Shown here in pieces: positions 1 through 64,000 of a stretch of DNA of 64,000 nt. Each line of letters opens with the position of its first letter. The first letter of the stretch is position 1. The notes beneath the pieces are model-generated. The model had not been told where the DNA came from. It made no database searches and saw only the letters and a program-made list of their open reading frames with translations. Origin of the DNA: Fodinisporobacter ferrooxydans (GTDB lineage Bacteria; Bacillota; Bacilli; Tumebacillales; MYW30-H2); the NCBI RefSeq assembly GCF_022818495.1, contig NZ_CP089291.1, positions 3,365,501 through 3,429,500 of the forward strand. The letters are read 5' to 3'. The translations under genes and the position numbers were made by a program.

Positions 1-2
1 TT

Positions 3-668
3 CCCGGGAATGAAAAATACATCTCGCGTACGATTGACCAATTGTTCCGAATTGGCGCCAATGTTATTTATCAGTCCATTTCTGGTGTGCATGTGTCCGG
101 TCACGGCAGCCAAGAAGAATTGAAATTGATGCTGAATTTAATCAAGCCCAAATATTTTATACCTGTTCACGGCGAATTCCGCATGTTGAAGCGCCATAGT
201 GAGCTGGCAGTATCCACCGGCGTCAGTGAAGAGAATATATTTATTACAGACATCGGCGATGTCATCGAATTCCAAAATGGCCGTGGCCGTTTGGCGGCAA
301 AAGTGACTGCCGGAACCGTTTTAATTGACGGATTGGGAGTTGGCGATGTCGGCAATATCGTATTGCGAGATCGAAAATTGCTGTCACAAGACGGTATTTT
401 GGTTGTCGTGGTAACACTTGCCAAGCAAGACGGCACGATTCTCTCCGGTCCTGATATTATTTCACGCGGTTTTGTGTATGTTCGTGAATCGGAAGAATTA
501 TTGGAAGAAGCGAATCGAATTGTAACATCTACATTACATCGATTGGTGGCAGAAAATGTAAATGAGTGGTCATCTTTAAAAACGGGCGTTCGTGATGCAT
601 TGGGCAGATTTTTGTTCGAACAGACACGTAGGCGTCCGATGATTCTGCCGATTATTATGGAAGTGTAA
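3..668 (+). CDS. rnjB: Ribonuclease J family protein, C-terminal part (5' end outside window)
   Basis: The reading frame is open from the left edge, so this is the 3' part of a gene that begins upstream. It starts inside the metallo-beta-lactamase/beta-CASP fold: [19 protein letters not shown] and the PVHGEFRML segment are typical of RNase J. The C-terminal domain follows and the protein ends at EV. RNase J is a 5'-3' exoribonuclease and endoribonuclease that matures and degrades mRNA and rRNA in the cytoplasm. The active-site histidine motif lies upstream of the window and cannot be checked. In Bacillus the paralogue next to tepA-ylzJ-spoIIIE is RNase J2, so the symbol rests on gene order. 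A strong inverted repeat (caacgtac...gtacgttg) near 709-736 probably terminates the transcript. Confidence 0.9.
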
Positions 669-708
669 ATCCGGAACATATAAACCCGTATAAGCATCTT
701 TTTACAAA

Positions 709-742
709 CCCAACGTACTTTTGTACGTTGGGTTTGTATGTT
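709..742 (+). terminator. Probable terminator after the RNase J gene
   Basis: The inverted repeat AACCCAACGTAC ttttGTACGTTGGGTT spans about 709-735 and is a perfect 12-bp stem with a 4-base loop. It is followed by a short T-rich stretch (tgtatgtttt). It sits between the RNase J stop and the tepA ribosome binding site. Confidence 0.7.
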
Positions 743-847
743 TTGGGGACTCTTCCCTCATACTATGCGTATGCATGTGAGTACATATCAAGTGTAGGGA
801 GTGTGTCCGATATGCCGAAGCAAGACAATATCCCGGAGGAATCTCCA

Positions 848-1564
848 ATGGAACCAGCACAGCCAGACACAAATGAAGCTGCCGCGATTAAAAACAATAT
901 TGAGAGTCTCGGACAAACAAACGTTGCCGGCAGCGCAGAGTCCAATATATATTCGATTTCCGTGATTGGACAAATTGAGGGTCATGTAGTTTTGCCTCCA
1001 CAAAATAAAACAACAAAATACGAACACATTATTCCGCAATTGATTGCAGCCGAGCAAAATGACAAGATTGAAGGCGTGCTTATTATTTTAAATACGGTTG
1101 GCGGGGATGTGGAAGCCGGACTTGCCATTGCGGAAATGATCGCATCCATTACAAAACCGACCGTTACCCTTGTATTGGGAGGCGGCCACAGTATCGGCGT
1201 GCCCATTGCCGTTGCATCCGACTATTCGTTTATTGCGGAAACAGCGACAATGACCATACACCCCATTCGTTTGACCGGATTGGTCATCGGTGTACCCCAA
1301 TCCTTTGAATACCTGGAAAAAATGCAGGAACGAGTGATTCGTTTTGTCACAACGCATTCCAAAATCAACGAACAAAAATTCCGGGAATTGATGCTGACGA
1401 CCGGTGAATTGGCCCGTGATATCGGTACTACCGTCGTTGGCAAAGATGCAGTCCAATATGGTTTGATCGATGCCATTGGCGGTGTCGGCCCATCGATCCG
1501 CAAGTTAAACGAGCTTATCGAACAATATCGAATGGAACGGACAAAAGTAGGTGTTGTCATGTGA
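848..1564 (+). CDS. tepA: ClpP-like serine protease TepA (translocation-enhancing protein family)
   Basis: This is a cytosolic ClpP/SDH-type serine peptidase related to Bacillus TepA (YmfB), a family linked to protein secretion and germination-time protein turnover. The crotonase-like fold is visible as [14 protein letters not shown], then [15 protein letters not shown] containing the nucleophile serine, then TIHPIRLTG with the likely catalytic histidine. I chose ATG 848 because GGAGGA sits 7 bases upstream; an in-frame ATG at 812 has a weaker site and would add 12 residues. The 238-residue length fits the family. The stop overlaps the next start (ATGTGA), so tepA and ylzJ are translationally coupled, followed by spoIIIE as in Bacillus. 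Confidence 0.9.
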
Positions 1565-1770
1565 TTTTGTGGACGATCATTCCTACGGAAGATGTATTCA
1601 GCGGATACGGTGCAACAAAACCAACCTACAAAGAGATTCGGCAAGGGCATATGACCATGATTGTCGAACCGGATGCAGAAGGGTATGGGACACTCGTACG
1701 ACTCATCAGCCCCGATTGCAATGATTATTTAAATCCCGCCTTGGCGCCGGGCGCAAAAATTCGTTTGTAA
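1561..1770 (+). CDS. ylzJ: YlzJ-like protein
   Basis: This 69-residue protein has a GTG start overlapping the tepA stop by four bases. It resembles the YlzJ family: an N-terminal [15 protein letters not shown] segment, a central beta-strand region and a C-terminal [12 protein letters not shown]. No catalytic motif or membrane segment is visible, and the family function is unknown. Position between tepA and spoIIIE matches Bacillus gene order, which is the strongest support. A hairpin terminator follows at 1863-1885. Confidence 0.85.
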
Positions 1771-1862
1771 ACGGGGGAACAAAAAGACGTCAAGACTTCT
1801 TGATGCTTTACAAGCAGGATTTTAAGGTTTGTTAGAGAAAGATATCAATACAACTTCGTGCA

Positions 1863-1885
1863 GGCACCCATGGGGTGCCCTTTTC
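1863..1885 (+). terminator. Rho-independent terminator after ylzJ
   Basis: GGCACCC and GGGTGCC form a perfect 7-bp stem around an ATG loop, followed by CTTTTCTT. It separates the tepA-ylzJ unit from spoIIIE, so spoIIIE probably has its own promoter or depends on read-through. Confidence 0.75.
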
Positions 1886-1934
1886 TTGCTCATTTGCTCT
1901 AGCAATCATTGGCCTGCTTGAAAGGAACTGGAAT

Positions 1935-4370
1935 ATGGCAAAAAAGAAAATTCGGGCGAAAAAACAAATCGCAAAAGGGTCTTTTATTAAATACGAAACG
2001 ATCGGCTTATTGATCGTAACCGTTTCGGCGTTAGGCCTGGCAGATCTTGGCTGGGTAGGGAAGGCTGCCGATTATATCAGTATTTTTTTGGCAGGGGACT
2101 GGCATTTTTTACTGCCGCTGTATTTCATCTATCTCGCCATATATATCATGATAAAACGTGGACCGATCACTTGGACATTGCGCCAATCCGGGCTGCTTTT
2201 GCTTTTATTGATCGTTCTTACCTGGAGCCATCTCAATGTGTATACGGCGTTGCTTGACCAACATCCGGACACGAAACCGGATCTGTTTCAGGTAACGATC
2301 GATAATATCCATCAACTGTATAAATCGGAAACGACCATCATCGATGCCAACAAGCCGGCAATACCTGTAACGGCCGGCGGCGGTTTGATCGGATATATGT
2401 TGTTTTCGGCGACACATTATCTGTTTGATACCACAGGTACGCTGATTGTCCTGATTACAGGCCTGCTGATTGGTTTGATCATGATAACCAAACGATCCCT
2501 TGTCATGACCGTTCGCAAATGGAACCGCTCCGTTTATGAACGGATAAATAACGGAATGCGCAAGCTGTCTCCTTTATTCAAATTGAAAAAACGAAACAAA
2601 CGTTCCGGCAAAGGTGTTGCAATTCCCATTAAATATACGCCACGTGCTGACGTATTTGCGACGGAGGATCTGGATGGCACACATGAACCGTCCGATTTCT
2701 CACCGCTTCATGAGGTGACAAACGAATTGCTGATTAACGATTTTGCCGATCAGATCCCGCAGGTCAATACATCTGCAGAAGAATCGACACATATTGAGAC
2801 AAATCCGGCGGAATCCCGGATTACGATTCGTTGGCCGGAACGAAATGCAAAATCTGCAGGCGCTGATTTCAAATCGGGCAAGCATGCAGATGACTCCAGG
2901 CAAGAATCGTCGGCAATTCAGCCAATAACGTTTGAAAATGCCCACGAGCTTCCCTATGAGTTGCCGGGATATCATTTGCTGGATTTGCCGAAAAATAATC
3001 GCAGTTCCGTTGATCAGAAGGATTTGACAGCGAATGCAAAAAAACTGAAAACTACATTGGAAAGTTTCGGAGTCCTTGTGAGTGTCAATGAAATTCATCG
3101 GGGACCCACTGTGACACGCTATGAGATTCAACCGGCAGTAGGCGTAAAAGTCTCCCGAATTGTCAATCTGGCAGATGACCTTGCACTTGCATTGGCGGCG
3201 CGCGACATTCGAATTGAAGCGCCGATTCCCGGAAAATCAGCGATTGGAATTGAAGTTCCCAACCTGGAAGTTGCCGTTGTAAGCTTGCGGGAAGTTTTGG
3301 AAACGTCAGAATTTCAAAATGCAGAGTCAAAGCTGACCATTGGATTCGGCCGGGATATTTCCGGTACGCCGATTATCGGCAATTTGGCCAAAATGCCGCA
3401 TCTTTTGGTGGCGGGCGCCACCGGATCCGGGAAGAGTGTGTGCATCAACGGGATCATTACAAGTATTTTGTTTCGGGCAAAGCCTTATGAAGTCAAATTT
3501 ATCCTGATCGATCCGAAAATGGTCGAATTAAATGTATACAACGGAATTCCGCATTTATTGACACCTGTGGTGACAGATCCCAGAAAAGCTGCGTATGCAT
3601 TAAAGAAAGTGGTAGCGGAAATGGAATCGCGCTATGAGTTGTTCGCAAAAGAGGGAACACGGGACATTGACCGATATAATGTTCTTGCGGTGGAAAAAGG
3701 GGAAACGCCATTGCCATATATTGTCGTAATTATCGATGAGTTGGCCGATCTGATGATGGTTGCACCGGGAGACGTGGAAGATGCGATTTGCCGGATCGCA
3801 CAAATGGCGCGCGCGGCAGGCATTCATTTGATCGTTGCGACACAGCGGCCTTCTGTGGACGTTATTACAGGCGTAATTAAAGCGAATATCCCATCCCGGA
3901 TTGCGTTTGCCGTATCGTCACAGGCGGATTCCAGGACGATTCTCGACGGTGGAGGTGCAGAAAAATTGTTGGGACGGGGGGATATGTTGTATCTTCCGGC
4001 AGGGGCTTCGAAGCCGGTTCGCGTGCAGGGAGCGTTTTTGTCCGACCAGGAAGTGGAGCAAGTCGTTCATTTTGTTAAGCAACAGCAACCTCCCTCCTAC
4101 ACTGTCGATCTCACGTCACCGGCAGAAGACGTACAGAAGAAACAAGAGAGCGTGGATGATTTGTTTTATGATGCCGTACGCCTGGTGGTAGAATCCCAGC
4201 AAGCTTCCGTATCGATGTTGCAAAGGCGCTTGAAAGTGGGGTATGCAAGAGCCGCAAGACTTGTCGACCAGATGGAAGAGCGAGGCATTGTCGGGCCTTT
4301 TGAAGGTTCGAAACCGCGGGATGTGCTGTTGACAAAAGAACAGTTGGAACAGATGGACAACGCCGGCTAG
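1935..4370 (+). CDS. spoIIIE: DNA translocase FtsK/SpoIIIE
   Basis: This 811-residue membrane-anchored ATPase pumps chromosomal DNA through the division or sporulation septum. Four hydrophobic segments lie in roughly the first 185 residues: [44 protein letters not shown], and the [10 protein letters not shown] to GLLIGLIMI region. A hydrophilic linker follows to about residue 350. The RecA-like motor has Walker [10 protein letters not shown] and Walker [14 protein letters not shown], plus [12 protein letters not shown]. The C-terminal winged-helix gamma domain ([24 protein letters not shown] onward) reads orientation sequences. ATG 1935 has AAAGGA 8 bases upstream; an earlier in-frame codon lies inside the upstream terminator and is unlikely. 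Length matches SpoIIIE/FtsK of Bacilli. Confidence 0.96.
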
Positions 4371-4459
4371 TCTGAAACTCCAGAGAAGAAAGAGAATGAA
4401 ATCAATGGTTGTCGCATAGTCTGTACTATAGTTTGATGGGACGAGTCAGGAGGGGGACC

Positions 4460-5014
4460 ATGGGGCAGCGGAAATATTTTATGCGTTTCAATCGTCAATC
4501 CGGCGGCATACTGATGCTGGCGCTGATACTCGCCCTTTATGCGGCATTTCATTGGTCGCAAACAAGAACCTCCGATACGGTACAACCAACGGTTCTTGCC
4601 GCAAATCAAGTACAGCAGCAAGTCATCGAAGGGATCGGCAACTTGCCGGGAATCGACGAAGTGTTTGTAAATCAATTGAAGGATGGCAGTTATCACGTTC
4701 GTACAACAGCCGTTTTGCAGGATCAGCCTTCCTTCGACATGCAAACCGCAAAGCTTACGGCCGTTCAGTATATGAGGGAAGTATACGCGCTGCCATTGCC
4801 GATCGCTTCTGCTGAAATCTATATTCAGCAAAATGGCAGACTGATCATGGGCATGGGCGTTGGAAAGGATCACAAGGACCTGTTTGAGGCAATGCCTGTG
4901 AATGCCGGCGATCAGCAAGCCGAGCAAGTCATTGCCGCATTGCAGGCAGTGGGAAACCAAAATGCAACACAGTCTGCAAAAATGGCGTGGTTTGAAGAAG
5001 TTCACTCGCCTTAA
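4460..5014 (+). CDS. Membrane-anchored protein of unknown function
   Basis: I do not recognise this 184-residue protein. After a basic N-terminus (MGQRKYFMRFNRQSG) there is one hydrophobic segment, GILMLALILALYAAFHW, consistent with a signal anchor. The rest is a soluble domain with VIEGIGNLPGIDEVFVNQLKDG and a strand-rich centre. The GIDEVFVN pattern vaguely recalls the ferredoxin-like folds of YhcN/YlaJ-type spore lipoproteins, but no lipobox is present. ATG 4460 has a strong AGGAGGGGG upstream; an earlier in-frame codon at 4409 has no such site. A long hairpin downstream (5071-5125) separates it from a convergent gene. Confidence 0.75.
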   Translation: MGQRKYFMRFNRQSGGILMLALILALYAAFHWSQTRTSDTVQPTVLAANQVQQQVIEGIGNLPGIDEVFVNQLKDGSYHVRTTAVLQDQPSFDMQTAKLTAVQYMREVYALPLPIASAEIYIQQNGRLIMGMGVGKDHKDLFEAMPVNAGDQQAEQVIAALQAVGNQNATQSAKMAWFEEVHSP

Positions 5015-5070
5015 ATGCACAGTGGATGACAATCTTATAGAAACCGAAGAAACCCGTTGGAAACGAAAGA

Positions 5071-5125
5071 AACCCATGCAAGGGATTGCTGTTGACATAC
5101 AGAATCCTCTCCCATGGGTTTTTTA
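5071..5125. terminator. Bidirectional terminator between convergent genes
   Basis: AACCCATG (5071-5078) pairs with CATGGGTT (5113-5120), and the inner AGGGATT pairs with AATCCTCT. A TTTTTT run follows on the plus side. It lies between the convergent genes ending at 5014 (plus) and 5123 (minus). Confidence 0.7.
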
Positions 5126-5467
5126 TTTCCAGCGGGAAATTCCCATAACGTACGCATGTGCAAAGCCGACTCCGTAATCTCGTACGCGTTTCATTAATAA
5201 TTTTACGATTCGATCATGACCGGCTCTAAGCAATGTTTCGATAAATGTGTGTGTGGTAAACGGTTCATCCAATACATCAGCAAAATATTTGTCGTGATGG
5301 ATGATTTCCAGCCAGTCCTCGTTATAATTGGCTCCATGTTCTGTTTGGTATGCTTCTCTGTATAACTCCTCGACGGTAAACGGCAATTCCAGCGCTTGAA
5401 TATAGAAATTCAACTGAAAAAAAGCCTTTAAAACCGCAGACCGTTTTTGCTCCGAATGCTCATTCAT
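5123..5467 (-). CDS. Hypothetical protein, 114 residues
   Basis: I do not recognise a family. The predicted protein is soluble and mostly helical, with no membrane segment or signal peptide. It is rich in aromatic and charged residues (AFFQLNFYIQALELPFTVEELYREAY), with an HHDKYFADVL stretch in the middle and a basic KLLMKRVRDYGVGFAHAYVMG near the C-terminus. The ATG at 5467 has a good ribosome binding site on the minus strand (GAGGTG about 7 bases upstream). It is the only minus-strand gene in the first 28 kb and is divergent from the small membrane gene at 5560. It ends in a shared bidirectional terminator, which supports it being real. Confidence 0.7.
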   Translation of the reverse strand: MNEHSEQKRSAVLKAFFQLNFYIQALELPFTVEELYREAYQTEHGANYNEDWLEIIHHDKYFADVLDEPFTTHTFIETLLRAGHDRIVKLLMKRVRDYGVGFAHAYVMGISRWK

Positions 5468-5559
5468 GGCTTACACCTCGCATTTATTATGAATGTTTCT
5501 TTTGCAACCCGCAAGCATTTTTTTATGTTACAATACAAAATTGAGGAGGGTTTTTTATC

Positions 5560-5658
5560 ATGGGCATGTCGTTTTTTCAGGCTCTTTTATTCGTAGTCGT
5601 AGCAGCTCTTGTGTTTGCATTTGTGTTTCTATCGAGCAAAAGGAAAAAGGATCGTTAG
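5560..5658 (+). CDS. Small single-span membrane protein, 32 residues
   Basis: This short gene is preceded by a very strong ribosome binding site, TTGAGGAGGG, 9 bases before ATG 5560. It encodes a short N-terminus, one transmembrane helix (ALLFVVVAALVFAFVFL) and a basic tail ending KRKKDR, a classical positive-inside arrangement. It stops one base before the start of the downstream lipoprotein gene, so the two are probably translated from one transcript. In Bacillus the BMP-family regulator Med is followed by small ComZ, but here the small gene comes first and is not similar. Function unknown. Confidence 0.65.
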   Translation: MGMSFFQALLFVVVAALVFAFVFLSSKRKKDR

Positions 5659-5659
5659 T

Positions 5660-6676
5660 ATGCGGCCATTTTTCAAAACATTCGCTTGTCTTGCAGTTTC
5701 CATGCTGTTGTTAAGCGGCTGCGGGGAACAAGCATTGACCCAATTAAAGCCTCATTCACAAAAGCAGTCGGTTGGTATCGTATTTCAAGCAGACCAGCAA
5801 ACGATTCATGCTATACATCAATTTGTACAAGATCAGATGCATACGGCGAAAGATACATTGAATGACTATGGCTATTCCAAACAATCCGATGCGGACGCAC
5901 AGCTCAGTCAGTTGGCGCAATCGGGCCGTTTTCAAATGTTTATTACGAACGCATCTGCTGCTGCTGTTGCGTCTGTTCAAGAAAAAAACAAAAGCCTTAC
6001 GACTGCTTGGATACCGGATATACCTGCGGATGTTTATACGCCGCCCGCGGCTTCCGGTACGCCGAGCCTTGTTCCGGCAGTAACTGTCAATCAAGACAAT
6101 GTGGCGTTTCTTGATGGATTTTTAAGCGGTCAGCTGCAAGGAAATCCCTCTGCCGCGATTGTAGTGCCTGCTGCAACAGGAGTGGGAAGCAATGTAGCCC
6201 GGATGGTACAAGCGGGTCTGCGTGATTCCGGGTTCACAGGATTTGTGCCGGTGTACGATCTGTCAAACATGCAAGCAAATCCGCCGGGAGTTCAACAGAT
6301 GGGTTCCCAGTCTTACAGCAAACTTTTTCAAATGATTCCGCAACGCATCTGGATCATTCCTGTTCCAGTGGATGCCGGGCTGCTTAGGGCGGCCGCATCG
6401 ATGGGGAAACAAATCATTTTGGGCTACCCGGCTCCATTTGTGCAAAGCAATTTGATTGCGGATGTTCACCCGGCTTTTGTTGAAAAGGTGCAAACGTTGA
6501 TAGAACAATGGGAAGCGAGAAAATGGAAACCCGGCCAGACGATTTCATTTTTTTCCGATCATATTGTACAAATTCGCAATGTGTCGGCATTTCGTTCACG
6601 AACCATACAAAATCAGCTGCAAGCATTGGAACAATCCATTGCAAACCACTCATTTGATCCGCATCAAGTGCATTGA
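5660..6676 (+). CDS. BMP-family lipoprotein (Med-like substrate-binding fold)
   Basis: The signal peptide ends in a lipobox: MRPFFKTFACLAVSMLLLSGC, giving acylation at Cys21 and anchoring on the outer face of the membrane. The mature 300-residue part resembles the basic membrane protein (PBP1-BMP) fold used by nucleoside-binding lipoproteins and by Med of Bacillus. Supporting segments are the early VGIVFQADQQTIHA strand-helix, VTVNQDNVAFLDGFLSGQL, and the late IILGYPAPFVQSNLIADVHPAFVEKVQTL. No ABC transporter genes adjoin, so a sensory or Med-like role is as likely as uptake. ATG 5660 follows the small membrane gene by one base and has AAAAAGG upstream. A 56-bp derivative of the 154-bp element lies just downstream. 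Confidence 0.75.
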   Translation: MRPFFKTFACLAVSMLLLSGCGEQALTQLKPHSQKQSVGIVFQADQQTIHAIHQFVQDQMHTAKDTLNDYGYSKQSDADAQLSQLAQSGRFQMFITNASAAAVASVQEKNKSLTTAWIPDIPADVYTPPAASGTPSLVPAVTVNQDNVAFLDGFLSGQLQGNPSAAIVVPAATGVGSNVARMVQAGLRDSGFTGFVPVYDLSNMQANPPGVQQMGSQSYSKLFQMIPQRIWIIPVPVDAGLLRAAASMGKQIILGYPAPFVQSNLIADVHPAFVEKVQTLIEQWEARKWKPGQTISFFSDHIVQIRNVSAFRSRTIQNQLQALEQSIANHSFDPHQVH

Positions 6677-6713
6677 AGACATAAGGAAAGACTTTGGTGA
6701 AGATATCTGGAAG

Positions 6714-6769
6714 TACGCGTTCAAAAAGTGGTTAAGCAAGACAGCTCTGACTGCTTTTTGAACATCCGC
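6714..6769 (+). repeat. Short (56 bp) internally deleted derivative of the 154-bp inverted-repeat element
   Basis: The left end TACGCGTTCAAAAAGTGGTT matches the left terminus of the 154-bp elements at 14392, 17035 and 45870 apart from a few bases. The right end TGCTTTTTGAACATCC matches their right terminus. About 100 bp of interior is missing. No clear 6-bp target duplication flanks it. It lies between the BMP lipoprotein gene and ymfK. Confidence 0.7.
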
Positions 6770-6825
6770 AAGGAGGATAATTCTGCAAGAGCTGGATATT
6801 CTATGATAGAAAGGGAATGTCAAAT

Positions 6826-7584
6826 ATGGAAGAATGGTATTTGGAATATCGGATTTCCAAAGATCGTCCCGGATTGCTCGGCGATATCGCATCATTGCTT
6901 GGCATGTTAAGTATTAATATTGTGACTATCAGCGGTGTGGAAGGGCGAAATCGAGGATTTTTATTGCAAACGGACGATATTCAAAAAATTGAGGCGTTAC
7001 GAGCAATGTTTCAAAAAGTAGAAAATGTTACAGTCACAGCTTTTCGACAGCCGACTCTGATGGATCGAATTGCTTTGCGCCATGGCGTATTCATTGAACG
7101 GGAATCCGAACCGACAAAAACATATAAATTTACCCGGGATCATCTTGGCATTCTCGTGGATTTTCTGGGAGAGCTTATGAAACGTCCGGGGCATCAGGTC
7201 ATCGGTGTACGAGGGATGCCTCGCGTTGGCAAAACAGAGTCGATTGTAGCAGCGTGCGTATACGCAAACAAACGCTGGACGTTTCTCTCATCCACGTTAT
7301 TAAAACAAACGCTGCGTACACAATTGACGGAAGATGAGCTGAACATCGATCAGAATGTTTATATTATCGATGGGATTGTTTCAACGAGTCGGGAGAATGA
7401 ACAGCATCGCAGATTAATGCGGGAAATTTTACATATGGAAGTGCCGAAAGTGATCGAACATCCTGATGTGTTTATTAAAAAATCAAATTTGGGATGGGAT
7501 TATTTTGATCGGGTGATCGAACTTAGAAACGATCCTTCTGAAGTGATTACGTATGAACATTTGGATTCGGAGTTTCAATTCTGA
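6826..7584 (+). CDS. ymfK: YmfK-like protein: ACT domain plus DUF3388 nucleotide-binding-like domain
   Basis: This 252-residue cytosolic protein opens with an ACT-type regulatory domain (MEEWYLEYRISKDRPGLLGD, then ASLLGMLSINIVTISGVEG). From about residue 120 it has the DUF3388 region, where GVRGMPRVGKTESIVAA resembles a P-loop (GxPRVGKT). YIIDGIVSTSRE may supply the Walker B-like strand. The family sits next to rodZ in Bacillus (ymfK-ymfM), as here; its function is unknown. I prefer ATG 6826 because AAGGGA lies 9 bases upstream; the ATG at 6817 directly abuts that site. Confidence 0.88.
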   Translation: MEEWYLEYRISKDRPGLLGDIASLLGMLSINIVTISGVEGRNRGFLLQTDDIQKIEALRAMFQKVENVTVTAFRQPTLMDRIALRHGVFIERESEPTKTYKFTRDHLGILVDFLGELMKRPGHQVIGVRGMPRVGKTESIVAACVYANKRWTFLSSTLLKQTLRTQLTEDELNIDQNVYIIDGIVSTSRENEQHRRLMREILHMEVPKVIEHPDVFIKKSNLGWDYFDRVIELRNDPSEVITYEHLDSEFQF

Positions 7585-7681
7585 CCAGGTGCAATAGCGG
7601 GAGGAACAGCGCCTCCCAAATGATAAACCAGGCGATAGGAATGACCGTTGGTAATTTTAAAGTATGGGAGGATGCAAGCCT

Positions 7682-8524
7682 GTGGAGGAGCTCGGACGTA
7701 AGTTGAGACAAATACGTGAAGAACGTGGCATCGAGCTTGGCGAAGTGCAACAACATACCAAAATCCGTACCCGCTATTTGGAAGCCATCGAGGAAGGAAA
7801 ACTCGAACTTTTGCCGGGAACTGTGTATGCAAAAGGATTTATCCGCAGTTATGCGGATTATCTGGGTGTGGATGGGCAAGCGCTTATGGAAGAATTCGGC
7901 ATGCTGAAAGATGCTTCCATGGCGCAAACGGTGCGAACGCAAGAGCCTTCGACCGTTTCTCCGCCGACTCGCATGAATCGGGACATGCATAAATCGAAAG
8001 CATTCCTGGAGCGGATGATGTGGCCACAATTTGCGGCTGGAATCGGAATCTTGGCTGTATTGGTTGCGGGATATGCATTCTTTACAAAAGGTGCAACACA
8101 CTCAGATTCAATGAAAAACGATCCGGCTCAAACGCAGGCAAGCAATGAAGCTGCCGCGCCCAAACGAACAGAAGCAACTCCACCGGTACAAGCGCAACCG
8201 AAACCTGAAGAAGCCAAGCCGTCTGTGGTTGTAAAGCAGACACAACAAACAAACATCCGTTCCGTCTATGCAGTTTCCAATACGAAACAGTTGCAATTGC
8301 AGGTATCGGCAGATGACCAGTGCTGGGTGCAGGTTACAGCGGATGGGAAAGTGATTTTTACCGGAATGCTGTCAAAGGGCACGCCGCAAACATGGACTGC
8401 CGCACATTCGCTCGTATTGCTGGCTGGCAATTCTCCCGTGCTGCATATCCAGTTGAACGGCCAAGCGGTTGCACCTGCGAACCATACCGGAGGATATACG
8501 TATGATTTTCAGTTGCAGCAATAG
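7682..8524 (+). CDS. rodZ: RodZ-like cell-shape protein (YmfM)
   Basis: The domain order is that of RodZ. A cytoplasmic helix-turn-helix (residues 1-70, [19 protein letters not shown] to [16 protein letters not shown]) normally contacts MreB. A single membrane helix lies near 110-130 ([21 protein letters not shown]). A Pro/Gln/Lys-rich linker and a C-terminal DUF4115 extracellular domain of about 85 residues complete it. RodZ links the actin-like cytoskeleton to wall elongation. I chose GTG 7682 because GGGAGGA sits 9 bases upstream; the in-frame ATG at 7664 overlaps that site. Its neighbours ymfK and pgsA match Bacillus order, although a yajQ-type gene is inserted before pgsA here. Confidence 0.9.
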
Positions 8525-8561
8525 ACAGCATGTTTTTGCACATGTTTTTTTTGCCAAGTTG

Positions 8562-8570
8562 TGGTATAAT
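8562..8570 (+). promoter_or_regulatory. Extended -10 promoter for the yajQ-like gene
   Basis: TGGTATAAT is a perfect extended -10 element (TGnTATAAT), 35 bases before the start at 8605. No good -35 hexamer is seen at the usual distance, which is common for extended -10 promoters. Confidence 0.6.
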
Positions 8571-8604
8571 GGCATCTATTCTGGCATGGAGGGATTCTTG
8601 TACT

Positions 8605-9099
8605 ATGGCAAAAGAGGCATCTTTTGATATTGTATCGAAAGTGGAGATGCAGGAAGTAGACAATGCAATACATCAAAGCACGAAGGAAATTGAAACCCGC
8701 TTTGATTTTAAAGGGAGCAAAAGTTCGATCGAGCGGTCTGACAATACAATCACGTTAATTTCCGATGATGAGTTTAAATTGAGCAACGTCACGGATATCT
8801 TGCAATCAAAACTGGTCAAACGAAACGTATCTTTGAAATTTCTGGACTTTGGAAAAATCGAACCGGCAGCTGGCGGCACGGTGCGGCAAGCCGTCACCAT
8901 TCAGCAAGGTTTGGATCAGGATAAAGCCAAACAAGTGGTGAAAATCATCAAAGACAGCAAAATAAAGGTGCAGGCTTCTGTTCAAGGTGATCAGGTTCGG
9001 GTAACGGGCAAAAGCCGGGATGATTTGCAAGCGGTGATCCAATTGTTAAAATCGGCAGATCTGAACTTTGACGTGCAATTTACCAATTATCGTTCCTAG
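8605..9099 (+). CDS. yajQ: YajQ family nucleotide-binding protein (UPF0234)
   Basis: This 164-residue protein is a clear YajQ family member: [20 protein letters not shown] at the start, [13 protein letters not shown], then [23 protein letters not shown] and the C-terminal [15 protein letters not shown]. The two repeated ferredoxin-like halves are those that bind nucleotides, including cyclic di-GMP in some Gram-negative members, and RNA has also been proposed. Ligand specificity here is unknown. ATG 8605 has GGAGGGA 11 bases upstream and an extended -10 promoter before it, so it is likely its own transcript. Such a gene between rodZ and pgsA is not the Bacillus subtilis order. Confidence 0.93.
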
Positions 9100-9134
9100 C
9101 AACTCCATCATTGCGTATACTGGAATGGCCGTTT

Positions 9135-9164
9135 TTGACAGTGCAAAAGATTTTTGTATATACT
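9135..9164 (+). promoter_or_regulatory. Sigma-A type promoter for pgsA
   Basis: TTGACA (9135-9140) and TATACT (9159-9164) are separated by 18 bases, close to the consensus for the vegetative sigma factor. It lies about 100 bases before the pgsA start. Confidence 0.7.
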
Positions 9165-9262
9165 GATATTGAATGAAAATTCTACGATTCGCTAAGCGGG
9201 TATAGGATTCCATATAGATAGGGCATGTCCTTGATTATTGGCCATCGGGGGAGGTCGTATAA

Positions 9263-9841
9263 GTGAATCTGGCTAACCGGATCACGATAGCCAGGATTTT
9301 CTTGGTCCCTGTTGTGATGTTTTTCTTATTGATGCATTTTGATTTCTGGCGCTTTACCATTAACGGCAGAACAACGACTGGCAGCGAGGTAATTGCAGCT
9401 CTCGTTTTTATCATTGCGGCCAGCACGGATGGATTGGACGGATATATTGCCCGAAAGCGTAAAACCGTTACGAATCTCGGCAAATTATTGGATCCTCTCG
9501 CCGATAAATTGTTGGTTTCTGCTGCGTTGATTGCTCTTGTTGAGATGCAGCTCGTCTCGGCTTGGATGGTGATCATCATAATCAGCCGTGAATTTGCGGT
9601 GACTGGCCTAAGATCGATCGCAGCGGCGGAAGGGAAAATTCTTGCAGCAAGCAAAATTGCCAAGCTGAAAACGGTCTGTCAAATTATCGGCATTGTTGCG
9701 ATTATGTTGAACAATTTCCCATTCTCTTATATTCGTTTTCCTTTTGACCAACTCATGATGTATGTGGCTGTTATCATTACATTGATCTCAGGTATTGATT
9801 ATTTTGTGAAAAACAAACATGCCATTCATCTCGATATGTGA
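9263..9841 (+). CDS. pgsA: CDP-diacylglycerol-glycerol-3-phosphate 3-phosphatidyltransferase
   Basis: PgsA makes phosphatidylglycerophosphate from CDP-diacylglycerol and glycerol-3-phosphate in the membrane, the committed step to phosphatidylglycerol. The CDP-alcohol phosphotransferase signature is complete: DGLDGYIARKR, then GKLLDPLADK, which carry the metal-binding aspartates. Several membrane helices are visible, from ARIFLVPVVMFFLL at the N-terminus to MYVAVIITLISGIDYF at the end. The 192-residue length is typical. GTG 9263 is preceded by GGGGGAGG at 9 bases. It has its own promoter and a strong terminator, so the Bacillus pgsA-cinA-recA run is broken into units here. Confidence 0.96.
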   Translation: MNLANRITIARIFLVPVVMFFLLMHFDFWRFTINGRTTTGSEVIAALVFIIAASTDGLDGYIARKRKTVTNLGKLLDPLADKLLVSAALIALVEMQLVSAWMVIIIISREFAVTGLRSIAAAEGKILAASKIAKLKTVCQIIGIVAIMLNNFPFSYIRFPFDQLMMYVAVIITLISGIDYFVKNKHAIHLDM

Positions 9842-9871
9842 GAAGTCGTTTGATCTTAAATGTTGGAATCG

Positions 9872-9919
9872 GATAGTAGCCTTGACAGAGATCATGACAC
9901 GGCTGCTATCTTATTTTTT
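9872..9919 (+). terminator. Rho-independent terminator after pgsA
   Basis: GATAGTAGCC (9872-9881) pairs with GGCTGCTATC (9901-9910), with one wobble pair, and is followed by TTATTTTTT. Confidence 0.85.
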
Positions 9920-9920
9920 G

Positions 9921-10077
9921 CCCCACAAGGGGATAAGTCCGACTCAGGCGCTGAAGCACCAAGTTCGGCTTTACCCCACAAGGGGATAAGTCTCACTAGG
10001 TGCTGAAGCACCAAGTTCGGCTTTACCCCACAAGGGGATAAGTCTCACTAGGTGCTGAAGCACCAAGTTCGGCTTTA
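9921..10077 (+). repeat. Three tandem copies of a 52-53-bp hairpin-containing repeat
   Basis: Units begin at 9921, 9974 and 10026. Each contains CCCCACAAGGGG (4-bp stem) and a second hairpin GGTGCTGAAGCACC (6-bp stem), and ends AAGTTCGGCTTTA. The second and third units are identical; the first differs at a few positions (gccgactcaggcgc versus tctcactaggtgc). There is no unique sequence between units, so this is not a CRISPR array. It fills the gap between the pgsA terminator and cinA. Diverged relatives are seen at 41235-41318 and perhaps 52229-52298. Confidence 0.9.
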
Positions 10078-10116
10078 CCGGTGGAATCACCAATTTTTCA
10101 TGGTACAGGAGGGCGT

Positions 10117-11361
10117 ATGAACGCTGAAATTCTCGCTGTAGGCACGGAACTTTTGCTTGGTCAAATTGTGAATACGAATGCGCAATTTTTAGCTTCGCAA
10201 TTGGCGCTATATGGGATCGATGTGCATTATCAAGGGGTGGTGGGGGATAACCCCAAACGGATTCTGGAAATGTTGGACATTGCGGCAAAGCGTTCCGACA
10301 TCATCTTGTTGACAGGCGGATTAGGGCCGACAGTGGATGATCTCACGCGCGATATGGTGGCAGAGCATGTGGGACGACAATTGGCAGTGGATCCGGCGCT
10401 ATTGCAGGAGCTCCAGTCTTTTTTCCAGTCCCGTGGACGCGTCATGCCGCCTAATAACAAAAAACAGGCGCTGCGAATCGAAGGTGCGGATGTTTTGCCG
10501 AATCCCCGCGGAACTGCACCAGGGCAATACGTGCATACGAATCAAACGCATTATTTTTTACTGCCCGGACCGCCCACTGAGATGCGGCCGATGTTTCTGG
10601 AATCGGTTGTGCCTTTTTTACAACGGCTGCAAGGCGAAGAGACCATTTATTCAAAAGTGCTGCGAATGGTTGGAATTGGCGAATCGGCCATGGAGGAGCA
10701 AGTGCGGGATATTTTGCAGGCGCAAACCAATCCGACGATTGCACCGTATGCTAGTGAAGGAGAGTGTTCTCTCAGGATCACGGCAAAGGCGGCTTCGATG
10801 GAAGCTGCAAAGAGTTTGATTGAACCGTGTGAACAACAACTGCGGGAACGCTTGGGAGCGTACATGTATGGAATGGACGACGACACGTTGGCGATCGCAG
10901 TTGGCCAACTTTTAATGGAAAAACAGCAGCAAATGGCTGTTGCGGAAAGTTGTACGGGCGGATTGCTAGGGATGATGATGACAGAGGCGCCTGGTAGTTC
11001 CCGTTACTTTAGCGGCGGCTGCATCACATACAGCAATGATTTGAAACGACAACTCCTGTCTGTTTCCGAAGACACATTGCGGATCCACGGTGCTGTCAGT
11101 CCGGAATGCGCCCGTGAAATGGCCAGCGGTCTGCATGCGCGGACAAATGCCGATGTTTGTGTTTCCATTACTGGCATCGCCGGCCCCGAAGGCGGATCTG
11201 CGGAGAAACCGATCGGTTTGGTTTATATTGGATTATTTTATAACGGCATAACAAATGTCCGACAATTGCAACTTCGTGGTGACCGCAATCAAATACGTAT
11301 ACGGTCTGCCAAACAAGCACTGGAGTTCGTTTGGCATACATTGCGCAGTGCTGAAAAATAG
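10117..11361 (+). CDS. cinA: CinA family protein (competence/damage-inducible, nicotinamide-nucleotide amidase type)
   Basis: This 414-residue protein has the two CinA domains. The N-terminal MoaB-like (MPTb) domain opens MNAEILAVGTELLLGQIVNT and includes ILLTGGLGPTVDDLTRD. The C-terminal CinA domain includes AVAESCTGGLLGMMMTEAPGSS and VSITGIAGPEGGSAEKPIG. Family members act in pyridine-nucleotide repair, as an NMN deamidase and ADP-ribose pyrophosphatase, and in Bacillus and Streptococcus are co-transcribed with recA during competence. ATG 10117 has AGGAGGG upstream, with unusually short spacing. The alternative GTG at 10081 abuts the tandem repeats and lacks a site. A helicase gene is interposed before recA. 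Confidence 0.95.
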   Translation: MNAEILAVGTELLLGQIVNTNAQFLASQLALYGIDVHYQGVVGDNPKRILEMLDIAAKRSDIILLTGGLGPTVDDLTRDMVAEHVGRQLAVDPALLQELQSFFQSRGRVMPPNNKKQALRIEGADVLPNPRGTAPGQYVHTNQTHYFLLPGPPTEMRPMFLESVVPFLQRLQGEETIYSKVLRMVGIGESAMEEQVRDILQAQTNPTIAPYASEGECSLRITAKAASMEAAKSLIEPCEQQLRERLGAYMYGMDDDTLAIAVGQLLMEKQQQMAVAESCTGGLLGMMMTEAPGSSRYFSGGCITYSNDLKRQLLSVSEDTLRIHGAVSPECAREMASGLHARTNADVCVSITGIAGPEGGSAEKPIGLVYIGLFYNGITNVRQLQLRGDRNQIRIRSAKQALEFVWHTLRSAEK

Positions 11362-11405
11362 GATGGGTTGTACAGTTGTACGGGTTTTGACAGAAAGGTG
11401 ATACA

Positions 11406-13010
11406 ATGACGACGTTTGAAGATTTTCAATTGAATAAAAGGGTTTTGCAGGCAATACATGACATGGGGTTTGAAGAGCCTTCACCGATTCAGGCATCCTG
11501 TATTCCATTGATACTCGGCGGCCATGATGTGATCGGACAGGCTCAGACAGGCACGGGGAAGACGGCTGCCTTTGGCATTCCCCTGATAGAAGCGGTTACT
11601 CCAGGGAAACATGTCCAAGCACTTGTTTTAACGCCCACGCGTGAGCTGGCGATTCAAGTCGCTGGGGAATTGCGAAAAATATCCCGATATACTCGAATGC
11701 GATCCATTCCAATTTATGGGGGTCAATCGATCGTCCATCAAATTCGGGCGCTGCAACAAGGCGTGCAGATCATTATCGGAACACCTGGCCGTATTTTGGA
11801 TCATTTGCGGCGAGGAACATTGAAGTTTGACCGTTTGCGTTCCATCGTCATCGATGAAGCGGATGAAATGTTGGATATGGGATTTATCGACGACATTGAA
11901 TCGATTCTAAAAGAAACGCCGGAAGACAGACAAACTTTGTTATTTTCCGCTACCATGCCTGATCAGGTGAAGCGGTTGGCAAGCAAATACATGAATCGGC
12001 CGGAACATGTGACGGTGAATCGCGGTGAAGTCACAGTGCCGCTGATTGACCAAGTGTATTATAAAGTATTGGAACGGCATAAATTAGAAAGCCTTTGCCG
12101 TGTCATTGACAGTCAAGATGTCGCATTGGGAATTATTTTTTGCCGGACCAAGCGGGGGGTGGACGATCTTACGGAAGCCCTCATCGCACGCGGATATATG
12201 GTGGACGGGTTGCACGGTGATTTAAGCCAGGCGCAGCGGGATCGCGTGATGAAAAAGTTTCGCAATGGCGATATCGAATTATTGATTGCGACAGATGTTG
12301 CGGCGAGAGGCATTGATGTCGACAATGTAACACATGTGATCAACTATGATATTCCGCAAGATCCGGAATCCTACGTCCACAGAATCGGCCGTACCGGACG
12401 GGCAGGAAAGCGCGGATTGGCCATGACCCTCGTCACACCGCGGGAATTTAAACTGTTAAAAATGATTGAGCGGGAAACGAAAGCACGTCTGATTGCCAAA
12501 GATATTCCATCGATCGCAGATGTGGCAGAACGCCAGGCGGAAAGTTGGCGCGAGAAAATCCGCTCCATGATTTTAGACGGCGGATTGGCAAATTACCGTG
12601 CAATGTTAGGTGATTTGGTCGATGAATTCGATCCGGTCGATATAGCTGCTGCCGCTTTAAAGATGGCCAGCTCCAATGAGCTCGGCGAAGAAGCGTATGA
12701 AGATTATGATTTTGGCGAAACAGGCGGAGCGACGGGAATGGTGCGTTTCTTTATCAACGTTGGCCGAACTGCGCGCATTGCACCGAATGATTTGATCAAG
12801 GCAGTGTCGGAAGGGGCGGGAGTGCCGGCACAAGCGATCGGCAAAATCGATATATTTGACCGCTTTACGTTTTTGGAAGTGGAAGAAGATTCAGCTCCAT
12901 TTGTATATGAAGCATTGCGGCAATCCAAAATCAACGGTATACGGATCAATCTCGAACCGGCAAAGCCACGGGCGAAACGCTCGCCGGCAACTGTTGCCGG
13001 ACGCAGTTGA
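11406..13010 (+). CDS. DEAD-box ATP-dependent RNA helicase with DbpA-type RNA-binding domain
   Basis: All DEAD-box motifs are present: Q-motif (FEEPSPIQASCIPLIL), motif I AQTGTGKT, Ia PTRELAIQV, II DEADEMLDMGF, III SAT, and the HRIGRTGRAGK segment of motif VI. After the two RecA-like domains (to about residue 370) a linker leads to a DbpA-type RNA-recognition fold (about 445-515, MVRFFINVGRTARIAPNDLI). In YxiN/DbpA this fold recruits the enzyme to 23S rRNA. Likely roles are ribosome assembly or mRNA unwinding in the cytoplasm. The 534-residue length is slightly above CshA/DbpA norms. AAAGGTGAT precedes ATG 11406. Its place between cinA and recA is unusual, and a strong terminator follows. Confidence 0.92.
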   Translation: MTTFEDFQLNKRVLQAIHDMGFEEPSPIQASCIPLILGGHDVIGQAQTGTGKTAAFGIPLIEAVTPGKHVQALVLTPTRELAIQVAGELRKISRYTRMRSIPIYGGQSIVHQIRALQQGVQIIIGTPGRILDHLRRGTLKFDRLRSIVIDEADEMLDMGFIDDIESILKETPEDRQTLLFSATMPDQVKRLASKYMNRPEHVTVNRGEVTVPLIDQVYYKVLERHKLESLCRVIDSQDVALGIIFCRTKRGVDDLTEALIARGYMVDGLHGDLSQAQRDRVMKKFRNGDIELLIATDVAARGIDVDNVTHVINYDIPQDPESYVHRIGRTGRAGKRGLAMTLVTPREFKLLKMIERETKARLIAKDIPSIADVAERQAESWREKIRSMILDGGLANYRAMLGDLVDEFDPVDIAAAALKMASSNELGEEAYEDYDFGETGGATGMVRFFINVGRTARIAPNDLIKAVSEGAGVPAQAIGKIDIFDRFTFLEVEEDSAPFVYEALRQSKINGIRINLEPAKPRAKRSPATVAGRS

Positions 13011-13024
13011 TCGAAATTTCTATC

Positions 13025-13051
13025 CTCTCGCCCGTCGGCGGGAGTTTTTTT
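13025..13051 (+). terminator. Rho-independent terminator after the helicase gene
   Basis: CTCTCGCC pairs with GGCGGGAG around a CGTC loop, followed by seven T residues. It isolates recA from the upstream genes. Confidence 0.9.
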
Positions 13052-13113
13052 GTCTCTGTATTCCTTTGGAGTGCATGTATTCGACAATCAACCGCCGGAT
13101 ATTTTTTAATATC

Positions 13114-13152
13114 AGAACAAATGTTTGCTTTTTCTTTTTGGATATGTACAAT
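13114..13152 (+). promoter_or_regulatory. recA promoter with overlapping LexA (SOS) box
   Basis: AGAACAAATGTTTG (13114-13127) matches the Gram-positive LexA/DinR operator CGAACRNRYGTTYG at every position but the first. It overlaps a -35 like TTGCTT (13125-13130), which is 16 bases from TACAAT (13147-13152). LexA bound there would block RNA polymerase. The untranslated leader from about 13159 to recA is some 150 bases. Confidence 0.8.
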
Positions 13153-13310
13153 AGAAAGCAGGAAGTCGAATTTAAAAGGCGAAATCATAGATGAAATTGA
13201 TTCGAGATATCCTTAAGTTCCAGCATGTGTAGGGAGCGGGCAGTATAGGAACCGCAAGTTTTATGCCATACATACGGTTGGGGATTGATGAGAATAGGAG
13301 TGTTACGTTG

Positions 13311-14372
13311 ATGGCAGATCGTAAAGCTGCATTAGAACATGCATTGCGTGCAATTGAAAAGCAATTTGGCAAAGGATCCATTATGAAGCTTGGAGAAGCT
13401 TCGTCAATTATGAATGTCGAGACTGTTTCTTCAGGGGTTTTGCCGCTGGATATTGCCCTTGGGATCGGCGGTTATCCGCGGGGCAGAATTATCGAAATTT
13501 ATGGTCCCGAATCTTCAGGTAAGACTACAATTGCATTGCATGCCATCGCTGAAGTGCAAAAAATGGGCGGACAAGCGGCTTTTATCGATGCGGAACATGC
13601 CCTGGATCCGCTGTTTGCAAGGAAACTCGGCGTGAATATCGATGAGTTGTTAATCTCCCAACCGGATACGGGAGAGCAGGCGCTTGAGATTGCAGAAGCG
13701 CTGGTGCGCAGCGGTGCTGTCGACATACTTGTCATCGACTCGGTTGCGGCATTGGTTCCGAAGGCGGAAATCGAAGGAGAAATGGGAGACTCTCATGTAG
13801 GTTTGCAGGCGCGCCTTATGTCCCAAGCGCTCCGCAAACTTTCGGGGGCGATCAGCAAGTCCAAGACCATCGCCATATTTATCAACCAGATTCGGGAAAA
13901 AGTCGGAGTCATGTTTGGCAATCCGGAGACTACGACTGGCGGCCGGGCTCTTAAGTTTTATTCCACGGTTCGTCTGGAAGTTCGTCGGGCCGAAACATTA
14001 AAAATCGGCAACGATATGGTAGGCAGCAGAACGCGGATTAAAGTCGTAAAAAATAAAGTGGCACCACCGTTTAAGCAAGTGGATGTCGATCTCATGTTCG
14101 GTGAAGGGATTTCAAAAGAAGGCAGCATTCTCGATATGGGAGCAGAATTGGACATCATCTCAAAAAGCGGCGCGTGGTACTCCTTCCAGGAAGAACGGCT
14201 GGGACAAGGACGTGAAAATGCAAAACAATTTTTGAAAGAGCATGCAGACATTGCACAAGTTATCGAACATCGAATTCGCGAGTATTATCAAATGTCTCTT
14301 GAGACAATGTCTACAACGGCCGCTTCTGCCGCAGCGGAGACCGAAGAGGATGAATTTTTTCTCGAAGACTGA
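13311..14372 (+). CDS. recA: Recombinase RecA
   Basis: RecA forms filaments on single-stranded DNA, drives homologous strand exchange and triggers LexA self-cleavage. The 353-residue sequence is a full-length Rec[21 protein letters not shown] with [10 protein letters not shown], Walker [10 protein letters not shown], Walker [10 protein letters not shown], the L2 region [20 protein letters not shown] and the KxGAWYSFQ segment. The acidic tail ends [14 protein letters not shown] 13311 has TAGGAG 10 bases upstream; an in-frame upstream codon at 13263 would add a non-conserved extension. An SOS box lies at the promoter. A 154-bp inverted-repeat element is inserted just after the stop. Confidence 0.98.
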
Positions 14373-14391
14373 TCTGTTGTGAATGTATAAG

Positions 14392-14545
14392 TGCGTGTTC
14401 AAAAAGTGGTCAAGTAAGACACAAGGAGTGCGAAGTCGAAGCACGAAAAGGCGACGGAGTGTACGTGTTTGGTACATGAGTAAGCCTTTTTGGGATTCGG
14501 CAAAGCAATCCGCCGTGGAGTTTTGACTACTTTTTGAACATCCTC
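14392..14545 (+). mobile_element. 154-bp non-coding inverted-repeat element (MITE-like), copy 1
   Basis: The element starts TGCGTGTTCAAAAAGTGGTC and ends GACTACTTTTTGAACATCCTC. GTTCAAAAAGTgGTCAA at the left is the inverse of TTGACTACTTTTTGAAC at the right with one mismatch. It is bracketed by the direct 6-bp duplication TATAAG (14386-14391 and 14546-14551). Two further copies of exactly 154 bp lie at 17035 and 45870 in the opposite orientation, differing by only a few bases. It has no reading frame worth calling and lies between recA and the rny promoter. Confidence 0.9.
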
Positions 14546-14569
14546 TATAAGGCTGTTTGCTGCCTATTC

Positions 14570-14598
14570 TTGACAACAATTTACATGAATATTACAAT
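14570..14598 (+). promoter_or_regulatory. Sigma-A promoter for rny
   Basis: TTGACA (14570-14575), 17 bases, then TACAAT (14593-14598), near-perfect consensus. It lies immediately downstream of the inserted 154-bp element, giving a leader of about 130 bases to rny. Confidence 0.85.
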
Positions 14599-14732
14599 AG
14601 AAATGCGTATTAGTAACTGTGTAGGTTCTGTCATCAGGCGTATCGTAGTATACGACAGATCCATTCGTTTTGAATGGAAGTGAACTGCGTCCTTGTTTGC
14701 TCTTACTATATAGGGCAAGGGGGCGAAATCGT

Positions 14733-16274
14733 TTGGAAGCATTGTGGAGCGTAATTATTGCAATTGTTTGTTTAGCGATAGGAATGGCAATCGGATATTT
14801 CGTGCGTAAGTCCTTTGCTGAAGGTAAAATCGCTTCAGCGGAAGCTCAGGCTCAGAATATTGTGGATGAAGCGAAACGTGATGCAGAAGCAAAGATGAAG
14901 GAAGCAATCATCGAAGCAAAAGAAGAAGTTCACCGCATCCGTTCGGAAGCCGAGAAAGAAATGAAGGAACGTCGAAATGAAGTCCAGCGTTTAGAACGCC
15001 GTTTGATGCAAAAAGAAGAAACGCTTGACCGTAAAACAGAAACACTTGAGCGTCGTAATGAAACATTAGCGAATCGTGAACGATTGGTTGAAGAGTTAAA
15101 ACAACAAGTCGAACAGCTCCATCAGGAGCAAGAGCGGGAGCTGGAACGAGTATCTGCTCTTACTCGTGACGATGCACGGGCATTGATACTTTCAAATGTT
15201 GAAAATGAATGCCGCCATGAAGCTGCCATCTTGATGAAAGAGATTGAGCAGCATGCACGGGAAGATGCAGAGAAAAAAGCGCGTGAGATTATTGCAACTG
15301 CCATCCAACGTTGTGCAGCGGATCATGTTGCAGAAACGACCGTATCCGTTGTTGCATTGCCGAATGACGAAATGAAAGGACGGATTATCGGACGGGAAGG
15401 CCGCAATATCCGTACGCTGGAAACCTTGACAGGTATCGACTTAATTATTGACGATACTCCGGAGGCTGTCATACTTTCCGGATTTGATCCCGTACGACGG
15501 GAAGTTGCTCGTGTCGCTCTGGAAAAATTGGTTGCTGATGGCCGTATTCATCCGGCACGGATTGAAGAAATGGTTGAAAAATCGCGTCGCGAGATTGATG
15601 AACGAGTTCGAGAAGAAGGGGAACAAGCAACGTTTGAAACGGGTGTACATGGGCTCCATCCAGATTTGATCAAGTTGCTGGGACGGTTGAAATATCGTAC
15701 AAGCTATGGGCAAAACGTTTTAAAACACACGATTGAGGTTGCCCATTTGGCCGGTTTAATGGCTGCTGAATTAGGACTTGATGTAAATTTGGCAAAACGT
15801 GGCGGTCTGTTGCATGATGTTGGCAAAGCTGTCACACATGAAGTAGAAGGTTCCCATGTGGAAATTGGCGTGGATTTAGCCAAAAAATACAAAGAACATC
15901 CGATTGTCATAAATGCGATTGCAGCACATCATGGCGATGTTGAATTTACTTCTCCGATTTCATTGCTTGTAGCTGCTGCAGATGCTTTGTCGGCTGCAAG
16001 ACCTGGTGCAAGGCGTGAAACACTTGATATTTATATTAAACGCCTGCAAAAACTAGAGGAAATTGCCGAATCTTTCGAAGGTGTAGAGAAGTCTTATGCG
16101 ATCCAGGCGGGCCGTGAGGTTCGCATTATTGTTAAACCTGAGCAAATCGATGACGCAGAGTCGGTACGTCTCGCTCGGGAAATTTCGAAGAAAATTGAAC
16201 ATGAACTCGATTACCCTGGGCAAATTAAAGTAACGGTGATCCGGGAGACTAGAGCCGTCGAATACGCAAAATAA
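14733..16274 (+). CDS. rny: Ribonuclease Y
   Basis: RNase Y is a membrane-anchored endoribonuclease that starts the decay of many mRNAs in Firmicutes. The 513-residue protein shows the expected order: an N-terminal membrane helix ([20 protein letters not shown]); a long charged coiled coil (about 30-200, [20 protein letters not shown]); a KH RNA-binding domain ([17 protein letters not shown]); and an HD domain with HDVGKAV and [11 protein letters not shown] 14733 is used with AAGGGGG 9 bases upstream; the in-frame upstream extension is not RNase Y-like. It has its own sigma-A promoter and a terminator at 16276. Confidence 0.97.
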
Positions 16275-16275
16275 G

Positions 16276-16305
16276 GTAGCCATTATGGCTGCTTTATTTT
16301 TTTTC
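16276..16305 (+). terminator. Rho-independent terminator after rny
   Basis: GTAGCC (16276-16281) pairs with GGCTGC (16287-16292) around ATTAT, followed by TTTATTTTTTTT. Confidence 0.8.
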
Positions 16306-16461
16306 TTTACAATGATTAACAAAAGGAATTTATATTTTGGAATCGAATACGTACATTGTAATTTGCGAATCGTTGTGCAGATTTTTTTACATGATTTTTT
16401 ATATGTTTAAAACGATGCATTCCAATAACTTCAAATGATTTGGATAAGGTAGTGGAGGAAA

Positions 16462-16968
16462 TTGAAAATTGCGATGCAACAATCTGATGGGGCGAACTTG
16501 CTTATTACATTATTGGTTCGTTTTCCTGAAATCTTTTCTGTTCGTTACGAACAAGCCAGGAATTCCCTTGTTTTTACATTCCTTATTAAAAAGAAATTGA
16601 ATCATAGGGAATTGGAAGACGTTAAGAATCGATTTCATGAATATTTGGAACTTTATTCATCGTTTGATCCCATTTCACATAAAAAAGGTTCATTGGATTC
16701 TTTTCTTATCGATTCCATCACTTTTCTTGTGTACGAGCAATCTCCGCAAGAATTACATACATATGAATTGAAATTGCTGACGGGGCTGCTGCGGGAACAG
16801 TTTCAGGATCGTTTGTGTATGGAGGATCTAAAATTACGTACGGAAGAGCAGGATCGTCAAGAAACGACGATTCAGCATGTATTGGGTCAGACACACATGT
16901 TCCCGCATGAAAAAAATATCGAGGTTGTGCGTGACGGACACCATGTGTATGTCTATAATAAACAATAG
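16462..16968 (+). CDS. Hypothetical protein between rny and ymdB
   Basis: I do not recognise this 168-residue protein. It is soluble, with no signal or membrane segment. Segments such as NLLITLLVRFPEIFSVRYEQARNSL, then KKLNHRELEDVKNRFHEYLELY and LLTGLLREQFQDRLCMEDLK, suggest an alpha/beta N-terminal part followed by helices. The start is uncertain: GGAGG at 16454 is only 3 bases from TTG 16462 and 15 from ATG 16474. The coding region is AT-richer than rny. A copy of the 154-bp element follows, so the gene may be split from ymdB transcription. Confidence 0.65.
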   Translation: MKIAMQQSDGANLLITLLVRFPEIFSVRYEQARNSLVFTFLIKKKLNHRELEDVKNRFHEYLELYSSFDPISHKKGSLDSFLIDSITFLVYEQSPQELHTYELKLLTGLLREQFQDRLCMEDLKLRTEEQDRQETTIQHVLGQTHMFPHEKNIEVVRDGHHVYVYNKQ

Positions 16969-17034
16969 TGAATTCATTTGTAATTTCGCCAACGTTGTGA
17001 ATGTGTGTTTGGACTGTTCAAACGTCCTCTATAA

Positions 17035-17188
17035 GAGGATGTTCAAAAAGTAGTCAAAACTCCACGGCGGATTGTTTTGCCGAATCCCCAAAAGGCTTAC
17101 TCATGTACCAGACACGTACACTCCGTCGCCTTTTCGTGCTTCGGCTTCGCACTCCTTGTGTCTTACTTAACCACTTTTTGAACACGCA
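17035..17188 (-). mobile_element. 154-bp non-coding inverted-repeat element, copy 2
   Basis: Same element as at 14392, in the opposite orientation, with the termini GAGGATGTTCAAAAAGTAGT and ACTTTTTGAACACGCA. The target duplication CTATAA flanks it at 17029-17034 and 17189-17194. The right-hand duplication runs straight into the AAGGAG ribosome binding site of ymdB, so insertion occurred a few bases before that gene. A short look-alike (GACTGTTCAAACGTCC) immediately to the left may be an older remnant. Confidence 0.9.
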
Positions 17189-17206
17189 CTATAAAGGAGT
17201 TTCTAA

Positions 17207-17992
17207 ATGCGGATTGTATTTTTAGGAGATATTGTTGGAAATACGGGATTAAAGGCAGTTGATGCGTATTTTCCGGAGATTTTAAAGCGCTTCAAACCGG
17301 ATTTGACCATTGCCAATGCAGAAAATGCTGCAGCGAGCGGGAGAGGCTTAACTCCGCGAATTGCTGAACAATTATTTGATAAAGGCATTGAAATCTTGAC
17401 GCTTGGCAATCATGCTTGGGACAGTCGGGAAATCTACAGTTATTTGGAACGGGAGAAGCGGATTGTTCGCCCTGCCAATTTCCCTGGAAATCCTCCAGGA
17501 ATCGGTTTTACGATCTGTAAAGTAAACGGATTTGATGTCGCGATTGTCAATCTATTGGGCCGGGTCTTTATGTCCGATTATGATTCACCTTTTGCATGTA
17601 TCGACGGGATTGTACGGGAACTGCGGGAATCTCGCGGGATTCGCCATATTTTTGTGGATTTTCACGCGGAAACTTCTTCGGAAAAAATGTCATTTGCTTG
17701 GCATGTAACAGGGAAGGTCTCTGCAGTCGTCGGTACACATACACATGTACAAACAGCTGACGAACGAATATTGGGCGGAGGAACCGCATATCTGACAGAT
17801 GCCGGAATGACCGGTGCATATGATGGCATTATCGGGATGAAAAAAGAGCCCGTACTTCATCGATTCCTGACACAGATGCCGGTTCGGTTTGAAGTGGAGC
17901 AGGGTCGATTGCAATTGCATGGAGCATGTATCGATCTTGATGAAAAAGGCCATGCGACACATATTGAGCGAATTTCTTGCAAACCTTTGTAA
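17207..17992 (+). CDS. ymdB: YmdB-type metallophosphoesterase (2',3'-cyclic-nucleotide phosphodiesterase)
   Basis: The 261-residue cytosolic enzyme belongs to the YmdB/TIGR00282 family. These di-metal phosphodiesterases hydrolyse 2',3'-cyclic nucleotides and in Bacillus affect biofilm gene expression and late-adaptive responses. Metal ligands are visible in order: RIVFLGDIVG (Asp), IANAENAA (Asn/Glu), LTLGNHAWDSRE (Asn-His), HIFVDFHAETSSEK (His) and VVGTHTHVQTADERI (two His). ATG 17207 follows AAAGGAG. Bacillus order rny-ymdB-spoVS is kept apart from the extra gene and the 154-bp element between rny and ymdB. Confidence 0.95.
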   Translation: MRIVFLGDIVGNTGLKAVDAYFPEILKRFKPDLTIANAENAAASGRGLTPRIAEQLFDKGIEILTLGNHAWDSREIYSYLEREKRIVRPANFPGNPPGIGFTICKVNGFDVAIVNLLGRVFMSDYDSPFACIDGIVRELRESRGIRHIFVDFHAETSSEKMSFAWHVTGKVSAVVGTHTHVQTADERILGGGTAYLTDAGMTGAYDGIIGMKKEPVLHRFLTQMPVRFEVEQGRLQLHGACIDLDEKGHATHIERISCKPL

Positions 17993-18139
17993 GCCTCAAA
18001 TTCGAAAGGGGCTCTCGAATCGGCAGAGAAGGCATATATGCTCACAAAGGATTTTTGCCGTGACATATCTTTCATAAGACGTGAATATAGTTAAAGTATC
18101 TCACCTGTCATGCAATCTTAGAGGGAGGTACTTGTAGCC

Positions 18140-18400
18140 ATGGATGTATTAAAAGTTTCAGCTAAATCGAACCCAAACTCTGTTGCTGGTGCTTTAGCTG
18201 GTGTCCTTCGTGAAAGAGGAGTTGCTGAAATCCAAGCGATTGGTGCCGGAGCACTGAACCAGGCAGTCAAAGCAGTTGCCATTGCAAGAGGATTTGTTGC
18301 ACCGAGTGGGGTCGATTTAATTTGTATTCCGGCATTTACCGATATTATGATTGATGGAGAAGAACGAACGGCAATTAAATTAATTGTAGAACCTCGGTAG
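18140..18400 (+). CDS. spoVS: Stage V sporulation protein S
   Basis: This 86-residue SpoVS is nearly invariant in spore formers: MDVLKVSAKSNPNSVAGALA, VAEIQAIGAGALNQAVKAVA, and LICIPAFTDIMIDGEERTAI. The Alba-like fold suggests nucleic-acid binding. In Bacillus its loss blocks stage V coat assembly and allows sporulation when other genes are missing; it is usually transcribed by sigma-H. GAGGGAGG precedes ATG 18140. A terminator follows at about 18484. The 210 bases after it contain A/T-rich short repeats of the form ATACAAGCAAAAA with no gene that I can support. Confidence 0.97.
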   Translation: MDVLKVSAKSNPNSVAGALAGVLRERGVAEIQAIGAGALNQAVKAVAIARGFVAPSGVDLICIPAFTDIMIDGEERTAIKLIVEPR

Positions 18401-18483
18401 TCTGGAGTATGAAGGATAGCAATCCGACCGTTGGAAAGTGGAAAACAAGAGCAGGAAACGCATGATCAAATGTTGAATGGTTC

Positions 18484-18528
18484 TGGCATTCTTTTGCTTG
18501 CAAATAGCAATGGGATGCCACATTTTTA
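18484..18528 (+). terminator. Probable terminator after spoVS
   Basis: TGGCAT (18484-18489) pairs with ATGCCA (18515-18520), and the inner TTGCT pairs with AGCAA. CATTTTTATA follows. Confidence 0.55.
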
Positions 18529-18647
18529 TATACAAGCAAAAATACAAGCAAAAACGCATGCAAAAATATAGAAGAAAAAAATACACATGCAAATAACAGC
18601 CGGACAAACATGTGCGCATGTACGTCAGGTCAGGGAGTGAGGAAGCG

Positions 18648-19613
18648 ATGGAGAAAGCAATGGGGGAAGCAATGGATTCTGTTTTTTTGATCGATGGACA
18701 TGCCGATATATTATGGCGTATCGATCAGGAGCATCTGTTATTTTATGAACCGACATCTGCATTGCAGGCAAGTTACCAAGCGCTGCGCGATGGCGGCGTA
18801 CACCTGCAGTTTTTTGCAATATTTACTGATCCCAAGCTGACACCGGCAGATAGTTTGAAAGCGGTACTTGCCTATATCGATACGTTTCACCGCTGTATCG
18901 TCAGCGATCGGTTGCAGCCGGTGTATCAATATAAGGACATTTTGAAAATTCGCCAATCCGGCCAAACAGGCGGAATGTTATCTATCGAAGGTGCACAGTG
19001 TTTGCAAGGAGATATTCGCATGCTGCATATTCTATATCGACTGGGAGTCCGTGCGGTCGGTTTGACATGGAACCATGCCAACGACATCGCTGACGGAGTG
19101 GGCGAACCTCGGGGTGCAGGATTGTCCAAATTCGGCCGTGCAGTCGTCGCTGAAATGAATCGGCTCGGAATGATTGTGGATGTCTCTCATTTGTCTGAAC
19201 GGGGATTTTGGGATGTAGCAGAGCAAAGCACCAAACCTTTCATTGCCTCTCATTCCAATTGCAAAGCAGTCTTTCCGCACAGAAGAAATTTGACCGACGA
19301 TCAAATTCATGCCATTATCGCAAAAAGCGGAACCGTTGGCATGACATTTGTGCCCGATTTTATTACAGATGGACCGGCGACGGTAGATGATATCATCCGG
19401 CACATCGACCATGTTTTAAGCCTGGGCGGGCAAAAGTCGATCGCGTTTGGTTCGGACTTTGATGGGATCACAGAAACTATGGTAGACTTAAAACGTGCGA
19501 AATATTTTCCAATATTGCTTGAACAAATTGAAAAACGGTATGGACGAGATGTTCTGCTTGACATTGCAGGGCGAAACTTGGAGCGTGTACTGCATGACGT
19601 TTGGAATGTATAA
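18648..19613 (+). CDS. Dipeptidase, peptidase family M19 (renal dipeptidase type)
   Basis: This 321-residue zinc enzyme belongs to the amidohydrolase superfamily. Metal ligands are visible as DGHADILWRI (HxD), SIEGAQCL (Glu), SHSNCKAVFPHRRNL (His) and GSDFDGI (Asp). M19 enzymes cleave dipeptides, often with a D- or dehydro-residue at the C-terminal side, in the cytoplasm. ATG 18648 is favoured by GGGAGTGAGG just upstream; two more in-frame ATGs follow within 10 codons, so the true start may be slightly later. The PHP-domain gene follows 18 bases after, so the two probably form an operon with the MBL gene. Confidence 0.92.
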   Translation: MEKAMGEAMDSVFLIDGHADILWRIDQEHLLFYEPTSALQASYQALRDGGVHLQFFAIFTDPKLTPADSLKAVLAYIDTFHRCIVSDRLQPVYQYKDILKIRQSGQTGGMLSIEGAQCLQGDIRMLHILYRLGVRAVGLTWNHANDIADGVGEPRGAGLSKFGRAVVAEMNRLGMIVDVSHLSERGFWDVAEQSTKPFIASHSNCKAVFPHRRNLTDDQIHAIIAKSGTVGMTFVPDFITDGPATVDDIIRHIDHVLSLGGQKSIAFGSDFDGITETMVDLKRAKYFPILLEQIEKRYGRDVLLDIAGRNLERVLHDVWNV

Positions 19614-19631
19614 AAGCAGGGAGAATTGATT

Positions 19632-20489
19632 ATGTCTACAAATGAGTCGGATTTGTTTGATTTGCATGCACATACCACCAAGTCAGACGGTACATATACA
19701 CCGGCAGAATTGGTGAGATTAGCGGTAGAAAAAGGACTTGCGGGGATTGCCGTGACAGACCATGATACGCTCAACGGGATTGAAGAAGCGCGTATCGCTG
19801 CTGTTTCGGCGGGCATCGAAATCGTCCCTGGAGTGGAGCTGAATACGGTTTATAACGGCAGGGAAATTCATGTACTGGGATATTTTATCGATGAAACAAA
19901 TGAATCCTTTTTGCAGTTATGCAAGCAATTGCGGGAGGGTCGTGTCAATCGTGCAGAAATGATCATTGAGCGGCTACAGGAGGCAGGCTGCTCGATCACC
20001 ATGGAAGATGTCCTTGCATATGCGCAAGGAGACGCAATCGGCAGGCCGCATATCGCTCGTGTATTAGTCCAAAAAGGCTACTGCAGCACTCTTCAGGAAG
20101 CATTTGACCGGTATCTTGTGCCTGGCAAACCAGGATTTGTCGAGCGCATGAAGTTGCACCCGCAAAAAGCGGTGCAGGCGATCCGGGAAGCACGTGGCTG
20201 CCCCGTTTTGGCACATCCGGGTTTGATCGGTGACGATGCATTGATTTATGATTTGCATAGACACGGATTGGGAGGAATCGAGACAGAGCATCCGGATCAT
20301 TCCCCTCTTCAGAGACAGCATTATCAGACAATCGCAGTACAACTGCAATTGATTGCGACAGGAGGGTCCGACTTTCATGGCGCAGGTGCGGAACATCGGG
20401 GGGATTTGGGCAGTGTAAAAGTGGGAAGAGATGTTGTTGCGCGTTTATTTGCAGATGCGCACAAAGAATGGAAGCCGGCGAACGATTGA
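19632..20489 (+). CDS. PHP-domain metal-dependent phosphoesterase (YciV/RnaAM-like)
   Basis: The 285-residue protein has the PHP-domain metal motifs: FDLHAHTTKSDGTYTP (HxH), AVTDHDTLNGIEEA (DHD), PGVELN, RPHIARVLV and GGSDFHGAG. Relatives such as YciV/TrpH hydrolyse 3',5'-nucleoside bisphosphates such as pAp and short RNA or DNA ends, so a role in nucleotide salvage or RNA turnover is likely. ATG 19632 has GGGAGA 7 bases upstream. It lies directly downstream of the M19 dipeptidase and upstream of the MBL-fold hydrolase. Confidence 0.88.
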   Translation: MSTNESDLFDLHAHTTKSDGTYTPAELVRLAVEKGLAGIAVTDHDTLNGIEEARIAAVSAGIEIVPGVELNTVYNGREIHVLGYFIDETNESFLQLCKQLREGRVNRAEMIIERLQEAGCSITMEDVLAYAQGDAIGRPHIARVLVQKGYCSTLQEAFDRYLVPGKPGFVERMKLHPQKAVQAIREARGCPVLAHPGLIGDDALIYDLHRHGLGGIETEHPDHSPLQRQHYQTIAVQLQLIATGGSDFHGAGAEHRGDLGSVKVGRDVVARLFADAHKEWKPAND

Positions 20490-20601
20490 CAGACGTTTCA
20501 AGCGGAGATTCAACCATTTAAAATGGAGGACACATGTAAAAAAAGGATTCTCGCATACGCAATCGAGGTATTTTTTACGATCTATTATTTCGAGGTGGGA
20601 C

Positions 20602-21348
20602 ATGATGTTTCAAGTACGTGTGCTCGGGGAGCATGGACCATATCCTGCGCCCGGTGGTGCGACGACAGGGTTTTTAATCCAGACAGATGAAGGAAATGTA
20701 CTGTTGGACTGTGGCAGTGGAGTATTTGCGGAACTGACGAAATATGTAAAAATTGAAGAATTGGATGCCGTTCTGGTGACACATCATCATGCGGATCATG
20801 TTTCCGATATTCCTGTTTTGCGATATGCGGTCATGATCGCGCAAAACCGGAAGCTGCTCAGGCAGAAGCTGCCGATTTATGCAAACCAGGAACCGCAGCA
20901 TTTGTTTGCATCATTGGCATTTGAACCATATGTAACGACTCACAAACTCTCGTCTGCATCGAATGTTCAACTGATTGGGGCATCGTTCACCTTTGCCAAT
21001 ACGATCCATGCCATTTCCTGTTTGGCCGTCCGCGTGGAGTATAAGGGGAACGTTTTTGTGTTTTCCGCAGATTCAGGTCCATGTGCAGCATTGGAACAGT
21101 TGGCGAAAGATGCGGATGTATTCATCTGTGAGGCTTCCTGGCTGGAAAAAGATAAAGGATCTGCTGAAATTGGACATCTTACGACAAAGGAAGCAGCCCG
21201 GATTGCCAAACGTGCCGATGTAAAACAACTGGCATTGACACATTTTTTCCCGGATTATGACAGATCGGTGATCCAAAAAGAAGCGGAAGAGGCTTACGGC
21301 AGCGCCGTACATTTATGCAAACAAGGTGAAATCATTTCGATATCCTGA
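20602..21348 (+). CDS. MBL-fold metallo-hydrolase (YhfI-like)
   Basis: This 248-residue metallo-beta-lactamase fold protein is of the RNase Z/YhfI type. The metal site is HHHADH (in VLVTHHHADHVSDIPVL), with ADSGP and the late LALTHFFPDY. No beta-CASP insertion is present and length is short, so a small-molecule or phosphodiesterase substrate is likelier than RNA; the exact activity is unknown. Two adjacent ATGs (20602, 20605) follow GAGGTGG. A strong terminator at 21376 ends the dipeptidase-PHP-MBL group before cotE. Confidence 0.85.
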   Translation: MMFQVRVLGEHGPYPAPGGATTGFLIQTDEGNVLLDCGSGVFAELTKYVKIEELDAVLVTHHHADHVSDIPVLRYAVMIAQNRKLLRQKLPIYANQEPQHLFASLAFEPYVTTHKLSSASNVQLIGASFTFANTIHAISCLAVRVEYKGNVFVFSADSGPCAALEQLAKDADVFICEASWLEKDKGSAEIGHLTTKEAARIAKRADVKQLALTHFFPDYDRSVIQKEAEEAYGSAVHLCKQGEIISIS

Positions 21349-21375
21349 CACATCCGAATTCAGTTGAATCTTTGA

Positions 21376-21411
21376 ACGCCCACATGAAATTGTTTCATGC
21401 GGGCGTTTTTT
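21376..21411 (+). terminator. Rho-independent terminator before cotE
   Basis: ACGCCCaCATGAAA pairs with TTTCATGcGGGCGT around a 3-base loop, followed by a T run. Confidence 0.9.
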
Positions 21412-21624
21412 GTGGCGAATTTTTATCCGCCTACATATGATGCAAATGTCAAATGCCCAGAAAGGTTTGACTGGAAGACATACATGCGAGAGTCCCGCAA
21501 CAATTGCATGAGAATGTGCACCATTGAAAGTCGCCTTGCATATTGATGGTAGTATCTTAGGCGTAGGCAATTGTGGATAGGTTTTCACCACGAATTCTGC
21601 GTCAAATTTGAAGGAGGTAGAACT

Positions 21625-22164
21625 ATGGTTCTCTCTGATAAAGATCTTAGCTATCGGGAGATTATCACCAACGCAATTTGCGGCAAAGGAAATAAATATT
21701 CCCAAACCACGTATACGATTCGTCCGGCACATACGCCTACAACAATCGGCGGCTGCTGGGTCATGAATCATTCATATGAGGCTGAATTGGTTGGTGAAGT
21801 TGTCGAGGTTCATGGCCGATTTGATGTAAACGTATGGTATTCCTACAATGGCAACAGCGAGACAGCAGTCGCAAAAGAACGCGTAAGCTACAGGGAGCAA
21901 ATTCCCCTTCGAGACGTCGATCCCAACTGCTTCAAAGACGGAATGGAAGTTGCCGTAAAAGTCGTGCAAATGCCGAATTGCCTGGATGCAACGGTTGTCG
22001 ACAACAGCAATGAAATTTTGGTTCGCGTCGAAAAAGAAATGGCAGTCGAAGTCATCGGTCGCACAAAAGTATGTGTAGTCACATGCATTCTTACAGACAA
22101 GAAAGATGAAGAGTTCTTTGAAGGCGAAGTTTTAGACGAAGATGACGACGATTTTGAAGACTAA
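21625..22164 (+). CDS. cotE: Outer spore coat morphogenetic protein CotE
   Basis: CotE organises the outer coat around the developing spore in the mother cell. The 179-residue sequence matches the family from YREIITNAICGKGNK through IGGCWVMNHSYEAELVG and VEVHGRFDVNVWYSYN to VQMPNCLDATVV, then EVIGRTKVCVV. It ends in the characteristic acidic tail (DEDDDDFED). The tail is shorter than in Bacillus. ATG 21625 has a perfect AAGGAGGT. The gene keeps its ancestral place upstream of miaB-mutS-mutL, but about 9.5 kb of ATP-grasp and germination genes is interposed here. A terminator at 22166 ends the transcript. Confidence 0.95.
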   Translation: MVLSDKDLSYREIITNAICGKGNKYSQTTYTIRPAHTPTTIGGCWVMNHSYEAELVGEVVEVHGRFDVNVWYSYNGNSETAVAKERVSYREQIPLRDVDPNCFKDGMEVAVKVVQMPNCLDATVVDNSNEILVRVEKEMAVEVIGRTKVCVVTCILTDKKDEEFFEGEVLDEDDDDFED

Positions 22165-22165
22165 G

Positions 22166-22194
22166 CGGCGTCCATGACGTCGCTTTTTTTATAT
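22166..22194 (+). terminator. Rho-independent terminator after cotE
   Basis: GCGGCGTC and GACGTCGC form an 8-bp stem (one G-T pair) around CAT, followed by seven T residues. Confidence 0.85.
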
Positions 22195-22206
22195 ACTGTA
22201 CGCAAT

Positions 22207-23646
22207 ATGCCAGCTCATATGACACGGCTTTCGTGTATCTGTCATATTCCCGAGTTGAGCGGATTGTCGAAAGAAAGTGTGGGATGGAGCTTGCAACATT
22301 CATTGATTTGTCATGTACAAATGGATTCAACATGGCCGGGTTGCCAAGTCGGGCTGCCGAAACGCTTATTCAAGCAATTGTCGTGCAAACCTGGAACACG
22401 CATGCGCATAAAAATCTCCTCCCAATCTGTACATGCAGTCATACGCGCAACGACTCGTGAAGAAGTAGTGTTTTCCAATCGTATCGGACAACGATTGCAT
22501 TTTCAAGGCGGTCGCATTTCGGTTCGGAAAAAAGGGGATACGCTTGAATTTGGACCGGTGATTGCATTGTATGTTGTTGGAAGTCCAGAGAATCAACCGC
22601 CATTTCCCAATATGACGCGTATGGTATGCGATACCATTCGAATCGGTGAAGAAAAGGGAATGTACGTCTATGCTGTAATCCCTGGTGGAATTTCCGTGCG
22701 GGAACAGAGAGCGTTTGGTGCGCGGGGAACATCCTATGACAAATGGATATGGTGTGAACAGCCGTATCCTGATATCGTGATCCGGAAAGCTGCAACATTT
22801 CCCAAAGGTGTGTATCGGCAGGCAAAAACAGATCTGAATATTTTGGATAAATCAGGGGATATCATGTTCATGGCAAAAGATATTGGCGATAAGTGGTCAG
22901 TTTACAGATGGCTTTGGAACTATGAACCGCTGCGCAAGCATCTCCCGTATACGGAACTGTATAAAAAACAGTCACAGCAAGTGGTTGATTTGTTGGAACA
23001 GTACCAATCGTTGTATGTAAAGCCGGTACGAGGCACGCAAGGAAAAGGGATTTATAAACTTACCAACGGAAAACACAATGGTATCATACGTATCGAAAAT
23101 ACGGCAATTCCCTCGCAAATGCAAAAGATCAAGAGAACAGATCTTTTAAAAAATAAACAAATGCTCCCCATTTCGAGCCAATCGTACTTGCTGCAACAAT
23201 CACTGCATTTACTGAAGCATCAAAACCATCTTACGGATTTTCGCTGGATGATTCAAAAACTTCCCAATCAAAACTGGGAAATAACGGCTCGGATTTGCCG
23301 AATCGGAAGAGAAAAAACAATTTCTACAAACATTCATACAGGTGGTCAAGCTGTTTTGGCGGAACAGTGGCTATATGGCCATTCGAATTTACTCCCGCGT
23401 TCGACAAAAGAAATTCTCGAGGAAATGGATGAAATCGCAAGAAGTGTTGCTGTTGCGATCGATCAGAAAGTCGGCGGCGTTTTGGAATTGGGCGTTGATT
23501 TGGGTGTGGATCGAAACGGCAGGATCTGGATTATTGAAGTAAATCCCCGTCCTGGACGGAAAATGTTGCGATTATGCCAACCGGAAGTCCGGCAACTATC
23601 ACTTCTGCGCCCACTTGAATATGCTAAATACGCAAAAGGATTTTAA
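22207..23646 (+). CDS. YheC/YheD-type ATP-grasp protein (spore coat-associated family), first of cluster
   Basis: About 479 residues with the YheC/YheD architecture. A beta-rich N-terminal part includes EFGPVIALYVVG, then the family's PDIVIRKAATF segment. The ATP-grasp domain follows: KPVRGTQGKGIYKL (ATP-binding lysine and glycine loop), DFRWMIQK, and GVDLGVDRNGRIWIIEVNPRPG with the metal-binding Glu/Asn pair. ATP-grasp enzymes join a carboxylate to an amine through an acyl-phosphate; the Bacillus members are coat-associated but their substrates are unknown. The start is uncertain: no good site precedes ATG 22207 or 22219. It overlaps the frame region leading into the next gene, 44 bases away. 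Confidence 0.85.
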   Translation: MPAHMTRLSCICHIPELSGLSKESVGWSLQHSLICHVQMDSTWPGCQVGLPKRLFKQLSCKPGTRMRIKISSQSVHAVIRATTREEVVFSNRIGQRLHFQGGRISVRKKGDTLEFGPVIALYVVGSPENQPPFPNMTRMVCDTIRIGEEKGMYVYAVIPGGISVREQRAFGARGTSYDKWIWCEQPYPDIVIRKAATFPKGVYRQAKTDLNILDKSGDIMFMAKDIGDKWSVYRWLWNYEPLRKHLPYTELYKKQSQQVVDLLEQYQSLYVKPVRGTQGKGIYKLTNGKHNGIIRIENTAIPSQMQKIKRTDLLKNKQMLPISSQSYLLQQSLHLLKHQNHLTDFRWMIQKLPNQNWEITARICRIGREKTISTNIHTGGQAVLAEQWLYGHSNLLPRSTKEILEEMDEIARSVAVAIDQKVGGVLELGVDLGVDRNGRIWIIEVNPRPGRKMLRLCQPEVRQLSLLRPLEYAKYAKGF

Positions 23647-23689
23647 TCACGAGCTTGTGACAAACCTCTGTATGAACGGAGGCTCTGCA

Positions 23690-25081
23690 ATGAAACAAGA
23701 AAACATGATATTTTTGAAAGGACCTCCCGGGCGAAAGCATGAACTTTTCCTTACTTTTGACCAAATGGATACGTACAAAATAAAGCAAATGGAAATCATT
23801 GAACTACAATTCGGCCTGAAGCGAATAGAAGTTCGGGTGATTCAGCGGCATCGGTGGCAAAAGCCCGAGGAATCCACGATCTATTGCACGGCAGATGTGT
23901 TGGAAGCATTACAAATCCCCGAAGATCGGTTGCTGCCGATATACTACTCCAGCGCAAAAGGAAAATTACAGATCGGTCCATTGGTCGGGATCCTTGCACA
24001 TGTGCGTTACAAACCGGCATCAGGGGTATATGGCGAGCAAGAACCGGCATTTCGCAAATTATTAGACGCGGCAAATGATTTGGGAATGATGGGCTATGTT
24101 TTTTCACCGCTCGAAATCGAATGGGCCACAGATATGACATGGGCATACCAATATATTGCGGCAAAAGAAGGAGAAGGGCAATGGAGACGATTGAAACTGC
24201 CATTGCCTGATGTCGTATATGATCAAATTTCCACGCGCAAATTCGAAACACGCGCAAACGTGCAGGCAGCATCCAAACGGTTGCAAAAATTGATGCAAAA
24301 ACGGTTTTTTAACCAAGGGTTTTTTAACAAATGGCAAGTGCATCAATGGTTGACAGGGGATGCTGCAACAAGCAAGTATGTACCGGATTCTGTGCGCTAC
24401 GAAAATCCTGCCGCTACGGATGCCTTGTTGAACCGCTACGGGAATCTCTACTTGAAACCCATTCACGGAAGCCTTGGCATTGGCATTATCAAGTTGACCC
24501 GTTTAGCGGACGGTCGGATTTATTATCAACTGAAGCAGCGAAAAAAAACGGTGCAAGGATACGCGAAAGGGACTGCTCAAGCATTGCAGATTCTGAAAAA
24601 AAGGCAGAGGAATCACCTGATCGTGCAACAAGGTTTGAACCTGCTGGCTTACCAGGGACGGCCATTCGACATACGCGTGTTGATGCAAAAAGACGGGGAA
24701 GGGAAATGGTCCCGGACAAAAATGTTTGTGCGAATTGCCAAACAAGGAGAAATCACATCCAACTTAACCACTGGCGGTGATGCCCGGCCGATCCGGGAAA
24801 CATTGCAAGAAATGTTTCGGGATCAAGGAAAAGTCAGCCAGATCTTGAAAGACATCCGTTCTTGCATCAAGGTTGTACCGCTTGCAATCGAACAACAAGC
24901 AGAGATCTCGCTGGGTGAATTGGGATTGGATTTGGGAATAGATACAAATGGTAAGCTTTGGGTGATCGAAGCAAACGCCAAACCATGGAAAAAAACAGAA
25001 ACCGAACATGGGTCGCTGGCGGTCGTGGAACGATCTTTCCATAGACCGATGGAATATGCGCGATTTTTGGCTTTCTCCTGA
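23690..25081 (+). CDS. YheC/YheD-type ATP-grasp protein, second of cluster
   Basis: This 463-residue paralogue of the first has the same order: a beta-rich N-terminal domain (IGPLVGILAHVRYKPASGVYG), LPDVVYDQISTRKFETRA, then ATP-grasp motifs KPIHGSLGIGIIKL, RPFDIRVLMQKD and LGLDLGIDTNGKLWVIEAN. All catalytic positions appear intact. ATG 23690 has CGGAGG 7 bases upstream and lies only 43 bases after the first gene. It probably forms one transcript with its neighbours and a mother-cell sporulation role is inferred from homology and from cotE nearby. Substrate unknown. Confidence 0.88.
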   Translation: MKQENMIFLKGPPGRKHELFLTFDQMDTYKIKQMEIIELQFGLKRIEVRVIQRHRWQKPEESTIYCTADVLEALQIPEDRLLPIYYSSAKGKLQIGPLVGILAHVRYKPASGVYGEQEPAFRKLLDAANDLGMMGYVFSPLEIEWATDMTWAYQYIAAKEGEGQWRRLKLPLPDVVYDQISTRKFETRANVQAASKRLQKLMQKRFFNQGFFNKWQVHQWLTGDAATSKYVPDSVRYENPAATDALLNRYGNLYLKPIHGSLGIGIIKLTRLADGRIYYQLKQRKKTVQGYAKGTAQALQILKKRQRNHLIVQQGLNLLAYQGRPFDIRVLMQKDGEGKWSRTKMFVRIAKQGEITSNLTTGGDARPIRETLQEMFRDQGKVSQILKDIRSCIKVVPLAIEQQAEISLGELGLDLGIDTNGKLWVIEANAKPWKKTETEHGSLAVVERSFHRPMEYARFLAFS

Positions 25082-25139
25082 AATCGCAAATGTTCGTAAG
25101 GTGTGATTTACTATTACAGAAAAGAAGGGAGACGCGGCG

Positions 25140-26606
25140 ATGGGCTTTACACTCTTGCATTCCGGCCAACCGTCCGCCAAGCGGCTTCTGAAACGTTTGG
25201 AAATGTGCAAAGGCACAGACTCGATTCAGCAGGTGGCAAATGATGATATTGTGATCCGCTGGGGGAATTTTCAATTTGAGCGGGAATTTCATCTCGAGTT
25301 AAATCCAAGGCTGGCAATTGCAAACACGCAAAACCGTTTGCACATGTTGCGGATGTTACAACGCTCCGGAATCCGCTGTCCGATCGATTCGGATTCCAAT
25401 ACATTAAAAAATCCCACAATGGTCCGTCAATATCGAGTGCCGATTTTTGATCTGAAACCATTGACATGTTTTCGATCGGATGGAAAAGACATCTGGTTGA
25501 ACAAACGGATTACCCAAGTGCAAGATTCCTTTCAGGAAGTATCTCCAGATCATGATGCGGTCACGGCAAAAGTGTGTTTGTATGCTGCGCGTGCCATTCA
25601 TACTCTCGGACTGGATTTTGGACTTGTCAGCATTGGAACAAATGCAAGAGGCTGGATGTATGTGCTGGATGTCACGCCAAACCCGATTTTAAAAGGGAGA
25701 ATGCTGGATGTCTTCAGTAAGGCCATTCGCTCTTATATCGCAGACGATGCGCAAGCTCCAAATGCCTATCAATCCTTTTTGATCGGGACTGATTTGGAAT
25801 TTATGCTGCGAAATCAACAGGGAAAAATGGTGCTGGCATCAAAATATTTTCCACGCAAGGGAATTGTCGGATGCGATGCCCGCAGCATACAGCGGGACGG
25901 CAAACGATATCCCCTTGCAGAATTGCGACCGGCACCAGAAAAAAAACCACTGGATCTGTTTGAAAATTTGTATCATGCGATGATGGAAGCAAAGCGCCTC
26001 ATCAACCGCAAAGGGGTTGCTTGGCTCGCCGGCAGCATGCCGTTTCACGGATATCCGATCGGCGGCCACATTCATTTTAGCGGAATTCCGTTTTCCAGCC
26101 AGATCGCTAAAGCACTTGACACGTATTTGGCGATTCCGGTCATGCTGATCGAAGACCCGCAATCCTCGACCCGCCGTCGGCCGCGGTACGGATTTTTGGG
26201 AGATATTCGGCACAAGGATCATGGCGGCTTCGAATATCGAACACCTGGCAGTTGGATTGTGAATCCTGATATTGCCAAAGCAGTCATCTGCTTGGCGTAT
26301 CTGGTCGCCCAATACCACCGTCAATTGGCATATAACCCATTTGTTGATGCGGATGTTCAGCAGGCATTTTATGCTTCGAACAAACTATATTTCCGGCCGA
26401 TCTTCGAACGGGTATGGAGTGAGTTGTCGCAATTGCCGAATTTTGGTGATTATAAACAGCAATTGCAAATCATTGCAGATATGGTTCGGCAGGAAGAATG
26501 CTGGAACGAATCGGAAGATATCAAGCGCAATTGGAGGATTTCATCTGCCGTTCCGACAAGCATCACAAATGCAAACAGAAAGTCACTTGCTCGGCGATTG
26601 GGGTAA
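25140..26606 (+). CDS. Fusion of degenerate ATP-grasp region and glutamine-synthetase-like amidoligase (COOH-NH2 ligase type 2)
   Basis: This 488-residue two-part protein has an N-terminal half (about 1-210) that resembles the YheC/YheD or RimK ATP-grasp fold: IANTQNRLHMLRMLQRSGI, KTNP-like region replaced by NKRITQVQDSF, and ARGWMYVLDVTPNPILKG. It lacks the ATP-binding KPxxG loop. The C-terminal half matches the phage phiEco32-type amidoligase family: GTDLEFMLRN, GCDARSIQRDGKRYPLAELRPAPE, GGHIHFSGIPF and GGFEYRTPGSW carry the expected Glu, His and Arg residues. Such ligases were predicted to make amide bonds in peptides or cell-surface tags. RBS AAGGGAG precedes ATG 25140. Substrate unknown. 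Confidence 0.82.
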   Translation: MGFTLLHSGQPSAKRLLKRLEMCKGTDSIQQVANDDIVIRWGNFQFEREFHLELNPRLAIANTQNRLHMLRMLQRSGIRCPIDSDSNTLKNPTMVRQYRVPIFDLKPLTCFRSDGKDIWLNKRITQVQDSFQEVSPDHDAVTAKVCLYAARAIHTLGLDFGLVSIGTNARGWMYVLDVTPNPILKGRMLDVFSKAIRSYIADDAQAPNAYQSFLIGTDLEFMLRNQQGKMVLASKYFPRKGIVGCDARSIQRDGKRYPLAELRPAPEKKPLDLFENLYHAMMEAKRLINRKGVAWLAGSMPFHGYPIGGHIHFSGIPFSSQIAKALDTYLAIPVMLIEDPQSSTRRRPRYGFLGDIRHKDHGGFEYRTPGSWIVNPDIAKAVICLAYLVAQYHRQLAYNPFVDADVQQAFYASNKLYFRPIFERVWSELSQLPNFGDYKQQLQIIADMVRQEECWNESEDIKRNWRISSAVPTSITNANRKSLARRLG

Positions 26607-26783
26607 TCGCTGGGCTTTTTTCGTATAAATTGCGGGAAGTTTCTGTGGAAAACGTCACACGCCGTACGCAGGATTTACATACAATATGTTGACATGGATG
26701 TTTACAGGAGTGTTTGGTTCACCCCTTTTGCTATATGACACAATCGTTGGAAACTGACAATGAGTCGAGAGAGGGCTTGAGAA

Positions 26784-28085
26784 ATGGTGCGAAACGTACG
26801 AGTGTTTTTGGATCGAGTACGAACAGGTGCACAAACACAATGGATGATACGGATGCGGCGGAAAGATTTTCAACAGTGTTTTGCCGAGAAACAAAAACAG
26901 CTCGTTGCTCGGTTGGGATTGAACGGTGAAATGAAAGCATGGCCGATTACATTGCGCAAACTGCAAGATATAGAACTCTCGATTCCCATTCGATTATTCC
27001 ATTACAACGATGAATGGGTCTTAGGGCCGATACTTGGAATCTTGACTTCCGTTCGCGGTCAAACGTTTGGCGGCAATCGTACAGATCACCGTGATCTGAG
27101 CCGAATGGGAAAACATACACATACTTGCGTATTCGTCTTGACACCAGAATCGATTGTGTATGAACAAAATCAGATTCATGGATATGTATGGACGGGTTAT
27201 AAGAATAAACCTTGGGTTCTGGTTGACTTGCCGATACCTGATGTCGTGTATAACAGGATTCCAAATCGGGCGCGAGAACGTGATGCGATGGCAATCGAAG
27301 CAAAACAATGGCTAATTAAGAAAACAAAGGGACATCTGTACAATAGCCGTTTCTTTAATAAGGTTGAATTGATGAAGTATATGTCTGACTCGGAAGAAAC
27401 GCGCATATATTTGCCGCGTACAGAGATTTTTCAATCCCGCAACCAATTGATCCAATGGTTGCGGAACCGACCGATCATTTATGTCAAACCTGCCAATGGA
27501 ACCATTGGTCAAGGAATTATTCGCATCGACCGATCCTATTCCGGTTGGACCATTAAAAAACAATTGCAAGGGGAACAAATCGTACGGCATTATCAACAAC
27601 TGCAGCCTGCGGTAAGTACGATTTCCCAGTGGATTGCAAGAGGAAACTATATCATTCAGGAAGGTGTGCAGCTTGCCAATTGGCAAGGAAGAATCTTTGA
27701 TTTTCGCGTATTGCTGCAAAAAGACCGCAGGCATCGTTGGAAGGTAACGGGCCTGGGCGCGCGGGTAGCAGGGCTGGACGGTATCACGACACATGTTCCC
27801 AACGGCGGAAAAATTGCCAATGCCAAGCAAGTTCTGGAGGACGTATTTCCTGGCAATTCGGCAAGGATTTACAATGAAATCAAACATTTGGCCCTCGTCT
27901 CGGCACAACAAATCGAAAAAAATATTTCCAATGTAGGGGAAATGTCAATGGATATTGGTGTCGATGACAATGGGAAGCCTTGGTTCATCGAAGCGAATGC
28001 AAAGCCGATGAAGTTCGATGAACCAACGATTCGCCTGCGTTCATTGCTTAGGATCATCCATTATGCCGAAGGTCTTTATGTATAA
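26784..28085 (+). CDS. YheC/YheD-type ATP-grasp protein, third paralogue of cluster
   Basis: This 433-residue protein shows the same family motifs: VLGPILGILTSVRGQTFGG at the N-terminal domain, LPIPDVVYNRIPNRARERDA, KPANGTIGQGIIRI, IFDFRVLLQKD and MDIGVDDNGKPWFIEANAKP. It is closest in layout to the second gene, and duplication within the cluster is likely. ATG 26784 has GAGAGAGGG about 8 bases upstream. A 177-base gap separates it from the amidoligase gene, so it might have its own promoter. The 28093 gene on the other strand converges on it. Confidence 0.87.
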   Translation: MVRNVRVFLDRVRTGAQTQWMIRMRRKDFQQCFAEKQKQLVARLGLNGEMKAWPITLRKLQDIELSIPIRLFHYNDEWVLGPILGILTSVRGQTFGGNRTDHRDLSRMGKHTHTCVFVLTPESIVYEQNQIHGYVWTGYKNKPWVLVDLPIPDVVYNRIPNRARERDAMAIEAKQWLIKKTKGHLYNSRFFNKVELMKYMSDSEETRIYLPRTEIFQSRNQLIQWLRNRPIIYVKPANGTIGQGIIRIDRSYSGWTIKKQLQGEQIVRHYQQLQPAVSTISQWIARGNYIIQEGVQLANWQGRIFDFRVLLQKDRRHRWKVTGLGARVAGLDGITTHVPNGGKIANAKQVLEDVFPGNSARIYNEIKHLALVSAQQIEKNISNVGEMSMDIGVDDNGKPWFIEANAKPMKFDEPTIRLRSLLRIIHYAEGLYV

Positions 28086-28092
28086 GGGTTGA

Positions 28093-28374
28093 TTACTTCG
28101 CTTGCGTTGCATCGCGCAACGGCCAAGGCAGGGAAAAGAATCGGGAACCTTTTGTCACTTCAACTACGAACGACCAATTGACCAAGTGCCATTTGCGATC
28201 ATAAATCAAACAACTCTGGAACTTCGAGCAAATCGTATAAACATCCCGTAATGACAGCGCCACTTCCAATTGATCGGGAGATACGACGGGGCCGTGATAG
28301 GAAAGTTCGGCTGATTCCTTGTTATAGGGCTGGATAAAGACGCGGAACGTCGGGACGTTTCGTTTTTCTGACAT
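28093..28374 (-). CDS. Hypothetical protein, 93 residues
   Basis: I do not recognise this protein. It is soluble, with no signal peptide. Segments TFRVFIQPYNKESAELSYHG, VSPDQLEVALSLRDVYTICS and LIYDRKWHLVNWSFVVEV suggest a small alpha/beta fold. It is convergent with the ATP-grasp gene (8 bases apart) and divergent from the germination operon. The minus-strand start at 28374 is preceded by GGAGGA (complement of tcctcc at 28381), which supports expression. Position suggests possible co-regulation with sporulation genes but nothing in the sequence proves it. Confidence 0.6.
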   Translation of the reverse strand: MSEKRNVPTFRVFIQPYNKESAELSYHGPVVSPDQLEVALSLRDVYTICSKFQSCLIYDRKWHLVNWSFVVEVTKGSRFFSLPWPLRDATQAK

Positions 28375-28581
28375 GCCGATTCCTCCTAAATCAAGGTGTT
28401 TGTGCGCCTTTTATTGTACATGGAAGAAATTTCTATAGCAATGGTTTTTTTATGAATCCCTTCTTCACAAGACGTATGCTTGTGCAGGAGGGATAGTTTT
28501 TTAACGGAAACACGCAAAAATGCAAGTCTTTTCATAAAATGGCGAATACTAGCTCGGAAGACTCTAGGAAGGATGTGCAAG

Positions 28582-30102
28582 ATGAAAAAACAGCACCAGA
28601 GTTCCGACAATTCCTCTAGGATCGTTCAGGGGCTTTCAAATTTGGATGATTGGAAACGTCCATTGTTTTCAACTCTGGAAGACAATCAACTTGCTCTCAA
28701 AAGCATCTTTTCCCGCTGTTCCGACGTTGTGTTTCGAGAGTTTCAACTCCTTGACGGAACAAATGTCCTTTGTGTGTATGTAAACGGGATGGTGGCACAA
28801 GAGGAACTAGAGCTGACTGTAATCGAGCCGCTTCTGGAAGGCAAACCGATACGTGCCGCACAGAAAAGGAAAATACAGCAATTGGACCAGGTTGCTTCGC
28901 ATATTCTTGAAGGGGATACGGCGATCCTGGCAGATGCCTATAGAGAAGCAACGATGGTAAGTTTACAGCAATACGAAAAACGATCGATTGCGGAACCGTT
29001 GACAGAAGCGGTCATTCGGGGGTCAAGGGAAGGCTTTATCGAATCCATTGCGACAAATATGATGTTAATTCGTCGGAGAATTCGCTCACCCAAATTAAAA
29101 GCAGAAATCATGCAGGTCGGTACACTTACGCGAACGGATGTGGCGGTGATGTATATCGAGGGACTCGCCGATCCGGATATCGTGGGGGAAGTACAGAATC
29201 GGATCCAAGCGATCGAAATCGACGGCATCCTGGAAAGTGGGTATATCGAGGAATTTATTACGGATACACCCTATACCGTTTTTCCTTTAATCCAGGATAC
29301 AGAGCGCCCCGATGTTGTCGTGGCCGGCTTGCTTGAGGGACGAGTCGCCATACTTGTCGATGGTACGCCATTTGCATTGCTTGCCCCGATGACATTTTGG
29401 GTGGGGATGCAGGCAGCGGAAGATTATTATGTAAAATATGTTTCGGCTACACTTGTCCGCTGGGTGCGGTATATGTTTTTATTTATCGCATTGCTTTTGC
29501 CGTCCATTTATGTGGCGATTTCCACGTTTCATCAAGAGATGCTGCCGACAAATCTGTTGATCAGCGTTGCCGCCGCCCGTGAATCCAGTCCATTCCCCGC
29601 GTTTATCGAAGCGCTGTTTATGGAAATCACATTTGAAGCGCTGCGGGAAGCAGGTGTCCGTCTTCCCCGTCCGGTGGGCCAATCTGTCAGCATTGTAGGC
29701 GGTTTGGTGATCGGACAGGCAGCCGTTCAAGCGGGTATTGTATCGGCACCCATGGTAATTGTCGTTTCCATTACCGGGATTGCATCGTTTATCATTCCCC
29801 GGTTTAGCACCGGATTTGCCATACGGATGCTGCGTTTTCCCATGATTTTTCTGGCTGGAACGTTAGGGCTGTACGGGATCGTGTTGGGGATGCTCGCTCT
29901 ATTAATTCACTTGGCGAGCCTGCGTTCGTTTGGAATTCCCTATTTTTCACCGTTAGCTCCGCTGAAAGTCAGTCATCTGAAAGATGTTTTTGTCCGCGCG
30001 CCTTTATGGAGCTTGACAAGACGCCCAGTGAACGGTATGCATGCAGATCGGCAACGAATGGCTGTAGATCAAAAGCCGTCGCCAGAGGATGATATGCGAT
30101 GA
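28582..30102 (+). CDS. GerA-type spore germination receptor, A subunit
   Basis: This 506-residue membrane protein of the GerAA/GerBA family carries two hydrophilic N-terminal domains and then about five membrane helices. Family signatures are YIEGLADPDIVGEVQNRI, DTERPDVVVAGLLEGRVAILVDGTPFALLAP, and VRLPRPVGQSVSIVGGLVIGQAAV. It forms nutrient-gated receptors in the inner membrane of the dormant spore. ATG 28582 has AGGAAGGA 8 bases upstream. It overlaps the C-subunit gene by ATGA. The usual second gene, a GerB permease of about 360 residues, is absent from this operon. Confidence 0.94.
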   Translation: MKKQHQSSDNSSRIVQGLSNLDDWKRPLFSTLEDNQLALKSIFSRCSDVVFREFQLLDGTNVLCVYVNGMVAQEELELTVIEPLLEGKPIRAAQKRKIQQLDQVASHILEGDTAILADAYREATMVSLQQYEKRSIAEPLTEAVIRGSREGFIESIATNMMLIRRRIRSPKLKAEIMQVGTLTRTDVAVMYIEGLADPDIVGEVQNRIQAIEIDGILESGYIEEFITDTPYTVFPLIQDTERPDVVVAGLLEGRVAILVDGTPFALLAPMTFWVGMQAAEDYYVKYVSATLVRWVRYMFLFIALLLPSIYVAISTFHQEMLPTNLLISVAAARESSPFPAFIEALFMEITFEALREAGVRLPRPVGQSVSIVGGLVIGQAAVQAGIVSAPMVIVVSITGIASFIIPRFSTGFAIRMLRFPMIFLAGTLGLYGIVLGMLALLIHLASLRSFGIPYFSPLAPLKVSHLKDVFVRAPLWSLTRRPVNGMHADRQRMAVDQKPSPEDDMR

Positions 30103-31283
30103 CGCGTTGGAAAAGATCGATCTATTACCTGCTAACACTCGGTCTTGTTGCTGTCACGACAACCGGTTGCTGGGATCGCGTCGAAATTAATGACTTGGCA
30201 CTGGTTGTGGCCAGAGGGATCGATATGACAGAAGATGGGAAATTAATGTCAACCATCGAGATCGTAAATCCTTCCGCCATGTCGCAAGGGATGACAGGCA
30301 CCGGTGGTCAATCGAATGCAAAACCTTTCCTGATCGTGTCTGGGAGCGGAAAAGACATCGGTGATATTTCGGGAAAAATGCAAGAAAAACTCTCCCGGCG
30401 AATTTTCACGGCACATCGGCGCATTCTGATTATCGGAGAAAAGTTGGCAAAACACGGGATTGAAAATGTGATCGATCACTTTACCCGGGAACCGGCCAAT
30501 CGTCTGCGCTCGTATGTGCTTGTCGCTCGCGGTACAACTGCAAAAGAAGTGTTGGAACAGACATATCCTCTCGAACGCATTACTTCTGAAGGAATTCGGG
30601 AGATGCAGATGTCTGAACTGTCAGTTTCCACGACAATCAAAGATCTGGTCACGATGCTTTCGGAAGAAGGCGGCGACCCCATTTGCGCTGTCATTGAATT
30701 AAATAAGAACATCGACAAAAATAAAGTCCCCTTTCATCTCAACGGATCTGCTGTTTTTCGCAATGGAAAACTGGTTCAATATCTCGATGATACATTGACA
30801 AGAGGAATTCTCTGGGCCAGAGACGAGATGAGGCAGGGAATTATTACATTTACCATACCCAAACAAACTGGCTATATTACCGTTCGGCTCATTCATTCTG
30901 CCACAAAAGTGACACCGGAAGTTCATGGCAACCATGCAACGATGCATATTCGTATAAAAACAGAAGGATATGTAATGGAAAATAATACAAAATTAGATTT
31001 GAGCAATCCAGAATATGTAGACATTTGCAATACGTATATGAGCAAAGCAATTGCCACACGGATTCAAAAGGCGATCGATGCAACGAAGAAGACAGATACG
31101 GATCCGGTAAGTTTTGGCGAATACATTCATAGAAGTCAATTAAGCCAGTGGCAAAGAATCAAAGGGCAATGGCGCAAGATCATACCGACGATGCAACTCG
31201 ATGTGAAAGTAAATACCCAAATCAGGCGTGTTGGCATGGATGGGCCAGGGTTGGAATGGAAACAAGACGAGGTGAAAAAATGA
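30099..31283 (+). CDS. Ger(x)C-family germination lipoprotein, C subunit
   Basis: The N-terminal signal peptide ends VAVTTTGCWDRVEINDLALV, where Cys at the TTGC lipobox is the acylation site and CWDRxEI is the hallmark of Ger(x)C proteins. The 394-residue protein continues with SGSGKDIGDISGKMQEKLSRR and TAHRRILIIGEKLAK, as in GerAC/GerBC. It is anchored on the outer face of the spore inner membrane and needed for nutrient germination. The start overlaps the A-subunit stop, so they are translationally coupled; the stop overlaps a third small gene in the same way. Confidence 0.93.
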   Translation: MTRWKRSIYYLLTLGLVAVTTTGCWDRVEINDLALVVARGIDMTEDGKLMSTIEIVNPSAMSQGMTGTGGQSNAKPFLIVSGSGKDIGDISGKMQEKLSRRIFTAHRRILIIGEKLAKHGIENVIDHFTREPANRLRSYVLVARGTTAKEVLEQTYPLERITSEGIREMQMSELSVSTTIKDLVTMLSEEGGDPICAVIELNKNIDKNKVPFHLNGSAVFRNGKLVQYLDDTLTRGILWARDEMRQGIITFTIPKQTGYITVRLIHSATKVTPEVHGNHATMHIRIKTEGYVMENNTKLDLSNPEYVDICNTYMSKAIATRIQKAIDATKKTDTDPVSFGEYIHRSQLSQWQRIKGQWRKIIPTMQLDVKVNTQIRRVGMDGPGLEWKQDEVKK

Positions 31284-31504
31284 TCAGCACCGTTGCTTAT
31301 ATAGCGGTTCTTACGGTTTTCATTTGGTTCAATTGTCGTTCCCTTATGCGCAAGCGGCTGATCCGGGATGCTGTTGTATTCGGCAGCATCGTTGCCGTCG
31401 ATATGGTCTTTGGAGCCCTTTATCTTCTGGATGTTCCGCTTCCCCATTTGGGAGACGTATTTATCCGCCTGTTCCATCCCGTAGCTCGATGGATTTTTCC
31501 TTAA
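31280..31504 (+). CDS. Small two-helix membrane protein in the germination operon
   Basis: This 74-residue protein overlaps the C-subunit stop (ATGA) and has GAGGTG upstream, so it is very likely part of the operon. Two hydrophobic segments are separated by a basic stretch: ISTVAYIAVLTVFIWF, then RSLMRKRLIRD, then VVFGSIVAVDMVFGALYLL. Small membrane D subunits are known to modulate some GerA-type receptors. This protein may be such a subunit, but I cannot confirm similarity. It is far too short to replace the missing GerB permease. Confidence 0.75.
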   Translation: MISTVAYIAVLTVFIWFNCRSLMRKRLIRDAVVFGSIVAVDMVFGALYLLDVPLPHLGDVFIRLFHPVARWIFP

Positions 31505-31516
31505 ATAAAAAGTATT

Positions 31517-31544
31517 TTGTATCCGTCTGTATATTTGTTATAAT
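31517..31544 (+). promoter_or_regulatory. Promoter candidate upstream of miaB
   Basis: TTGTAT (31517-31522), 16 bases, then TATAAT (31539-31544) with an upstream TG, an extended -10. Initiation near 31551 would place the adjacent palindrome at the very 5' end of the message. Confidence 0.55.
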
Positions 31545-31574
31545 AAGAAAGCCTGCAGATCTGCAGGCTTTCTT
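31545..31574. terminator. Perfect 30-bp palindrome (terminator or leader hairpin)
   Basis: The halves AAGAAAGCCTGCAGA and TCTGCAGGCTTTCTT are exact inverse complements. It follows the germination operon by 40 bases and could be a terminator whose T tract (TTTCTT) lies in the stem. It also begins right after a -10 element, so a leader hairpin is an alternative. Confidence 0.6.
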
Positions 31575-31747
31575 GACGTGCACAGATTTTAATTTCATGT
31601 GTTTTTTGCATATGCAGGATATTAAGATGTACAGCAGCGAAATATTTCAAATTTTGAATGGCAATAGACGCGATTGGGTAAACATGTCTCTGATCATTTT
31701 TACTCAATCGATATTTGACTAATTCTATATTAGAAAGGAGATCAGAT

Positions 31748-33244
31748 ATGAGCAAGGATTTGATCTCACTCGACGAACTTATGAAGCTCGGACAGGATGC
31801 TATGGATAACGCGGGGAATAAGCACCGGCCTTCGATGCAAGAGAAAGATTTGCAAGTAGCAACCTATCAGATGCCGATTCATTTAAAAGATAGTATGCAA
31901 GGGAAACAATATTCGATTTTGACATATGGCTGTCAGATGAACGAACACGATTCGGAAATTATGGCAGGTTTATTGCAGGAAATGGGGTATACGCAGGCTT
32001 CCGATGTGGATGAAGCGGATTTTATTTTATTTAATACGTGTGCGGTCCGTGAAAATGCGGAATCCAAAGTATGGGGAGAAGTCGGTCGATTAAAGCCCTT
32101 AAAACGATTGAATCCTGGCATGATCATCGGGATCTGTGGCTGTATGGCACAGGAAGAGCCGGTTCGCCAGCGGATTCAAGCCAAATATCCGCAGGTGGAT
32201 ATTGTATTTGGAACACACAATGTGCATCGGTTGCCGGAATTAATCGAGCAGGCACAACAGACGAAAGAAGCAATTTTCGAAGTCTGGGAGGAAGCGCAGC
32301 CTGTATTGGTGGAAAATATGCCAAAAGCCCGCATGGAAGGAACCAAGGCCTGGGTAAATATCCATTATGGCTGCAATAAGTTTTGCACCTATTGTATTGT
32401 TCCATATACCCGCGGCCGTGAGCGCAGCCGCATTCCGTCTGATGTCGTGGCAGAAGTGGAAGAATTGGCGAAGACAGGATTTCGCGAGATAACTCTGCTA
32501 GGGCAAAATGTGAATGATTATGGACTGGATTTGAAAACAGTAGATTTTGCCGATTTATTGGAGCAGGTCAACCGTGTAGACGGCATTGACCGGATTCGCT
32601 TTACAACGTCCAATCCGTGGAATTTTACAGATAAATTGATTGATACGATCGCACATTCAAAAAACGTCTGTGAACATATCCATCTTCCTGTACAGTCAGG
32701 CAATAACGATGTTTTGAAACGGATGAATCGCAGCCATACGCGGGAATATTATATGGAACTGGTGGATAAAATTCGCAGCAGCATTCCGGACGTTGCTCTT
32801 ACTACGGATATTATCGTAGGTTTTCCCGGTGAAACGGAAGAACAGTTTTTGGATACGTTGGATTTGCTGCAGCGGATCCGCTATGATGGCGCCTATACGT
32901 TTATTTATTCTCCGCGCAAAGGGACACCGGCAGCGAAGTGGGAAGACAATATTACAATGGAAGTGAAAAAAGACCGTCTGAATCGTCTGATGGAATTGCA
33001 AAATCAAATCAGTCTGGAAAAAAACCTTCGTTTGCAAGGCAAGGTTGTTGAAGTCTTGGTGGAAGGCGTGAGCAAGACAAATCCGGACATGTTGTCCGGG
33101 CGTACAAGAACCAACAAATTGGTGCACTTTAAGGGATCGGAAAAGCGAATCGGTCAACTGGTGATGGTGGAAATTGCGGATGTTCAGACATGGACATTAA
33201 AAGGTTCTCTCCTGGAAGTCAAAGATGCTGCGCCAAACCGCTAG
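31748..33244 (+). CDS. miaB: tRNA-2-methylthio-N6-dimethylallyladenosine synthase MiaB
   Basis: This 498-residue radical-SAM methylthiotransferase adds a methylthio group at position 37 of tRNAs reading U-starting codons, using the i6A made by MiaA. The UPF0004 domain has [22 protein letters not shown] and [10 protein letters not shown] with three Cys for the auxiliary cluster. The radical-SAM CxxxCxxC is [19 protein letters not shown]. The TRAM domain is at the C-terminus ([13 protein letters not shown]). ATG 31748 has AAAGGAGATC. MiaA lies about 7 kb downstream, so both enzymes of the pathway are in this region. Confidence 0.97.
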
Positions 33245-33348
33245 GATTTGCTCAAGGGTATCCCCAAGGATATGCCAGCGTTTGACTTTGGCCACTCAGG
33301 GAGCGGTAGGATATGGCTGCTCGCGATAGTGTAGGAAAATCGTATAGG

Positions 33349-33394
33349 AAAGGGTTCGGGAGTTCCCTGAAAATGGGCTTTCGAATCCTTTTTC
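33349..33394 (+). terminator. Probable terminator between miaB and mutS
   Basis: AAAGGGTTCG (33349-33358) pairs with CGAATCCTTT (33382-33391) with one G-T pair, followed by TTCT. The inner GGGAGTTCCC can form a further stem. Confidence 0.55.
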
Positions 33395-33467
33395 TATTGC
33401 TGAACGGTAATTGTTCACATGCTATACTGAAGGTAAAGGTTCCGTTTGGAGTTGGAGGAATTCATTC

Positions 33468-36167
33468 ATGGCACTTACGCCAATGATGCAGCAATATTTG
33501 TCAATCAAAGAAGCGTATAAAGATACTCTTGTATTTTTTCGCCTTGGCGATTTTTACGAAATGTTCTTTGATGATGCTTTACAAGCTTCTAAAGAACTGG
33601 AAATTACGCTGACGGGACGTGACGCGGGTTTGGAACAACGCGTGCCCATGTGCGGGGTTCCGTATCATGCTGCGGAAGGATACATAAAACGTTTGGTTGC
33701 GCGCGGATTTAAAATTGCCATTTGCGAACAAGTGGAAGATCCTGCGGAGGCTAAAGGAATTGTGCGCAGGGAAGTCGTCCGCGTCATTACACCGGGAACC
33801 TATTTGGATGACGGGAATCAAGAATCGATCTTTATCGTCACTATTGTATCGCCTGCCGATTGTCCGGACAGCGGCAGTTTTTCCGCATGTTTTGTCAATG
33901 TGATTACAGGTGATGTATTCGTAGATGATTTACTCGATGAAGAAGCGGTTGTCGAACGTTTGCTTGCATTTCAGCCGGTTGAACTTGTCGTGACAGAACA
34001 TACGTATGAACAGCTCAAAGCAAGTTTTCAGCAGCCCAATTTACAGTCCATCACTGTGACACTCCATGCTTCTTTACAATCGGCTGCAAACGATCAGGAT
34101 GTATTGTGTCGGCAATTTGGTTCGTCGATTCTTGAGGATGCCGCTGTTGCCGGACCTGGTATACGCACTGCCTGCGGAATCTTGCTTGACTATATCCAAA
34201 ATACCCAAAAACGGATGCTGCCACACGTTAAAAAACCGCAGCGAGTCAACTGGAAAGATACACTTATATTAGATGCATGCAGCAGACGAAACCTGGAATT
34301 GACCGAAACGCTGCGAGACGGCAAAAAGCAAGGCAGCCTGTTCGGGGTCATCGACCAGACGATCACAACGATGGGGAGCCGGCTGTTGAAACAATGGCTG
34401 CTTGCCCCATTGCAACGCGCAGAAGCCATAGCAAGACGGCAAGATGCAGTGGAAGAACTTATGAAAGACTATCTCATACGCCAGGATCTGAAACCATTGC
34501 TGCGCAACGTCTATGACTTGGAGCGATTGACGGCAAAGTTATCCTATGGCACCGCGAATGCCAAGGATTTGATTGCATTATGTCAATCCTTAGAGCAGAT
34601 TCCGCCCATCAAATTATTGATCAGAGAGTTTCAAAGCGCAGAATATAACGGGATTCAAAAAGATTTATGCGACTACGAAGAGTTGATGGACCGGATTGCA
34701 CATGCGATTGTGCCAGATCCTCCAATCAGCCTGAAAGATGGCGGTTTGATACGGGACGGATACCATCCGGAGCTCGATCGCCTGCGCTTGATCGCTCGCG
34801 AGGGAAAAACGTGGATTGCCGAATTGGAGCGGGAAGAGCGGGAAAAGACAACGATCAAATCGTTAAAAATCGGTTTCAACAAAGTATTTGGCTATTATAT
34901 CGAAGTGACCAAAACGAATGTCCATCTCGTTCCTGAACAGTATGAAAGGAAACAAACCCTTGCCAACGCGGAACGCTATGTAACTGCAGAGCTCAAGCAG
35001 CGGGAAGCCGAAATTCTGCATGCGGAAGAGCGTTTGACAGAGCTTGAGTACGAATTGTTTGTGGAAGTGCGGGAGTATATTGTCGACCATGTTGATACGT
35101 TGCAAAGAGTGGCTCATGCATTGGCCAAGCTCGACGTCTATTATGCATTGGCATCTGTTGCGGCAGAACATCGATATGTTCGCCCTGTGCTTGATCTGTC
35201 AGACGTGATCGAAATCCATGCAGGCCGCCATCCGGTTGTGGAACAGATGCTGCAGGGGCGTTCCTTTGTCGCCAATGATACGCTGCTCAATTGCCGAGAT
35301 CAGCAAATTATGTTGATTACAGGGCCGAATATGGCAGGAAAAAGTACGTACATGCGGCAGGTGGCATTGCTTGTGATTTTATCCCACATCGGCAGTTTTG
35401 TACCGGCATCCTACGCCCGCATCGGCCTTGTGGATCGAGTGTTCACGCGCATTGGAGCGGCAGACGATTTGGCAGGCGGACAAAGTACGTTTATGGTGGA
35501 AATGGTGGAGCTGGCAAATATTTTAGAGCATGCGACACCACGAAGTTTGATTGTACTCGACGAAATTGGCAGAGGGACAAGCACATATGACGGGATCAGC
35601 ATCGCCCGGGCGGTTGTCGAGTACTTGCAGGATCGCCAGCAAATCGGCGCCAAGACATTATTTGCAACACATTATCATGAACTTACCGAATTGGGACATC
35701 AATTGCCGGGTGTTCAGAATTTTAGTACGCATGTTGAGGATACTGGAGATTCCATTATTTTCTTGCGGAAGATCATTCCCCAACCGGCAGATCGCAGTTA
35801 TGGAATCCATGTCGCCAAGCTGGCAGGCCTTCCGGACGCGGTGCTGAAGCGTGCCAATGAAATATTGACAATGTTGGAATCCAAAGGCCAATCGGGAAAG
35901 GAAGTCATCGGGGAACTTGCGGCAACTGCCACTCCCATACAGCAGCAAGAAGCGGAAGCTCCTGCACAACTCTCGCTTTTTGAAGGATATACAAAAAAAC
36001 AAGAACATGCAAAACAAAGAGAAAAGGCAAAAGAGCCGAGGGATGCTTTGCAGGAGGATATCATTCAGGCCATACAGACACTCGATTTGATTCGTATGAC
36101 ACCGCTGGAAGCGATGAATCAATTGTTTCTGTTGCAAGAACGGATACAAAACAAGAACCGGAGGTGA
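33468..36167 (+). CDS. mutS: DNA mismatch repair protein MutS
   Basis: MutS recognises base mismatches and small loops and starts repair with MutL. The 899-residue protein begins with the mismatch-reading domain (MALTPMMQQYLSIKEAYKDT, then FFRLGDFYEMFFDDA with the Phe-x-Glu motif in DFYEMF). The connector and lever domains follow. The ATPase has Walker A GPNMAGKSTYMRQ, FMVEMVELANIL, DEIGRGTSTYDG and THYHEL. The C-terminal tail is long but lacks an obvious beta-clamp motif that I could verify. ATG 33468 has GGAGGAA 7 bases upstream. mutL follows after 10 bases. Confidence 0.97.
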   Translation: MALTPMMQQYLSIKEAYKDTLVFFRLGDFYEMFFDDALQASKELEITLTGRDAGLEQRVPMCGVPYHAAEGYIKRLVARGFKIAICEQVEDPAEAKGIVRREVVRVITPGTYLDDGNQESIFIVTIVSPADCPDSGSFSACFVNVITGDVFVDDLLDEEAVVERLLAFQPVELVVTEHTYEQLKASFQQPNLQSITVTLHASLQSAANDQDVLCRQFGSSILEDAAVAGPGIRTACGILLDYIQNTQKRMLPHVKKPQRVNWKDTLILDACSRRNLELTETLRDGKKQGSLFGVIDQTITTMGSRLLKQWLLAPLQRAEAIARRQDAVEELMKDYLIRQDLKPLLRNVYDLERLTAKLSYGTANAKDLIALCQSLEQIPPIKLLIREFQSAEYNGIQKDLCDYEELMDRIAHAIVPDPPISLKDGGLIRDGYHPELDRLRLIAREGKTWIAELEREEREKTTIKSLKIGFNKVFGYYIEVTKTNVHLVPEQYERKQTLANAERYVTAELKQREAEILHAEERLTELEYELFVEVREYIVDHVDTLQRVAHALAKLDVYYALASVAAEHRYVRPVLDLSDVIEIHAGRHPVVEQMLQGRSFVANDTLLNCRDQQIMLITGPNMAGKSTYMRQVALLVILSHIGSFVPASYARIGLVDRVFTRIGAADDLAGGQSTFMVEMVELANILEHATPRSLIVLDEIGRGTSTYDGISIARAVVEYLQDRQQIGAKTLFATHYHELTELGHQLPGVQNFSTHVEDTGDSIIFLRKIIPQPADRSYGIHVAKLAGLPDAVLKRANEILTMLESKGQSGKEVIGELAATATPIQQQEAEAPAQLSLFEGYTKKQEHAKQREKAKEPRDALQEDIIQAIQTLDLIRMTPLEAMNQLFLLQERIQNKNRR

Positions 36168-36177
36168 ATCGCGGCAT

Positions 36178-38034
36178 ATGGCGAACATTCGTGTTATGGA
36201 TCCATCGCTGGCCAACCAAATTGCGGCTGGAGAAGTTGTGGAACGGCCGGCGTCTGTCGTCAAGGAATTGGTAGAAAATGCATTGGATGCGCAAGCGACG
36301 CAAATCGATATCGAAGTCCGGGAAGGCGGATTGCAGTCCATTCGAGTTGCAGACAACGGAGATGGAATGGATGAAGAGGATGCCATTCTCTGTTTCGAGC
36401 GTCATGCCACAAGCAAGATCAAAGATCAACGGGACTTATTCCGGATTCGTACACTCGGGTTTCGCGGGGAAGCATTGCCGTCGATTGCAGCCGTTGCAAA
36501 AATTGAGCTGCAAACAAAAGGAAAAACGGTTGCAGGCGGGATTCGGGTTTGCGTGGAAAGCGGCAAGCTTGTGTGCAAGGAACCGATTGCACGCAATCAA
36601 GGAACGGATATCACGGTGCGGGATTTATTTTATAACACTCCGGCAAGACTGAAATATGTAAAATCCCTGCAGACGGAATTTCATCATATCAGCGATTATG
36701 TATCACGGATGGCGATCCTGCATCCGGGTGTGCAATTTCGCCTGTATCATCAAGAGCGCCTCGTGTTTCAAACGCCTGGCGACGGTCAGTTTTTGCATGT
36801 GATGGCAGCCGTCTATGGGAATGAAGCGGCGAAAAAAATGATCGCAATTCAGTGGAGCAATGAAGAATACAAAGTAACCGGCTGTATCGGCGCACCTGAA
36901 TTCAACCGTGCGTCCCGCCAACATATGAATCTCTATGTGAATGGCAGAAGCATACGGAATTTTGCCATCCAAAACGGAATTCTGCGGGCCTACCATACCC
37001 GCCTGCCCATTCATCGGTATCCGATCGTCGCGCTCCAGATTGAGATGGACCCTGTACTTGTCGATCCGAATGTGCACCCGAATAAAACGGAAGTCCGCTT
37101 CTCGGAAGAAGGGGATGTCGTTCATGCGATCACATCGGCTGTTTCGCAAGCGCTGGAACAAAAGGCCTGGATTCCGCAAGCAGATCTGACAAAAGGCAAA
37201 GGCATGTTTCTGCAAACGAATATCGGGCATGCGCCAGGAGAGCCGAGGCATAGTCCCATTCGAACTTCCCAGCAGGCTTGGACAGCGGAACAATTGTATG
37301 GCAGGCCAAAGGACGACCGGGAGGAGACGATGCAGCAGCAAAGCAGATCCGTTTTGGAGCAGGATCTTAAGGCGGCAGACACTTCAGCGGTAGCGGTTAT
37401 TGCTGAAGAAAAGTCCGGCTTGGAACAACCGAAAGAACCAAAAGACTCCGGCACACTTCGGTTACAGGCAATCGCTCAAGTGCTTGGCATGTACATTGTC
37501 GCACAAGACGATCAAGCCATGTATATCATCGATCAGCATGCGGCACATGAACGAGTGTTATTCGAAACATTCACGAAAAAGATGCAGCAAAAAGGCGTTT
37601 TGAAACTTCCTTTGCTCGTTCCCTATTCGTATGAAGTCCGCATTCAGGATCTGCAGCTGCTCAAAGAACATACGGATACTTTCGAGCAAATCGGTATCGA
37701 ATTTGAATGTTTCGGAGGAAATTCGGTTTTGGTCCGCACGGTTCCTACTATATGGGAAGGGTTGGAAACCCAGCAACTGGTGCAGGATACGTTTGATGAG
37801 CTGTTGGTGCAAGGCTATATGAAGCAGCCGCTGGAACGGATTGAAGAGCGTATTATTATGAAATCCTGTAAAGCCGCGATCAAAGCCAATCGCTGGTTGA
37901 GCATGCCGGAAATGCAAGCACTGTGCGATCAGTTAAGCCGTTTGGACAATCCGTTTTCCTGTCCCCACGGCAGACCAGTAATCATTCGGCTGACAACACA
38001 TGAATTAGAAAAACAGTTCAAGAGGATTCAATGA
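36178..38034 (+). CDS. mutL: DNA mismatch repair protein MutL
   Basis: MutL couples MutS to strand incision. The 618-residue protein has the GHKL ATPase (MANIRVMDPSLANQIAAGEV, VKELVENALDA, DNGDGM and FRGEALPSIAAVA). A variable linker runs to about residue 420. The dimerisation and endonuclease domain contains IIDQHAAHERVLFETF, the DQHAx2Ex4E nicking motif found in species without MutH. The SCKAAIKANRWLS stretch and CPHGRPVIIRL carry further metal-site residues. ATG 36178 has GGAGGTGA. The stop overlaps the next gene (ATGA), so they are translationally coupled. Confidence 0.97.
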   Translation: MANIRVMDPSLANQIAAGEVVERPASVVKELVENALDAQATQIDIEVREGGLQSIRVADNGDGMDEEDAILCFERHATSKIKDQRDLFRIRTLGFRGEALPSIAAVAKIELQTKGKTVAGGIRVCVESGKLVCKEPIARNQGTDITVRDLFYNTPARLKYVKSLQTEFHHISDYVSRMAILHPGVQFRLYHQERLVFQTPGDGQFLHVMAAVYGNEAAKKMIAIQWSNEEYKVTGCIGAPEFNRASRQHMNLYVNGRSIRNFAIQNGILRAYHTRLPIHRYPIVALQIEMDPVLVDPNVHPNKTEVRFSEEGDVVHAITSAVSQALEQKAWIPQADLTKGKGMFLQTNIGHAPGEPRHSPIRTSQQAWTAEQLYGRPKDDREETMQQQSRSVLEQDLKAADTSAVAVIAEEKSGLEQPKEPKDSGTLRLQAIAQVLGMYIVAQDDQAMYIIDQHAAHERVLFETFTKKMQQKGVLKLPLLVPYSYEVRIQDLQLLKEHTDTFEQIGIEFECFGGNSVLVRTVPTIWEGLETQQLVQDTFDELLVQGYMKQPLERIEERIIMKSCKAAIKANRWLSMPEMQALCDQLSRLDNPFSCPHGRPVIIRLTTHELEKQFKRIQ

Positions 38035-38825
38035 TACATGATTCGAATACACGTACAGCAGTTGTGACAACAGTAATCAAAACGACGCCCGCATTCATTT
38101 CGAAAGCGCAAGAGCTTGCCGAAGAGTTGGGTGCACCATTTGTTTTAAGAAAAAAATACTCGATTCCAGTCATACAAGAACGTGCGCAGGTGGAAGCCGT
38201 CTTTGTCTGCGGCAATCGATTGGAACTCTACATGAATGGGCAAATGTTCTTCTACCACCCGGGTATGGCGACCATCCGAATCAAACGCTTGCTCCGGGGG
38301 GAAGAGGATCCGTTGCTGCGGATTAGTCAATTGCAAGCCGGAGATACCGTTTTAGACTGTACGGCAGGATTCGCATCGGATGCAATCGTTTTTGCATATG
38401 CAGTCGGTCGGGAGGGAAAAGTCAAAGGAATCGAATCGGAACCTTGGATTACGTATCTCGTCAAAAAAGGGCTGCACATGGGCTATCCGGAATTTCCCGA
38501 GCTGGATGAAGCGATGCGGCGGGTCAGAATCTGTCAGGGAAGTCATGAGGAGCATTTAGCGTCTCTTCCCGACAAATCGTATGACATCGTATATTTTGAC
38601 CCGATGTTTCGGCGAACGGTCGCCCAGTCTGCGGGAATCGACCTATTGCGGGAAATAGGGAATGATCATCCCCTGACGACGGATACGATCCGACAGGCCA
38701 TGCGCGTAGCAAGAAAACGTGTGATTGTCAAAGAACGGTTTTTCAGCAGTGAGTTTGAACGGTTAGGGCTTACAAAAGTAGAGAAGGGGGCCATGAATAT
38801 CGCGTATGGATATATCGACTTATAA
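38031..38825 (+). CDS. Class I SAM-dependent methyltransferase, RsmJ-like
   Basis: This 264-residue protein has a Rossmann methyltransferase core: VLDCTAGFASDAIVFAYAVG (SAM-binding loop), VKGIESEPW, and the catalytic-region motif YFDPMFRRTV. The last resembles the DPMF/DPMY of RsmJ, which methylates guanine in 16S rRNA. N-terminal residues (VVTTVIKTTPAFISKAQELAEELG) also fit that family. The exact target is not proven. ATG 38031 overlaps the mutL stop, so it belongs to the mutS-mutL transcript, and its own end overlaps miaA, implying coordinated translation of DNA repair and RNA-modification genes. Confidence 0.8.
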   Translation: MIHDSNTRTAVVTTVIKTTPAFISKAQELAEELGAPFVLRKKYSIPVIQERAQVEAVFVCGNRLELYMNGQMFFYHPGMATIRIKRLLRGEEDPLLRISQLQAGDTVLDCTAGFASDAIVFAYAVGREGKVKGIESEPWITYLVKKGLHMGYPEFPELDEAMRRVRICQGSHEEHLASLPDKSYDIVYFDPMFRRTVAQSAGIDLLREIGNDHPLTTDTIRQAMRVARKRVIVKERFFSSEFERLGLTKVEKGAMNIAYGYIDL

Positions 38826-39798
38826 TACATGCCCGGACCCTGCTATGCAGCTGCCGCATGCAAAGCAATCCCGGCCGCTGATTTGCATCGTCGGACCAAC
38901 TGCTGTCGGAAAAACGAAATTCGGTGTCGAATTGGCCAAGCGAATCGGCGGTGAAATTATTTCTGCGGATTCGATGCAAATCTATCGCGGCATGGATATC
39001 GGGACAGCAAAAGCAACCCAAGAGGAAAGACAAGGGATTCCCCATCATTGTATCGATATTGTAGATGCAGACAAACCATTTACTGTTTCGGATTATCGTG
39101 AATGGGCTTTGGAATCGATGGAAAGCATTTACCAACGACAAAAAATTCCGATTGTTGTTGGAGGAACCGGACTTTATGTGCAATCGCTGACACATACGAT
39201 GACGTTTACGCAAGCGAAGGAAGATCGTACATATCGTGACAAACTGTTTCAACAAGGCGAAACGGAAACAGGGAAATATTCACTCTATCAAAAATTGCAG
39301 GAGATCGATCCGAAAGCGGCGAATCGATTGCATCCCAATGATTTGCGGCGGGTGATTCGGGCATTGGAAGTTTATCATGTGACAGGTGCTCCCATGTCGG
39401 AACAATATGGGGAATATGGGGAAAACAAACAATTTCGGACGTTGATGTTTGGATTGAATCGAAACAGGGAAAACTTATATGCGCATATTGATGAGCGTGT
39501 CGATCATATGATTGAAAAAGGGCTTTTGGAAGAAGTCGAAGATTTGTTAAAAAATCATGTTACACCTGACTGTACATCCATGCAGGCGATTGGGTATAAA
39601 GAAATAGTGGCATATATCTCGGGCGAGTGCACATTCGATGAAGCGGTTGCCATGATTAAGCAAGGTTCAAGAAGGTATGCAAAACGCCAATTGTCGTGGT
39701 TCCGCAGATTTCCGGAAATCAAATGGTTTCATGTAGATGAGGAAGATTCAGCAATTATATTGCAAAAAATGGTGTCAGAAATAGAAGGAATTTTATAG
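38806..39798 (+). CDS. miaA: tRNA dimethylallyltransferase MiaA
   Basis: MiaA transfers the dimethylallyl group to A37 of tRNAs reading U-starting codons, giving the substrate of MiaB. The 330-residue protein has the P-loop IVGPTAVGKTKFGVELAK, then EIISADSMQIYRGMDIGTAK, IPHHCIDI, and GGTGLYVQSL. RRYAKRQLSWFR and the late EIKWFHVDE complete it. The start is uncertain: ATG 38806 overlaps the upstream gene by 20 bases, and ATG 38845 is an alternative close to the conserved core. Both lack an ideal site. hfq follows 50 bases later, as in Bacillus. Confidence 0.95.
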   Translation: MDISTYNTCPDPAMQLPHAKQSRPLICIVGPTAVGKTKFGVELAKRIGGEIISADSMQIYRGMDIGTAKATQEERQGIPHHCIDIVDADKPFTVSDYREWALESMESIYQRQKIPIVVGGTGLYVQSLTHTMTFTQAKEDRTYRDKLFQQGETETGKYSLYQKLQEIDPKAANRLHPNDLRRVIRALEVYHVTGAPMSEQYGEYGENKQFRTLMFGLNRNRENLYAHIDERVDHMIEKGLLEEVEDLLKNHVTPDCTSMQAIGYKEIVAYISGECTFDEAVAMIKQGSRRYAKRQLSWFRRFPEIKWFHVDEEDSAIILQKMVSEIEGIL

Positions 39799-39848
39799 AT
39801 ATGCCACGAATATATTTTGAGACTAAATTGTAGTGGGGGTTTTTGACT

Positions 39849-40088
39849 GTGAACAAACAACAGATTAATATTCAAGACAACTTTCTTAACCAAATCCGGC
39901 GTGAAAATATCCCGGTGATCATATATTTGGTCAATGGCTTTCAAATTCGCGGACATGTGAAGGCGTTTGATAATTTTACGATCATTGTGGAGAGTGAAGG
40001 CAAGCAGCAAATGGTTTATAAGCATGCCGTATCAACATTCACACCTTTAAAAACTGTGAATTTTTCCATTGAAAACACCCAAGCCTAA
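39849..40088 (+). CDS. hfq: RNA chaperone Hfq
   Basis: Hfq forms hexameric rings that bind small RNAs and A-rich messages. The 79-residue protein has Sm1 ([27 protein letters not shown]) and Sm2 ([10 protein letters not shown]). Q at the N-terminal [14 protein letters not shown] fits the proximal site. GTG 39849 has GTGGGGG 9 bases upstream; a TTG two codons earlier is too near that site. It follows miaA as in Bacillus and ends with a strong terminator. Confidence 0.96.
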
Positions 40089-40161
40089 ACGGGAATCCCA
40101 AGTTTGCTTGAACCGTTTTTCAAATGATTTTTCGAGCCGCGCGTTGCTTTTGTACATGAGA

Positions 40162-40202
40162 CATCTAACGTAAGTGCTTGTCTTGCGTTAGATGTTTTTT
40201 TG
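40162..40202 (+). terminator. Rho-independent terminator after hfq
   Basis: CATCTAACGTAAG pairs with CTTGCGTTAGATG (one G-T pair) around TGCTTGT, followed by a run of T. The 180 bases from here to the first tRNA hold only the tRNA promoter. Confidence 0.92.
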
Positions 40203-40300
40203 ATCTTATAAGACATTCTTCGATCTCGTAAGACATGCAATGATAAGAAGAACAAGGATCTTGATGTGAATTTCTATAAAGATATAATGATTTTCATATG

Positions 40301-40329
40301 TTGACACAAATTTTAAACCATGATATATT
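40301..40329 (+). promoter_or_regulatory. Strong sigma-A promoter for the tRNA cluster
   Basis: TTGACA (40301-40306), exactly 17 bases, then TATATT (40324-40329). The transcript would start near 40336, about 50 bases before tRNA-Tyr. Confidence 0.85.
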
Positions 40330-40387
40330 AATACACGTCGCTGTTGCCGGAGCTTTTGATAAAAAGGCAAAACGATGTGGGTTGTAT

Positions 40388-40471
40388 GGAGGGGTACCAA
40401 AGTGGCCAAATGGGGCGGACTGTAAATCCGTTGCGGAAGCTTCGTAGGTTCGAATCCTACCCCCTCCACCA
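40388..40471 (+). tRNA. tRNA-Tyr (GTA)
   Basis: Acceptor GGAGGGG pairs with CCCCTCC; the anticodon loop CTGTAAA gives GTA. The long variable arm typical of tRNA-Tyr is present, the T loop is GGTTCGAATCC, and CCA is encoded. Confidence 0.96.
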
Positions 40472-40481
40472 TTAAGATCAT

Positions 40482-40557
40482 AGGGGTGTAGTTCAGCTGG
40501 TAGAACGGCGGTCTCCAAAACCGCATGTCGTGGGTTCGAGTCCTGCCACCCCTGCCA
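40482..40557 (+). tRNA. tRNA-Trp (CCA)
   Basis: Acceptor AGGGGTG pairs with CACCCCT; loop CTCCAAA gives anticodon CCA. Discriminator G and encoded CCA. Confidence 0.96.
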
Positions 40558-40593
40558 TTAGGATCAGTTGGGCAAAGCGGCTCCATTTTTGAT

Positions 40594-40668
40594 TGGGGAT
40601 TAGCCAAGCGGTAAGGCAACGGACTTTGACTCCGTCATGCGAAGGTTCGAATCCTTCATCCCCAGCCA
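40594..40668 (+). tRNA. tRNA-Gln (TTG)
   Basis: Acceptor TGGGGAT pairs with ATCCCCA; loop around CTTTGAC gives anticodon TTG. The weak T-A first acceptor pair is typical of tRNA-Gln; CCA is encoded. Confidence 0.96.
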
Positions 40669-40703
40669 GTTGCACTTTTTCATTTTGGTTGTATTGCATC
40701 GAT

Positions 40704-40780
40704 CGGAGCATAGCGCAGCTTGGTAGCGCGCTTGGCTTGGGACCAAGAGGTCGGGGGTTCGAATCCCTCTGCTCCGACCA
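40704..40780 (+). tRNA. tRNA-Pro (TGG)
   Basis: Acceptor CGGAGCA pairs with TGCTCCG; loop CTTGGGA gives anticodon TGG. Discriminator A; CCA encoded. Confidence 0.96.
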
Positions 40781-40845
40781 TACTGTTTTTGGCATCAAGG
40801 CTTAGTTCACAAGCCACATGGATGGCTAAGTCTCGCCAAGAGTAT

Positions 40846-40920
40846 TCCTCGATAGCTCAGCGGTAGAGCATCCGGCTGTTAACCGGAGGGTCGCAGGTTC
40901 GAATCCTGCTCGGGGAGCCA
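40846..40920 (+). tRNA. tRNA-Asn (GTT)
   Basis: Acceptor TCCTCGA pairs with TCGGGGA (one T-G pair); loop CTGTTAA gives anticodon GTT; CCA encoded. Confidence 0.96.
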
Positions 40921-40921
40921 T

Positions 40922-40997
40922 GCTTCCATAGCTCAGTCGGTAGAGCGCATCCATGGTAAGGATGAGGTCACCAGTTCGATTCTGGTTGGAAGCTCCA
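40922..40997 (+). tRNA. tRNA-Thr (GGT)
   Basis: Acceptor GCTTCCA pairs with TGGAAGC; loop ATGGTAA gives anticodon GGT; CCA encoded. Only one base separates it from tRNA-Asn. Confidence 0.96.
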
Positions 40998-41007
40998 GAT
41001 ATTGCTT

Positions 41008-41100
41008 GGAGTGATGGCCGAGTAGGTCGAAGGCGCTCGATTGCTAATCGAGTATACGGCTAAAACCGTATCGAGGGTTCGAATCCCTCTCGCTCCGCCA
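41008..41100 (+). tRNA. tRNA-Ser (GCT)
   Basis: Acceptor GGAGTGA pairs with TCGCTCC; loop TTGCTAA gives anticodon GCT. The class II long variable arm (TATACGGCTAAAACCGTATC) is clear; CCA encoded. Confidence 0.96.
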
Positions 41101-41103
41101 TTT

Positions 41104-41174
41104 GCGGGTGTAGTTCAATGGTAGAACTTCAGCCTTCCAAGCTGATAGCGTGGGTTCGATTCCCATCACCCGCT
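41104..41174 (+). tRNA. tRNA-Gly (TCC), no encoded CCA
   Basis: Acceptor GCGGGTG pairs with CACCCGC; loop CTTCCAA gives anticodon TCC. The 3' end reads TTCTAAAC, so CCA must be added after transcription, unlike the other seven genes. It is the last gene before the terminator. Confidence 0.95.
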
Positions 41175-41182
41175 TCTAAACA

Positions 41183-41228
41183 AAAGACCAAACCTTCAAG
41201 TTGCAAAGGTGTGGTCTTTTTCTTTTAT
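41183..41228 (+). terminator. Terminator of the tRNA operon
   Basis: AAAGACCAaACCTT pairs with AAAGGTgTGGTCTT around CAAGTTGC, followed by TTTTCTTTT. Confidence 0.9.
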
Positions 41229-41234
41229 TATTTT

Positions 41235-41318
41235 CCCCAAGGGAAAAGTCTCGACTCAGGCACGAAAGAGCCAAGTTCAGCGTTTACCCGATAGGGATAC
41301 ATTTCGACTCAAACGCTA
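41235..41318 (+). repeat. Diverged copies of the 52-bp hairpin repeat
   Basis: CCCCAAGGGAAAAGTCTCGA and then CAAGTTCAGCGTTTACCC match the order and spacing of the repeat units at 9921-10077. A partial second unit starts near 41286 (CCCGATAGGGATACATTTCG). Both hairpin stems are degraded. It fills the gap between the tRNA terminator and the alpha/beta hydrolase gene. Confidence 0.55.
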
Positions 41319-41336
41319 GAAATGGAGGAGTTCAAT

Positions 41337-42167
41337 ATGCCTTTATTTGATCAGATTCATCCTGCTATATACTATGAAGATTCGGGGCAGGGAGAGCCGG
41401 TTGTTTTTATTACCGGTTTGGGCGGAAATCATGGGAATTGGCGACCATATGTGCAGCGGCTGCAAAAGGATTTTCGCTGTATCACATTGGATAATCGGGG
41501 AACCGGACAATCGGGCAGACCGACGGAACCCTATACGATATCGGATATGGCGCAAGATGTGGTGCGTGTGTTTGATTATCTGAATATTCAGGATGCCCAT
41601 GTAATCGGCAATTCACTAGGTGGACGAATTGCGCAACAAATTGCTGATTCGAATCCCAGGCGAATCAAATCCTTGGTTTTGATGTCGACGACGGCAAGTG
41701 TAAGTCCCTGGTATGATTCCATCTTGCAATCTTGGGAACGAATGCGCCGATATATGCCGTTGGAAGAGTACTATCGCTCAGTGGCCACTTGGCTATGTGG
41801 ACCGTCAACTCATCGGCATCGAGGGTATATCGACGGTTTTGTCAAGTACTCGATAGAAAATGATACGCAATCATTGGAAGATTTTTTATTGCAGGTACAA
41901 GCCATTCGCACACAACAGGCAAATCTCCCATTGCAAGAAATGGATATGCCATGTTTATTGATTTGCGGACGGGAGGATCTTCCATTATTGCCGGATATGA
42001 TTGAAATGTCAAAGCAAATCCCGTCCGCGAATTTACATATTATTGAACAGACGGGACATATGGCGGCATTTGAAAAATTTACAGAAGTTTGGCCGATCGT
42101 CCACAAATTTTTGACTGAACATTCCGCCCCCGGCAATTCGTGGCTCTCGTCACAGATTCAGCTTTAA
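41337..42167 (+). CDS. Alpha/beta-fold hydrolase
   Basis: This 276-residue cytosolic hydrolase has an oxyanion-hole motif near GLGGNHGNW, the nucleophile elbow VIGNSLGGRIAQ (Ser), an acid residue in LLICGREDLPLLPD and the catalytic His in IEQTGHMAAFEKF. It resembles 3-oxoadipate enol-lactonase and related esterases; the substrate is unknown. I chose ATG 41337 because GGAGGAG sits 6 bases upstream; the ATG at 41322 overlaps that site. A bidirectional terminator follows, shared with the glycine-rich protein gene on the other strand. Confidence 0.9.
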   Translation: MPLFDQIHPAIYYEDSGQGEPVVFITGLGGNHGNWRPYVQRLQKDFRCITLDNRGTGQSGRPTEPYTISDMAQDVVRVFDYLNIQDAHVIGNSLGGRIAQQIADSNPRRIKSLVLMSTTASVSPWYDSILQSWERMRRYMPLEEYYRSVATWLCGPSTHRHRGYIDGFVKYSIENDTQSLEDFLLQVQAIRTQQANLPLQEMDMPCLLICGREDLPLLPDMIEMSKQIPSANLHIIEQTGHMAAFEKFTEVWPIVHKFLTEHSAPGNSWLSSQIQL

Positions 42168-42173
42168 AAACGA

Positions 42174-42212
42174 AAAGGGAACAACTGCTGCTCAAGCGGT
42201 TGTTCCCTTCAC
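42174..42212. terminator. Bidirectional terminator
   Basis: AAAAGGGAACAACtGCT pairs with AGCgGTTGTTCCCTT around GCTCA, between the convergent genes ending at 42167 and 42227. Confidence 0.85.
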
Positions 42213-42226
42213 ATGTTTATGAATCA

Positions 42227-42739
42227 TTACACCCATGTATCGTCATTTCCGTTTCCGCCATCAAAGGGATCATCGAAGCTGTTGTCGTTATAACTTCCAT
42301 CGTTATAATCCATTTGATCCGGTCCGCCAAAATCGCCACTGTTGCGATACATCAAATCATCGATTTCTTGTTGTTGAAGAATATTTTGCTCCTGCAATTG
42401 TTGAATCAATTGATCCTGCTCCATTAACTGAAATGCATCATATTGAGCCGCATTAATCCTTCCTTGCTCAAGCAAATATGTAAGAAGTGCGCCAGCTGCA
42501 AAACCGCCAGCCATCATCCCGAATCCTCGTCCTCCTCCTCCAAAACCATTTCCGCCGCCATATCCATAGGAATCACCGCTGAAACGCCCAAATCCCCCGC
42601 CCGGACCATATCCTCCATTCGATCCATAACCGCCGCGTGGATCGTATCGGTCAAATCTCCGGTTCTTGTTTTGTGTAAAGGGTCGAACAATAAACCAGTA
42701 AATCAGCAAAATGATAATGACAATCCCAAAAAACGACAT
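42227..42739 (-). CDS. Glycine-rich single-span membrane protein
   Basis: This 170-residue protein starts with a membrane helix (MSFFGIVIIILLIYWFIVRP). A Gly/Tyr/Asn-rich disordered region follows (about 30-75, GGYGPGGGFGRFSGDSYG). Then comes a second hydrophobic patch (MMAGGFAAGALLTYLLEQ), a Gln-rich coiled coil (LMEQDQLIQQLQEQNILQQQ) and an acidic Asp/Asn tail. I know no defined family. The layout resembles SHOCT-like or stress-associated membrane proteins with C-terminal short domains, since LLEQGRINAAQYDAF has a SHOCT flavour. The start ATG at 42739 is preceded by GGAGTG on the minus strand. Confidence 0.75.
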   Translation of the reverse strand: MSFFGIVIIILLIYWFIVRPFTQNKNRRFDRYDPRGGYGSNGGYGPGGGFGRFSGDSYGYGGGNGFGGGGRGFGMMAGGFAAGALLTYLLEQGRINAAQYDAFQLMEQDQLIQQLQEQNILQQQEIDDLMYRNSGDFGGPDQMDYNDGSYNDNSFDDPFDGGNGNDDTWV

Positions 42740-42908
42740 GTACTCCCACTCCTTATACCATGTTCATTTGTGAAATACGGCGTATTTTTACTTTTACAAT
42801 CATCGTTATGATAAGTATTTTAGCCTGTTGAACTGTTTTTGAAAACTGTTTGTTTGCAAAAAGCAAAATCGATTGACACATCAGGAATGTTTCGAGGAAA
42901 TTGCAATT

Positions 42909-42944
42909 AGGATGTAATGTAGGATGTAATGTAGGATGTAAGTC
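42909..42944 (+). repeat. 12-bp tandem repeat upstream of acyl-CoA ligase
   Basis: AGGATGTAATGT is present twice and then a third time in altered form (AGGATGTAAGTC), a perfect 12-base period just before the ligase ribosome binding site. Copies could differ between strains. Confidence 0.75.
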
Positions 42945-42975
42945 AATCCGCTTGCACGGGAAAGGGGTTGCTGAA

Positions 42976-44595
42976 ATGGCCAATATCAGCAAAATTACTG
43001 GGGAAACGTTTGCGTGTCCTTCGTATTCGATCTTTGATGTATTGCAGAATACAGTACAGCAGTATTGCGAGCATACGGCGATGATTTTTTTTGGCAAAGA
43101 TATAACCTATCGAGTATTCCGACAAAAAGTAGAGCAGATAGCGGCAGTATTGTACGACAAAGGGGTTCGAAAGGGTGACCGGGTAGCTGTCATGCTGCCG
43201 AATTGCCCTGAGTATGTGATCAGTTTTTATGCATGTGCCCGCTTAGGTGCGATCCTCGTTCAGGTCAATCCCATGTATGTACAAAGTGAAGTCGACTTTT
43301 TGCTGAAAGATTCTGACGCAATTGTATGGATTGTATTGGATCAGCTCTATTCAAATTTGCGAGAATCGGATCATGTGAGGCAATTGCGGGCTTGTATTTT
43401 GGTTGGTTTTGCAAATCACACCAAAGGGATCGATGACACGAAGACGGCTGTGCAAAATGTTTTCCTATGGCAGCAGGAAATGCAGCGCAAACTTCCCACT
43501 CCCCCACAAACTCCGATAGATCCGGAAGCGGATGTGGCCGTATTGCAATACACCGGCGGAACGACTGGGCGTTCCAAGGGAGCGATGTTGACACATCAAA
43601 ATATCGTGGCAAACGCTTATCAATCTTTGCAAATGTTGGGAAAAGAAAAAATTTCAGCAGAAGATAAAATATTGACTGTTGTGCCGTTATTTCATGTATA
43701 CGGGATGACGGCTGCAATGAATTTGGCAGTGATCAATGGCGCTGCAATGATTCTATTGCCAAGATTTCAAATTGATGAAGTCCTGCAAACGATTCAGACG
43801 TATCGCCCCCGGTTTTTCCCGGGTGTTCCGACAATGTACATGGCAATTGCCAATCATCCGAATGCAGGCGACTATGGCGTGGATTGCATCGATATCTGCA
43901 ACAGCGGTTCTGCTCCCCTGCCTTATGAAGTCATGAAACAATTTGAAACGAAAACGGGTGCAAAAGTATTGGAAGGATATGGATTGTCGGAAGCTTCTCC
44001 AGTCACTCACAGCATGCGTTTCGGGCAAGAACGCAAACCAGGAAGTATCGGTATGGTCGCACCAGGGACAGAAGCGGGGATTGTGGATGTAACCGAGGGG
44101 AAGAATTTTGTAAACGTTGGAGAATTAGGAGAACTTGTCGTCCGTGGCCCCCAAGTCATGAAAGGGTATTGGAATATGCCGGATGAAACGGCACAAACAT
44201 TGCGGGATGGCTGGCTCTATACAGGTGATATTGCACGAATGGATGAGGATGGATATTTTTATATCGTCGATCGTAAAAAGGATATGATCCTATCGAGTGG
44301 CTACAATGTGTATCCGCGAGATGTGGAAGAAGTATTATACAAACATCCGAATGTTCAGGAGGCGGTCGTGATCGGAGTACCGGATGCGTATCGCGGGGAG
44401 ACGGTAAAAGCATTTGTCGTGATGCGACAAAAGGGAGATAAAAACGAATGGGAAGCAGAGTTGGACAGATGGTGCAGAGCCCATTTGGCTCCTTATAAGG
44501 TACCGCGAATGTATGAGTTTCGCGACCAGCTCCCCAAAACGGCTGTTGGCAAAATTTTACGACGGGAGTTGCGTCAAGAAACCAGTGCTCCCTAG
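42976..44595 (+). CDS. Long-chain fatty acid-CoA ligase / AMP-binding enzyme
   Basis: This 539-residue adenylate-forming enzyme activates a fatty or other carboxylic acid as acyl-AMP and then acyl-CoA. Motifs are LQYTGGTTGRSKGAMLTHQN (A3 phosphate loop), VLEGYGLSEASPVT (A5), LYTGDIARMDEDGYFYIVDR (A7), KKDMILSSGYNVYPRDVEEV (A8) and LPKTAVGKILRRELR (A10 lysine). It resembles LcfA/FadD. ATG 42976 has AAAGGGG 9 bases upstream. The downstream thioesterase and the FadR-like palindrome suggest a fatty acid metabolism locus, although a separate promoter lies between the two genes. Confidence 0.93.
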   Translation: MANISKITGETFACPSYSIFDVLQNTVQQYCEHTAMIFFGKDITYRVFRQKVEQIAAVLYDKGVRKGDRVAVMLPNCPEYVISFYACARLGAILVQVNPMYVQSEVDFLLKDSDAIVWIVLDQLYSNLRESDHVRQLRACILVGFANHTKGIDDTKTAVQNVFLWQQEMQRKLPTPPQTPIDPEADVAVLQYTGGTTGRSKGAMLTHQNIVANAYQSLQMLGKEKISAEDKILTVVPLFHVYGMTAAMNLAVINGAAMILLPRFQIDEVLQTIQTYRPRFFPGVPTMYMAIANHPNAGDYGVDCIDICNSGSAPLPYEVMKQFETKTGAKVLEGYGLSEASPVTHSMRFGQERKPGSIGMVAPGTEAGIVDVTEGKNFVNVGELGELVVRGPQVMKGYWNMPDETAQTLRDGWLYTGDIARMDEDGYFYIVDRKKDMILSSGYNVYPRDVEEVLYKHPNVQEAVVIGVPDAYRGETVKAFVVMRQKGDKNEWEAELDRWCRAHLAPYKVPRMYEFRDQLPKTAVGKILRRELRQETSAP

Positions 44596-44684
44596 TTGGA
44601 TTTACGAATGATACAGGCGTAAACTGCGAAACAACTGGTCTTTTGTCAATGATGTGGTACGACAGCCAATGCGGTACGAAAATG

Positions 44685-44712
44685 TTGCATCCTTCCAAGT
44701 GAATGATATAAT
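44685..44712 (+). promoter_or_regulatory. Promoter upstream of the thioesterase gene
   Basis: TTGCAT (44685-44690), 16 bases, TATAAT (44707-44712) with the extended TGA upstream. The leader to the thioesterase start would be about 140 bases. It carries a 14-bp direct repeat ATGTTTTGACTGAA (44748 and 44764) and then the 30-bp palindrome. Confidence 0.7.
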
Positions 44713-44800
44713 GGAAAAATAGACGAAAACAACGAACATACAATCGAATGTTTTGACTGAAGGATGTTTTGACTGAAACTTGAAAGGGATTTTCTTTTTT

Positions 44801-44830
44801 TATCTTCAAACGACTAGTCGTTTGAAGATA
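44801..44830. promoter_or_regulatory. Perfect 30-bp palindrome, possible TetR/FadR-type operator
   Basis: The halves TATCTTCAAACGACT and AGTCGTTTGAAGATA are exact inverse complements. The core ACGACTAGTCGT resembles the central part of the Bacillus FadR operator (TGAATGAMTANTCATTCA as I recall it). There is no T run after it on either strand, so it is less likely to be a terminator. It lies 30 bases before the thioesterase start codon. Confidence 0.6.
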
Positions 44831-44860
44831 GGAAGATATAGAGGAATAGGAGTGGCTTTT

Positions 44861-45328
44861 TTGACACGGGAAGAGATGTTGCAAGCGTTGCAAGAGTTTG
44901 AAACGGAAGATTTGGAAAAGGCTTTACAAGCTGCTCAAGCATCAAAATTGGCAAGAGAAGAACAGTTTTACTTTCTCCATTATTTCTTGCAAGAAGAGCG
45001 GATAGAAGATACGGAGAACAACCAAGCGGTTCTTACCATTCCGATTACGGACATGACATTGAATCCGATTCAAATGGTCCATGGTGGTGTGACTGCTCTC
45101 TTATGTGATAATGCCATGGGATATGCAAGTTTTCTCAAAGCGAAACGCTCTGGTGTGACACTCAATTTGAATGTTCAATACCATAAACCAGGGCTTGGGA
45201 AGTATTTAATCGCGAAAGCCGATGTGATAGCAGAAGGATCACAAATGAACGGGACCCGGTGTGAAGTACGGAATGAAACAGGAACATTGGTGGCTTCTGC
45301 AACGGCCACGTTTTATCATCGAAAATGA
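44861..45328 (+). CDS. PaaI-family hotdog thioesterase
   Basis: This 155-residue hotdog-fold acyl-CoA thioesterase has the core NPIQMVHGGVTALLCDNAMGYA, in which His-Gly-Gly begins the central helix. Then comes GVTLNLNVQYHKPGLGKYLIAKADV, typical of PaaI/YigI-type enzymes acting on aryl- or medium-chain acyl-CoA. TTG 44861 is favoured because AGGAG sits 8 bases upstream. Longer in-frame starts would read through the 30-bp palindrome. Likely works with the acyl-CoA ligase upstream in acyl turnover. A terminator shared with the Hsp20-like gene follows. Confidence 0.88.
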   Translation: MTREEMLQALQEFETEDLEKALQAAQASKLAREEQFYFLHYFLQEERIEDTENNQAVLTIPITDMTLNPIQMVHGGVTALLCDNAMGYASFLKAKRSGVTLNLNVQYHKPGLGKYLIAKADVIAEGSQMNGTRCEVRNETGTLVASATATFYHRK

Positions 45329-45364
45329 ATAAAGCGCAAATGAATAAATACGGAAATCAAAATA

Positions 45365-45410
45365 AACACGCATGGAACAGACCCTTTGCCTGTTTTCATG
45401 CGTGTTTTCA
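45365..45410. terminator. Bidirectional terminator
   Basis: AACACGCATG (45365-45374) pairs with CATGCGTGTT (45398-45407), with AACAG/CTGTT inside and T or A tracts on each side, between convergent genes. Confidence 0.85.
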
Positions 45411-45411
45411 T

Positions 45412-45840
45412 TCATTGACTGGAATTTCGTTTCGGGAGCTGCATCACCCAGATTCCGTTTTGCACAAAAATGTTTCGATTTTCCCAATCTACAGCCTCCG
45501 GTAAAGGAACGGTACGCTCGAAATGTTGATAACTTGTTTTCCAAACAGCTCCAGAATCGAAATGTTTCTTTACTCCCTGTTCGACAATTCGCTTTACATA
45601 CAACACATTGCCGCGCAATTGTGTTTGGATATCTTCCGGATTCTGAATTCCATGTAATTGAACCGTGATATAAACCGCATCTTGTGCATCATGAACTTGT
45701 AATTGCTGATTGAATTGTTGGAAAAAGGATTCCCAAAATTGAGGATGCAGCCATTTTTCGATATCCTGCAACAAAAAATCGTAAGACGATTGGGTATTGA
45801 TAAAAGGGTCCCATTTTTTTATATCCTTATTCCGATCCAT
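45412..45840 (-). CDS. Hsp20/alpha-crystallin-like protein
   Basis: This 142-residue protein has an alpha-crystallin-like beta domain: QVHDAQDAVYITVQLHGIQN, EDIQTQLRGNVLYVKRI, HFERTVPLPEAVDWENRNIF and GIWVMQLPKR match the strands and the G-x-L ending region of small heat-shock proteins. The N-terminal 45 residues are aromatic-rich (DIEKWLHPQFWESFFQQF), as in oligomerising sHSPs and in spore proteins CotM/CotP. Chaperone or coat function cannot be separated from sequence. The start at 45840 has AAGGGA nearby on the minus strand. A copy of the 154-bp element lies just upstream of it. Confidence 0.82.
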   Translation of the reverse strand: MDRNKDIKKWDPFINTQSSYDFLLQDIEKWLHPQFWESFFQQFNQQLQVHDAQDAVYITVQLHGIQNPEDIQTQLRGNVLYVKRIVEQGVKKHFDSGAVWKTSYQHFERTVPLPEAVDWENRNIFVQNGIWVMQLPKRNSSQ

Positions 45841-45869
45841 AACCGATCCCTTCTCTTCCTTTTCATAAA

Positions 45870-46023
45870 GAGGATGTTCAAAAAGTAGTCAAAACTCCAC
45901 GGCGGATTGCTTTGCCGAATCCCCCAAAGGCTTACTCATGTACCAAACACGTACACTCCGTCGCCTTTTCGTGCTTCGGCTTTGCACTCCTTGTGTCTTA
46001 CTTAACCACTTTTTGAACACACA
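45870..46023 (-). mobile_element. 154-bp non-coding inverted-repeat element, copy 3
   Basis: Same termini and length as copies at 14392 and 17035, in the orientation of copy 2 (left end GAGGATGTTCAAAAAGTAGT, right end ACTTTTTGAACACACA). A 6-bp target duplication CATAAA lies at 45864-45869 and 46024-46029. Between the Hsp20-like gene's start and the pckA 3' end. Confidence 0.9.
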
Positions 46024-46125
46024 CATAAAGTAAAACGTAAAGAGAATGTTTACCATTAATGTATGTTGAGAAGGGAGATCAGGTGTATGTGTAGATGCAA
46101 TATTGAAAAAGAAAAATCTCGAGAC

Positions 46126-47742
46126 CTAGAATGCAATATTTTGCGCTTGTTTTGGGCCGGCTTCTTTTATTTCTTGCGGAACAGAAGAGAAGCGGCTGAA
46201 ATTCTTTATAAATCGTTCTGCCAAACCGGATGCAGCTTGCGCATAAGCGTCTTGATCTTTCCAGGTGCTTGCGGGATTTAACAATTCGGTTGGCACGCCC
46301 TCCACAGTTTCTGGTATCGACAGGCCAAAATAGGGTTCTTCAATATAGCTGGCCTTCGCCAAAATTCCTTCTGTGGCAGCAGTTACCATGGCACGTGTAT
46401 ACGACAATTTCATACGCTCGCCAATTCCGTACGGTCCGCCTGTCCAGCCGGTGTTGACGAGATAGACATCCACTTGATGCTTTTGAATCTTTTCTTTTAG
46501 CATATTTGCGTAAACGACCGGTTCTAAAGGCAAGAACGGCGACCCGAAGCAAGTGGAAAATGTGGCTTCCGGTTCTGTTACGCCACGCTCCGTTCCGGCG
46601 AGTTTTGATGTATATCCGGACAAAAAATAGAACATTGCCTGATTCTCATTTAATTTTGCAATTGGCGGCAATACGCCGAATGCGTCGGCGGTCAGGAATA
46701 CAATCACATCGGGAGTGCCGCCTACAGACGGAATCACCGCGCCGTCAATGCAGGTTAAGGGATAAGCGGCACGCGTATTTTCCGTCAATTTGGCAGAATC
46801 AAAATCTGCCGTTCGTGAAACTGGTTCGAGAACTACATTTTCGAGTACCGTTCCGAATTGGATGGCATTCCAGATTTGCGGTTCACTTTCTTTTTTTAGA
46901 TGGATACATTTTGCATAACACCCGCCTTCTATATTGAACACGCCATGATCGGACCAAGCGTGTTCGTCATCTCCGATGAGAGATCGTTTTGGATCGGCGG
47001 ACAAGGTGGTTTTTCCAGTGCCGGATAGTCCAAAAAATAATGCGACTTTCCCTGAATCACCCATATTTGCCGAACAATGCATCGATAAAACATTTTGCAT
47101 GGGCAAAATATAATTCATGACAGTAAAGATCGATTTCTTCATCTCGCCGGCATAATGTGTTCCGCCGATCAAAACGACGCGCTTTTCAAAGGATACGATA
47201 ATAAATGTTTCGGAATGTGTTCCATCTACCGCTGGATTTGCTTGAAAATCAGGAACAGCTATGACTGTAAATTGTGGAATATGAGCATTCAATTCTGCGG
47301 TCGTAGGCCGGATAAACAATTGACGGACAAATAGATTTTGCCAGGCAAATTCATTTACGATGCGGATTGGCAGGCGGTATGCCGCATCGGCTCCCGCAAA
47401 TCCATCAAATATGAATAATTCTTTGTCTTTGATATACTCCTGCACTCGCGCGTATATGGAATTGAATTGTTCAACAGAAATCGGCTTGTTTACATCTCCC
47501 CAGGCAATATGTTCATGCACACTTGGCTCATCGACCAAAAATTTATCTTTCGGCGATCTTCCCGTGTATTTTCCTGTTTCTACACAAAACGCGCCAGTGT
47601 CGGCAAGAATTCCTTCATGGCGGCGAATCGCATATTCCACAAGCTCTGCAACGGATATGTTGCGGTGGACTTGCAATGGATGTTCGCGGATCATGGAATC
47701 TAGTAAAAGATTGTGAGGATGAGCAGTTTGCAAGAGATTCAA
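46126..47742 (-). CDS. pckA: Phosphoenolpyruvate carboxykinase (ATP)
   Basis: PckA converts oxaloacetate and ATP to PEP, CO2 and ADP, the first step of gluconeogenesis. The 538-residue protein has [39 protein letters not shown], the P-loop [14 protein letters not shown], the metal-binding LIGDDEHAW and FSTCFGSPF. Length matches Bacillus PckA. The start is uncertain: TTG 47742 is only a base from AAAGGA, and ATG 17 codons later is possible, but the longer form better fits the family. CcpN-like operators lie in the divergent upstream region, and the glyoxylate shunt is about 6 kb away, a coherent set for growth on acetate or fatty acids. Confidence 0.96.
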
Positions 47743-47801
47743 ATCCTTTCATTTGAAAATAATAAATTTCGAATTGATTCAATGCGATGAACACAACGTA
47801 A

Positions 47802-47957
47802 AATAGTATGACACATTATGAAGAATAAAACAGAATATTATAAATGTGATACAGTAATAATACTCGAAAATAGTGAATTTTGCCACCGTATTTTATGACT
47901 AGTTCTTGAAAAACCTCCGAAGTATCTCAGTTTTGCAAAGAATAGTATGACATATTA
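47802..47957. promoter_or_regulatory. Two CcpN-like operator sites in the pckA divergent region
   Basis: AATAGTATGACACATTA (47802-47818) and AATAGTATGACATATTA (47941-47957) are direct repeats with one difference. The second contains TATGACATATT, an exact fit to the CcpN recognition sequence TRTGHYATAYW as I recall it, and the first fits with one mismatch. CcpN represses pckA and gapB during glycolytic growth in Bacillus. Region is very A/T-rich and holds no gene. Confidence 0.6.
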
Positions 47958-47984
47958 ATTTTTCTCAAAGACTTTTCATAGAAT

Positions 47985-48014
47985 TTGCTGTTTGCTATAT
48001 GTAAAACGTATAAT
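47985..48014 (+). promoter_or_regulatory. Promoter candidate for the small membrane protein gene
   Basis: TTGCTG (47985-47990), 18 bases, TATAAT (48009-48014). If used, transcription starts near 48021, just after the ATG at 48019, which argues for a later start of the downstream gene. Confidence 0.5.
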
Positions 48015-48018
48015 AGAA

Positions 48019-48513
48019 ATGCTTCATTTTAGTCTTTTGAAAGCGAATGGTATAAGCAAGGGGGAAGCGGTTCTGTCACAAATCTTCGGACTGTTAAAAG
48101 ATTATTGGGTATTGGTGGCCATATGTCTGATTCTCCTATTCGTTTTACGGATATTTTTTCGCGCAATCTTCCGAATTGCAGTCATTGCAGCGATCGTATG
48201 TTTTGTTTTGGTTTTCTTTTTTCATGTTCCGCCGGCAAAGATTACACAGTGGGGGAAGCAAGTGTCTTCGACTGTTGACGACAGTTTGAAACAATCGATT
48301 CAAGCTGCCATCCAAAAGGAATGGAAAGAAGCGAAATACACGTTTCATCCCGACGGGTCCTATGAGATCCAAACGACACATCTGAAAATTATCGGGAAAA
48401 AGGGAGATCCGACTGCAACTGTATATTTCAATGGACATAAAGTGGAAATCAATATAAATGATTTGGGAGAACAGGTAAAAAGGGACATTGAACAACAACA
48501 ACTTGGACATTGA
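48019..48513 (+). CDS. Membrane protein of unknown function
   Basis: I do not recognise this protein, about 147-164 residues long. Two close hydrophobic segments (YWVLVAICLILLFVL and AIFRIAVIAAIVCFVLVFFFHV) are followed by a soluble C-terminal domain of about 90 residues (SLKQSIQAAIQKEWKEAKYT, HPDGSYEIQTTHLKIIG). The start is unclear. ATG 48019 would fall at or before the inferred transcription start. The best ribosome binding site, AAGGGGG at 48058, is 8 bases from an in-frame CTG at 48073. It is divergent from pckA and its stop lies 42 bases before the threonine aldolase start. Confidence 0.65.
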   Translation: MLHFSLLKANGISKGEAVLSQIFGLLKDYWVLVAICLILLFVLRIFFRAIFRIAVIAAIVCFVLVFFFHVPPAKITQWGKQVSSTVDDSLKQSIQAAIQKEWKEAKYTFHPDGSYEIQTTHLKIIGKKGDPTATVYFNGHKVEININDLGEQVKRDIEQQQLGH

Positions 48514-48554
48514 GAATCGAACATTTTATCCAGCGAACAGGAGTTTTGAACAAT

Positions 48555-49586
48555 ATGTTGATTGATCTCAGAAGTGATACCGTAACAAAACCAACGGCAG
48601 CCATGCGCAAAGCAATGGCTGACGCGGAAGTCGGGGATGATGTCTACAAGGAAGACCCCACAGTCAATCGCTTGGAAGAATTGGCCGCCGACATGCTCGG
48701 AAAGGAAGCCGCCCTGTTCGTGACTAGCGGCACGCAAGGCAATCAAATCGCCGTTTTGACACATACTGCTCCCGGGCAAGAAATTTTGTTGGAAGCGGAA
48801 TCCCATATTTTTTATTATGAAGCTGGCGCAGTTGCCGCTTTAGCAGGTGTTCAGACGAGAACGATTCCGGGAATCCGCGGCGCCATGGAGCCGAAACTGG
48901 TGGAAGCAGCCATTCGCGGGGAAGATATCCACTTTCCGGCCACAGCCTTGTTATGTCTGGAAAACACTCATAACCGTGCTGGCGGCGCTGTCTTGCCGCT
49001 CTCTTATATGGCTGTTTTATACGATTTGGCAAAGCGGCGGCATGTTGCTGTACATATGGATGGCGCGCGATTGTTTAATGCAGCCGTTGCATTAGGCGTG
49101 GATGTGCGGGCGATTGCCGAACATGTAGACACCGTTCAAATTTGTTTGTCGAAAGGTCTGGGGGCACCTGTCGGCTCGATTTTGGCGGGACCGAAAGTAT
49201 GGATCGCAAAAGCGAGAAAATGGCGCAAACGGTTGGGCGGCGGCATGCGGCAAGCGGGTGTGATCGCAGCGCCCGGAATTCTCGCGCTGACGGAAATGGT
49301 GGAACGGTTGGCGGAAGATCATGCGCATGCCAAACAGCTCGCATATGCTTTGGCGGAAATGAAAGGCATCACGATTCGCCCTGAACATATAGAGACAAAT
49401 ATCGTGATTTTTGATGTTGCAAAAACCGGCCGTTCAGCGGACGAATGCGTAGTAGCATTGAAAAACGAGGGCATCCTTGCAACCAGTTTTGGTCCGACGT
49501 GTATCCGCCTTGTCACACACAAGGATATTGGCCAACAGGATATCGAAACAGCGATTCATCGAATGAACAACATCTTTTCACAATAG
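48555..49586 (+). CDS. ltaA: Low-specificity L-threonine aldolase
   Basis: This 343-residue PLP enzyme splits threonine or allo-threonine to glycine and acetaldehyde. It is a fold type I aldolase: MLIDLRSDTVTKPTAAMRKA, DDVYKEDPTVNRLEE, FVTSGTQGNQIA, HMDGARLFNAAVAL (Asp contacting the PLP nitrogen) and CLSKGLGAPVGS, where the lysine forms the Schiff base. ATG 48555 has CAGGAG 11 bases upstream. It is downstream of the small membrane protein gene and ends at a strong bidirectional terminator. Confidence 0.94.
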   Translation: MLIDLRSDTVTKPTAAMRKAMADAEVGDDVYKEDPTVNRLEELAADMLGKEAALFVTSGTQGNQIAVLTHTAPGQEILLEAESHIFYYEAGAVAALAGVQTRTIPGIRGAMEPKLVEAAIRGEDIHFPATALLCLENTHNRAGGAVLPLSYMAVLYDLAKRRHVAVHMDGARLFNAAVALGVDVRAIAEHVDTVQICLSKGLGAPVGSILAGPKVWIAKARKWRKRLGGGMRQAGVIAAPGILALTEMVERLAEDHAHAKQLAYALAEMKGITIRPEHIETNIVIFDVAKTGRSADECVVALKNEGILATSFGPTCIRLVTHKDIGQQDIETAIHRMNNIFSQ

Positions 49587-49633
49587 ATCAAAAGCATCCT
49601 GGTCCACAAAACGCATACTGGCACACAAAAAAG

Positions 49634-49681
49634 TCCGTCTCGCCGGAGTCACAACAACATGCGGCGAGACGGATTTTTTTG
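49634..49681. terminator. Bidirectional terminator
   Basis: TCCGTCTCGCCG pairs perfectly with CGGCGAGACGGA, with AAAAAAG to the left and TTTTTTT to the right. Between convergent genes. Confidence 0.93.
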
Positions 49682-49689
49682 AGTTCTCG

Positions 49690-50535
49690 TTATAACCGTT
49701 TTGCACCGATATAACGCGGACTCCAATAGGGATTATCAAGGCTGGAAATGGAAACCCCGCGGGAAGTGGTCGCCGAAATAAATTGGCGATTTCCAATATA
49801 AATGCCTACGTGTGAGGCTCCGGGGGCATATGTTGAGAAAAATACCAAATCACCCGGTTGCAGTTCGGAAACAGGCGTGCCCAATTGAAACATTTGTGCG
49901 GCTGTTCGCGGTAATTGCATGCCATTTTGTGAAAAGACAAATTGTATAAACCCTGAACAGTCAAATCCGGATGTGCTTGTCCCGCCAAACACATACGGCG
50001 TTCCCAGATATTTTTCGGAAAACTGAATCATCTGATCTGCTTTTAACACCGATTCATCCACAGGTTTGGCGGAGGGAGCAGCGGGTACGGGAACCAATAG
50101 ATGTTTCGAGTCAGATGTGATCATTGCTGTTTGATCACTTGGATTCCACTGAACGTTTGAGCCGAATGCTTCGGCAACAAACCGCAATGGAACATATGTG
50201 CGGTTGTCTTTGATGACAGGATTGCTGTCCAGAGACGTTTGCACTCCGTTCACATAGGCGAAGGGCTGGTCTGTTTCGAGCACGACTTGTTTTGATCCAT
50301 CGTTCATGATGACCTGAATTTGTTGTCCTTTGCTTTGCCAACGGACGTGATATCCCAATGACTGGGAAATGAACCGTATTGGAACTTGTGTGTGATTTTG
50401 TTGATCGATAAACGGTTTCGCATCCGGGAATTGAACGACGTTTTGGACATTTGTTGCGGCAAATGCTTGTGTGCCAAAAACAGAACAGACAGACAGGACT
50501 CCCACAGTCATGAGAGTTGTAACAAACTTTTTCAA
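49690..50535 (-). CDS. Secreted NlpC/P60 cell-wall hydrolase with copper-amine-oxidase-like stalk
   Basis: The signal peptide (MKKFVTTLMTVGVLSVCSVF, cut near TQAFA) is followed by two copper-amine-oxidase N-terminal-like repeats (QVPIRFISQSLGYHVRWQ and YVPLRFVAEAFGSNVQWN), a common surface stalk. A catalytic NlpC/P60 domain (about 165-281) follows: FDCSGFIQFVF (Cys) and GASHVGIYIGN (His). It cleaves peptide stems of peptidoglycan outside the cell. TTG 50535 is used with GGAGGAA upstream. A c-di-AMP riboswitch ends two bases before that site, which fits wall-hydrolase control by c-di-AMP known in Bacilli. Confidence 0.93.
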   Translation of the reverse strand: MKKFVTTLMTVGVLSVCSVFGTQAFAATNVQNVVQFPDAKPFIDQQNHTQVPIRFISQSLGYHVRWQSKGQQIQVIMNDGSKQVVLETDQPFAYVNGVQTSLDSNPVIKDNRTYVPLRFVAEAFGSNVQWNPSDQTAMITSDSKHLLVPVPAAPSAKPVDESVLKADQMIQFSEKYLGTPYVFGGTSTSGFDCSGFIQFVFSQNGMQLPRTAAQMFQLGTPVSELQPGDLVFFSTYAPGASHVGIYIGNRQFISATTSRGVSISSLDNPYWSPRYIGAKRL

Positions 50536-50546
50536 ATGTTCCTCCT

Positions 50547-50657
50547 TATGCCTGCGAGGTTAGTTGACGGATTCGGGTTGAGGAAACCCTATGTACGTCA
50601 AGCGTACAATTCACCCCAAAAAATATCCCCCGTTCCAACGGATGTGGATTCGGCATA
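50547..50657 (-). promoter_or_regulatory. Cyclic di-AMP riboswitch (ydaO-yuaA class)
   Basis: On the minus strand the conserved blocks occur in order: GCCGAATCC, GTTGGAACGGGGGA, TTTTTTGGGGTGAAT, ACATAGGGTTTCC, AACCCGAATCCGTCAACTAA and CCTCGCAGGC. The outer stem pairs TATGCC (minus, 50657-50652) with GGCATA (50552-50547). The AAGGAGGAA ribosome binding site follows at once, with no separate terminator seen, so the switch probably acts on translation. The NlpC/P60 gene it controls is the usual target class. The region upstream to 50839 holds only A/T-rich sequence. Confidence 0.9.
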
Positions 50658-50839
50658 TACCTATACGAAAAATACTACACAATCTTCAAATGTTAGACGA
50701 ATGTGCGCAATACGTAAGATTCGACAAAAATCTTAAAATTCCTTTAAGGTTTGATTTCCTTTTTATTACAAATATTTTTATTACATGTATTTGCAAGTTT
50801 TCTTGGTTGTATTTGCGCGTTTTCCTTGTCTGCTTTTGG

Positions 50840-51613
50840 CTACGAAATCAAACCTGCCGTTTGCAGCCCGTAACGAATCCCGCCACCGTCAACGGAACGC
50901 GTGACGAATTTCGCATATTGTTGAACTTCCGGCTTTGCATTTCCCATCGCAATCCCTAGACCCACGTACGACAGCATTTCACGATCATTTAGCCCATCAC
51001 CGAAGGCGATCGTCTCTTCTTTCGACAGGCCGATGTGTTCTAATAATTTTTTTATGCCGATCGCTTTTGAGCCGTTGCTCGGTAAAACGTCCATCGAGAA
51101 TTTGTGCCAGCGGATAAAAGCAAAATCCCCAAACTTGCCATTATAGTGGACTTCTTCGTGTTTTTGGCAATACAGAAGCGCCTGATATATATTTGTATTA
51201 AAATCCGGGTTTTTATACAAAGGAGACGGTACGCGCAAATCCTGGAAGGATTGTTCAATGTGTGAATGTTTGTTTGCATTTGCAAAGCATTGCTGGTGAT
51301 CTAAAAATACCAGTGGATGATTGAGATTTGTTGCATATGTCTGAAGATCTTGCAATTTTTGGGAATGTAAAGGGTTTTCAAAGATGGTTTTTCCTTTGTA
51401 TACTACAAAAGAACCATTAAAACTGACAAATGTATCGATATTTAATTGTTTTGCAATCGCAGCCAAATGAAAGGGGGCTCTGCCTGTCGCAATTGCTGTC
51501 AGGACTCCTTGTTTCTGCAGTTGCTGTACCGCCCATTTTGTGTCTTCCGGGATTTGTTTTTCATGATTGACGAGGGTTCCATCGATGTCAAAAAAGACAA
51601 TTTTATATGCCAT
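50840..51613 (-). CDS. HAD-superfamily Cof-type sugar phosphatase
   Basis: This 257-residue cytosolic HAD hydrolase of the Cof/IIB subfamily has all motifs: motif I FFDIDGTLV (nucleophile Asp), motif II IATGRAP, motif III lysine in LPSNGSKAIGIKKLLEHIG, and motif IV AFGDGLNDREML. The C2-type cap lies between motifs II and III. Substrates of this class are small phosphates, e.g. sugar phosphates, FMN or pyridoxal phosphate; which one is not predictable. The minus-strand ATG at 51613 has GGAGTT (complement of aactcc) upstream. Confidence 0.92.
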   Translation of the reverse strand: MAYKIVFFDIDGTLVNHEKQIPEDTKWAVQQLQKQGVLTAIATGRAPFHLAAIAKQLNIDTFVSFNGSFVVYKGKTIFENPLHSQKLQDLQTYATNLNHPLVFLDHQQCFANANKHSHIEQSFQDLRVPSPLYKNPDFNTNIYQALLYCQKHEEVHYNGKFGDFAFIRWHKFSMDVLPSNGSKAIGIKKLLEHIGLSKEETIAFGDGLNDREMLSYVGLGIAMGNAKPEVQQYAKFVTRSVDGGGIRYGLQTAGLIS

Positions 51614-51714
51614 TCGGAAACTCCTTTATCTTTGATATTCATTGGTAGAGTACTCAAAGAGAGGTGAATCCGTCAATAGGCAATGGAGAAAATTCATTGC
51701 TGCTGTTTTTGGTG

Positions 51715-52098
51715 CTACTGTTTTTTTAGTATTTCAACCTGGTCTTCTAACCGCTCAATTCGGACGGTATGACGATCTGTACGCTTTTCCAGCAGAAAAA
51801 AGTATCCGGACATGTCTATTTTTAGTTCCCTGATATCTTCTTCCATTATATTCAATCGTTCTTCCACTTGATCCAACCTTGCTTCCACTTGGCTCAAACG
51901 TTCTTCCACTTGATCCAACCTTGCTTCCACTCTGTCCAGTCGTGCTTCCACTTGATCCAGGCGCTCCTCAATTGCATCCAATCGATGATGAATCCTTTCT
52001 TCGCTTTCTTTCAACATTTGTTGAATTCGTTCTTCACTTTCTTTTACAATCATTCGTACAATACTGCTCATTTGATCAATCAACATTTTTCCATCCAT
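51715..52098 (-). CDS. Coiled-coil protein with heptad repeats
   Basis: This 127-residue protein is mostly one amphipathic coiled coil. From about residue 20 to 90 it repeats a 7-residue unit of the type (A/E)RLDQVE, seen as LDQVEARLDRVEARLDQVEE, encoded by 21-bp tandem DNA repeats (about 51851-51985). Ends are non-repetitive: MDGKMLIDQMSSIVRMIVKE and HTVRIERLEDQVEILKKQ. Such proteins are common as scaffolds; function unknown. GGTGGT precedes the minus-strand start, with the ATG at 52098. Repeat number may vary between strains. Confidence 0.75.
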   Translation of the reverse strand: MDGKMLIDQMSSIVRMIVKESEERIQQMLKESEERIHHRLDAIEERLDQVEARLDRVEARLDQVEERLSQVEARLDQVEERLNIMEEDIRELKIDMSGYFFLLEKRTDRHTVRIERLEDQVEILKKQ

Positions 52099-52173
52099 CT
52101 TAAAACCACCTTTCTATCATTTTTGTCAGTATAACATAGATTTCCTTTTTTGATTCATGAACAATTTTAAAAC

Positions 52174-52205
52174 GGCTTTGTCAAATCGAAAGATTCAACA
52201 AAGCC
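52174..52205 (-). terminator. Probable terminator downstream of the transporter gene
   Basis: GGCTTTGT (52174-52181) pairs with ACAAAGCC (52198-52205), with AATC/GATT inside. On the minus strand CGTTTTAAAA follows. Confidence 0.5.
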
Positions 52206-52228
52206 ATCTCGCAGAAGCCGATAGAAGC

Positions 52229-52298
52229 CGGAGTATCTTTCCGTCAGGGATCAGTCTCGGATACGTCTCGAATACAGATAAAGCGCCAAGGTTCGGCT
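52229..52298 (+). repeat. Possible degenerate relative of the 52-bp hairpin repeat
   Basis: TCCGTCAGGGATCAGTCTCG and AAGCGCCAAGGTTCGGCTTT match the left and right parts of the units at 9921-10077 with several changes. Ends just beside the transporter stop. Weak evidence. Confidence 0.35.
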
Positions 52299-53261
52299 TT
52301 ATTCCATATTCATCTCCGAATCAACGTTCACCTCGGAGACAACCGGCACCTCGGAGGCAACCGATACATCCGATTGCTTTCTGGTGACAAGCCCAACTCC
52401 TGCCACAATGCATAAACCTCCCAGAAGAAAACTCCAATCCAAATGTTCGTGCAAAAAAAACCATCCAAGGACAGCACCGACCAACGTTTGGAAAAAAATA
52501 AATAAAGAGCCAATGCTTGCATCCATATATTCCAGGCCTTTGTTCCAACAAAAAAACGCAACAGCAGTGGATACGATCCCCAAATACAGAATGCCGGCGA
52601 ACATCGACGGTTTTGCAAGAAGATAGAAAGAAAACGAATGCAAATTCTCCCAAACCATAACTGGCGTTGTCATGAAGATGGCAAACAATAAGGAGTATGT
52701 TGTGACAACCAAGGCAGAGTGCCGCTCAGATGCTTGTTTGGCAAACACGGAAAGCAGCGCCCAAGTGACAGCAGCCGCGACGAGAAACAAATTTCCCAAT
52801 AGTGTGCTTTGTCCTTGTCCCGGCACTCCGATTACAATCCACATGCCGATATTCGTCAGTACAAGGGATACAATTTTCTGTATCGATAGATGCTCTTTTA
52901 ATACCATGCGAGCAAAGATCAATGTGAAAACGGGAGATGCTGCTGTTATCAGAGCACCTGTATGTGCATCGGAAAGTTTCGTGCCGATAAATTGAGCACC
53001 GACCGATAAAAAATAACCGATAAAACCAATCTTGGCAAACATGTACCAATCCGCTTTCTGAAACCGCTTTGGCGATCGCTGTTGTTTGGTTCGCAAAACT
53101 CCATATAAAACGACCCAAGCGATACAGTACCGCATCCATAATAATGTAAATGGCGGAATGTATTGCAGTACATATTTGCTTATGACATACATTCCTCCCC
53201 AGATGCTTGCGGCAAGAAATAAAAACAATGCTCCGACCCATTGATGATTGATTTTTGACAT
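52299..53261 (-). CDS. EamA/DMT-family transporter
   Basis: This 320-residue inner-membrane protein has two EamA repeats and about ten helices. Repeat one contains WVGALFLFLAASIWGGMYVI, and IGYFLSVGAQFIGTKLSDA; repeat two contains GILYLGIVSTAVAFFCWNKG and YMDASIGSLFIFFQTLVGAV. DMT proteins export amino acids or other metabolites; the substrate is unknown. The 25-residue C-terminal tail (SDVSVASEVPVVSEVNVDSE) is a short, repeated acidic sequence. The ATG at 53261 has GGAGGG upstream. Its 200-base leader holds a perfect 11-bp stem hairpin. Confidence 0.88.
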   Translation of the reverse strand: MSKINHQWVGALFLFLAASIWGGMYVISKYVLQYIPPFTLLWMRYCIAWVVLYGVLRTKQQRSPKRFQKADWYMFAKIGFIGYFLSVGAQFIGTKLSDAHTGALITAASPVFTLIFARMVLKEHLSIQKIVSLVLTNIGMWIVIGVPGQGQSTLLGNLFLVAAAVTWALLSVFAKQASERHSALVVTTYSLLFAIFMTTPVMVWENLHSFSFYLLAKPSMFAGILYLGIVSTAVAFFCWNKGLEYMDASIGSLFIFFQTLVGAVLGWFFLHEHLDWSFLLGGLCIVAGVGLVTRKQSDVSVASEVPVVSEVNVDSEMNME

Positions 53262-53301
53262 AGTAAGCCCTCCGATGATGGGATTGGAATGGTAAAGTCC
53301 C

Positions 53302-53340
53302 GAAACGGAGGAGCAGCTTTCCGCCCGATTCCTCCGTTTC
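53302..53340 (-). other. Stable hairpin in the leader of the transporter gene
   Basis: GAAACGGAGGA (53302-53312) and TCCTCCGTTTC (53330-53340) pair over 11 bases with a 17-base loop. Not followed by T residues on the minus strand. It includes GGAGG sequences that could be masked or unmasked. The rest of 53262-53510 shows no gene I can support. Confidence 0.5.
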
Positions 53341-53510
53341 TAATGCCGGCGGAGGCTGGGAACGTCGTTTTCAAAGCGAATACGCATCGGCCTGTGCTCC
53401 TTTCTGCGAAAACACCTGATTCGATTTTGCATTTCAAATCGAACAGATCCATTTTACTACCTTTCCGAATTTTGTGAAATCCTTCCTTTAGGGAAAAATA
53501 AAACCTCTAG

Positions 53511-53553
53511 GAAAAAAATAAAACCTCTAAACCGGGATTGCGGGCTTAGAGGT
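53511..53553 (-). terminator. Terminator of the yhfH-like gene
   Basis: On the minus strand ACCTCTAAgCCCG pairs with CGGtTTAGAGGT, followed by TTTATTTTTTT. An extra AAAATAAAACCTCTA repeat follows. Confidence 0.75.
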
Positions 53554-53613
53554 CAAAATCCGGAAAACGAATGTTGAATCAAATGCTGCACCATTCAGTT
53601 TCTTGTTTTACTC

Positions 53614-53745
53614 CTATTCTTCATATTTGCTTACACAGCGTTCGCATTCATGGTGGAGAGATTCTACCTGCTCCTCGATTTCCTTTCCGCATTCTACACA
53701 CAATTTTTTTGGCAGCTCTTGATTCGGTCTTCTTGTCATATTCAT
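53614..53745 (-). CDS. yhfH: YhfH-like small zinc-ribbon protein
   Basis: A 43-residue protein, MNMTRRPNQELPKKLCVECG and so on, with a CxxC pair (CVEC) and a second CxxC (CERC) 15 residues later, near HHE, consistent with one bound zinc. It resembles the YhfH family of Bacillus, whose function is unknown. Strong support: AAGGAGGAAC is 5 bases upstream of the start. A promoter with TTCACA and TATAAT 17 bases apart lies further upstream on the minus strand (53815-53787), and a terminator follows. Divergent from aceB, with operator-like sequences in the shared region. Confidence 0.8.
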   Translation of the reverse strand: MNMTRRPNQELPKKLCVECGKEIEEQVESLHHECERCVSKYEE

Positions 53746-53770
53746 CTGTAGTTCCTCCTTTAATTATTAT

Positions 53771-53941
53771 ATAACAATATATTGTTATTATATCTGTAAT
53801 ATAACAGTTTGTGAAGAGAAAATTTTAATCATTTGTAAATCGAGTGTGACGAAAGGAAAAAATTTTTGTTTTTGAGAAAAAAGGGGGTTTTCAAATCTGT
53901 TATCTAATAGTATAATCAAAACACAAACTGTTATATATCAG
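53771..53941. promoter_or_regulatory. Divergent yhfH/aceB promoter region with repeated operator-like boxes
   Basis: Three 14-bp near-palindromes of the form CTGTnATnTAnnAG occur: CTGTAATATAACAG (53794-53807), CTGTTATCTAATAG (53897-53910) and CTGTTATATATCAG (53928-53941). The first lies in the 17-base spacer of the yhfH promoter. The second lies in the spacer of the aceB promoter (TTTTCA 53888-53893, TATAAT 53911-53916). The third covers its start site. A perfect 18-bp palindrome ATAACAATATATTGTTAT is at 53771-53788, and a 15-bp inverted repeat CACAAACTGTTATAT links 53799-53813 and 53922-53936. Confidence 0.65.
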
Positions 53942-53988
53942 AATGATCGTATTCAAAGAACAGTTGGAAAAAGGAGAGGAGAGCAGCC

Positions 53989-55590
53989 ATGAGTATTGAG
54001 ACACAGTCCAGAAACATGCAAGTCATCGGGCCGCTGTTACCGGGTTTTGCTGAGATTCTGACGCCGGAAGCATTGCAATTCCTCGAGTTGCTGGAATGCA
54101 ACTTCGGTGAAAGACGGAAAGAACTTTTACGGTGCAGAGAAGAACGCCAAAGGGAAATTGACGCTGGCAAGCTCCCGGGATTCCTTCCGGAAACACAGTT
54201 GATTCGCAACAGCGACTGGAAGGTAGGAGCAATTCCAGAAGATCTCAAAGACAGGCGCGTGGAAATCACCGGTCCTGCCAGTGATCGGAAAATGGTGATC
54301 AACGCCCTAAACTCCGGTGCCAAGGTTTTTATGGCAGATTTTGAGGATGCGAATTCGCCCACATGGAGCAATACGATTCAGGGACAAATCAATATGCGTG
54401 ATGCCATTCGGAAAACGCTATCGTACGTAAGTACGGAAGGCAAGCAATACGCGTTAAAAGATACGGTAGCGACATTGATCGTTCGTCCGCGGGGATGGCA
54501 TTTGGAAGAAAAACATCTATTGCTCGATGGAAAACCGTTGTCTGGAAGTCTCGTCGATTTTGGGCTTTACATATTTCATAATGCACATCAACTCCTTGAA
54601 AACTCCAGTGGACCCTATTTTTATTTGCCAAAATTGGAAAGCCATCTGGAAGCAAGGCTCTGGAACGATGTGTTTGTGTTTGCGCAAGAGATGTTGCAAA
54701 TTCCAGTCGGAACGATTAAAGCAACCGTATTGATCGAAACAATACTGGCAACTTTCGAAATGGATGAAATTTTATATGAGTTGCGTGAACACATGGCAGG
54801 CTTGAACTGCGGACGTTGGGACTATATTTTCAGTTACATCAAAAAGTTTCGCAACTTGCCGGAGTGTATCGTGCCGGATCGGGCGCTTGTCACGATGACT
54901 GTGCCATTTATGCGGGCATATTCCTTATTGACCATCAAAACATGTCATCGCCGCAACGCCTATGCGATCGGTGGAATGGCTGCGCAAATTCCCGTCAAGA
55001 ACAATCCGGCCGCCAATGAAGAAGCGTTCCGAAAAGTACGCATGGATAAGGAACGGGAGGCGCAAGACGGCCATGACGGCACATGGGTCGCACATCCGGG
55101 ATTGGTTCCGGTAGCGATGGAAGTGTTTGATGAATGGATGAAAGGCCCCAATCAACTGGACAAAACGTTGAACGATCTGGAGATTACGGCGGAACAGCTG
55201 CTTGAAGTGCCGCAAGGTGCTATTACGGAAAAAGGTTTACGAACCAACATACGCGTTGGGATTCAATATATCGAAGCTTGGCTGCGGGGATTCGGCGCCG
55301 TACCTCTATATAATCTGATGGAAGATGCCGCAACGGCCGAGATCTCCCGTGCTCAAGTCTGGCAGTGGATACGTCACCCCAAAGGCATTTTGGATGATGG
55401 CAGAAAGGTGACTGTAGAGTTATTTCAAACAATCTTGCAAGAAGAATTGCAAACGATCAAAGATTTGATCGGACACAAAAATTTTGAACAGGGGCAATTT
55501 CGACTTGCGACCGAGTTGTTTGCAAAACTGACACTCGATGATGTGTTTCCGCCATTTCTTACATTAGACGGTTATAACCATTTGCATTAA
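53989..55590 (+). CDS. aceB: Malate synthase A
   Basis: Malate synthase condenses glyoxylate and acetyl-CoA to malate in the glyoxylate shunt. The 533-residue protein has [31 protein letters not shown] (Arg for glyoxylate), [35 protein letters not shown], and [20 protein letters not shown] with [22 protein letters not shown] precedes ATG 53989. aceA follows 73 bases later, so growth on acetate or fatty acids is supported by one operon. Regulation is probably through the operator-like boxes upstream. Confidence 0.96.
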
Positions 55591-55663
55591 ATACAAAGGT
55601 TATGTAAAAAAACTATCAATCGAAACTATGAAATGATGGTTAAAATTTGAGGAGGAGAGACAA

Positions 55664-56956
55664 ATGAAACAAGAATCACGGAAAGAAGCGGCACAAAAAC
55701 TGGAGCAAGAGTGGAAAACAGAGCGTTTTCAAGGGATCACAAGAAACTACTCGGCGGAAGATGTGATTCGGTTGCGCGGCTCCATTTCCATCGAACATAC
55801 TCTCGCACGTTTGGGCGCAGAACGCCTTTGGAACTTGCTTCATACAGAACATCATATCAAGGCGCTCGGTGCATTGACGGGGAATCAGGCAGTGCAGCAA
55901 GTAAAAGCAGGCTTGCAAGCCATCTATCTGAGCGGTTGGCAAGTAGCGGCAGATGCCAACCTCTCAGGTCAAATGTACCCGGACCAAAGCTTATATCCGG
56001 CCAATAGCGTACCGCATGTAGTAAAGCGGATCAACCAAGCGTTTCAACGGGCAGATCAAATCGATCATATGGAAGGCAATTCCGATACGTACTGGTTTGC
56101 ACCGATTGTTGCAGATGCGGAAGCGGGATTTGGCGGACCGTTAAACGTGTTTGAACTGATGAAAAGCATGATTGAAGCGGGCGCAGCAGGCGTGCATTTC
56201 GAAGATCAACTGGCATCTGAGAAAAAATGCGGTCATATGGGAGGGAAAGTATTAATTCCTACTTCGCAAGCGATCCGAAATCTCACATCGGCCCGTTTCG
56301 CCGCTGACGTAATGGGTGTGCCAACCGTTATCATTGCACGTACGGATGCCAATGGCGCACATCTGATTACGAGTGACATCGACACAAGGGATCGGGAATT
56401 TTTGACAGGCGAGCGGACCGCGGAAGGATTTTTCCGGATGCGCGGCGGACTGGATGCGGCGATTGCTCGTGGGTTGTCTTATGCCCCTTATGCAGATCTG
56501 ATCTGGTGTGAGACATCCGAGCCAAATATTGAGGAAGCCCGCCGGTTTGCTGAAGAGATTCATGCAAAATTTCCGGGTAAGCTGTTGGCATACAATTGTT
56601 CGCCATCCTTTAACTGGAAACGGAAGTTGAGTCAGGAAGAAATTGAAACGTTCCAAGTGCAGCTTGGCGAGATGGGATACAAATTCCAATTTGTCACACT
56701 TGCCGGATTCCATGCGCTCAATCACAGCATGTTTGAACTGGCGCGCAATTACAAAGACCGTGGCATGGGAGCCTATTCGGAACTGCAGCAGGCGGAGTTT
56801 GCCAGCGAACCATACGGATATACAGCCACCAAGCATCAACGTGAAGTGGGAACCGGATATTTTGATCAAGTGTCATTGGCTGTTTCAGGCGGAGCTTCTT
56901 CCACCACAGCGCTTACCGGTTCAACCGAGGAAGAACAATTTACGACTGTATCGTAA
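55664..56956 (+). CDS. aceA: Isocitrate lyase
   Basis: Isocitrate lyase splits isocitrate into glyoxylate and succinate. The 430-residue protein contains the active-site loop [18 protein letters not shown] (KKCGHM signature with the catalytic Cys). Also present are [47 protein letters not shown]-like [16 protein letters not shown] and [14 protein letters not shown]. The strong GAGGAGGAGA lies before ATG 55664. Length is that of the bacterial enzyme. Acyl-CoA ligase, thioesterase, pckA and aceBA nearby form a coherent set for fatty acid or acetate use. Confidence 0.96.
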
Positions 56957-57092
56957 GATTGATCAATCGGTTTGTCTCATACGTTTGTTTCATACGTTTA
57001 GCAAGTTTCGCAGTATCCTCCAAACCCCATACGAATCGCCTCCGCAATGGAGCAGCATTTCTTCCGTCACATCGAATGGAAGGAATGCTTTT

Positions 57093-57121
57093 TTTACTTA
57101 CATGTGGCGTTCAGGTATAAT
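57093..57121 (+). promoter_or_regulatory. Promoter for the YtoI-like gene
   Basis: TTTACT (57093-57098), 17 bases, TATAAT (57116-57121), followed 37 bases later by the start codon. Confidence 0.55.
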
Positions 57122-57157
57122 AATAAGGATTGGTTTGGGGTGGGAGGAGAACGTTCG

Positions 57158-58465
57158 ATGCTTACCAAACATGAGCAAATTCTGCAATATATCGAAGCTC
57201 TGGAAGTCGGCGAAAAAATATCGGTTCGGCAAATTGCAAAAATCCTGGACGTCAGCGAAGGGACTGCGTATCGTGCACTAAAAGAAGCAGAGACGCGGGG
57301 AATCGTCAGCACGATTGAACGAGTCGGTACGATCCGAATTGAAAATCAGCAGAAAAAAATTGAACGGCTGACATTTGCCGAAGTTGTCAATATTGTCGAT
57401 GGTACAGTACTTGGCGGACATAACGGATTACATAAAACGCTTTACAAATTTGTCATAGCTGCCATGCAATTGGAGGCAATTCCGAAATACATAGATCATG
57501 ACAGTTTGCTCATCGTAGGCAACCGAATGCAAGTGCAGCGTATGTCATTGGAGCATGGAGCGGCTGTTTTGGTTACCGGCGGCTTTAATATCAACGACGA
57601 TGTAAAAGAATTGGCGGATCAATTGCAATTGCCGGTTATTTCCTCTTCATACGATACATTTACGGTAGCTTCCTTAATTAACCAGGCGATATATGACCGG
57701 ATGGTAAAAAAAGATGTATTGCTGGTTGAGGATATTATTGCAACACAAACGCCCGCGTTTTTGAAAGAAGATCATTTGGTGAAGGACTGGCATAGCTTGT
57801 TGGAACATACAGGCCATTCCCGTTTTCCGGTTGTGGATGAAGAACTGCGGGTGATTGGCATGGTATCACCTCGGGATATGACCGGGGCTGCCATGGACAC
57901 ACCGGTTTCTTCCGTGATGACGCCGCATCCGCATACGGTTTCCATCCACACATCCGTTGCTGCAGCCGCCAATCTCATGGTATGGGAAGGGTTTGAGCTT
58001 TTGCCTGTCGTGGATAAACAGAAACTCGTTGGCGTCATCAGCCGCCAAGATGTGATCAAGGGCATTCAGATCAGTCAAAAACAGCCGCATATGACAGAAA
58101 CGATGGAGGATTATGCGTTAAAAGGGTTTGAAGAAGAGCGAACAGACGATCGCGGGATTTGTTTAATGGGAGAAGTTACACCTCAGATGACAAACCGGCT
58201 GGGCAGCCTCAGTTCCGGAACGATGATGCTGCTGATTGAAGCTGCGGTGATTCGGGTATTGCGGCGATTAAAGACGACCGATATGATTGTCGAAAGTACG
58301 TCCATCTACTTTATAAAACCGGTGATGGCAGGAAGCTTTATCCGTGTACAAGCGCATGTACTCGATATTGGCCGAACATTTGGCAAAGTAGAAGTAGAAA
58401 TCCTGCATCAGGAAGAAATCGTCGGCAAAGCGTTAGTGACAGCCCAAACATCGTCGCGTTTGTAA
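57158..58465 (+). CDS. ytoI: YtoI-like protein: HTH, DRTGG, CBS pair and hotdog domains
   Basis: This 435-residue protein has the domain order of YtoI. An N-terminal helix-turn-helix (LTKHEQILQYIEALEVGEKIS, then SEGTAYRALKEAE) leads to a DRTGG domain (about 70-180). Then comes a CBS pair (HSRFPVVDEELRVIGMVSPRD and ELLPVVDKQKLVGVISRQDV) and a C-terminal hotdog thioesterase-like domain (MTNRLGSLSSGTMMLLIEAA). The combination suggests adenine-nucleotide sensing coupled to acyl-CoA chemistry or DNA binding; the role is unknown. ATG 57158 has GGGAGGAGA. It is near the glyoxylate operon but on a separate transcript. Confidence 0.88.
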   Translation: MLTKHEQILQYIEALEVGEKISVRQIAKILDVSEGTAYRALKEAETRGIVSTIERVGTIRIENQQKKIERLTFAEVVNIVDGTVLGGHNGLHKTLYKFVIAAMQLEAIPKYIDHDSLLIVGNRMQVQRMSLEHGAAVLVTGGFNINDDVKELADQLQLPVISSSYDTFTVASLINQAIYDRMVKKDVLLVEDIIATQTPAFLKEDHLVKDWHSLLEHTGHSRFPVVDEELRVIGMVSPRDMTGAAMDTPVSSVMTPHPHTVSIHTSVAAAANLMVWEGFELLPVVDKQKLVGVISRQDVIKGIQISQKQPHMTETMEDYALKGFEEERTDDRGICLMGEVTPQMTNRLGSLSSGTMMLLIEAAVIRVLRRLKTTDMIVESTSIYFIKPVMAGSFIRVQAHVLDIGRTFGKVEVEILHQEEIVGKALVTAQTSSRL

Positions 58466-58597
58466 TTACCTGTTGTTATCCGTTTTAAACTGTAATGCAG
58501 AATACAGACATACTGCGAGAAATTTGGTTAAACTAAGGGCAGATTTGTAGAAGCAGATTTGCAAGAATAGAAAAAGTCCAGATGTGGAGGGAACACA

Positions 58598-59548
58598 ATG
58601 CGCAAGGTCATCATTCTAGGAACAGGTCCTGCCGGTTTGACAGCGGCGATTTATTTGGCCCGTGCCAATATGCAGCCATTAGTGATCGAAGGGAATCAGC
58701 CGGGTGGACAGCTTACGATCACTACTGAAGTGGAAAATTTCCCAGGTTTTCCAGATGGAATTATGGGGCCGGAATTAATGGAAAATATGCGTAAACAAGC
58801 AGAGCGTTTCGGTGCTGAATTTATGCGGGGATGGGTAACAGATGTGGATCTTTCCAAGCGTCCGTTCACAGTGTCTGTAGAAGAACAAGGTGATATGCAA
58901 GCAGAGAGTTTGGTGATATCGACCGGAGCTTCAGCAAAATTGCTGGGAATCCCGGGTGAAACGGAGAATATGGGGAGAGGCGTTAGTGCATGCGCTACTT
59001 GTGACGGATTCTTTTTCCGCGGCAAAAAGGTGATCGTAGTAGGCGGCGGCGACTCAGCCATGGAGGAAGCGAATTTTTTGACGCGCTTTGCGTCTGAAGT
59101 GCAGCTTGTCCATCGCCGCAATGAATTGCGCGCATCGAAAATTATGCAAGACAGGGCTCAAAAGAATGAAAAAATTCATTGGAGTCTCAATGTTGCGCCG
59201 CTGGAAGTCGTTGCTGAAAACAATCGGGTAACCGGTTTAAAAGTGACAAACAACGAGACGGGCAAAGAAGAAATAATCCCTACAGATGGAATCTTCGTCG
59301 CCATCGGCCATAAACCGAATACGGAGTTTTTAAAGGGTCAACTCGATACGGATGAACTTGGGTATATCAAAGTCAAGCCGGGAACGACAGAGACGAACAT
59401 ACCCGGGGTTTTTGCGTGTGGAGACGTGCAAGATCATATCTATCGGCAGGCGGTTACTGCAGCAGGCAGCGGTTGTATGGCAGCATTGGAATGTGAACGG
59501 TTTTTGGAAGGACAAGGAGCAATGGATTGGAGCAAATCCTTGTCGTAA
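58598..59548 (+). CDS. trxB: Thioredoxin reductase
   Basis: TrxB uses NADPH and FAD to reduce thioredoxin. The 316-residue protein has FAD-binding MRKVIILGTGPAGLTAAIYL, the redox pair in SACATCDGFFFRGKK, the NADPH-binding VVGGGDSAMEEANFL, HRRNELRAS and the FAD-contacting GVFACGDVQDHIYRQAVTAA. Length is typical. GGAGGGA precedes ATG 58598. A GC-rich hairpin follows the stop, facing two tiny genes on the other strand. Confidence 0.97.
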   Translation: MRKVIILGTGPAGLTAAIYLARANMQPLVIEGNQPGGQLTITTEVENFPGFPDGIMGPELMENMRKQAERFGAEFMRGWVTDVDLSKRPFTVSVEEQGDMQAESLVISTGASAKLLGIPGETENMGRGVSACATCDGFFFRGKKVIVVGGGDSAMEEANFLTRFASEVQLVHRRNELRASKIMQDRAQKNEKIHWSLNVAPLEVVAENNRVTGLKVTNNETGKEEIIPTDGIFVAIGHKPNTEFLKGQLDTDELGYIKVKPGTTETNIPGVFACGDVQDHIYRQAVTAAGSGCMAALECERFLEGQGAMDWSKSLS

Positions 59549-59560
59549 AGAGTATTGTTG

Positions 59561-59583
59561 AGGGGGAACCGCGTGTTCCCCCT
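59561..59583. terminator. Hairpin between trxB and convergent tiny genes
   Basis: AGGGGGAAC and GTTCCCCCT pair perfectly around CGCGT, with no long T run. A weak terminator or processing site. Confidence 0.45.
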
Positions 59584-59594
59584 GCTTTCCATTC

Positions 59595-59717
59595 TTAATA
59601 GACCGGGACTGTTTTGCATACTTGAGTATATCCAGGTACAAGCAAGAAGAACAATACGAAGATAATCAAAAACACGACCGCCCAACGAGTGAAAGCACCG
59701 AAGCATCCGTCGACCAT
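59595..59717 (-). CDS. Tiny YjcZ-like membrane protein A, 40 residues
   Basis: The protein is MVDGCFGAFTRWAVVFLIIF and then VLFFLLVPGYTQVCKTVPVY. The hydrophobic helix WAVVFLIIFVLFFLLVPGY is shared almost exactly with tiny protein B 60 bases upstream, so they are tandem duplicates. The pattern of aromatic-glycine start and one very hydrophobic helix is that of the tiny YjcZ/SscA-type proteins made during sporulation. GGGGGG lies before the start but not an ideal site. Function unknown. Confidence 0.6.
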   Translation of the reverse strand: MVDGCFGAFTRWAVVFLIIFVLFFLLVPGYTQVCKTVPVY

Positions 59718-59777
59718 ACGTCTACCCCCCTTACGTGAATCACATCATTCCTAACTCATAGTCTTTTGTGGAATTCA

Positions 59778-59882
59778 TTAGTAGCCGGCTGCACCGTATC
59801 CGGGTACAAGCAAGAAGAAGAGTACGAAGATGATCAGGAAAACAACTGCCCACTGTGTGTAATATCCAAATGTACCGTACAT
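59778..59882 (-). CDS. Tiny YjcZ-like membrane protein B, 34 residues
   Basis: The protein is MYGTFGYYTQWAVVFLIIFV and then LFFLLVPGYGAAGY. It matches the YjcZ pattern: Tyr/Gly-rich N-terminus, one membrane helix and a GY-rich end. AAGGAGG sits 7 bases before the start, an excellent site. It is paralogous to protein A through the shared helix. In Bacillus the homologues are spore-coat or sporulation-associated, e.g. SscA; here a sporulation link is inferred. Confidence 0.72.
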   Translation of the reverse strand: MYGTFGYYTQWAVVFLIIFVLFFLLVPGYGAAGY

Positions 59883-59987
59883 AGTAAAACCTCCTTGTTA
59901 ACCAAAGTCTACATTACAATATGAGCGGGAACAGAACTTGGCAACGGCGAATGTACCGGGAGGGTTGTTTTTAAAGGAGGAAACGTC

Positions 59988-61481
59988 ATGCAAGTAAGCA
60001 CCAACCGAAAAAACGTAACGATTGCCATGATGATTGCCACATTTTTAGCGGCGATCGAGGTTACGGTTGTCAGTACTGCAATGCCTACAATTATCAGTGA
60101 TCTAGGCGGAATCAACCTGATCAGTTGGGTGTATGCCGTCTATTTGTTGACGACTTCGGTTACTACGCCGATTTATGGCAAGTTGGCGGATTTGTTTGGC
60201 AGAAAGATGATTTTCTCGGTTGGGACGCTCATATTCTTATGCGGTTCCATGCTTTCCGGTTTGGCCCATTCCATGGATCAATTGATTTTCTTTCGCGCGA
60301 TCCAAGGAATCGGCGCCGGAGCGGTCATGCCGATCACTTTTACAATCATCGGCGATATTTATACTTTTGAAGAACGTGCCAAGATGCAGGGATTATTCAG
60401 TGGCATTTGGGGGATTTCCGGTATTTTAGGGCCCCTTGTGGGCGGTTTTTTTGTGGATGCTATCTCCTGGCGCTGGATTTTTTATTTTAATGTTCCGTTC
60501 GGGTTGGTATCGCTGATCATGGTATGGATGTTTTTGCATGAAACCTTTGAAAAGAAAAAACATCAAATTGATATTCTTGGCGCAGGTGTGTTTACCATTG
60601 GTGCAACTGCGTTATTGTATGCGCTTTTAAGCGGCGGGCAAACTTGGCCATGGAGTTCGCCTGTCCTGATCGCATTGTTCTGTCTGGCATTCGCTGCACT
60701 ATTGCTATTTGTAAGGATTGAAACAAAAGTAAAGGAGCCGATTTTGCCGCTGCATTTGTTTCGGATGCGTGTCATTTCCGTATCCAATTTGGCTTCTTTT
60801 CTCATCAGTGCCGTTCTGATTGGAATCAATGCATATGTACCGCTGTGGATCCAAGGGGTGTTAGGGTATAGCGCGACCGGATCCGGACTTACTTTAACTC
60901 CAATGTCCATTAGTTGGACGTTGGGAGCTATCGTCGGCGGGCGGCTGATGCTAAAAATCGGTTCTCGTAAAGTCGCTTTGATCGGTACGCTCTGTATTGC
61001 AATTGCTTCGATATGGGCTGCAACAGTTTCGATCCATACCGGTTATGTAATATTTGTATGCATCATGTTTATTGCCGGCGTTGGTTTTGGGTTTTCCGTC
61101 ACATCCTTCACTGTTGTCGTACAATCTTCTGTATCCTGGAATTTACGGGGTGTTGCTACTGCATCCATTTCTTTCGTACGTACACTGGGACAGATGATCG
61201 GCGTGGTCCTGTTTGGGACTGTATTCAATCATACTTTGCAGGGATTCCTAAAAGGACATTCTGTACAAGGAATCAATACGATAGAAGATTTTAACAAATT
61301 GTTAAATCCGGAATTTGCCAAACAGCTGCCGCAGCCGTTGCTGCATACATTGCGGGAAGTGTTCGTATCCGGAATTTCCCATGTTTATCTATCCTTGGCT
61401 GTTATTGCAGTGCTGGGCTATATTGCTACATGGCGTTTGCCCCGTTTTGAAGGGAACGCAAACGCCCAAAAATCAGAATAA
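59988..61481 (+). CDS. MFS drug:H+ antiporter, DHA2 family (14-helix type)
   Basis: This 497-residue permease has about 14 membrane helices. Family motifs: VTVVSTAMPTIISDLGG (motif D1), YGKLADLFGRKMIF (motif A), FRAIQGIGAGAVMPITF (motif B) and GIWGISGILGPLVGGFF (motif C, antiporter). It probably exports hydrophobic or cationic compounds in exchange for protons. AAAGGAGGAAACGTC precedes ATG 59988. Neither a TetR nor a MarR regulator is adjacent, so control is not apparent. Confidence 0.92.
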   Translation: MQVSTNRKNVTIAMMIATFLAAIEVTVVSTAMPTIISDLGGINLISWVYAVYLLTTSVTTPIYGKLADLFGRKMIFSVGTLIFLCGSMLSGLAHSMDQLIFFRAIQGIGAGAVMPITFTIIGDIYTFEERAKMQGLFSGIWGISGILGPLVGGFFVDAISWRWIFYFNVPFGLVSLIMVWMFLHETFEKKKHQIDILGAGVFTIGATALLYALLSGGQTWPWSSPVLIALFCLAFAALLLFVRIETKVKEPILPLHLFRMRVISVSNLASFLISAVLIGINAYVPLWIQGVLGYSATGSGLTLTPMSISWTLGAIVGGRLMLKIGSRKVALIGTLCIAIASIWAATVSIHTGYVIFVCIMFIAGVGFGFSVTSFTVVVQSSVSWNLRGVATASISFVRTLGQMIGVVLFGTVFNHTLQGFLKGHSVQGINTIEDFNKLLNPEFAKQLPQPLLHTLREVFVSGISHVYLSLAVIAVLGYIATWRLPRFEGNANAQKSE

Positions 61482-61616
61482 TTCCTTCCGTTGTCAAACA
61501 TACTATTTGAGGGGATGTAAGATTGCGGACAATTCCGCGAATGGTTTCATTGGAAGGCGTTCTATTGTCTCATTTGTGCATGCAAATACCCGAGTATTCA
61601 CAGGAGGCGGTCGATC

Positions 61617-61742
61617 ATGGAGAAAGTAAAGAAAACCCAGAATCCAGTTCCTGAGTATAAGTTGGATAATAAGAATACGCGCAGCACCCCAACGATTGAT
61701 ACAAAAGAAATGTCAGAAAGCCGGAATCGGATAAAACGGTAA
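61617..61742 (+). CDS. Small hydrophilic protein, 41 residues
   Basis: The protein reads MEKVKKTQNPVPEYKLDNKN and ends SESRNRIKR. It is very charged, with no membrane or Cys motif. AGGAGGCGG is 8 bases upstream and a good terminator follows 12 bases after the stop, so a real monocistronic gene is likely. It recalls small acid-soluble or Tlp-like spore proteins in composition only; I do not recognise the family. A second frame (61523-61654) overlaps its start. Confidence 0.6.
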   Translation: MEKVKKTQNPVPEYKLDNKNTRSTPTIDTKEMSESRNRIKR

Positions 61743-61753
61743 TCGGACATACG

Positions 61754-61790
61754 CACTCATCCAGTAAACTGGAATGAGTGTTTTTTATTC
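61754..61790 (+). terminator. Rho-independent terminator
   Basis: CACTCATcCAGT pairs with ACTGgAATGAGTG around AA, followed by TTTTTTATT. Confidence 0.88.
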
Positions 61791-61933
61791 TTTTAGAAGA
61801 ATCATCCTGAAAATGGTATACTATGTACAATCCTCCTTTTGACACGCCAGTTGTTTCTTAGTGAATCGTCTTTGAAAATAGTGTGCCAAATGGAGGATTC
61901 CAAACCATTTCATGTGAGATAGGGGAGAGTTGT

Positions 61934-62854
61934 TTGAATATCACGGTTGTTGGGGCAGGGGCGGTTGGCGGCTATTTTGGCGGCCGCTTGGCGGAAGCGG
62001 GCGCAAACGTTACGTTTCTCGTGCGTGAAAAACGGGCATTGCAGTTGGAACAAACCGGGCTGCAAATCGAGAGTCCATTCGGAAATGTCGTGTTGCATCC
62101 TGTGATTGCAACAGATGTGACTGCGATTGAACATTGCGATCTGATTCTATTATCTGTTAAAAATTATCATTTATCATCTGTTCTGGAAACGATCTGCCCT
62201 CTCATTCAAAAAGGTGCGAAAGTATTGCCATTGCTCAATGGCGTTGAGCATTTCGAGATGTTGCAACATGCGTTCGGAAAAGATACAGTATTAGGCGGTT
62301 TGTGCCATATTATCGCCACATTGGATCAGGATGGTAAAATCATACATACGAACCAAATTCACAGCATGACATTTGGACCGATCGAGCCGCAACAGACAAC
62401 ATTTTGCCAAGAGTTTTACGCATTAGCCAAAAAAGCCAATTTTGATATCAGTTTCAAAGAAAATATTTGGCATTCCATTTGGCACAAATATGTATTCATC
62501 ACCGCGTTTTCCGGAATTACGACAGCGTCCCGCTTGTCGATTGACGGAGTTGTCGGTTGTGATGCTACTCGCTGCGTATTGCAGCGCTCTTTAGAGGAAA
62601 TGTGTTCGCTGGCAGCCAAATACGGCGGGCAGCAAGCAGAGGATTATGTAACAAAAACGTTGCTGATGTTGGAAAAAATGGCAGAAGGTACGACTTCCTC
62701 CATGCACCAGGATTTTCGGAAAGGATTAGAGTTAGAAGTGGAGAGTCTGCAAGGAGCGGCCGTGAGGCTTGCCCATAAAGCATCTTTGCAAGTGCCGGTA
62801 ATTGAAACCCTTTATGGGCTGATTAAACCTTTTGAAAAAGGGAATTGCTGTTAA
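61934..62854 (+). CDS. panE: 2-dehydropantoate 2-reductase family (PanE/ApbA)
   Basis: This 306-residue NADPH-dependent reductase has the Rossmann start MNITVVGAGAVGGYFGGRLAE, then LILLSVKNYHLSSVL, LPLLNGVEHFEML, GGLCHI and the catalytic lysine region IWHKYVFITAFSGITTASR. PanE makes pantoate for pantothenate and CoA synthesis. Paralogues such as YkpB and YlbQ are common, so function may be redundant. TTG 61934 is chosen because GGGGAGAG lies 5 bases upstream; a longer in-frame start is not conserved. Independent of the adjacent transporter and M48 gene. Confidence 0.88.
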   Translation: MNITVVGAGAVGGYFGGRLAEAGANVTFLVREKRALQLEQTGLQIESPFGNVVLHPVIATDVTAIEHCDLILLSVKNYHLSSVLETICPLIQKGAKVLPLLNGVEHFEMLQHAFGKDTVLGGLCHIIATLDQDGKIIHTNQIHSMTFGPIEPQQTTFCQEFYALAKKANFDISFKENIWHSIWHKYVFITAFSGITTASRLSIDGVVGCDATRCVLQRSLEEMCSLAAKYGGQQAEDYVTKTLLMLEKMAEGTTSSMHQDFRKGLELEVESLQGAAVRLAHKASLQVPVIETLYGLIKPFEKGNCC

Positions 62855-62980
62855 AATGGAATTGCTGTTAAAATGCAGTGTGACGATCATGGAGAATAGT
62901 GAAAGCTTATAAGGGGAGATGGATTCTCCCCTGTTTGAATTCATCAAGATTAGGGGCGCAATCGAATCAAGGAGGAGACT

Positions 62981-64000
62981 ATGCGGACTGTTTATAAAGC
63001 TTTGACTTTTACGTATATCGTCTACGCGGTGGGAATTTTGGCGTATATTTATACACAAGATCCTTCCCGCGTTCCAGTATATGATATCGGCGGAGTGAGT
63101 GATCCGACAACATTTATGAGCCGAGCGCAAATTCATGAAGCAAATGCGGTCTCTCGTTTGCAGTATGTGAGTTTCTTTATTTTTGAACCATTGCAATGGA
63201 TCATTTATTTCGTTGTGCTCACTAGCGGAGTCTCGGGAAGAATGAAATACATGACACAGCAAATGACACATGTGAAAGCATTCCAAAGGATTCTATATGT
63301 GATTGGTCTGTTGGCGCTGCTTTTTATCGTACATTTGCCGATCAATGGATTTTATTTTGTGATCGACCATCTGTATCATTTATCAAGCCAAACCGCGAGT
63401 TCTTGGTTGGGTGACTTGTTAAAATCGTTTGGACTTGACTTGATTACACAAGTTCCGTTATTTTTGGGCGTTTTCTGGCTGATCAAAAAACAACCCAATC
63501 GTTGGTGGATTTCGATCTGGGTGTTGTCAATTCCCATTACGATTTTCCTCATGTTTATCCAGCCGCTCGTCGTGGATCCCATATTTAATACGTTTCAGCC
63601 ACTGCCTGACCAACAATTGAAAGCGGAAATCATATCGTTGACGACAAAAGCCCACATTCCTACAGATCAAATTTATGTGGTGAATAAATCAAAACAAACA
63701 AATGAACTGAACGCATACGTAACAGGAATTGGCAGCCAAACGCGAGTAGTATATTGGGATACGTTATTGCATTCGATGACAAAAGGGGAAATTGTATTTG
63801 TTACCGCACACGAAATCGGCCATTATGTGCTGCACCACATTTACATCGGAATTGTGGTGGGTCTGCTCATAGGTTATGGTGTGTTATGGGTGTTTTATCG
63901 ACTTTATCTGTGGATCGTACAGCGTTTCAAAGAAAGCCTGCATATCGATGGACCGCATGATTTTGTCGCTCTGCCGTTGTTGTTATTGCTGTATTCCGTG
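62981..64000 (+). CDS. M48-family CAAX-protease-like membrane metallopeptidase (3' end outside window)
   Basis: The frame is open from ATG 62981 to the window edge, 340 codons. GGAGGAG is upstream. It has several membrane helices (FTYIVYAVGILAYIY, YVSFFIFEPLQWIIYFVVL, RILYVIGLLALLFIV, PLFLGVFWLI and others). The soluble TFQPLPDQQLKAEIISLTTK domain and the zinc motif HEIGH at residue 277 (FVTAHEIGHYVL) follow. This is the layout of YhfN/Ste24-type M48 proteases, which act on membrane proteins. The third ligand (Glu) in the downstream part is outside the window. Possibly linked to the yhfH-like gene seen about 9 kb upstream by family name only. Confidence 0.9.
   Translation, partial: MRTVYKALTFTYIVYAVGILAYIYTQDPSRVPVYDIGGVSDPTTFMSRAQIHEANAVSRLQYVSFFIFEPLQWIIYFVVLTSGVSGRMKYMTQQMTHVKAFQRILYVIGLLALLFIVHLPINGFYFVIDHLYHLSSQTASSWLGDLLKSFGLDLITQVPLFLGVFWLIKKQPNRWWISIWVLSIPITIFLMFIQPLVVDPIFNTFQPLPDQQLKAEIISLTTKAHIPTDQIYVVNKSKQTNELNAYVTGIGSQTRVVYWDTLLHSMTKGEIVFVTAHEIGHYVLHHIYIGIVVGLLIGYGVLWVFYRLYLWIVQRFKESLHIDGPHDFVALPLLLLLYSV

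Follow-up and report, generated by a model that had tools for sequence, protein, structure and literature searches.

The conserved core of the gene cluster described here is the cotE-amidoligase pair, and the amidoligase, a PF14395 COOH-NH2 ligase, is an ancient partner of CotE that remains next to cotE in the majority of the sampled families of spore formers. We propose, tentatively and at somewhat less than even confidence, that this amidoligase is a protein-modifying enzyme dedicated to CotE, which would form an amide bond with the tail of CotE, a conserved lysine being the probable site. CotE is the proposed substrate, where the sequence-only reading named none, because genomes that carry the ligase always keep a lysine in the acidic tail of CotE.

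Organization of the locus

The window is the whole stretch of 64,000 nucleotides of Fodinisporobacter ferrooxydans DNA that was analysed, and the features of the locus within it are as follows.

21610, + strand: ribosome-binding site of cotE, GAAGGAGG (from the sequence)
ATG 21625, end 22164, + strand: cotE, outer spore coat morphogenetic protein (PF10628, 213 bits)
22078..22161, + strand: acidic C-terminal tail of CotE, VTCILTDKKDEEFFEGEVLDEDDDDFED (from the translation)
codons 22099-22104, + strand: K159 and K160 of the CotE tail, proposed acceptor site (from the translation; a tail lysine is found in 137/137 ligase-bearing cases)
22163..22185, + strand: terminator-like hairpin 3' of cotE
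22174..23646 (ORF limits; true start unsure), + strand: YheC/D-type ATP-grasp ligase A (PF14398, 220 bits)
23615..25081, likely start 23690, + strand: YheC/D-type ATP-grasp ligase B (PF14398, 266 bits)
25140..26606, + strand: amidoligase, PF14395 COOH-NH2 ligase (350 bits, residues 215-467)
26589..26615, + strand: terminator-like hairpin at the end of the amidoligase gene
26784..28085, + strand: YheC/D-type ATP-grasp ligase D (PF14398, 240 bits)
28342..28363, + strand: terminator-like hairpin between YheC/D D and the gerA pair
28480-31283: gerA-type gene pair (Pfam: GerA, GerAC)

The sequence-only reading had placed three YheC/D ATP-grasp genes and one amidoligase gene, all in the same direction, between cotE and the germination genes, and this gene set is indeed present: all three YheC/D genes exceed the PF14398 cut-off of 26.8 bits (220, 266 and 240), and the amidoligase matches PF14395 over profile positions 1-254 of 254 with 350 bits against a cut-off of 25. 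Since terminator-like hairpins follow cotE, the amidoligase gene and YheC/D D, a single operon is improbable, and a single four-gene operon was dropped as unlikely, the three hairpins (22163-22185, 26589-26615 and 28342-28363) dividing the region. The layout probably comprises cotE, then yheCD-A, yheCD-B and the amidoligase gene, then yheCD-D, and finally gerA, as likely separate units. A promoter-motif scan of the locus gave no sigma-E match and one weak sigma-K-like motif 5' of YheC/D D. The yheC and yheD genes have been described as sigma-E genes whose expression is raised by SpoIIID (PMC517825). The source genome contains a single PF14395 gene and four further YheC/D genes away from the locus, and it also encodes CotH. 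The germination genes, whose proximity had been taken as part of the spore context of the cluster, appear to be an incidental neighbour: in none of the other loci inspected was the gerA pair found next to cotE.

The cotE-amidoligase pair across Bacilli

A profile search detected PF14395 in 44 of 61 relatives, and the usual gene order in the neighbourhoods of 34 of these 44 is miaB, a ymcA-sized gene, cotE, amidoligase, mutS and mutL. In a class-wide even sample of 151 Bacilli genomes, PF14395 was present in 94, CotE in 115 and Spo0A in 129. Every one of the 94 ligase-bearing genomes in this sample encodes CotE, and in 92 of them the amidoligase gene follows cotE downstream, on the same strand and within 6.1 kb, with mostly 0.6-0.9 kb separating the end of the CotE domain and the start of the PF14395 domain; in the two exceptions the ligase lies near a contig start and at a contig edge, respectively. 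CotE occurs without the ligase in 21 genomes; MutS was usable for 17 of these, which group in a single clade of the first tree. The B. subtilis control has CotE and no PF14395. Co-occurrence and gene order lend strong support to a role in spores and to a link with CotE, whereas the idea that the four genes constitute one pathway was only partly right, the YheC/D genes being optional and clade-specific. One Spo0A-positive genome (G057) has lost both CotE and the ligase; its family includes many ligase carriers, and the other members sampled contain the two genes.

YheC/D genes and their tie to the amidoligase

When the gene set was searched for in other spore formers, the order cotE-yheCD-yheCD-amidoligase-(yheCD) was found to recur in several families, namely in the source genome's own taxonomic order and in families f11, f22 and f25, and the set is therefore beyond a chance arrangement. 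The same order is seen in the 13 Alicyclobacillaceae-like loci that head the set of named genomes. Among 34 neighbourhoods, YheC/D genes beside the amidoligase are restricted to the source genome's order, f11, f22 and f25, apart from one weak case in f19. These genes were inserted in a small number of families and are optional and clade-specific. The YheC/D-linked amidoligases form one clade with a support of 100, which includes f22 even though MutS puts f22 elsewhere, and for this reason the cotE-linked set of YheC/D and amidoligase genes seems to move as a block. PF14395 and PF14398 domains are also found in a single chain, in cotE-unlinked paralogues of ~880 residues.

L154:3647-6265: PF14395-PF14398 fusion paralogue (Pfam-checked)
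L155:3602-6319: PF14395-PF14398 fusion paralogue (Pfam-checked)
L236:157-2793, - strand: PF14395-PF14398 fusion paralogue

Both the fused paralogues and the single clade of YheC/D-linked amidoligases make it likely that the two kinds of enzymes are functionally tied. One of the fusion genes adjoins a gene that resembles, by eye, a PEP-mutase-type enzyme.

In an alignment of 33 YheC/D sequences, the ATP-grasp residues K239, K281, D439 and N454 are invariant and E452 is nearly so, and because these residues are conserved in the family the YheC/D enzymes should be catalytically active. A model of YheC/D B (pLDDT 88.7) was matched in a fold search to RimK (Z 22.9), and also to ArgX/LysX, glutathione synthetase, TTLL enzymes and the graspetide ligase PsnB (Z 18.6). 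Neither for the amidoligase nor for YheC/D B was a solved relative found by sequence at E up to 1.

Predicted structure of the amidoligase

The active-site motifs GxDxE, ExRP, GGHxH, RR and EYR of the amidoligase are invariant in 34 orthologues, and PF14395 is its sole Pfam match at E up to 0.1, with no match to the Pup-ligase family. The AlphaFold2 model is confident (mean pLDDT 92.1, pTM 0.91) and falls into two parts. In the fold search, the C-terminal part (residues ~205-468) resembles YbdK (Z 17.5 and 17.1) and plant glutamate-cysteine ligase (Z 16.1), and this ligase domain also matches PafA (Z 15.8; 4bjr, 252 residues aligned) and Dop (Z 15.7). Residues 1-204 resemble RimK (Z 16.6), LysX/ArgX (Z 16.2 and 16.1) and PsnB (Z 15.8). 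This N-half is ~90 residues shorter than RimK, residues 1-204 being aligned to chains ~290 residues long, and it is not a complete ATP-grasp domain of the RimK type, the Mg-binding E-x-N positions not being conserved. As it is both shortened and devoid of a conserved E-x-N site, the RimK-like half is probably non-catalytic, and the model leaves room for a possible function in tail binding. The amidoligases are basic (median pI 9.7), and the CotE tail is acidic.

The nearest folds of the ligase domain, YbdK and GCL, work on small molecules, and many YheC/D copies lie outside the cotE locus. Both observations would be consistent with a real, if lesser, possibility that the amidoligase and the YheC/D enzymes decorate some other coat or cortex component with a small amino-acid or peptide group that they make or attach, with cotE being a co-regulated neighbour that does no more than organise the layer they act upon; the substrate cannot be named from the gene neighbourhood alone. 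This explanation is at odds with the strict pairing of the ligase with cotE and not with other coat genes, with the presence of the RimK-like half, whose counterpart in RimK deals with the tail of a protein, and with the pattern of the tail lysine in ligase-bearing genomes.

The lysine of the CotE tail

The C-terminus of CotE is acidic and variable among species, with D and E making up ~40% of the tail. A lysine is found at tail positions 5-22 in all 137 scored CotE tails from genomes with an adjacent ligase, and in 39/39 family or genus groups, a count made on the same tail comparison from which the tail-lysine hypothesis arose, the Evansella family having been looked at only afterwards. The set of tails includes some species twice, via two genome collections, and leaves out four or five split or frame-shifted cotE genes. 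One CotE tail, in Alicyclobacillus fastidiosus (L167:9001-9447), runs out of frame past GQTKLC, with the rest of the cluster present, owing to a frameshift or a sequencing error. Only D, E and K occur in every one of the 137 ligase-associated tails, 98 of which have exactly one lysine, and arginine is rare. In the main aligned lysine column, whose definition depends partly on the alignment of a variable tail, K stands in 81-83 of 137 rows with the ligase; of the 66 rows without it, 3 have K and most have D or E. In the remaining ligase-associated rows K is a few columns off, which is partly an alignment effect. As 64% of the tails without the ligase have a lysine somewhere, the signal lies in the position of the lysine and in the absence of exceptions. 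Two narrower features were dropped: an IDDLD at the extreme C-terminus of CotE as a co-varying feature, the ends having varied while the lysine was kept (GDLEE in Evansella with the enzyme; Alicyclobacillaceae-like MAGs), and a stricter motif with K flanked on both sides by acidic residues, which missed real cases. Three Bacillus timonensis-like loci (L201, L203 and L219) have the aligned tail lysine, in DDDKD or DDFKD, with PF14395 nowhere in the genome, and they count against the proposal; their lysine may be a leftover or an independent gain.

With ~40% of D and E in the tail, and with RimK, LysX and TTLL enzymes adding amino acids to acidic tails, one could suppose that the ligase acts on a carboxylate of CotE, in the acidic side chains or at the C-terminus, by adding amino acids, and that the lysine merely aids recognition. 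We consider this decidedly unlikely, given that the end of CotE is free to vary among ligase-bearing species while the lysine is always there, and that the N-half of the amidoligase looks non-catalytic.

The Evansella family offers a contrast within one family. The order cotE-ligase-mutS was found in Evansella and Litchfieldia alkalitelluris by a CotE scan of named genomes, and MutS places these ligase carriers inside the ligase-less clade. Their ligase is very divergent, with a very long branch in the tree, and retains D218, E220, E261, R263, H310, H312, R346, R347 and E365-Y-R; it may have been inherited vertically, with several losses, or acquired by transfer. Of 35 genomes of the family, 15 carry the ligase and 24 CotE, the latter including all 15 ligase carriers. 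The tails of this family align position by position. WD(D/E/S)K(V/I)W is found in all 15 with the ligase; among the nine CotE genomes without it, none of the eight readable tails has a lysine at this place (mostly WDEELW). There are two independent evolutionary contrasts for the link between ligase and lysine, both in the same direction; two pairs being too few for a sign test, a claim of significance from independent pairs was given up, and no significance is attached to the association. This small number of contrasts, and the fact that other columns of CotE follow the same split between genomes with and without the ligase, so that lineage effects are possible for the lysine pattern, are what could be said for lineage drift unrelated to the ligase, produced by one old split and the Evansella clade. 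Such drift is nevertheless very unlikely to be the explanation, as all ligase-bearing groups (39/39) keep the lysine although the rest of the tail varies, and the swap in the Evansella family falls at the same aligned site.

Interrupted cotE genes

Three genomes of family f16 have a cotE gene interrupted at one and the same point (WYSYNNNTD / ETTVLKE), with its two halves ~4-17 kb apart on the same strand.

L103:6154-17649: interrupted cotE (G062)
L112:5787-10366: interrupted cotE (G076)
L127:935-18659: interrupted cotE (G102)

Each interrupting stretch contains a gene of ~520 aa resembling a large serine recombinase, and in this respect the arrangement resembles the skin-type elements excised in sporulation. 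Such elements are known in sigK, spsM, gerE and yabG (PMC5595907, PMC4191935, PMC10747680), and our literature search found no report of one in cotE. One of the interrupting stretches (L127:1283-12000) also contains putative cas genes and a CRISPR-like repeat array, as judged by eye.

Proposed mechanism

Gene linkage, co-occurrence, lysine conservation, the predicted folds and the conserved active-site residues of the ligase were observed, and from them we infer the substrate (the CotE tail), the bond, the donor, the timing and the role. The RimK-like non-catalytic N-half and the overall basic charge of the amidoligase would help to hold the acidic and probably disordered CotE tail, and the C-terminal domain of the YbdK/GCL/PafA type would use ATP to activate a carboxylate and couple it to an amine. 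The acceptor would most likely be the epsilon-amine of the conserved tail lysine, and the product an isopeptide or an amino-acyl amide. In the window's clade, the three added RimK/TTLL-like YheC/D enzymes would probably extend or further modify the same CotE tail. The modification may tune or cement the assembly of the outer coat in the mother cell. In B. subtilis, the acidic tail of CotE is the docking site of CotH and directs outer-coat assembly, for which its acidic end is required (PMC4618286). Because the same tail docks CotH in B. subtilis, where the ligase is absent, its modification in other species would be expected to tune outer-coat assembly.

Most of what is known of coat assembly comes from B. 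subtilis, whose lineage is without the amidoligase. If a dedicated ligase covalently modifies CotE in the majority of the other Bacilli that have it (Paenibacillus, Alicyclobacillus, Tumebacillus and others), one of the central steps of this process has been overlooked, and the poorly understood PF14395, and possibly PF14398, gain a concrete substrate in the form of a lysine within a short tail.

Comparison with known systems

Several enzymes of these folds modify acidic disordered tails: RimK acts on S6, LysX on LysW, TTLL enzymes on tubulin, and PafA works with Pup. The amidoligase resembles PafA and Dop in the fold of its ligase domain (Z 15.8 and 15.7), and PafA takes the carboxylate from an acidic disordered protein and joins it to the amine of a lysine. 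The amidoligase differs from them in that it has no Pup-ligase Pfam match and in that the lysine would sit within the acidic tail itself. A further reading, which we regard as unlikely, is that the enzyme is a covalent cross-linker that connects the CotE tail lysine, through an isopeptide bond, with carboxylates on further CotE tails or on coat proteins, as a hitherto unrecognised conjugation system that builds the spore coat and is similar to that of the Pup ligase; if true, such a cross-linker would be common to most of the CotE-bearing Bacilli families sampled and missing from the B. subtilis lineage. RimK, LysX/ArgX and TTL/TTLL enzymes, which target acidic protein tails, share their fold with the N-half of the amidoligase (Z 16.6) and with YheC/D B (Z 22.9), but the N-half, unlike RimK, lacks ~90 residues and the E-x-N site. 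The likeness to PsnB extends to the ATP-grasp fold (Z 15.8 for the N-half, 18.6 for YheC/D B), and ligases of the PsnB type cross-link side chains in acidic peptides, whereas the substrate proposed here is a structural coat protein.

Among the papers searched, none joins CotE or YheC with an amidoligase. Iyer et al. 2009 reportedly described the CotE and YheC/D neighbourhood of the PF14395 family and proposed a role in the coat or wall, with no substrate named, and the Pfam texts for PF14395 ('phiEco32-like COOH.NH2 ligase-type 2') and PF14398, which follow that work, already note the CotE and YheC/D neighbours and suggest a role in the coat or wall. The family considered here is the same as in these accounts; what is added is how strictly the ligase pairs with cotE throughout the class, the finding that the RimK-like half is truncated, and the lysine in the CotE tail, which suggests CotE as the substrate.
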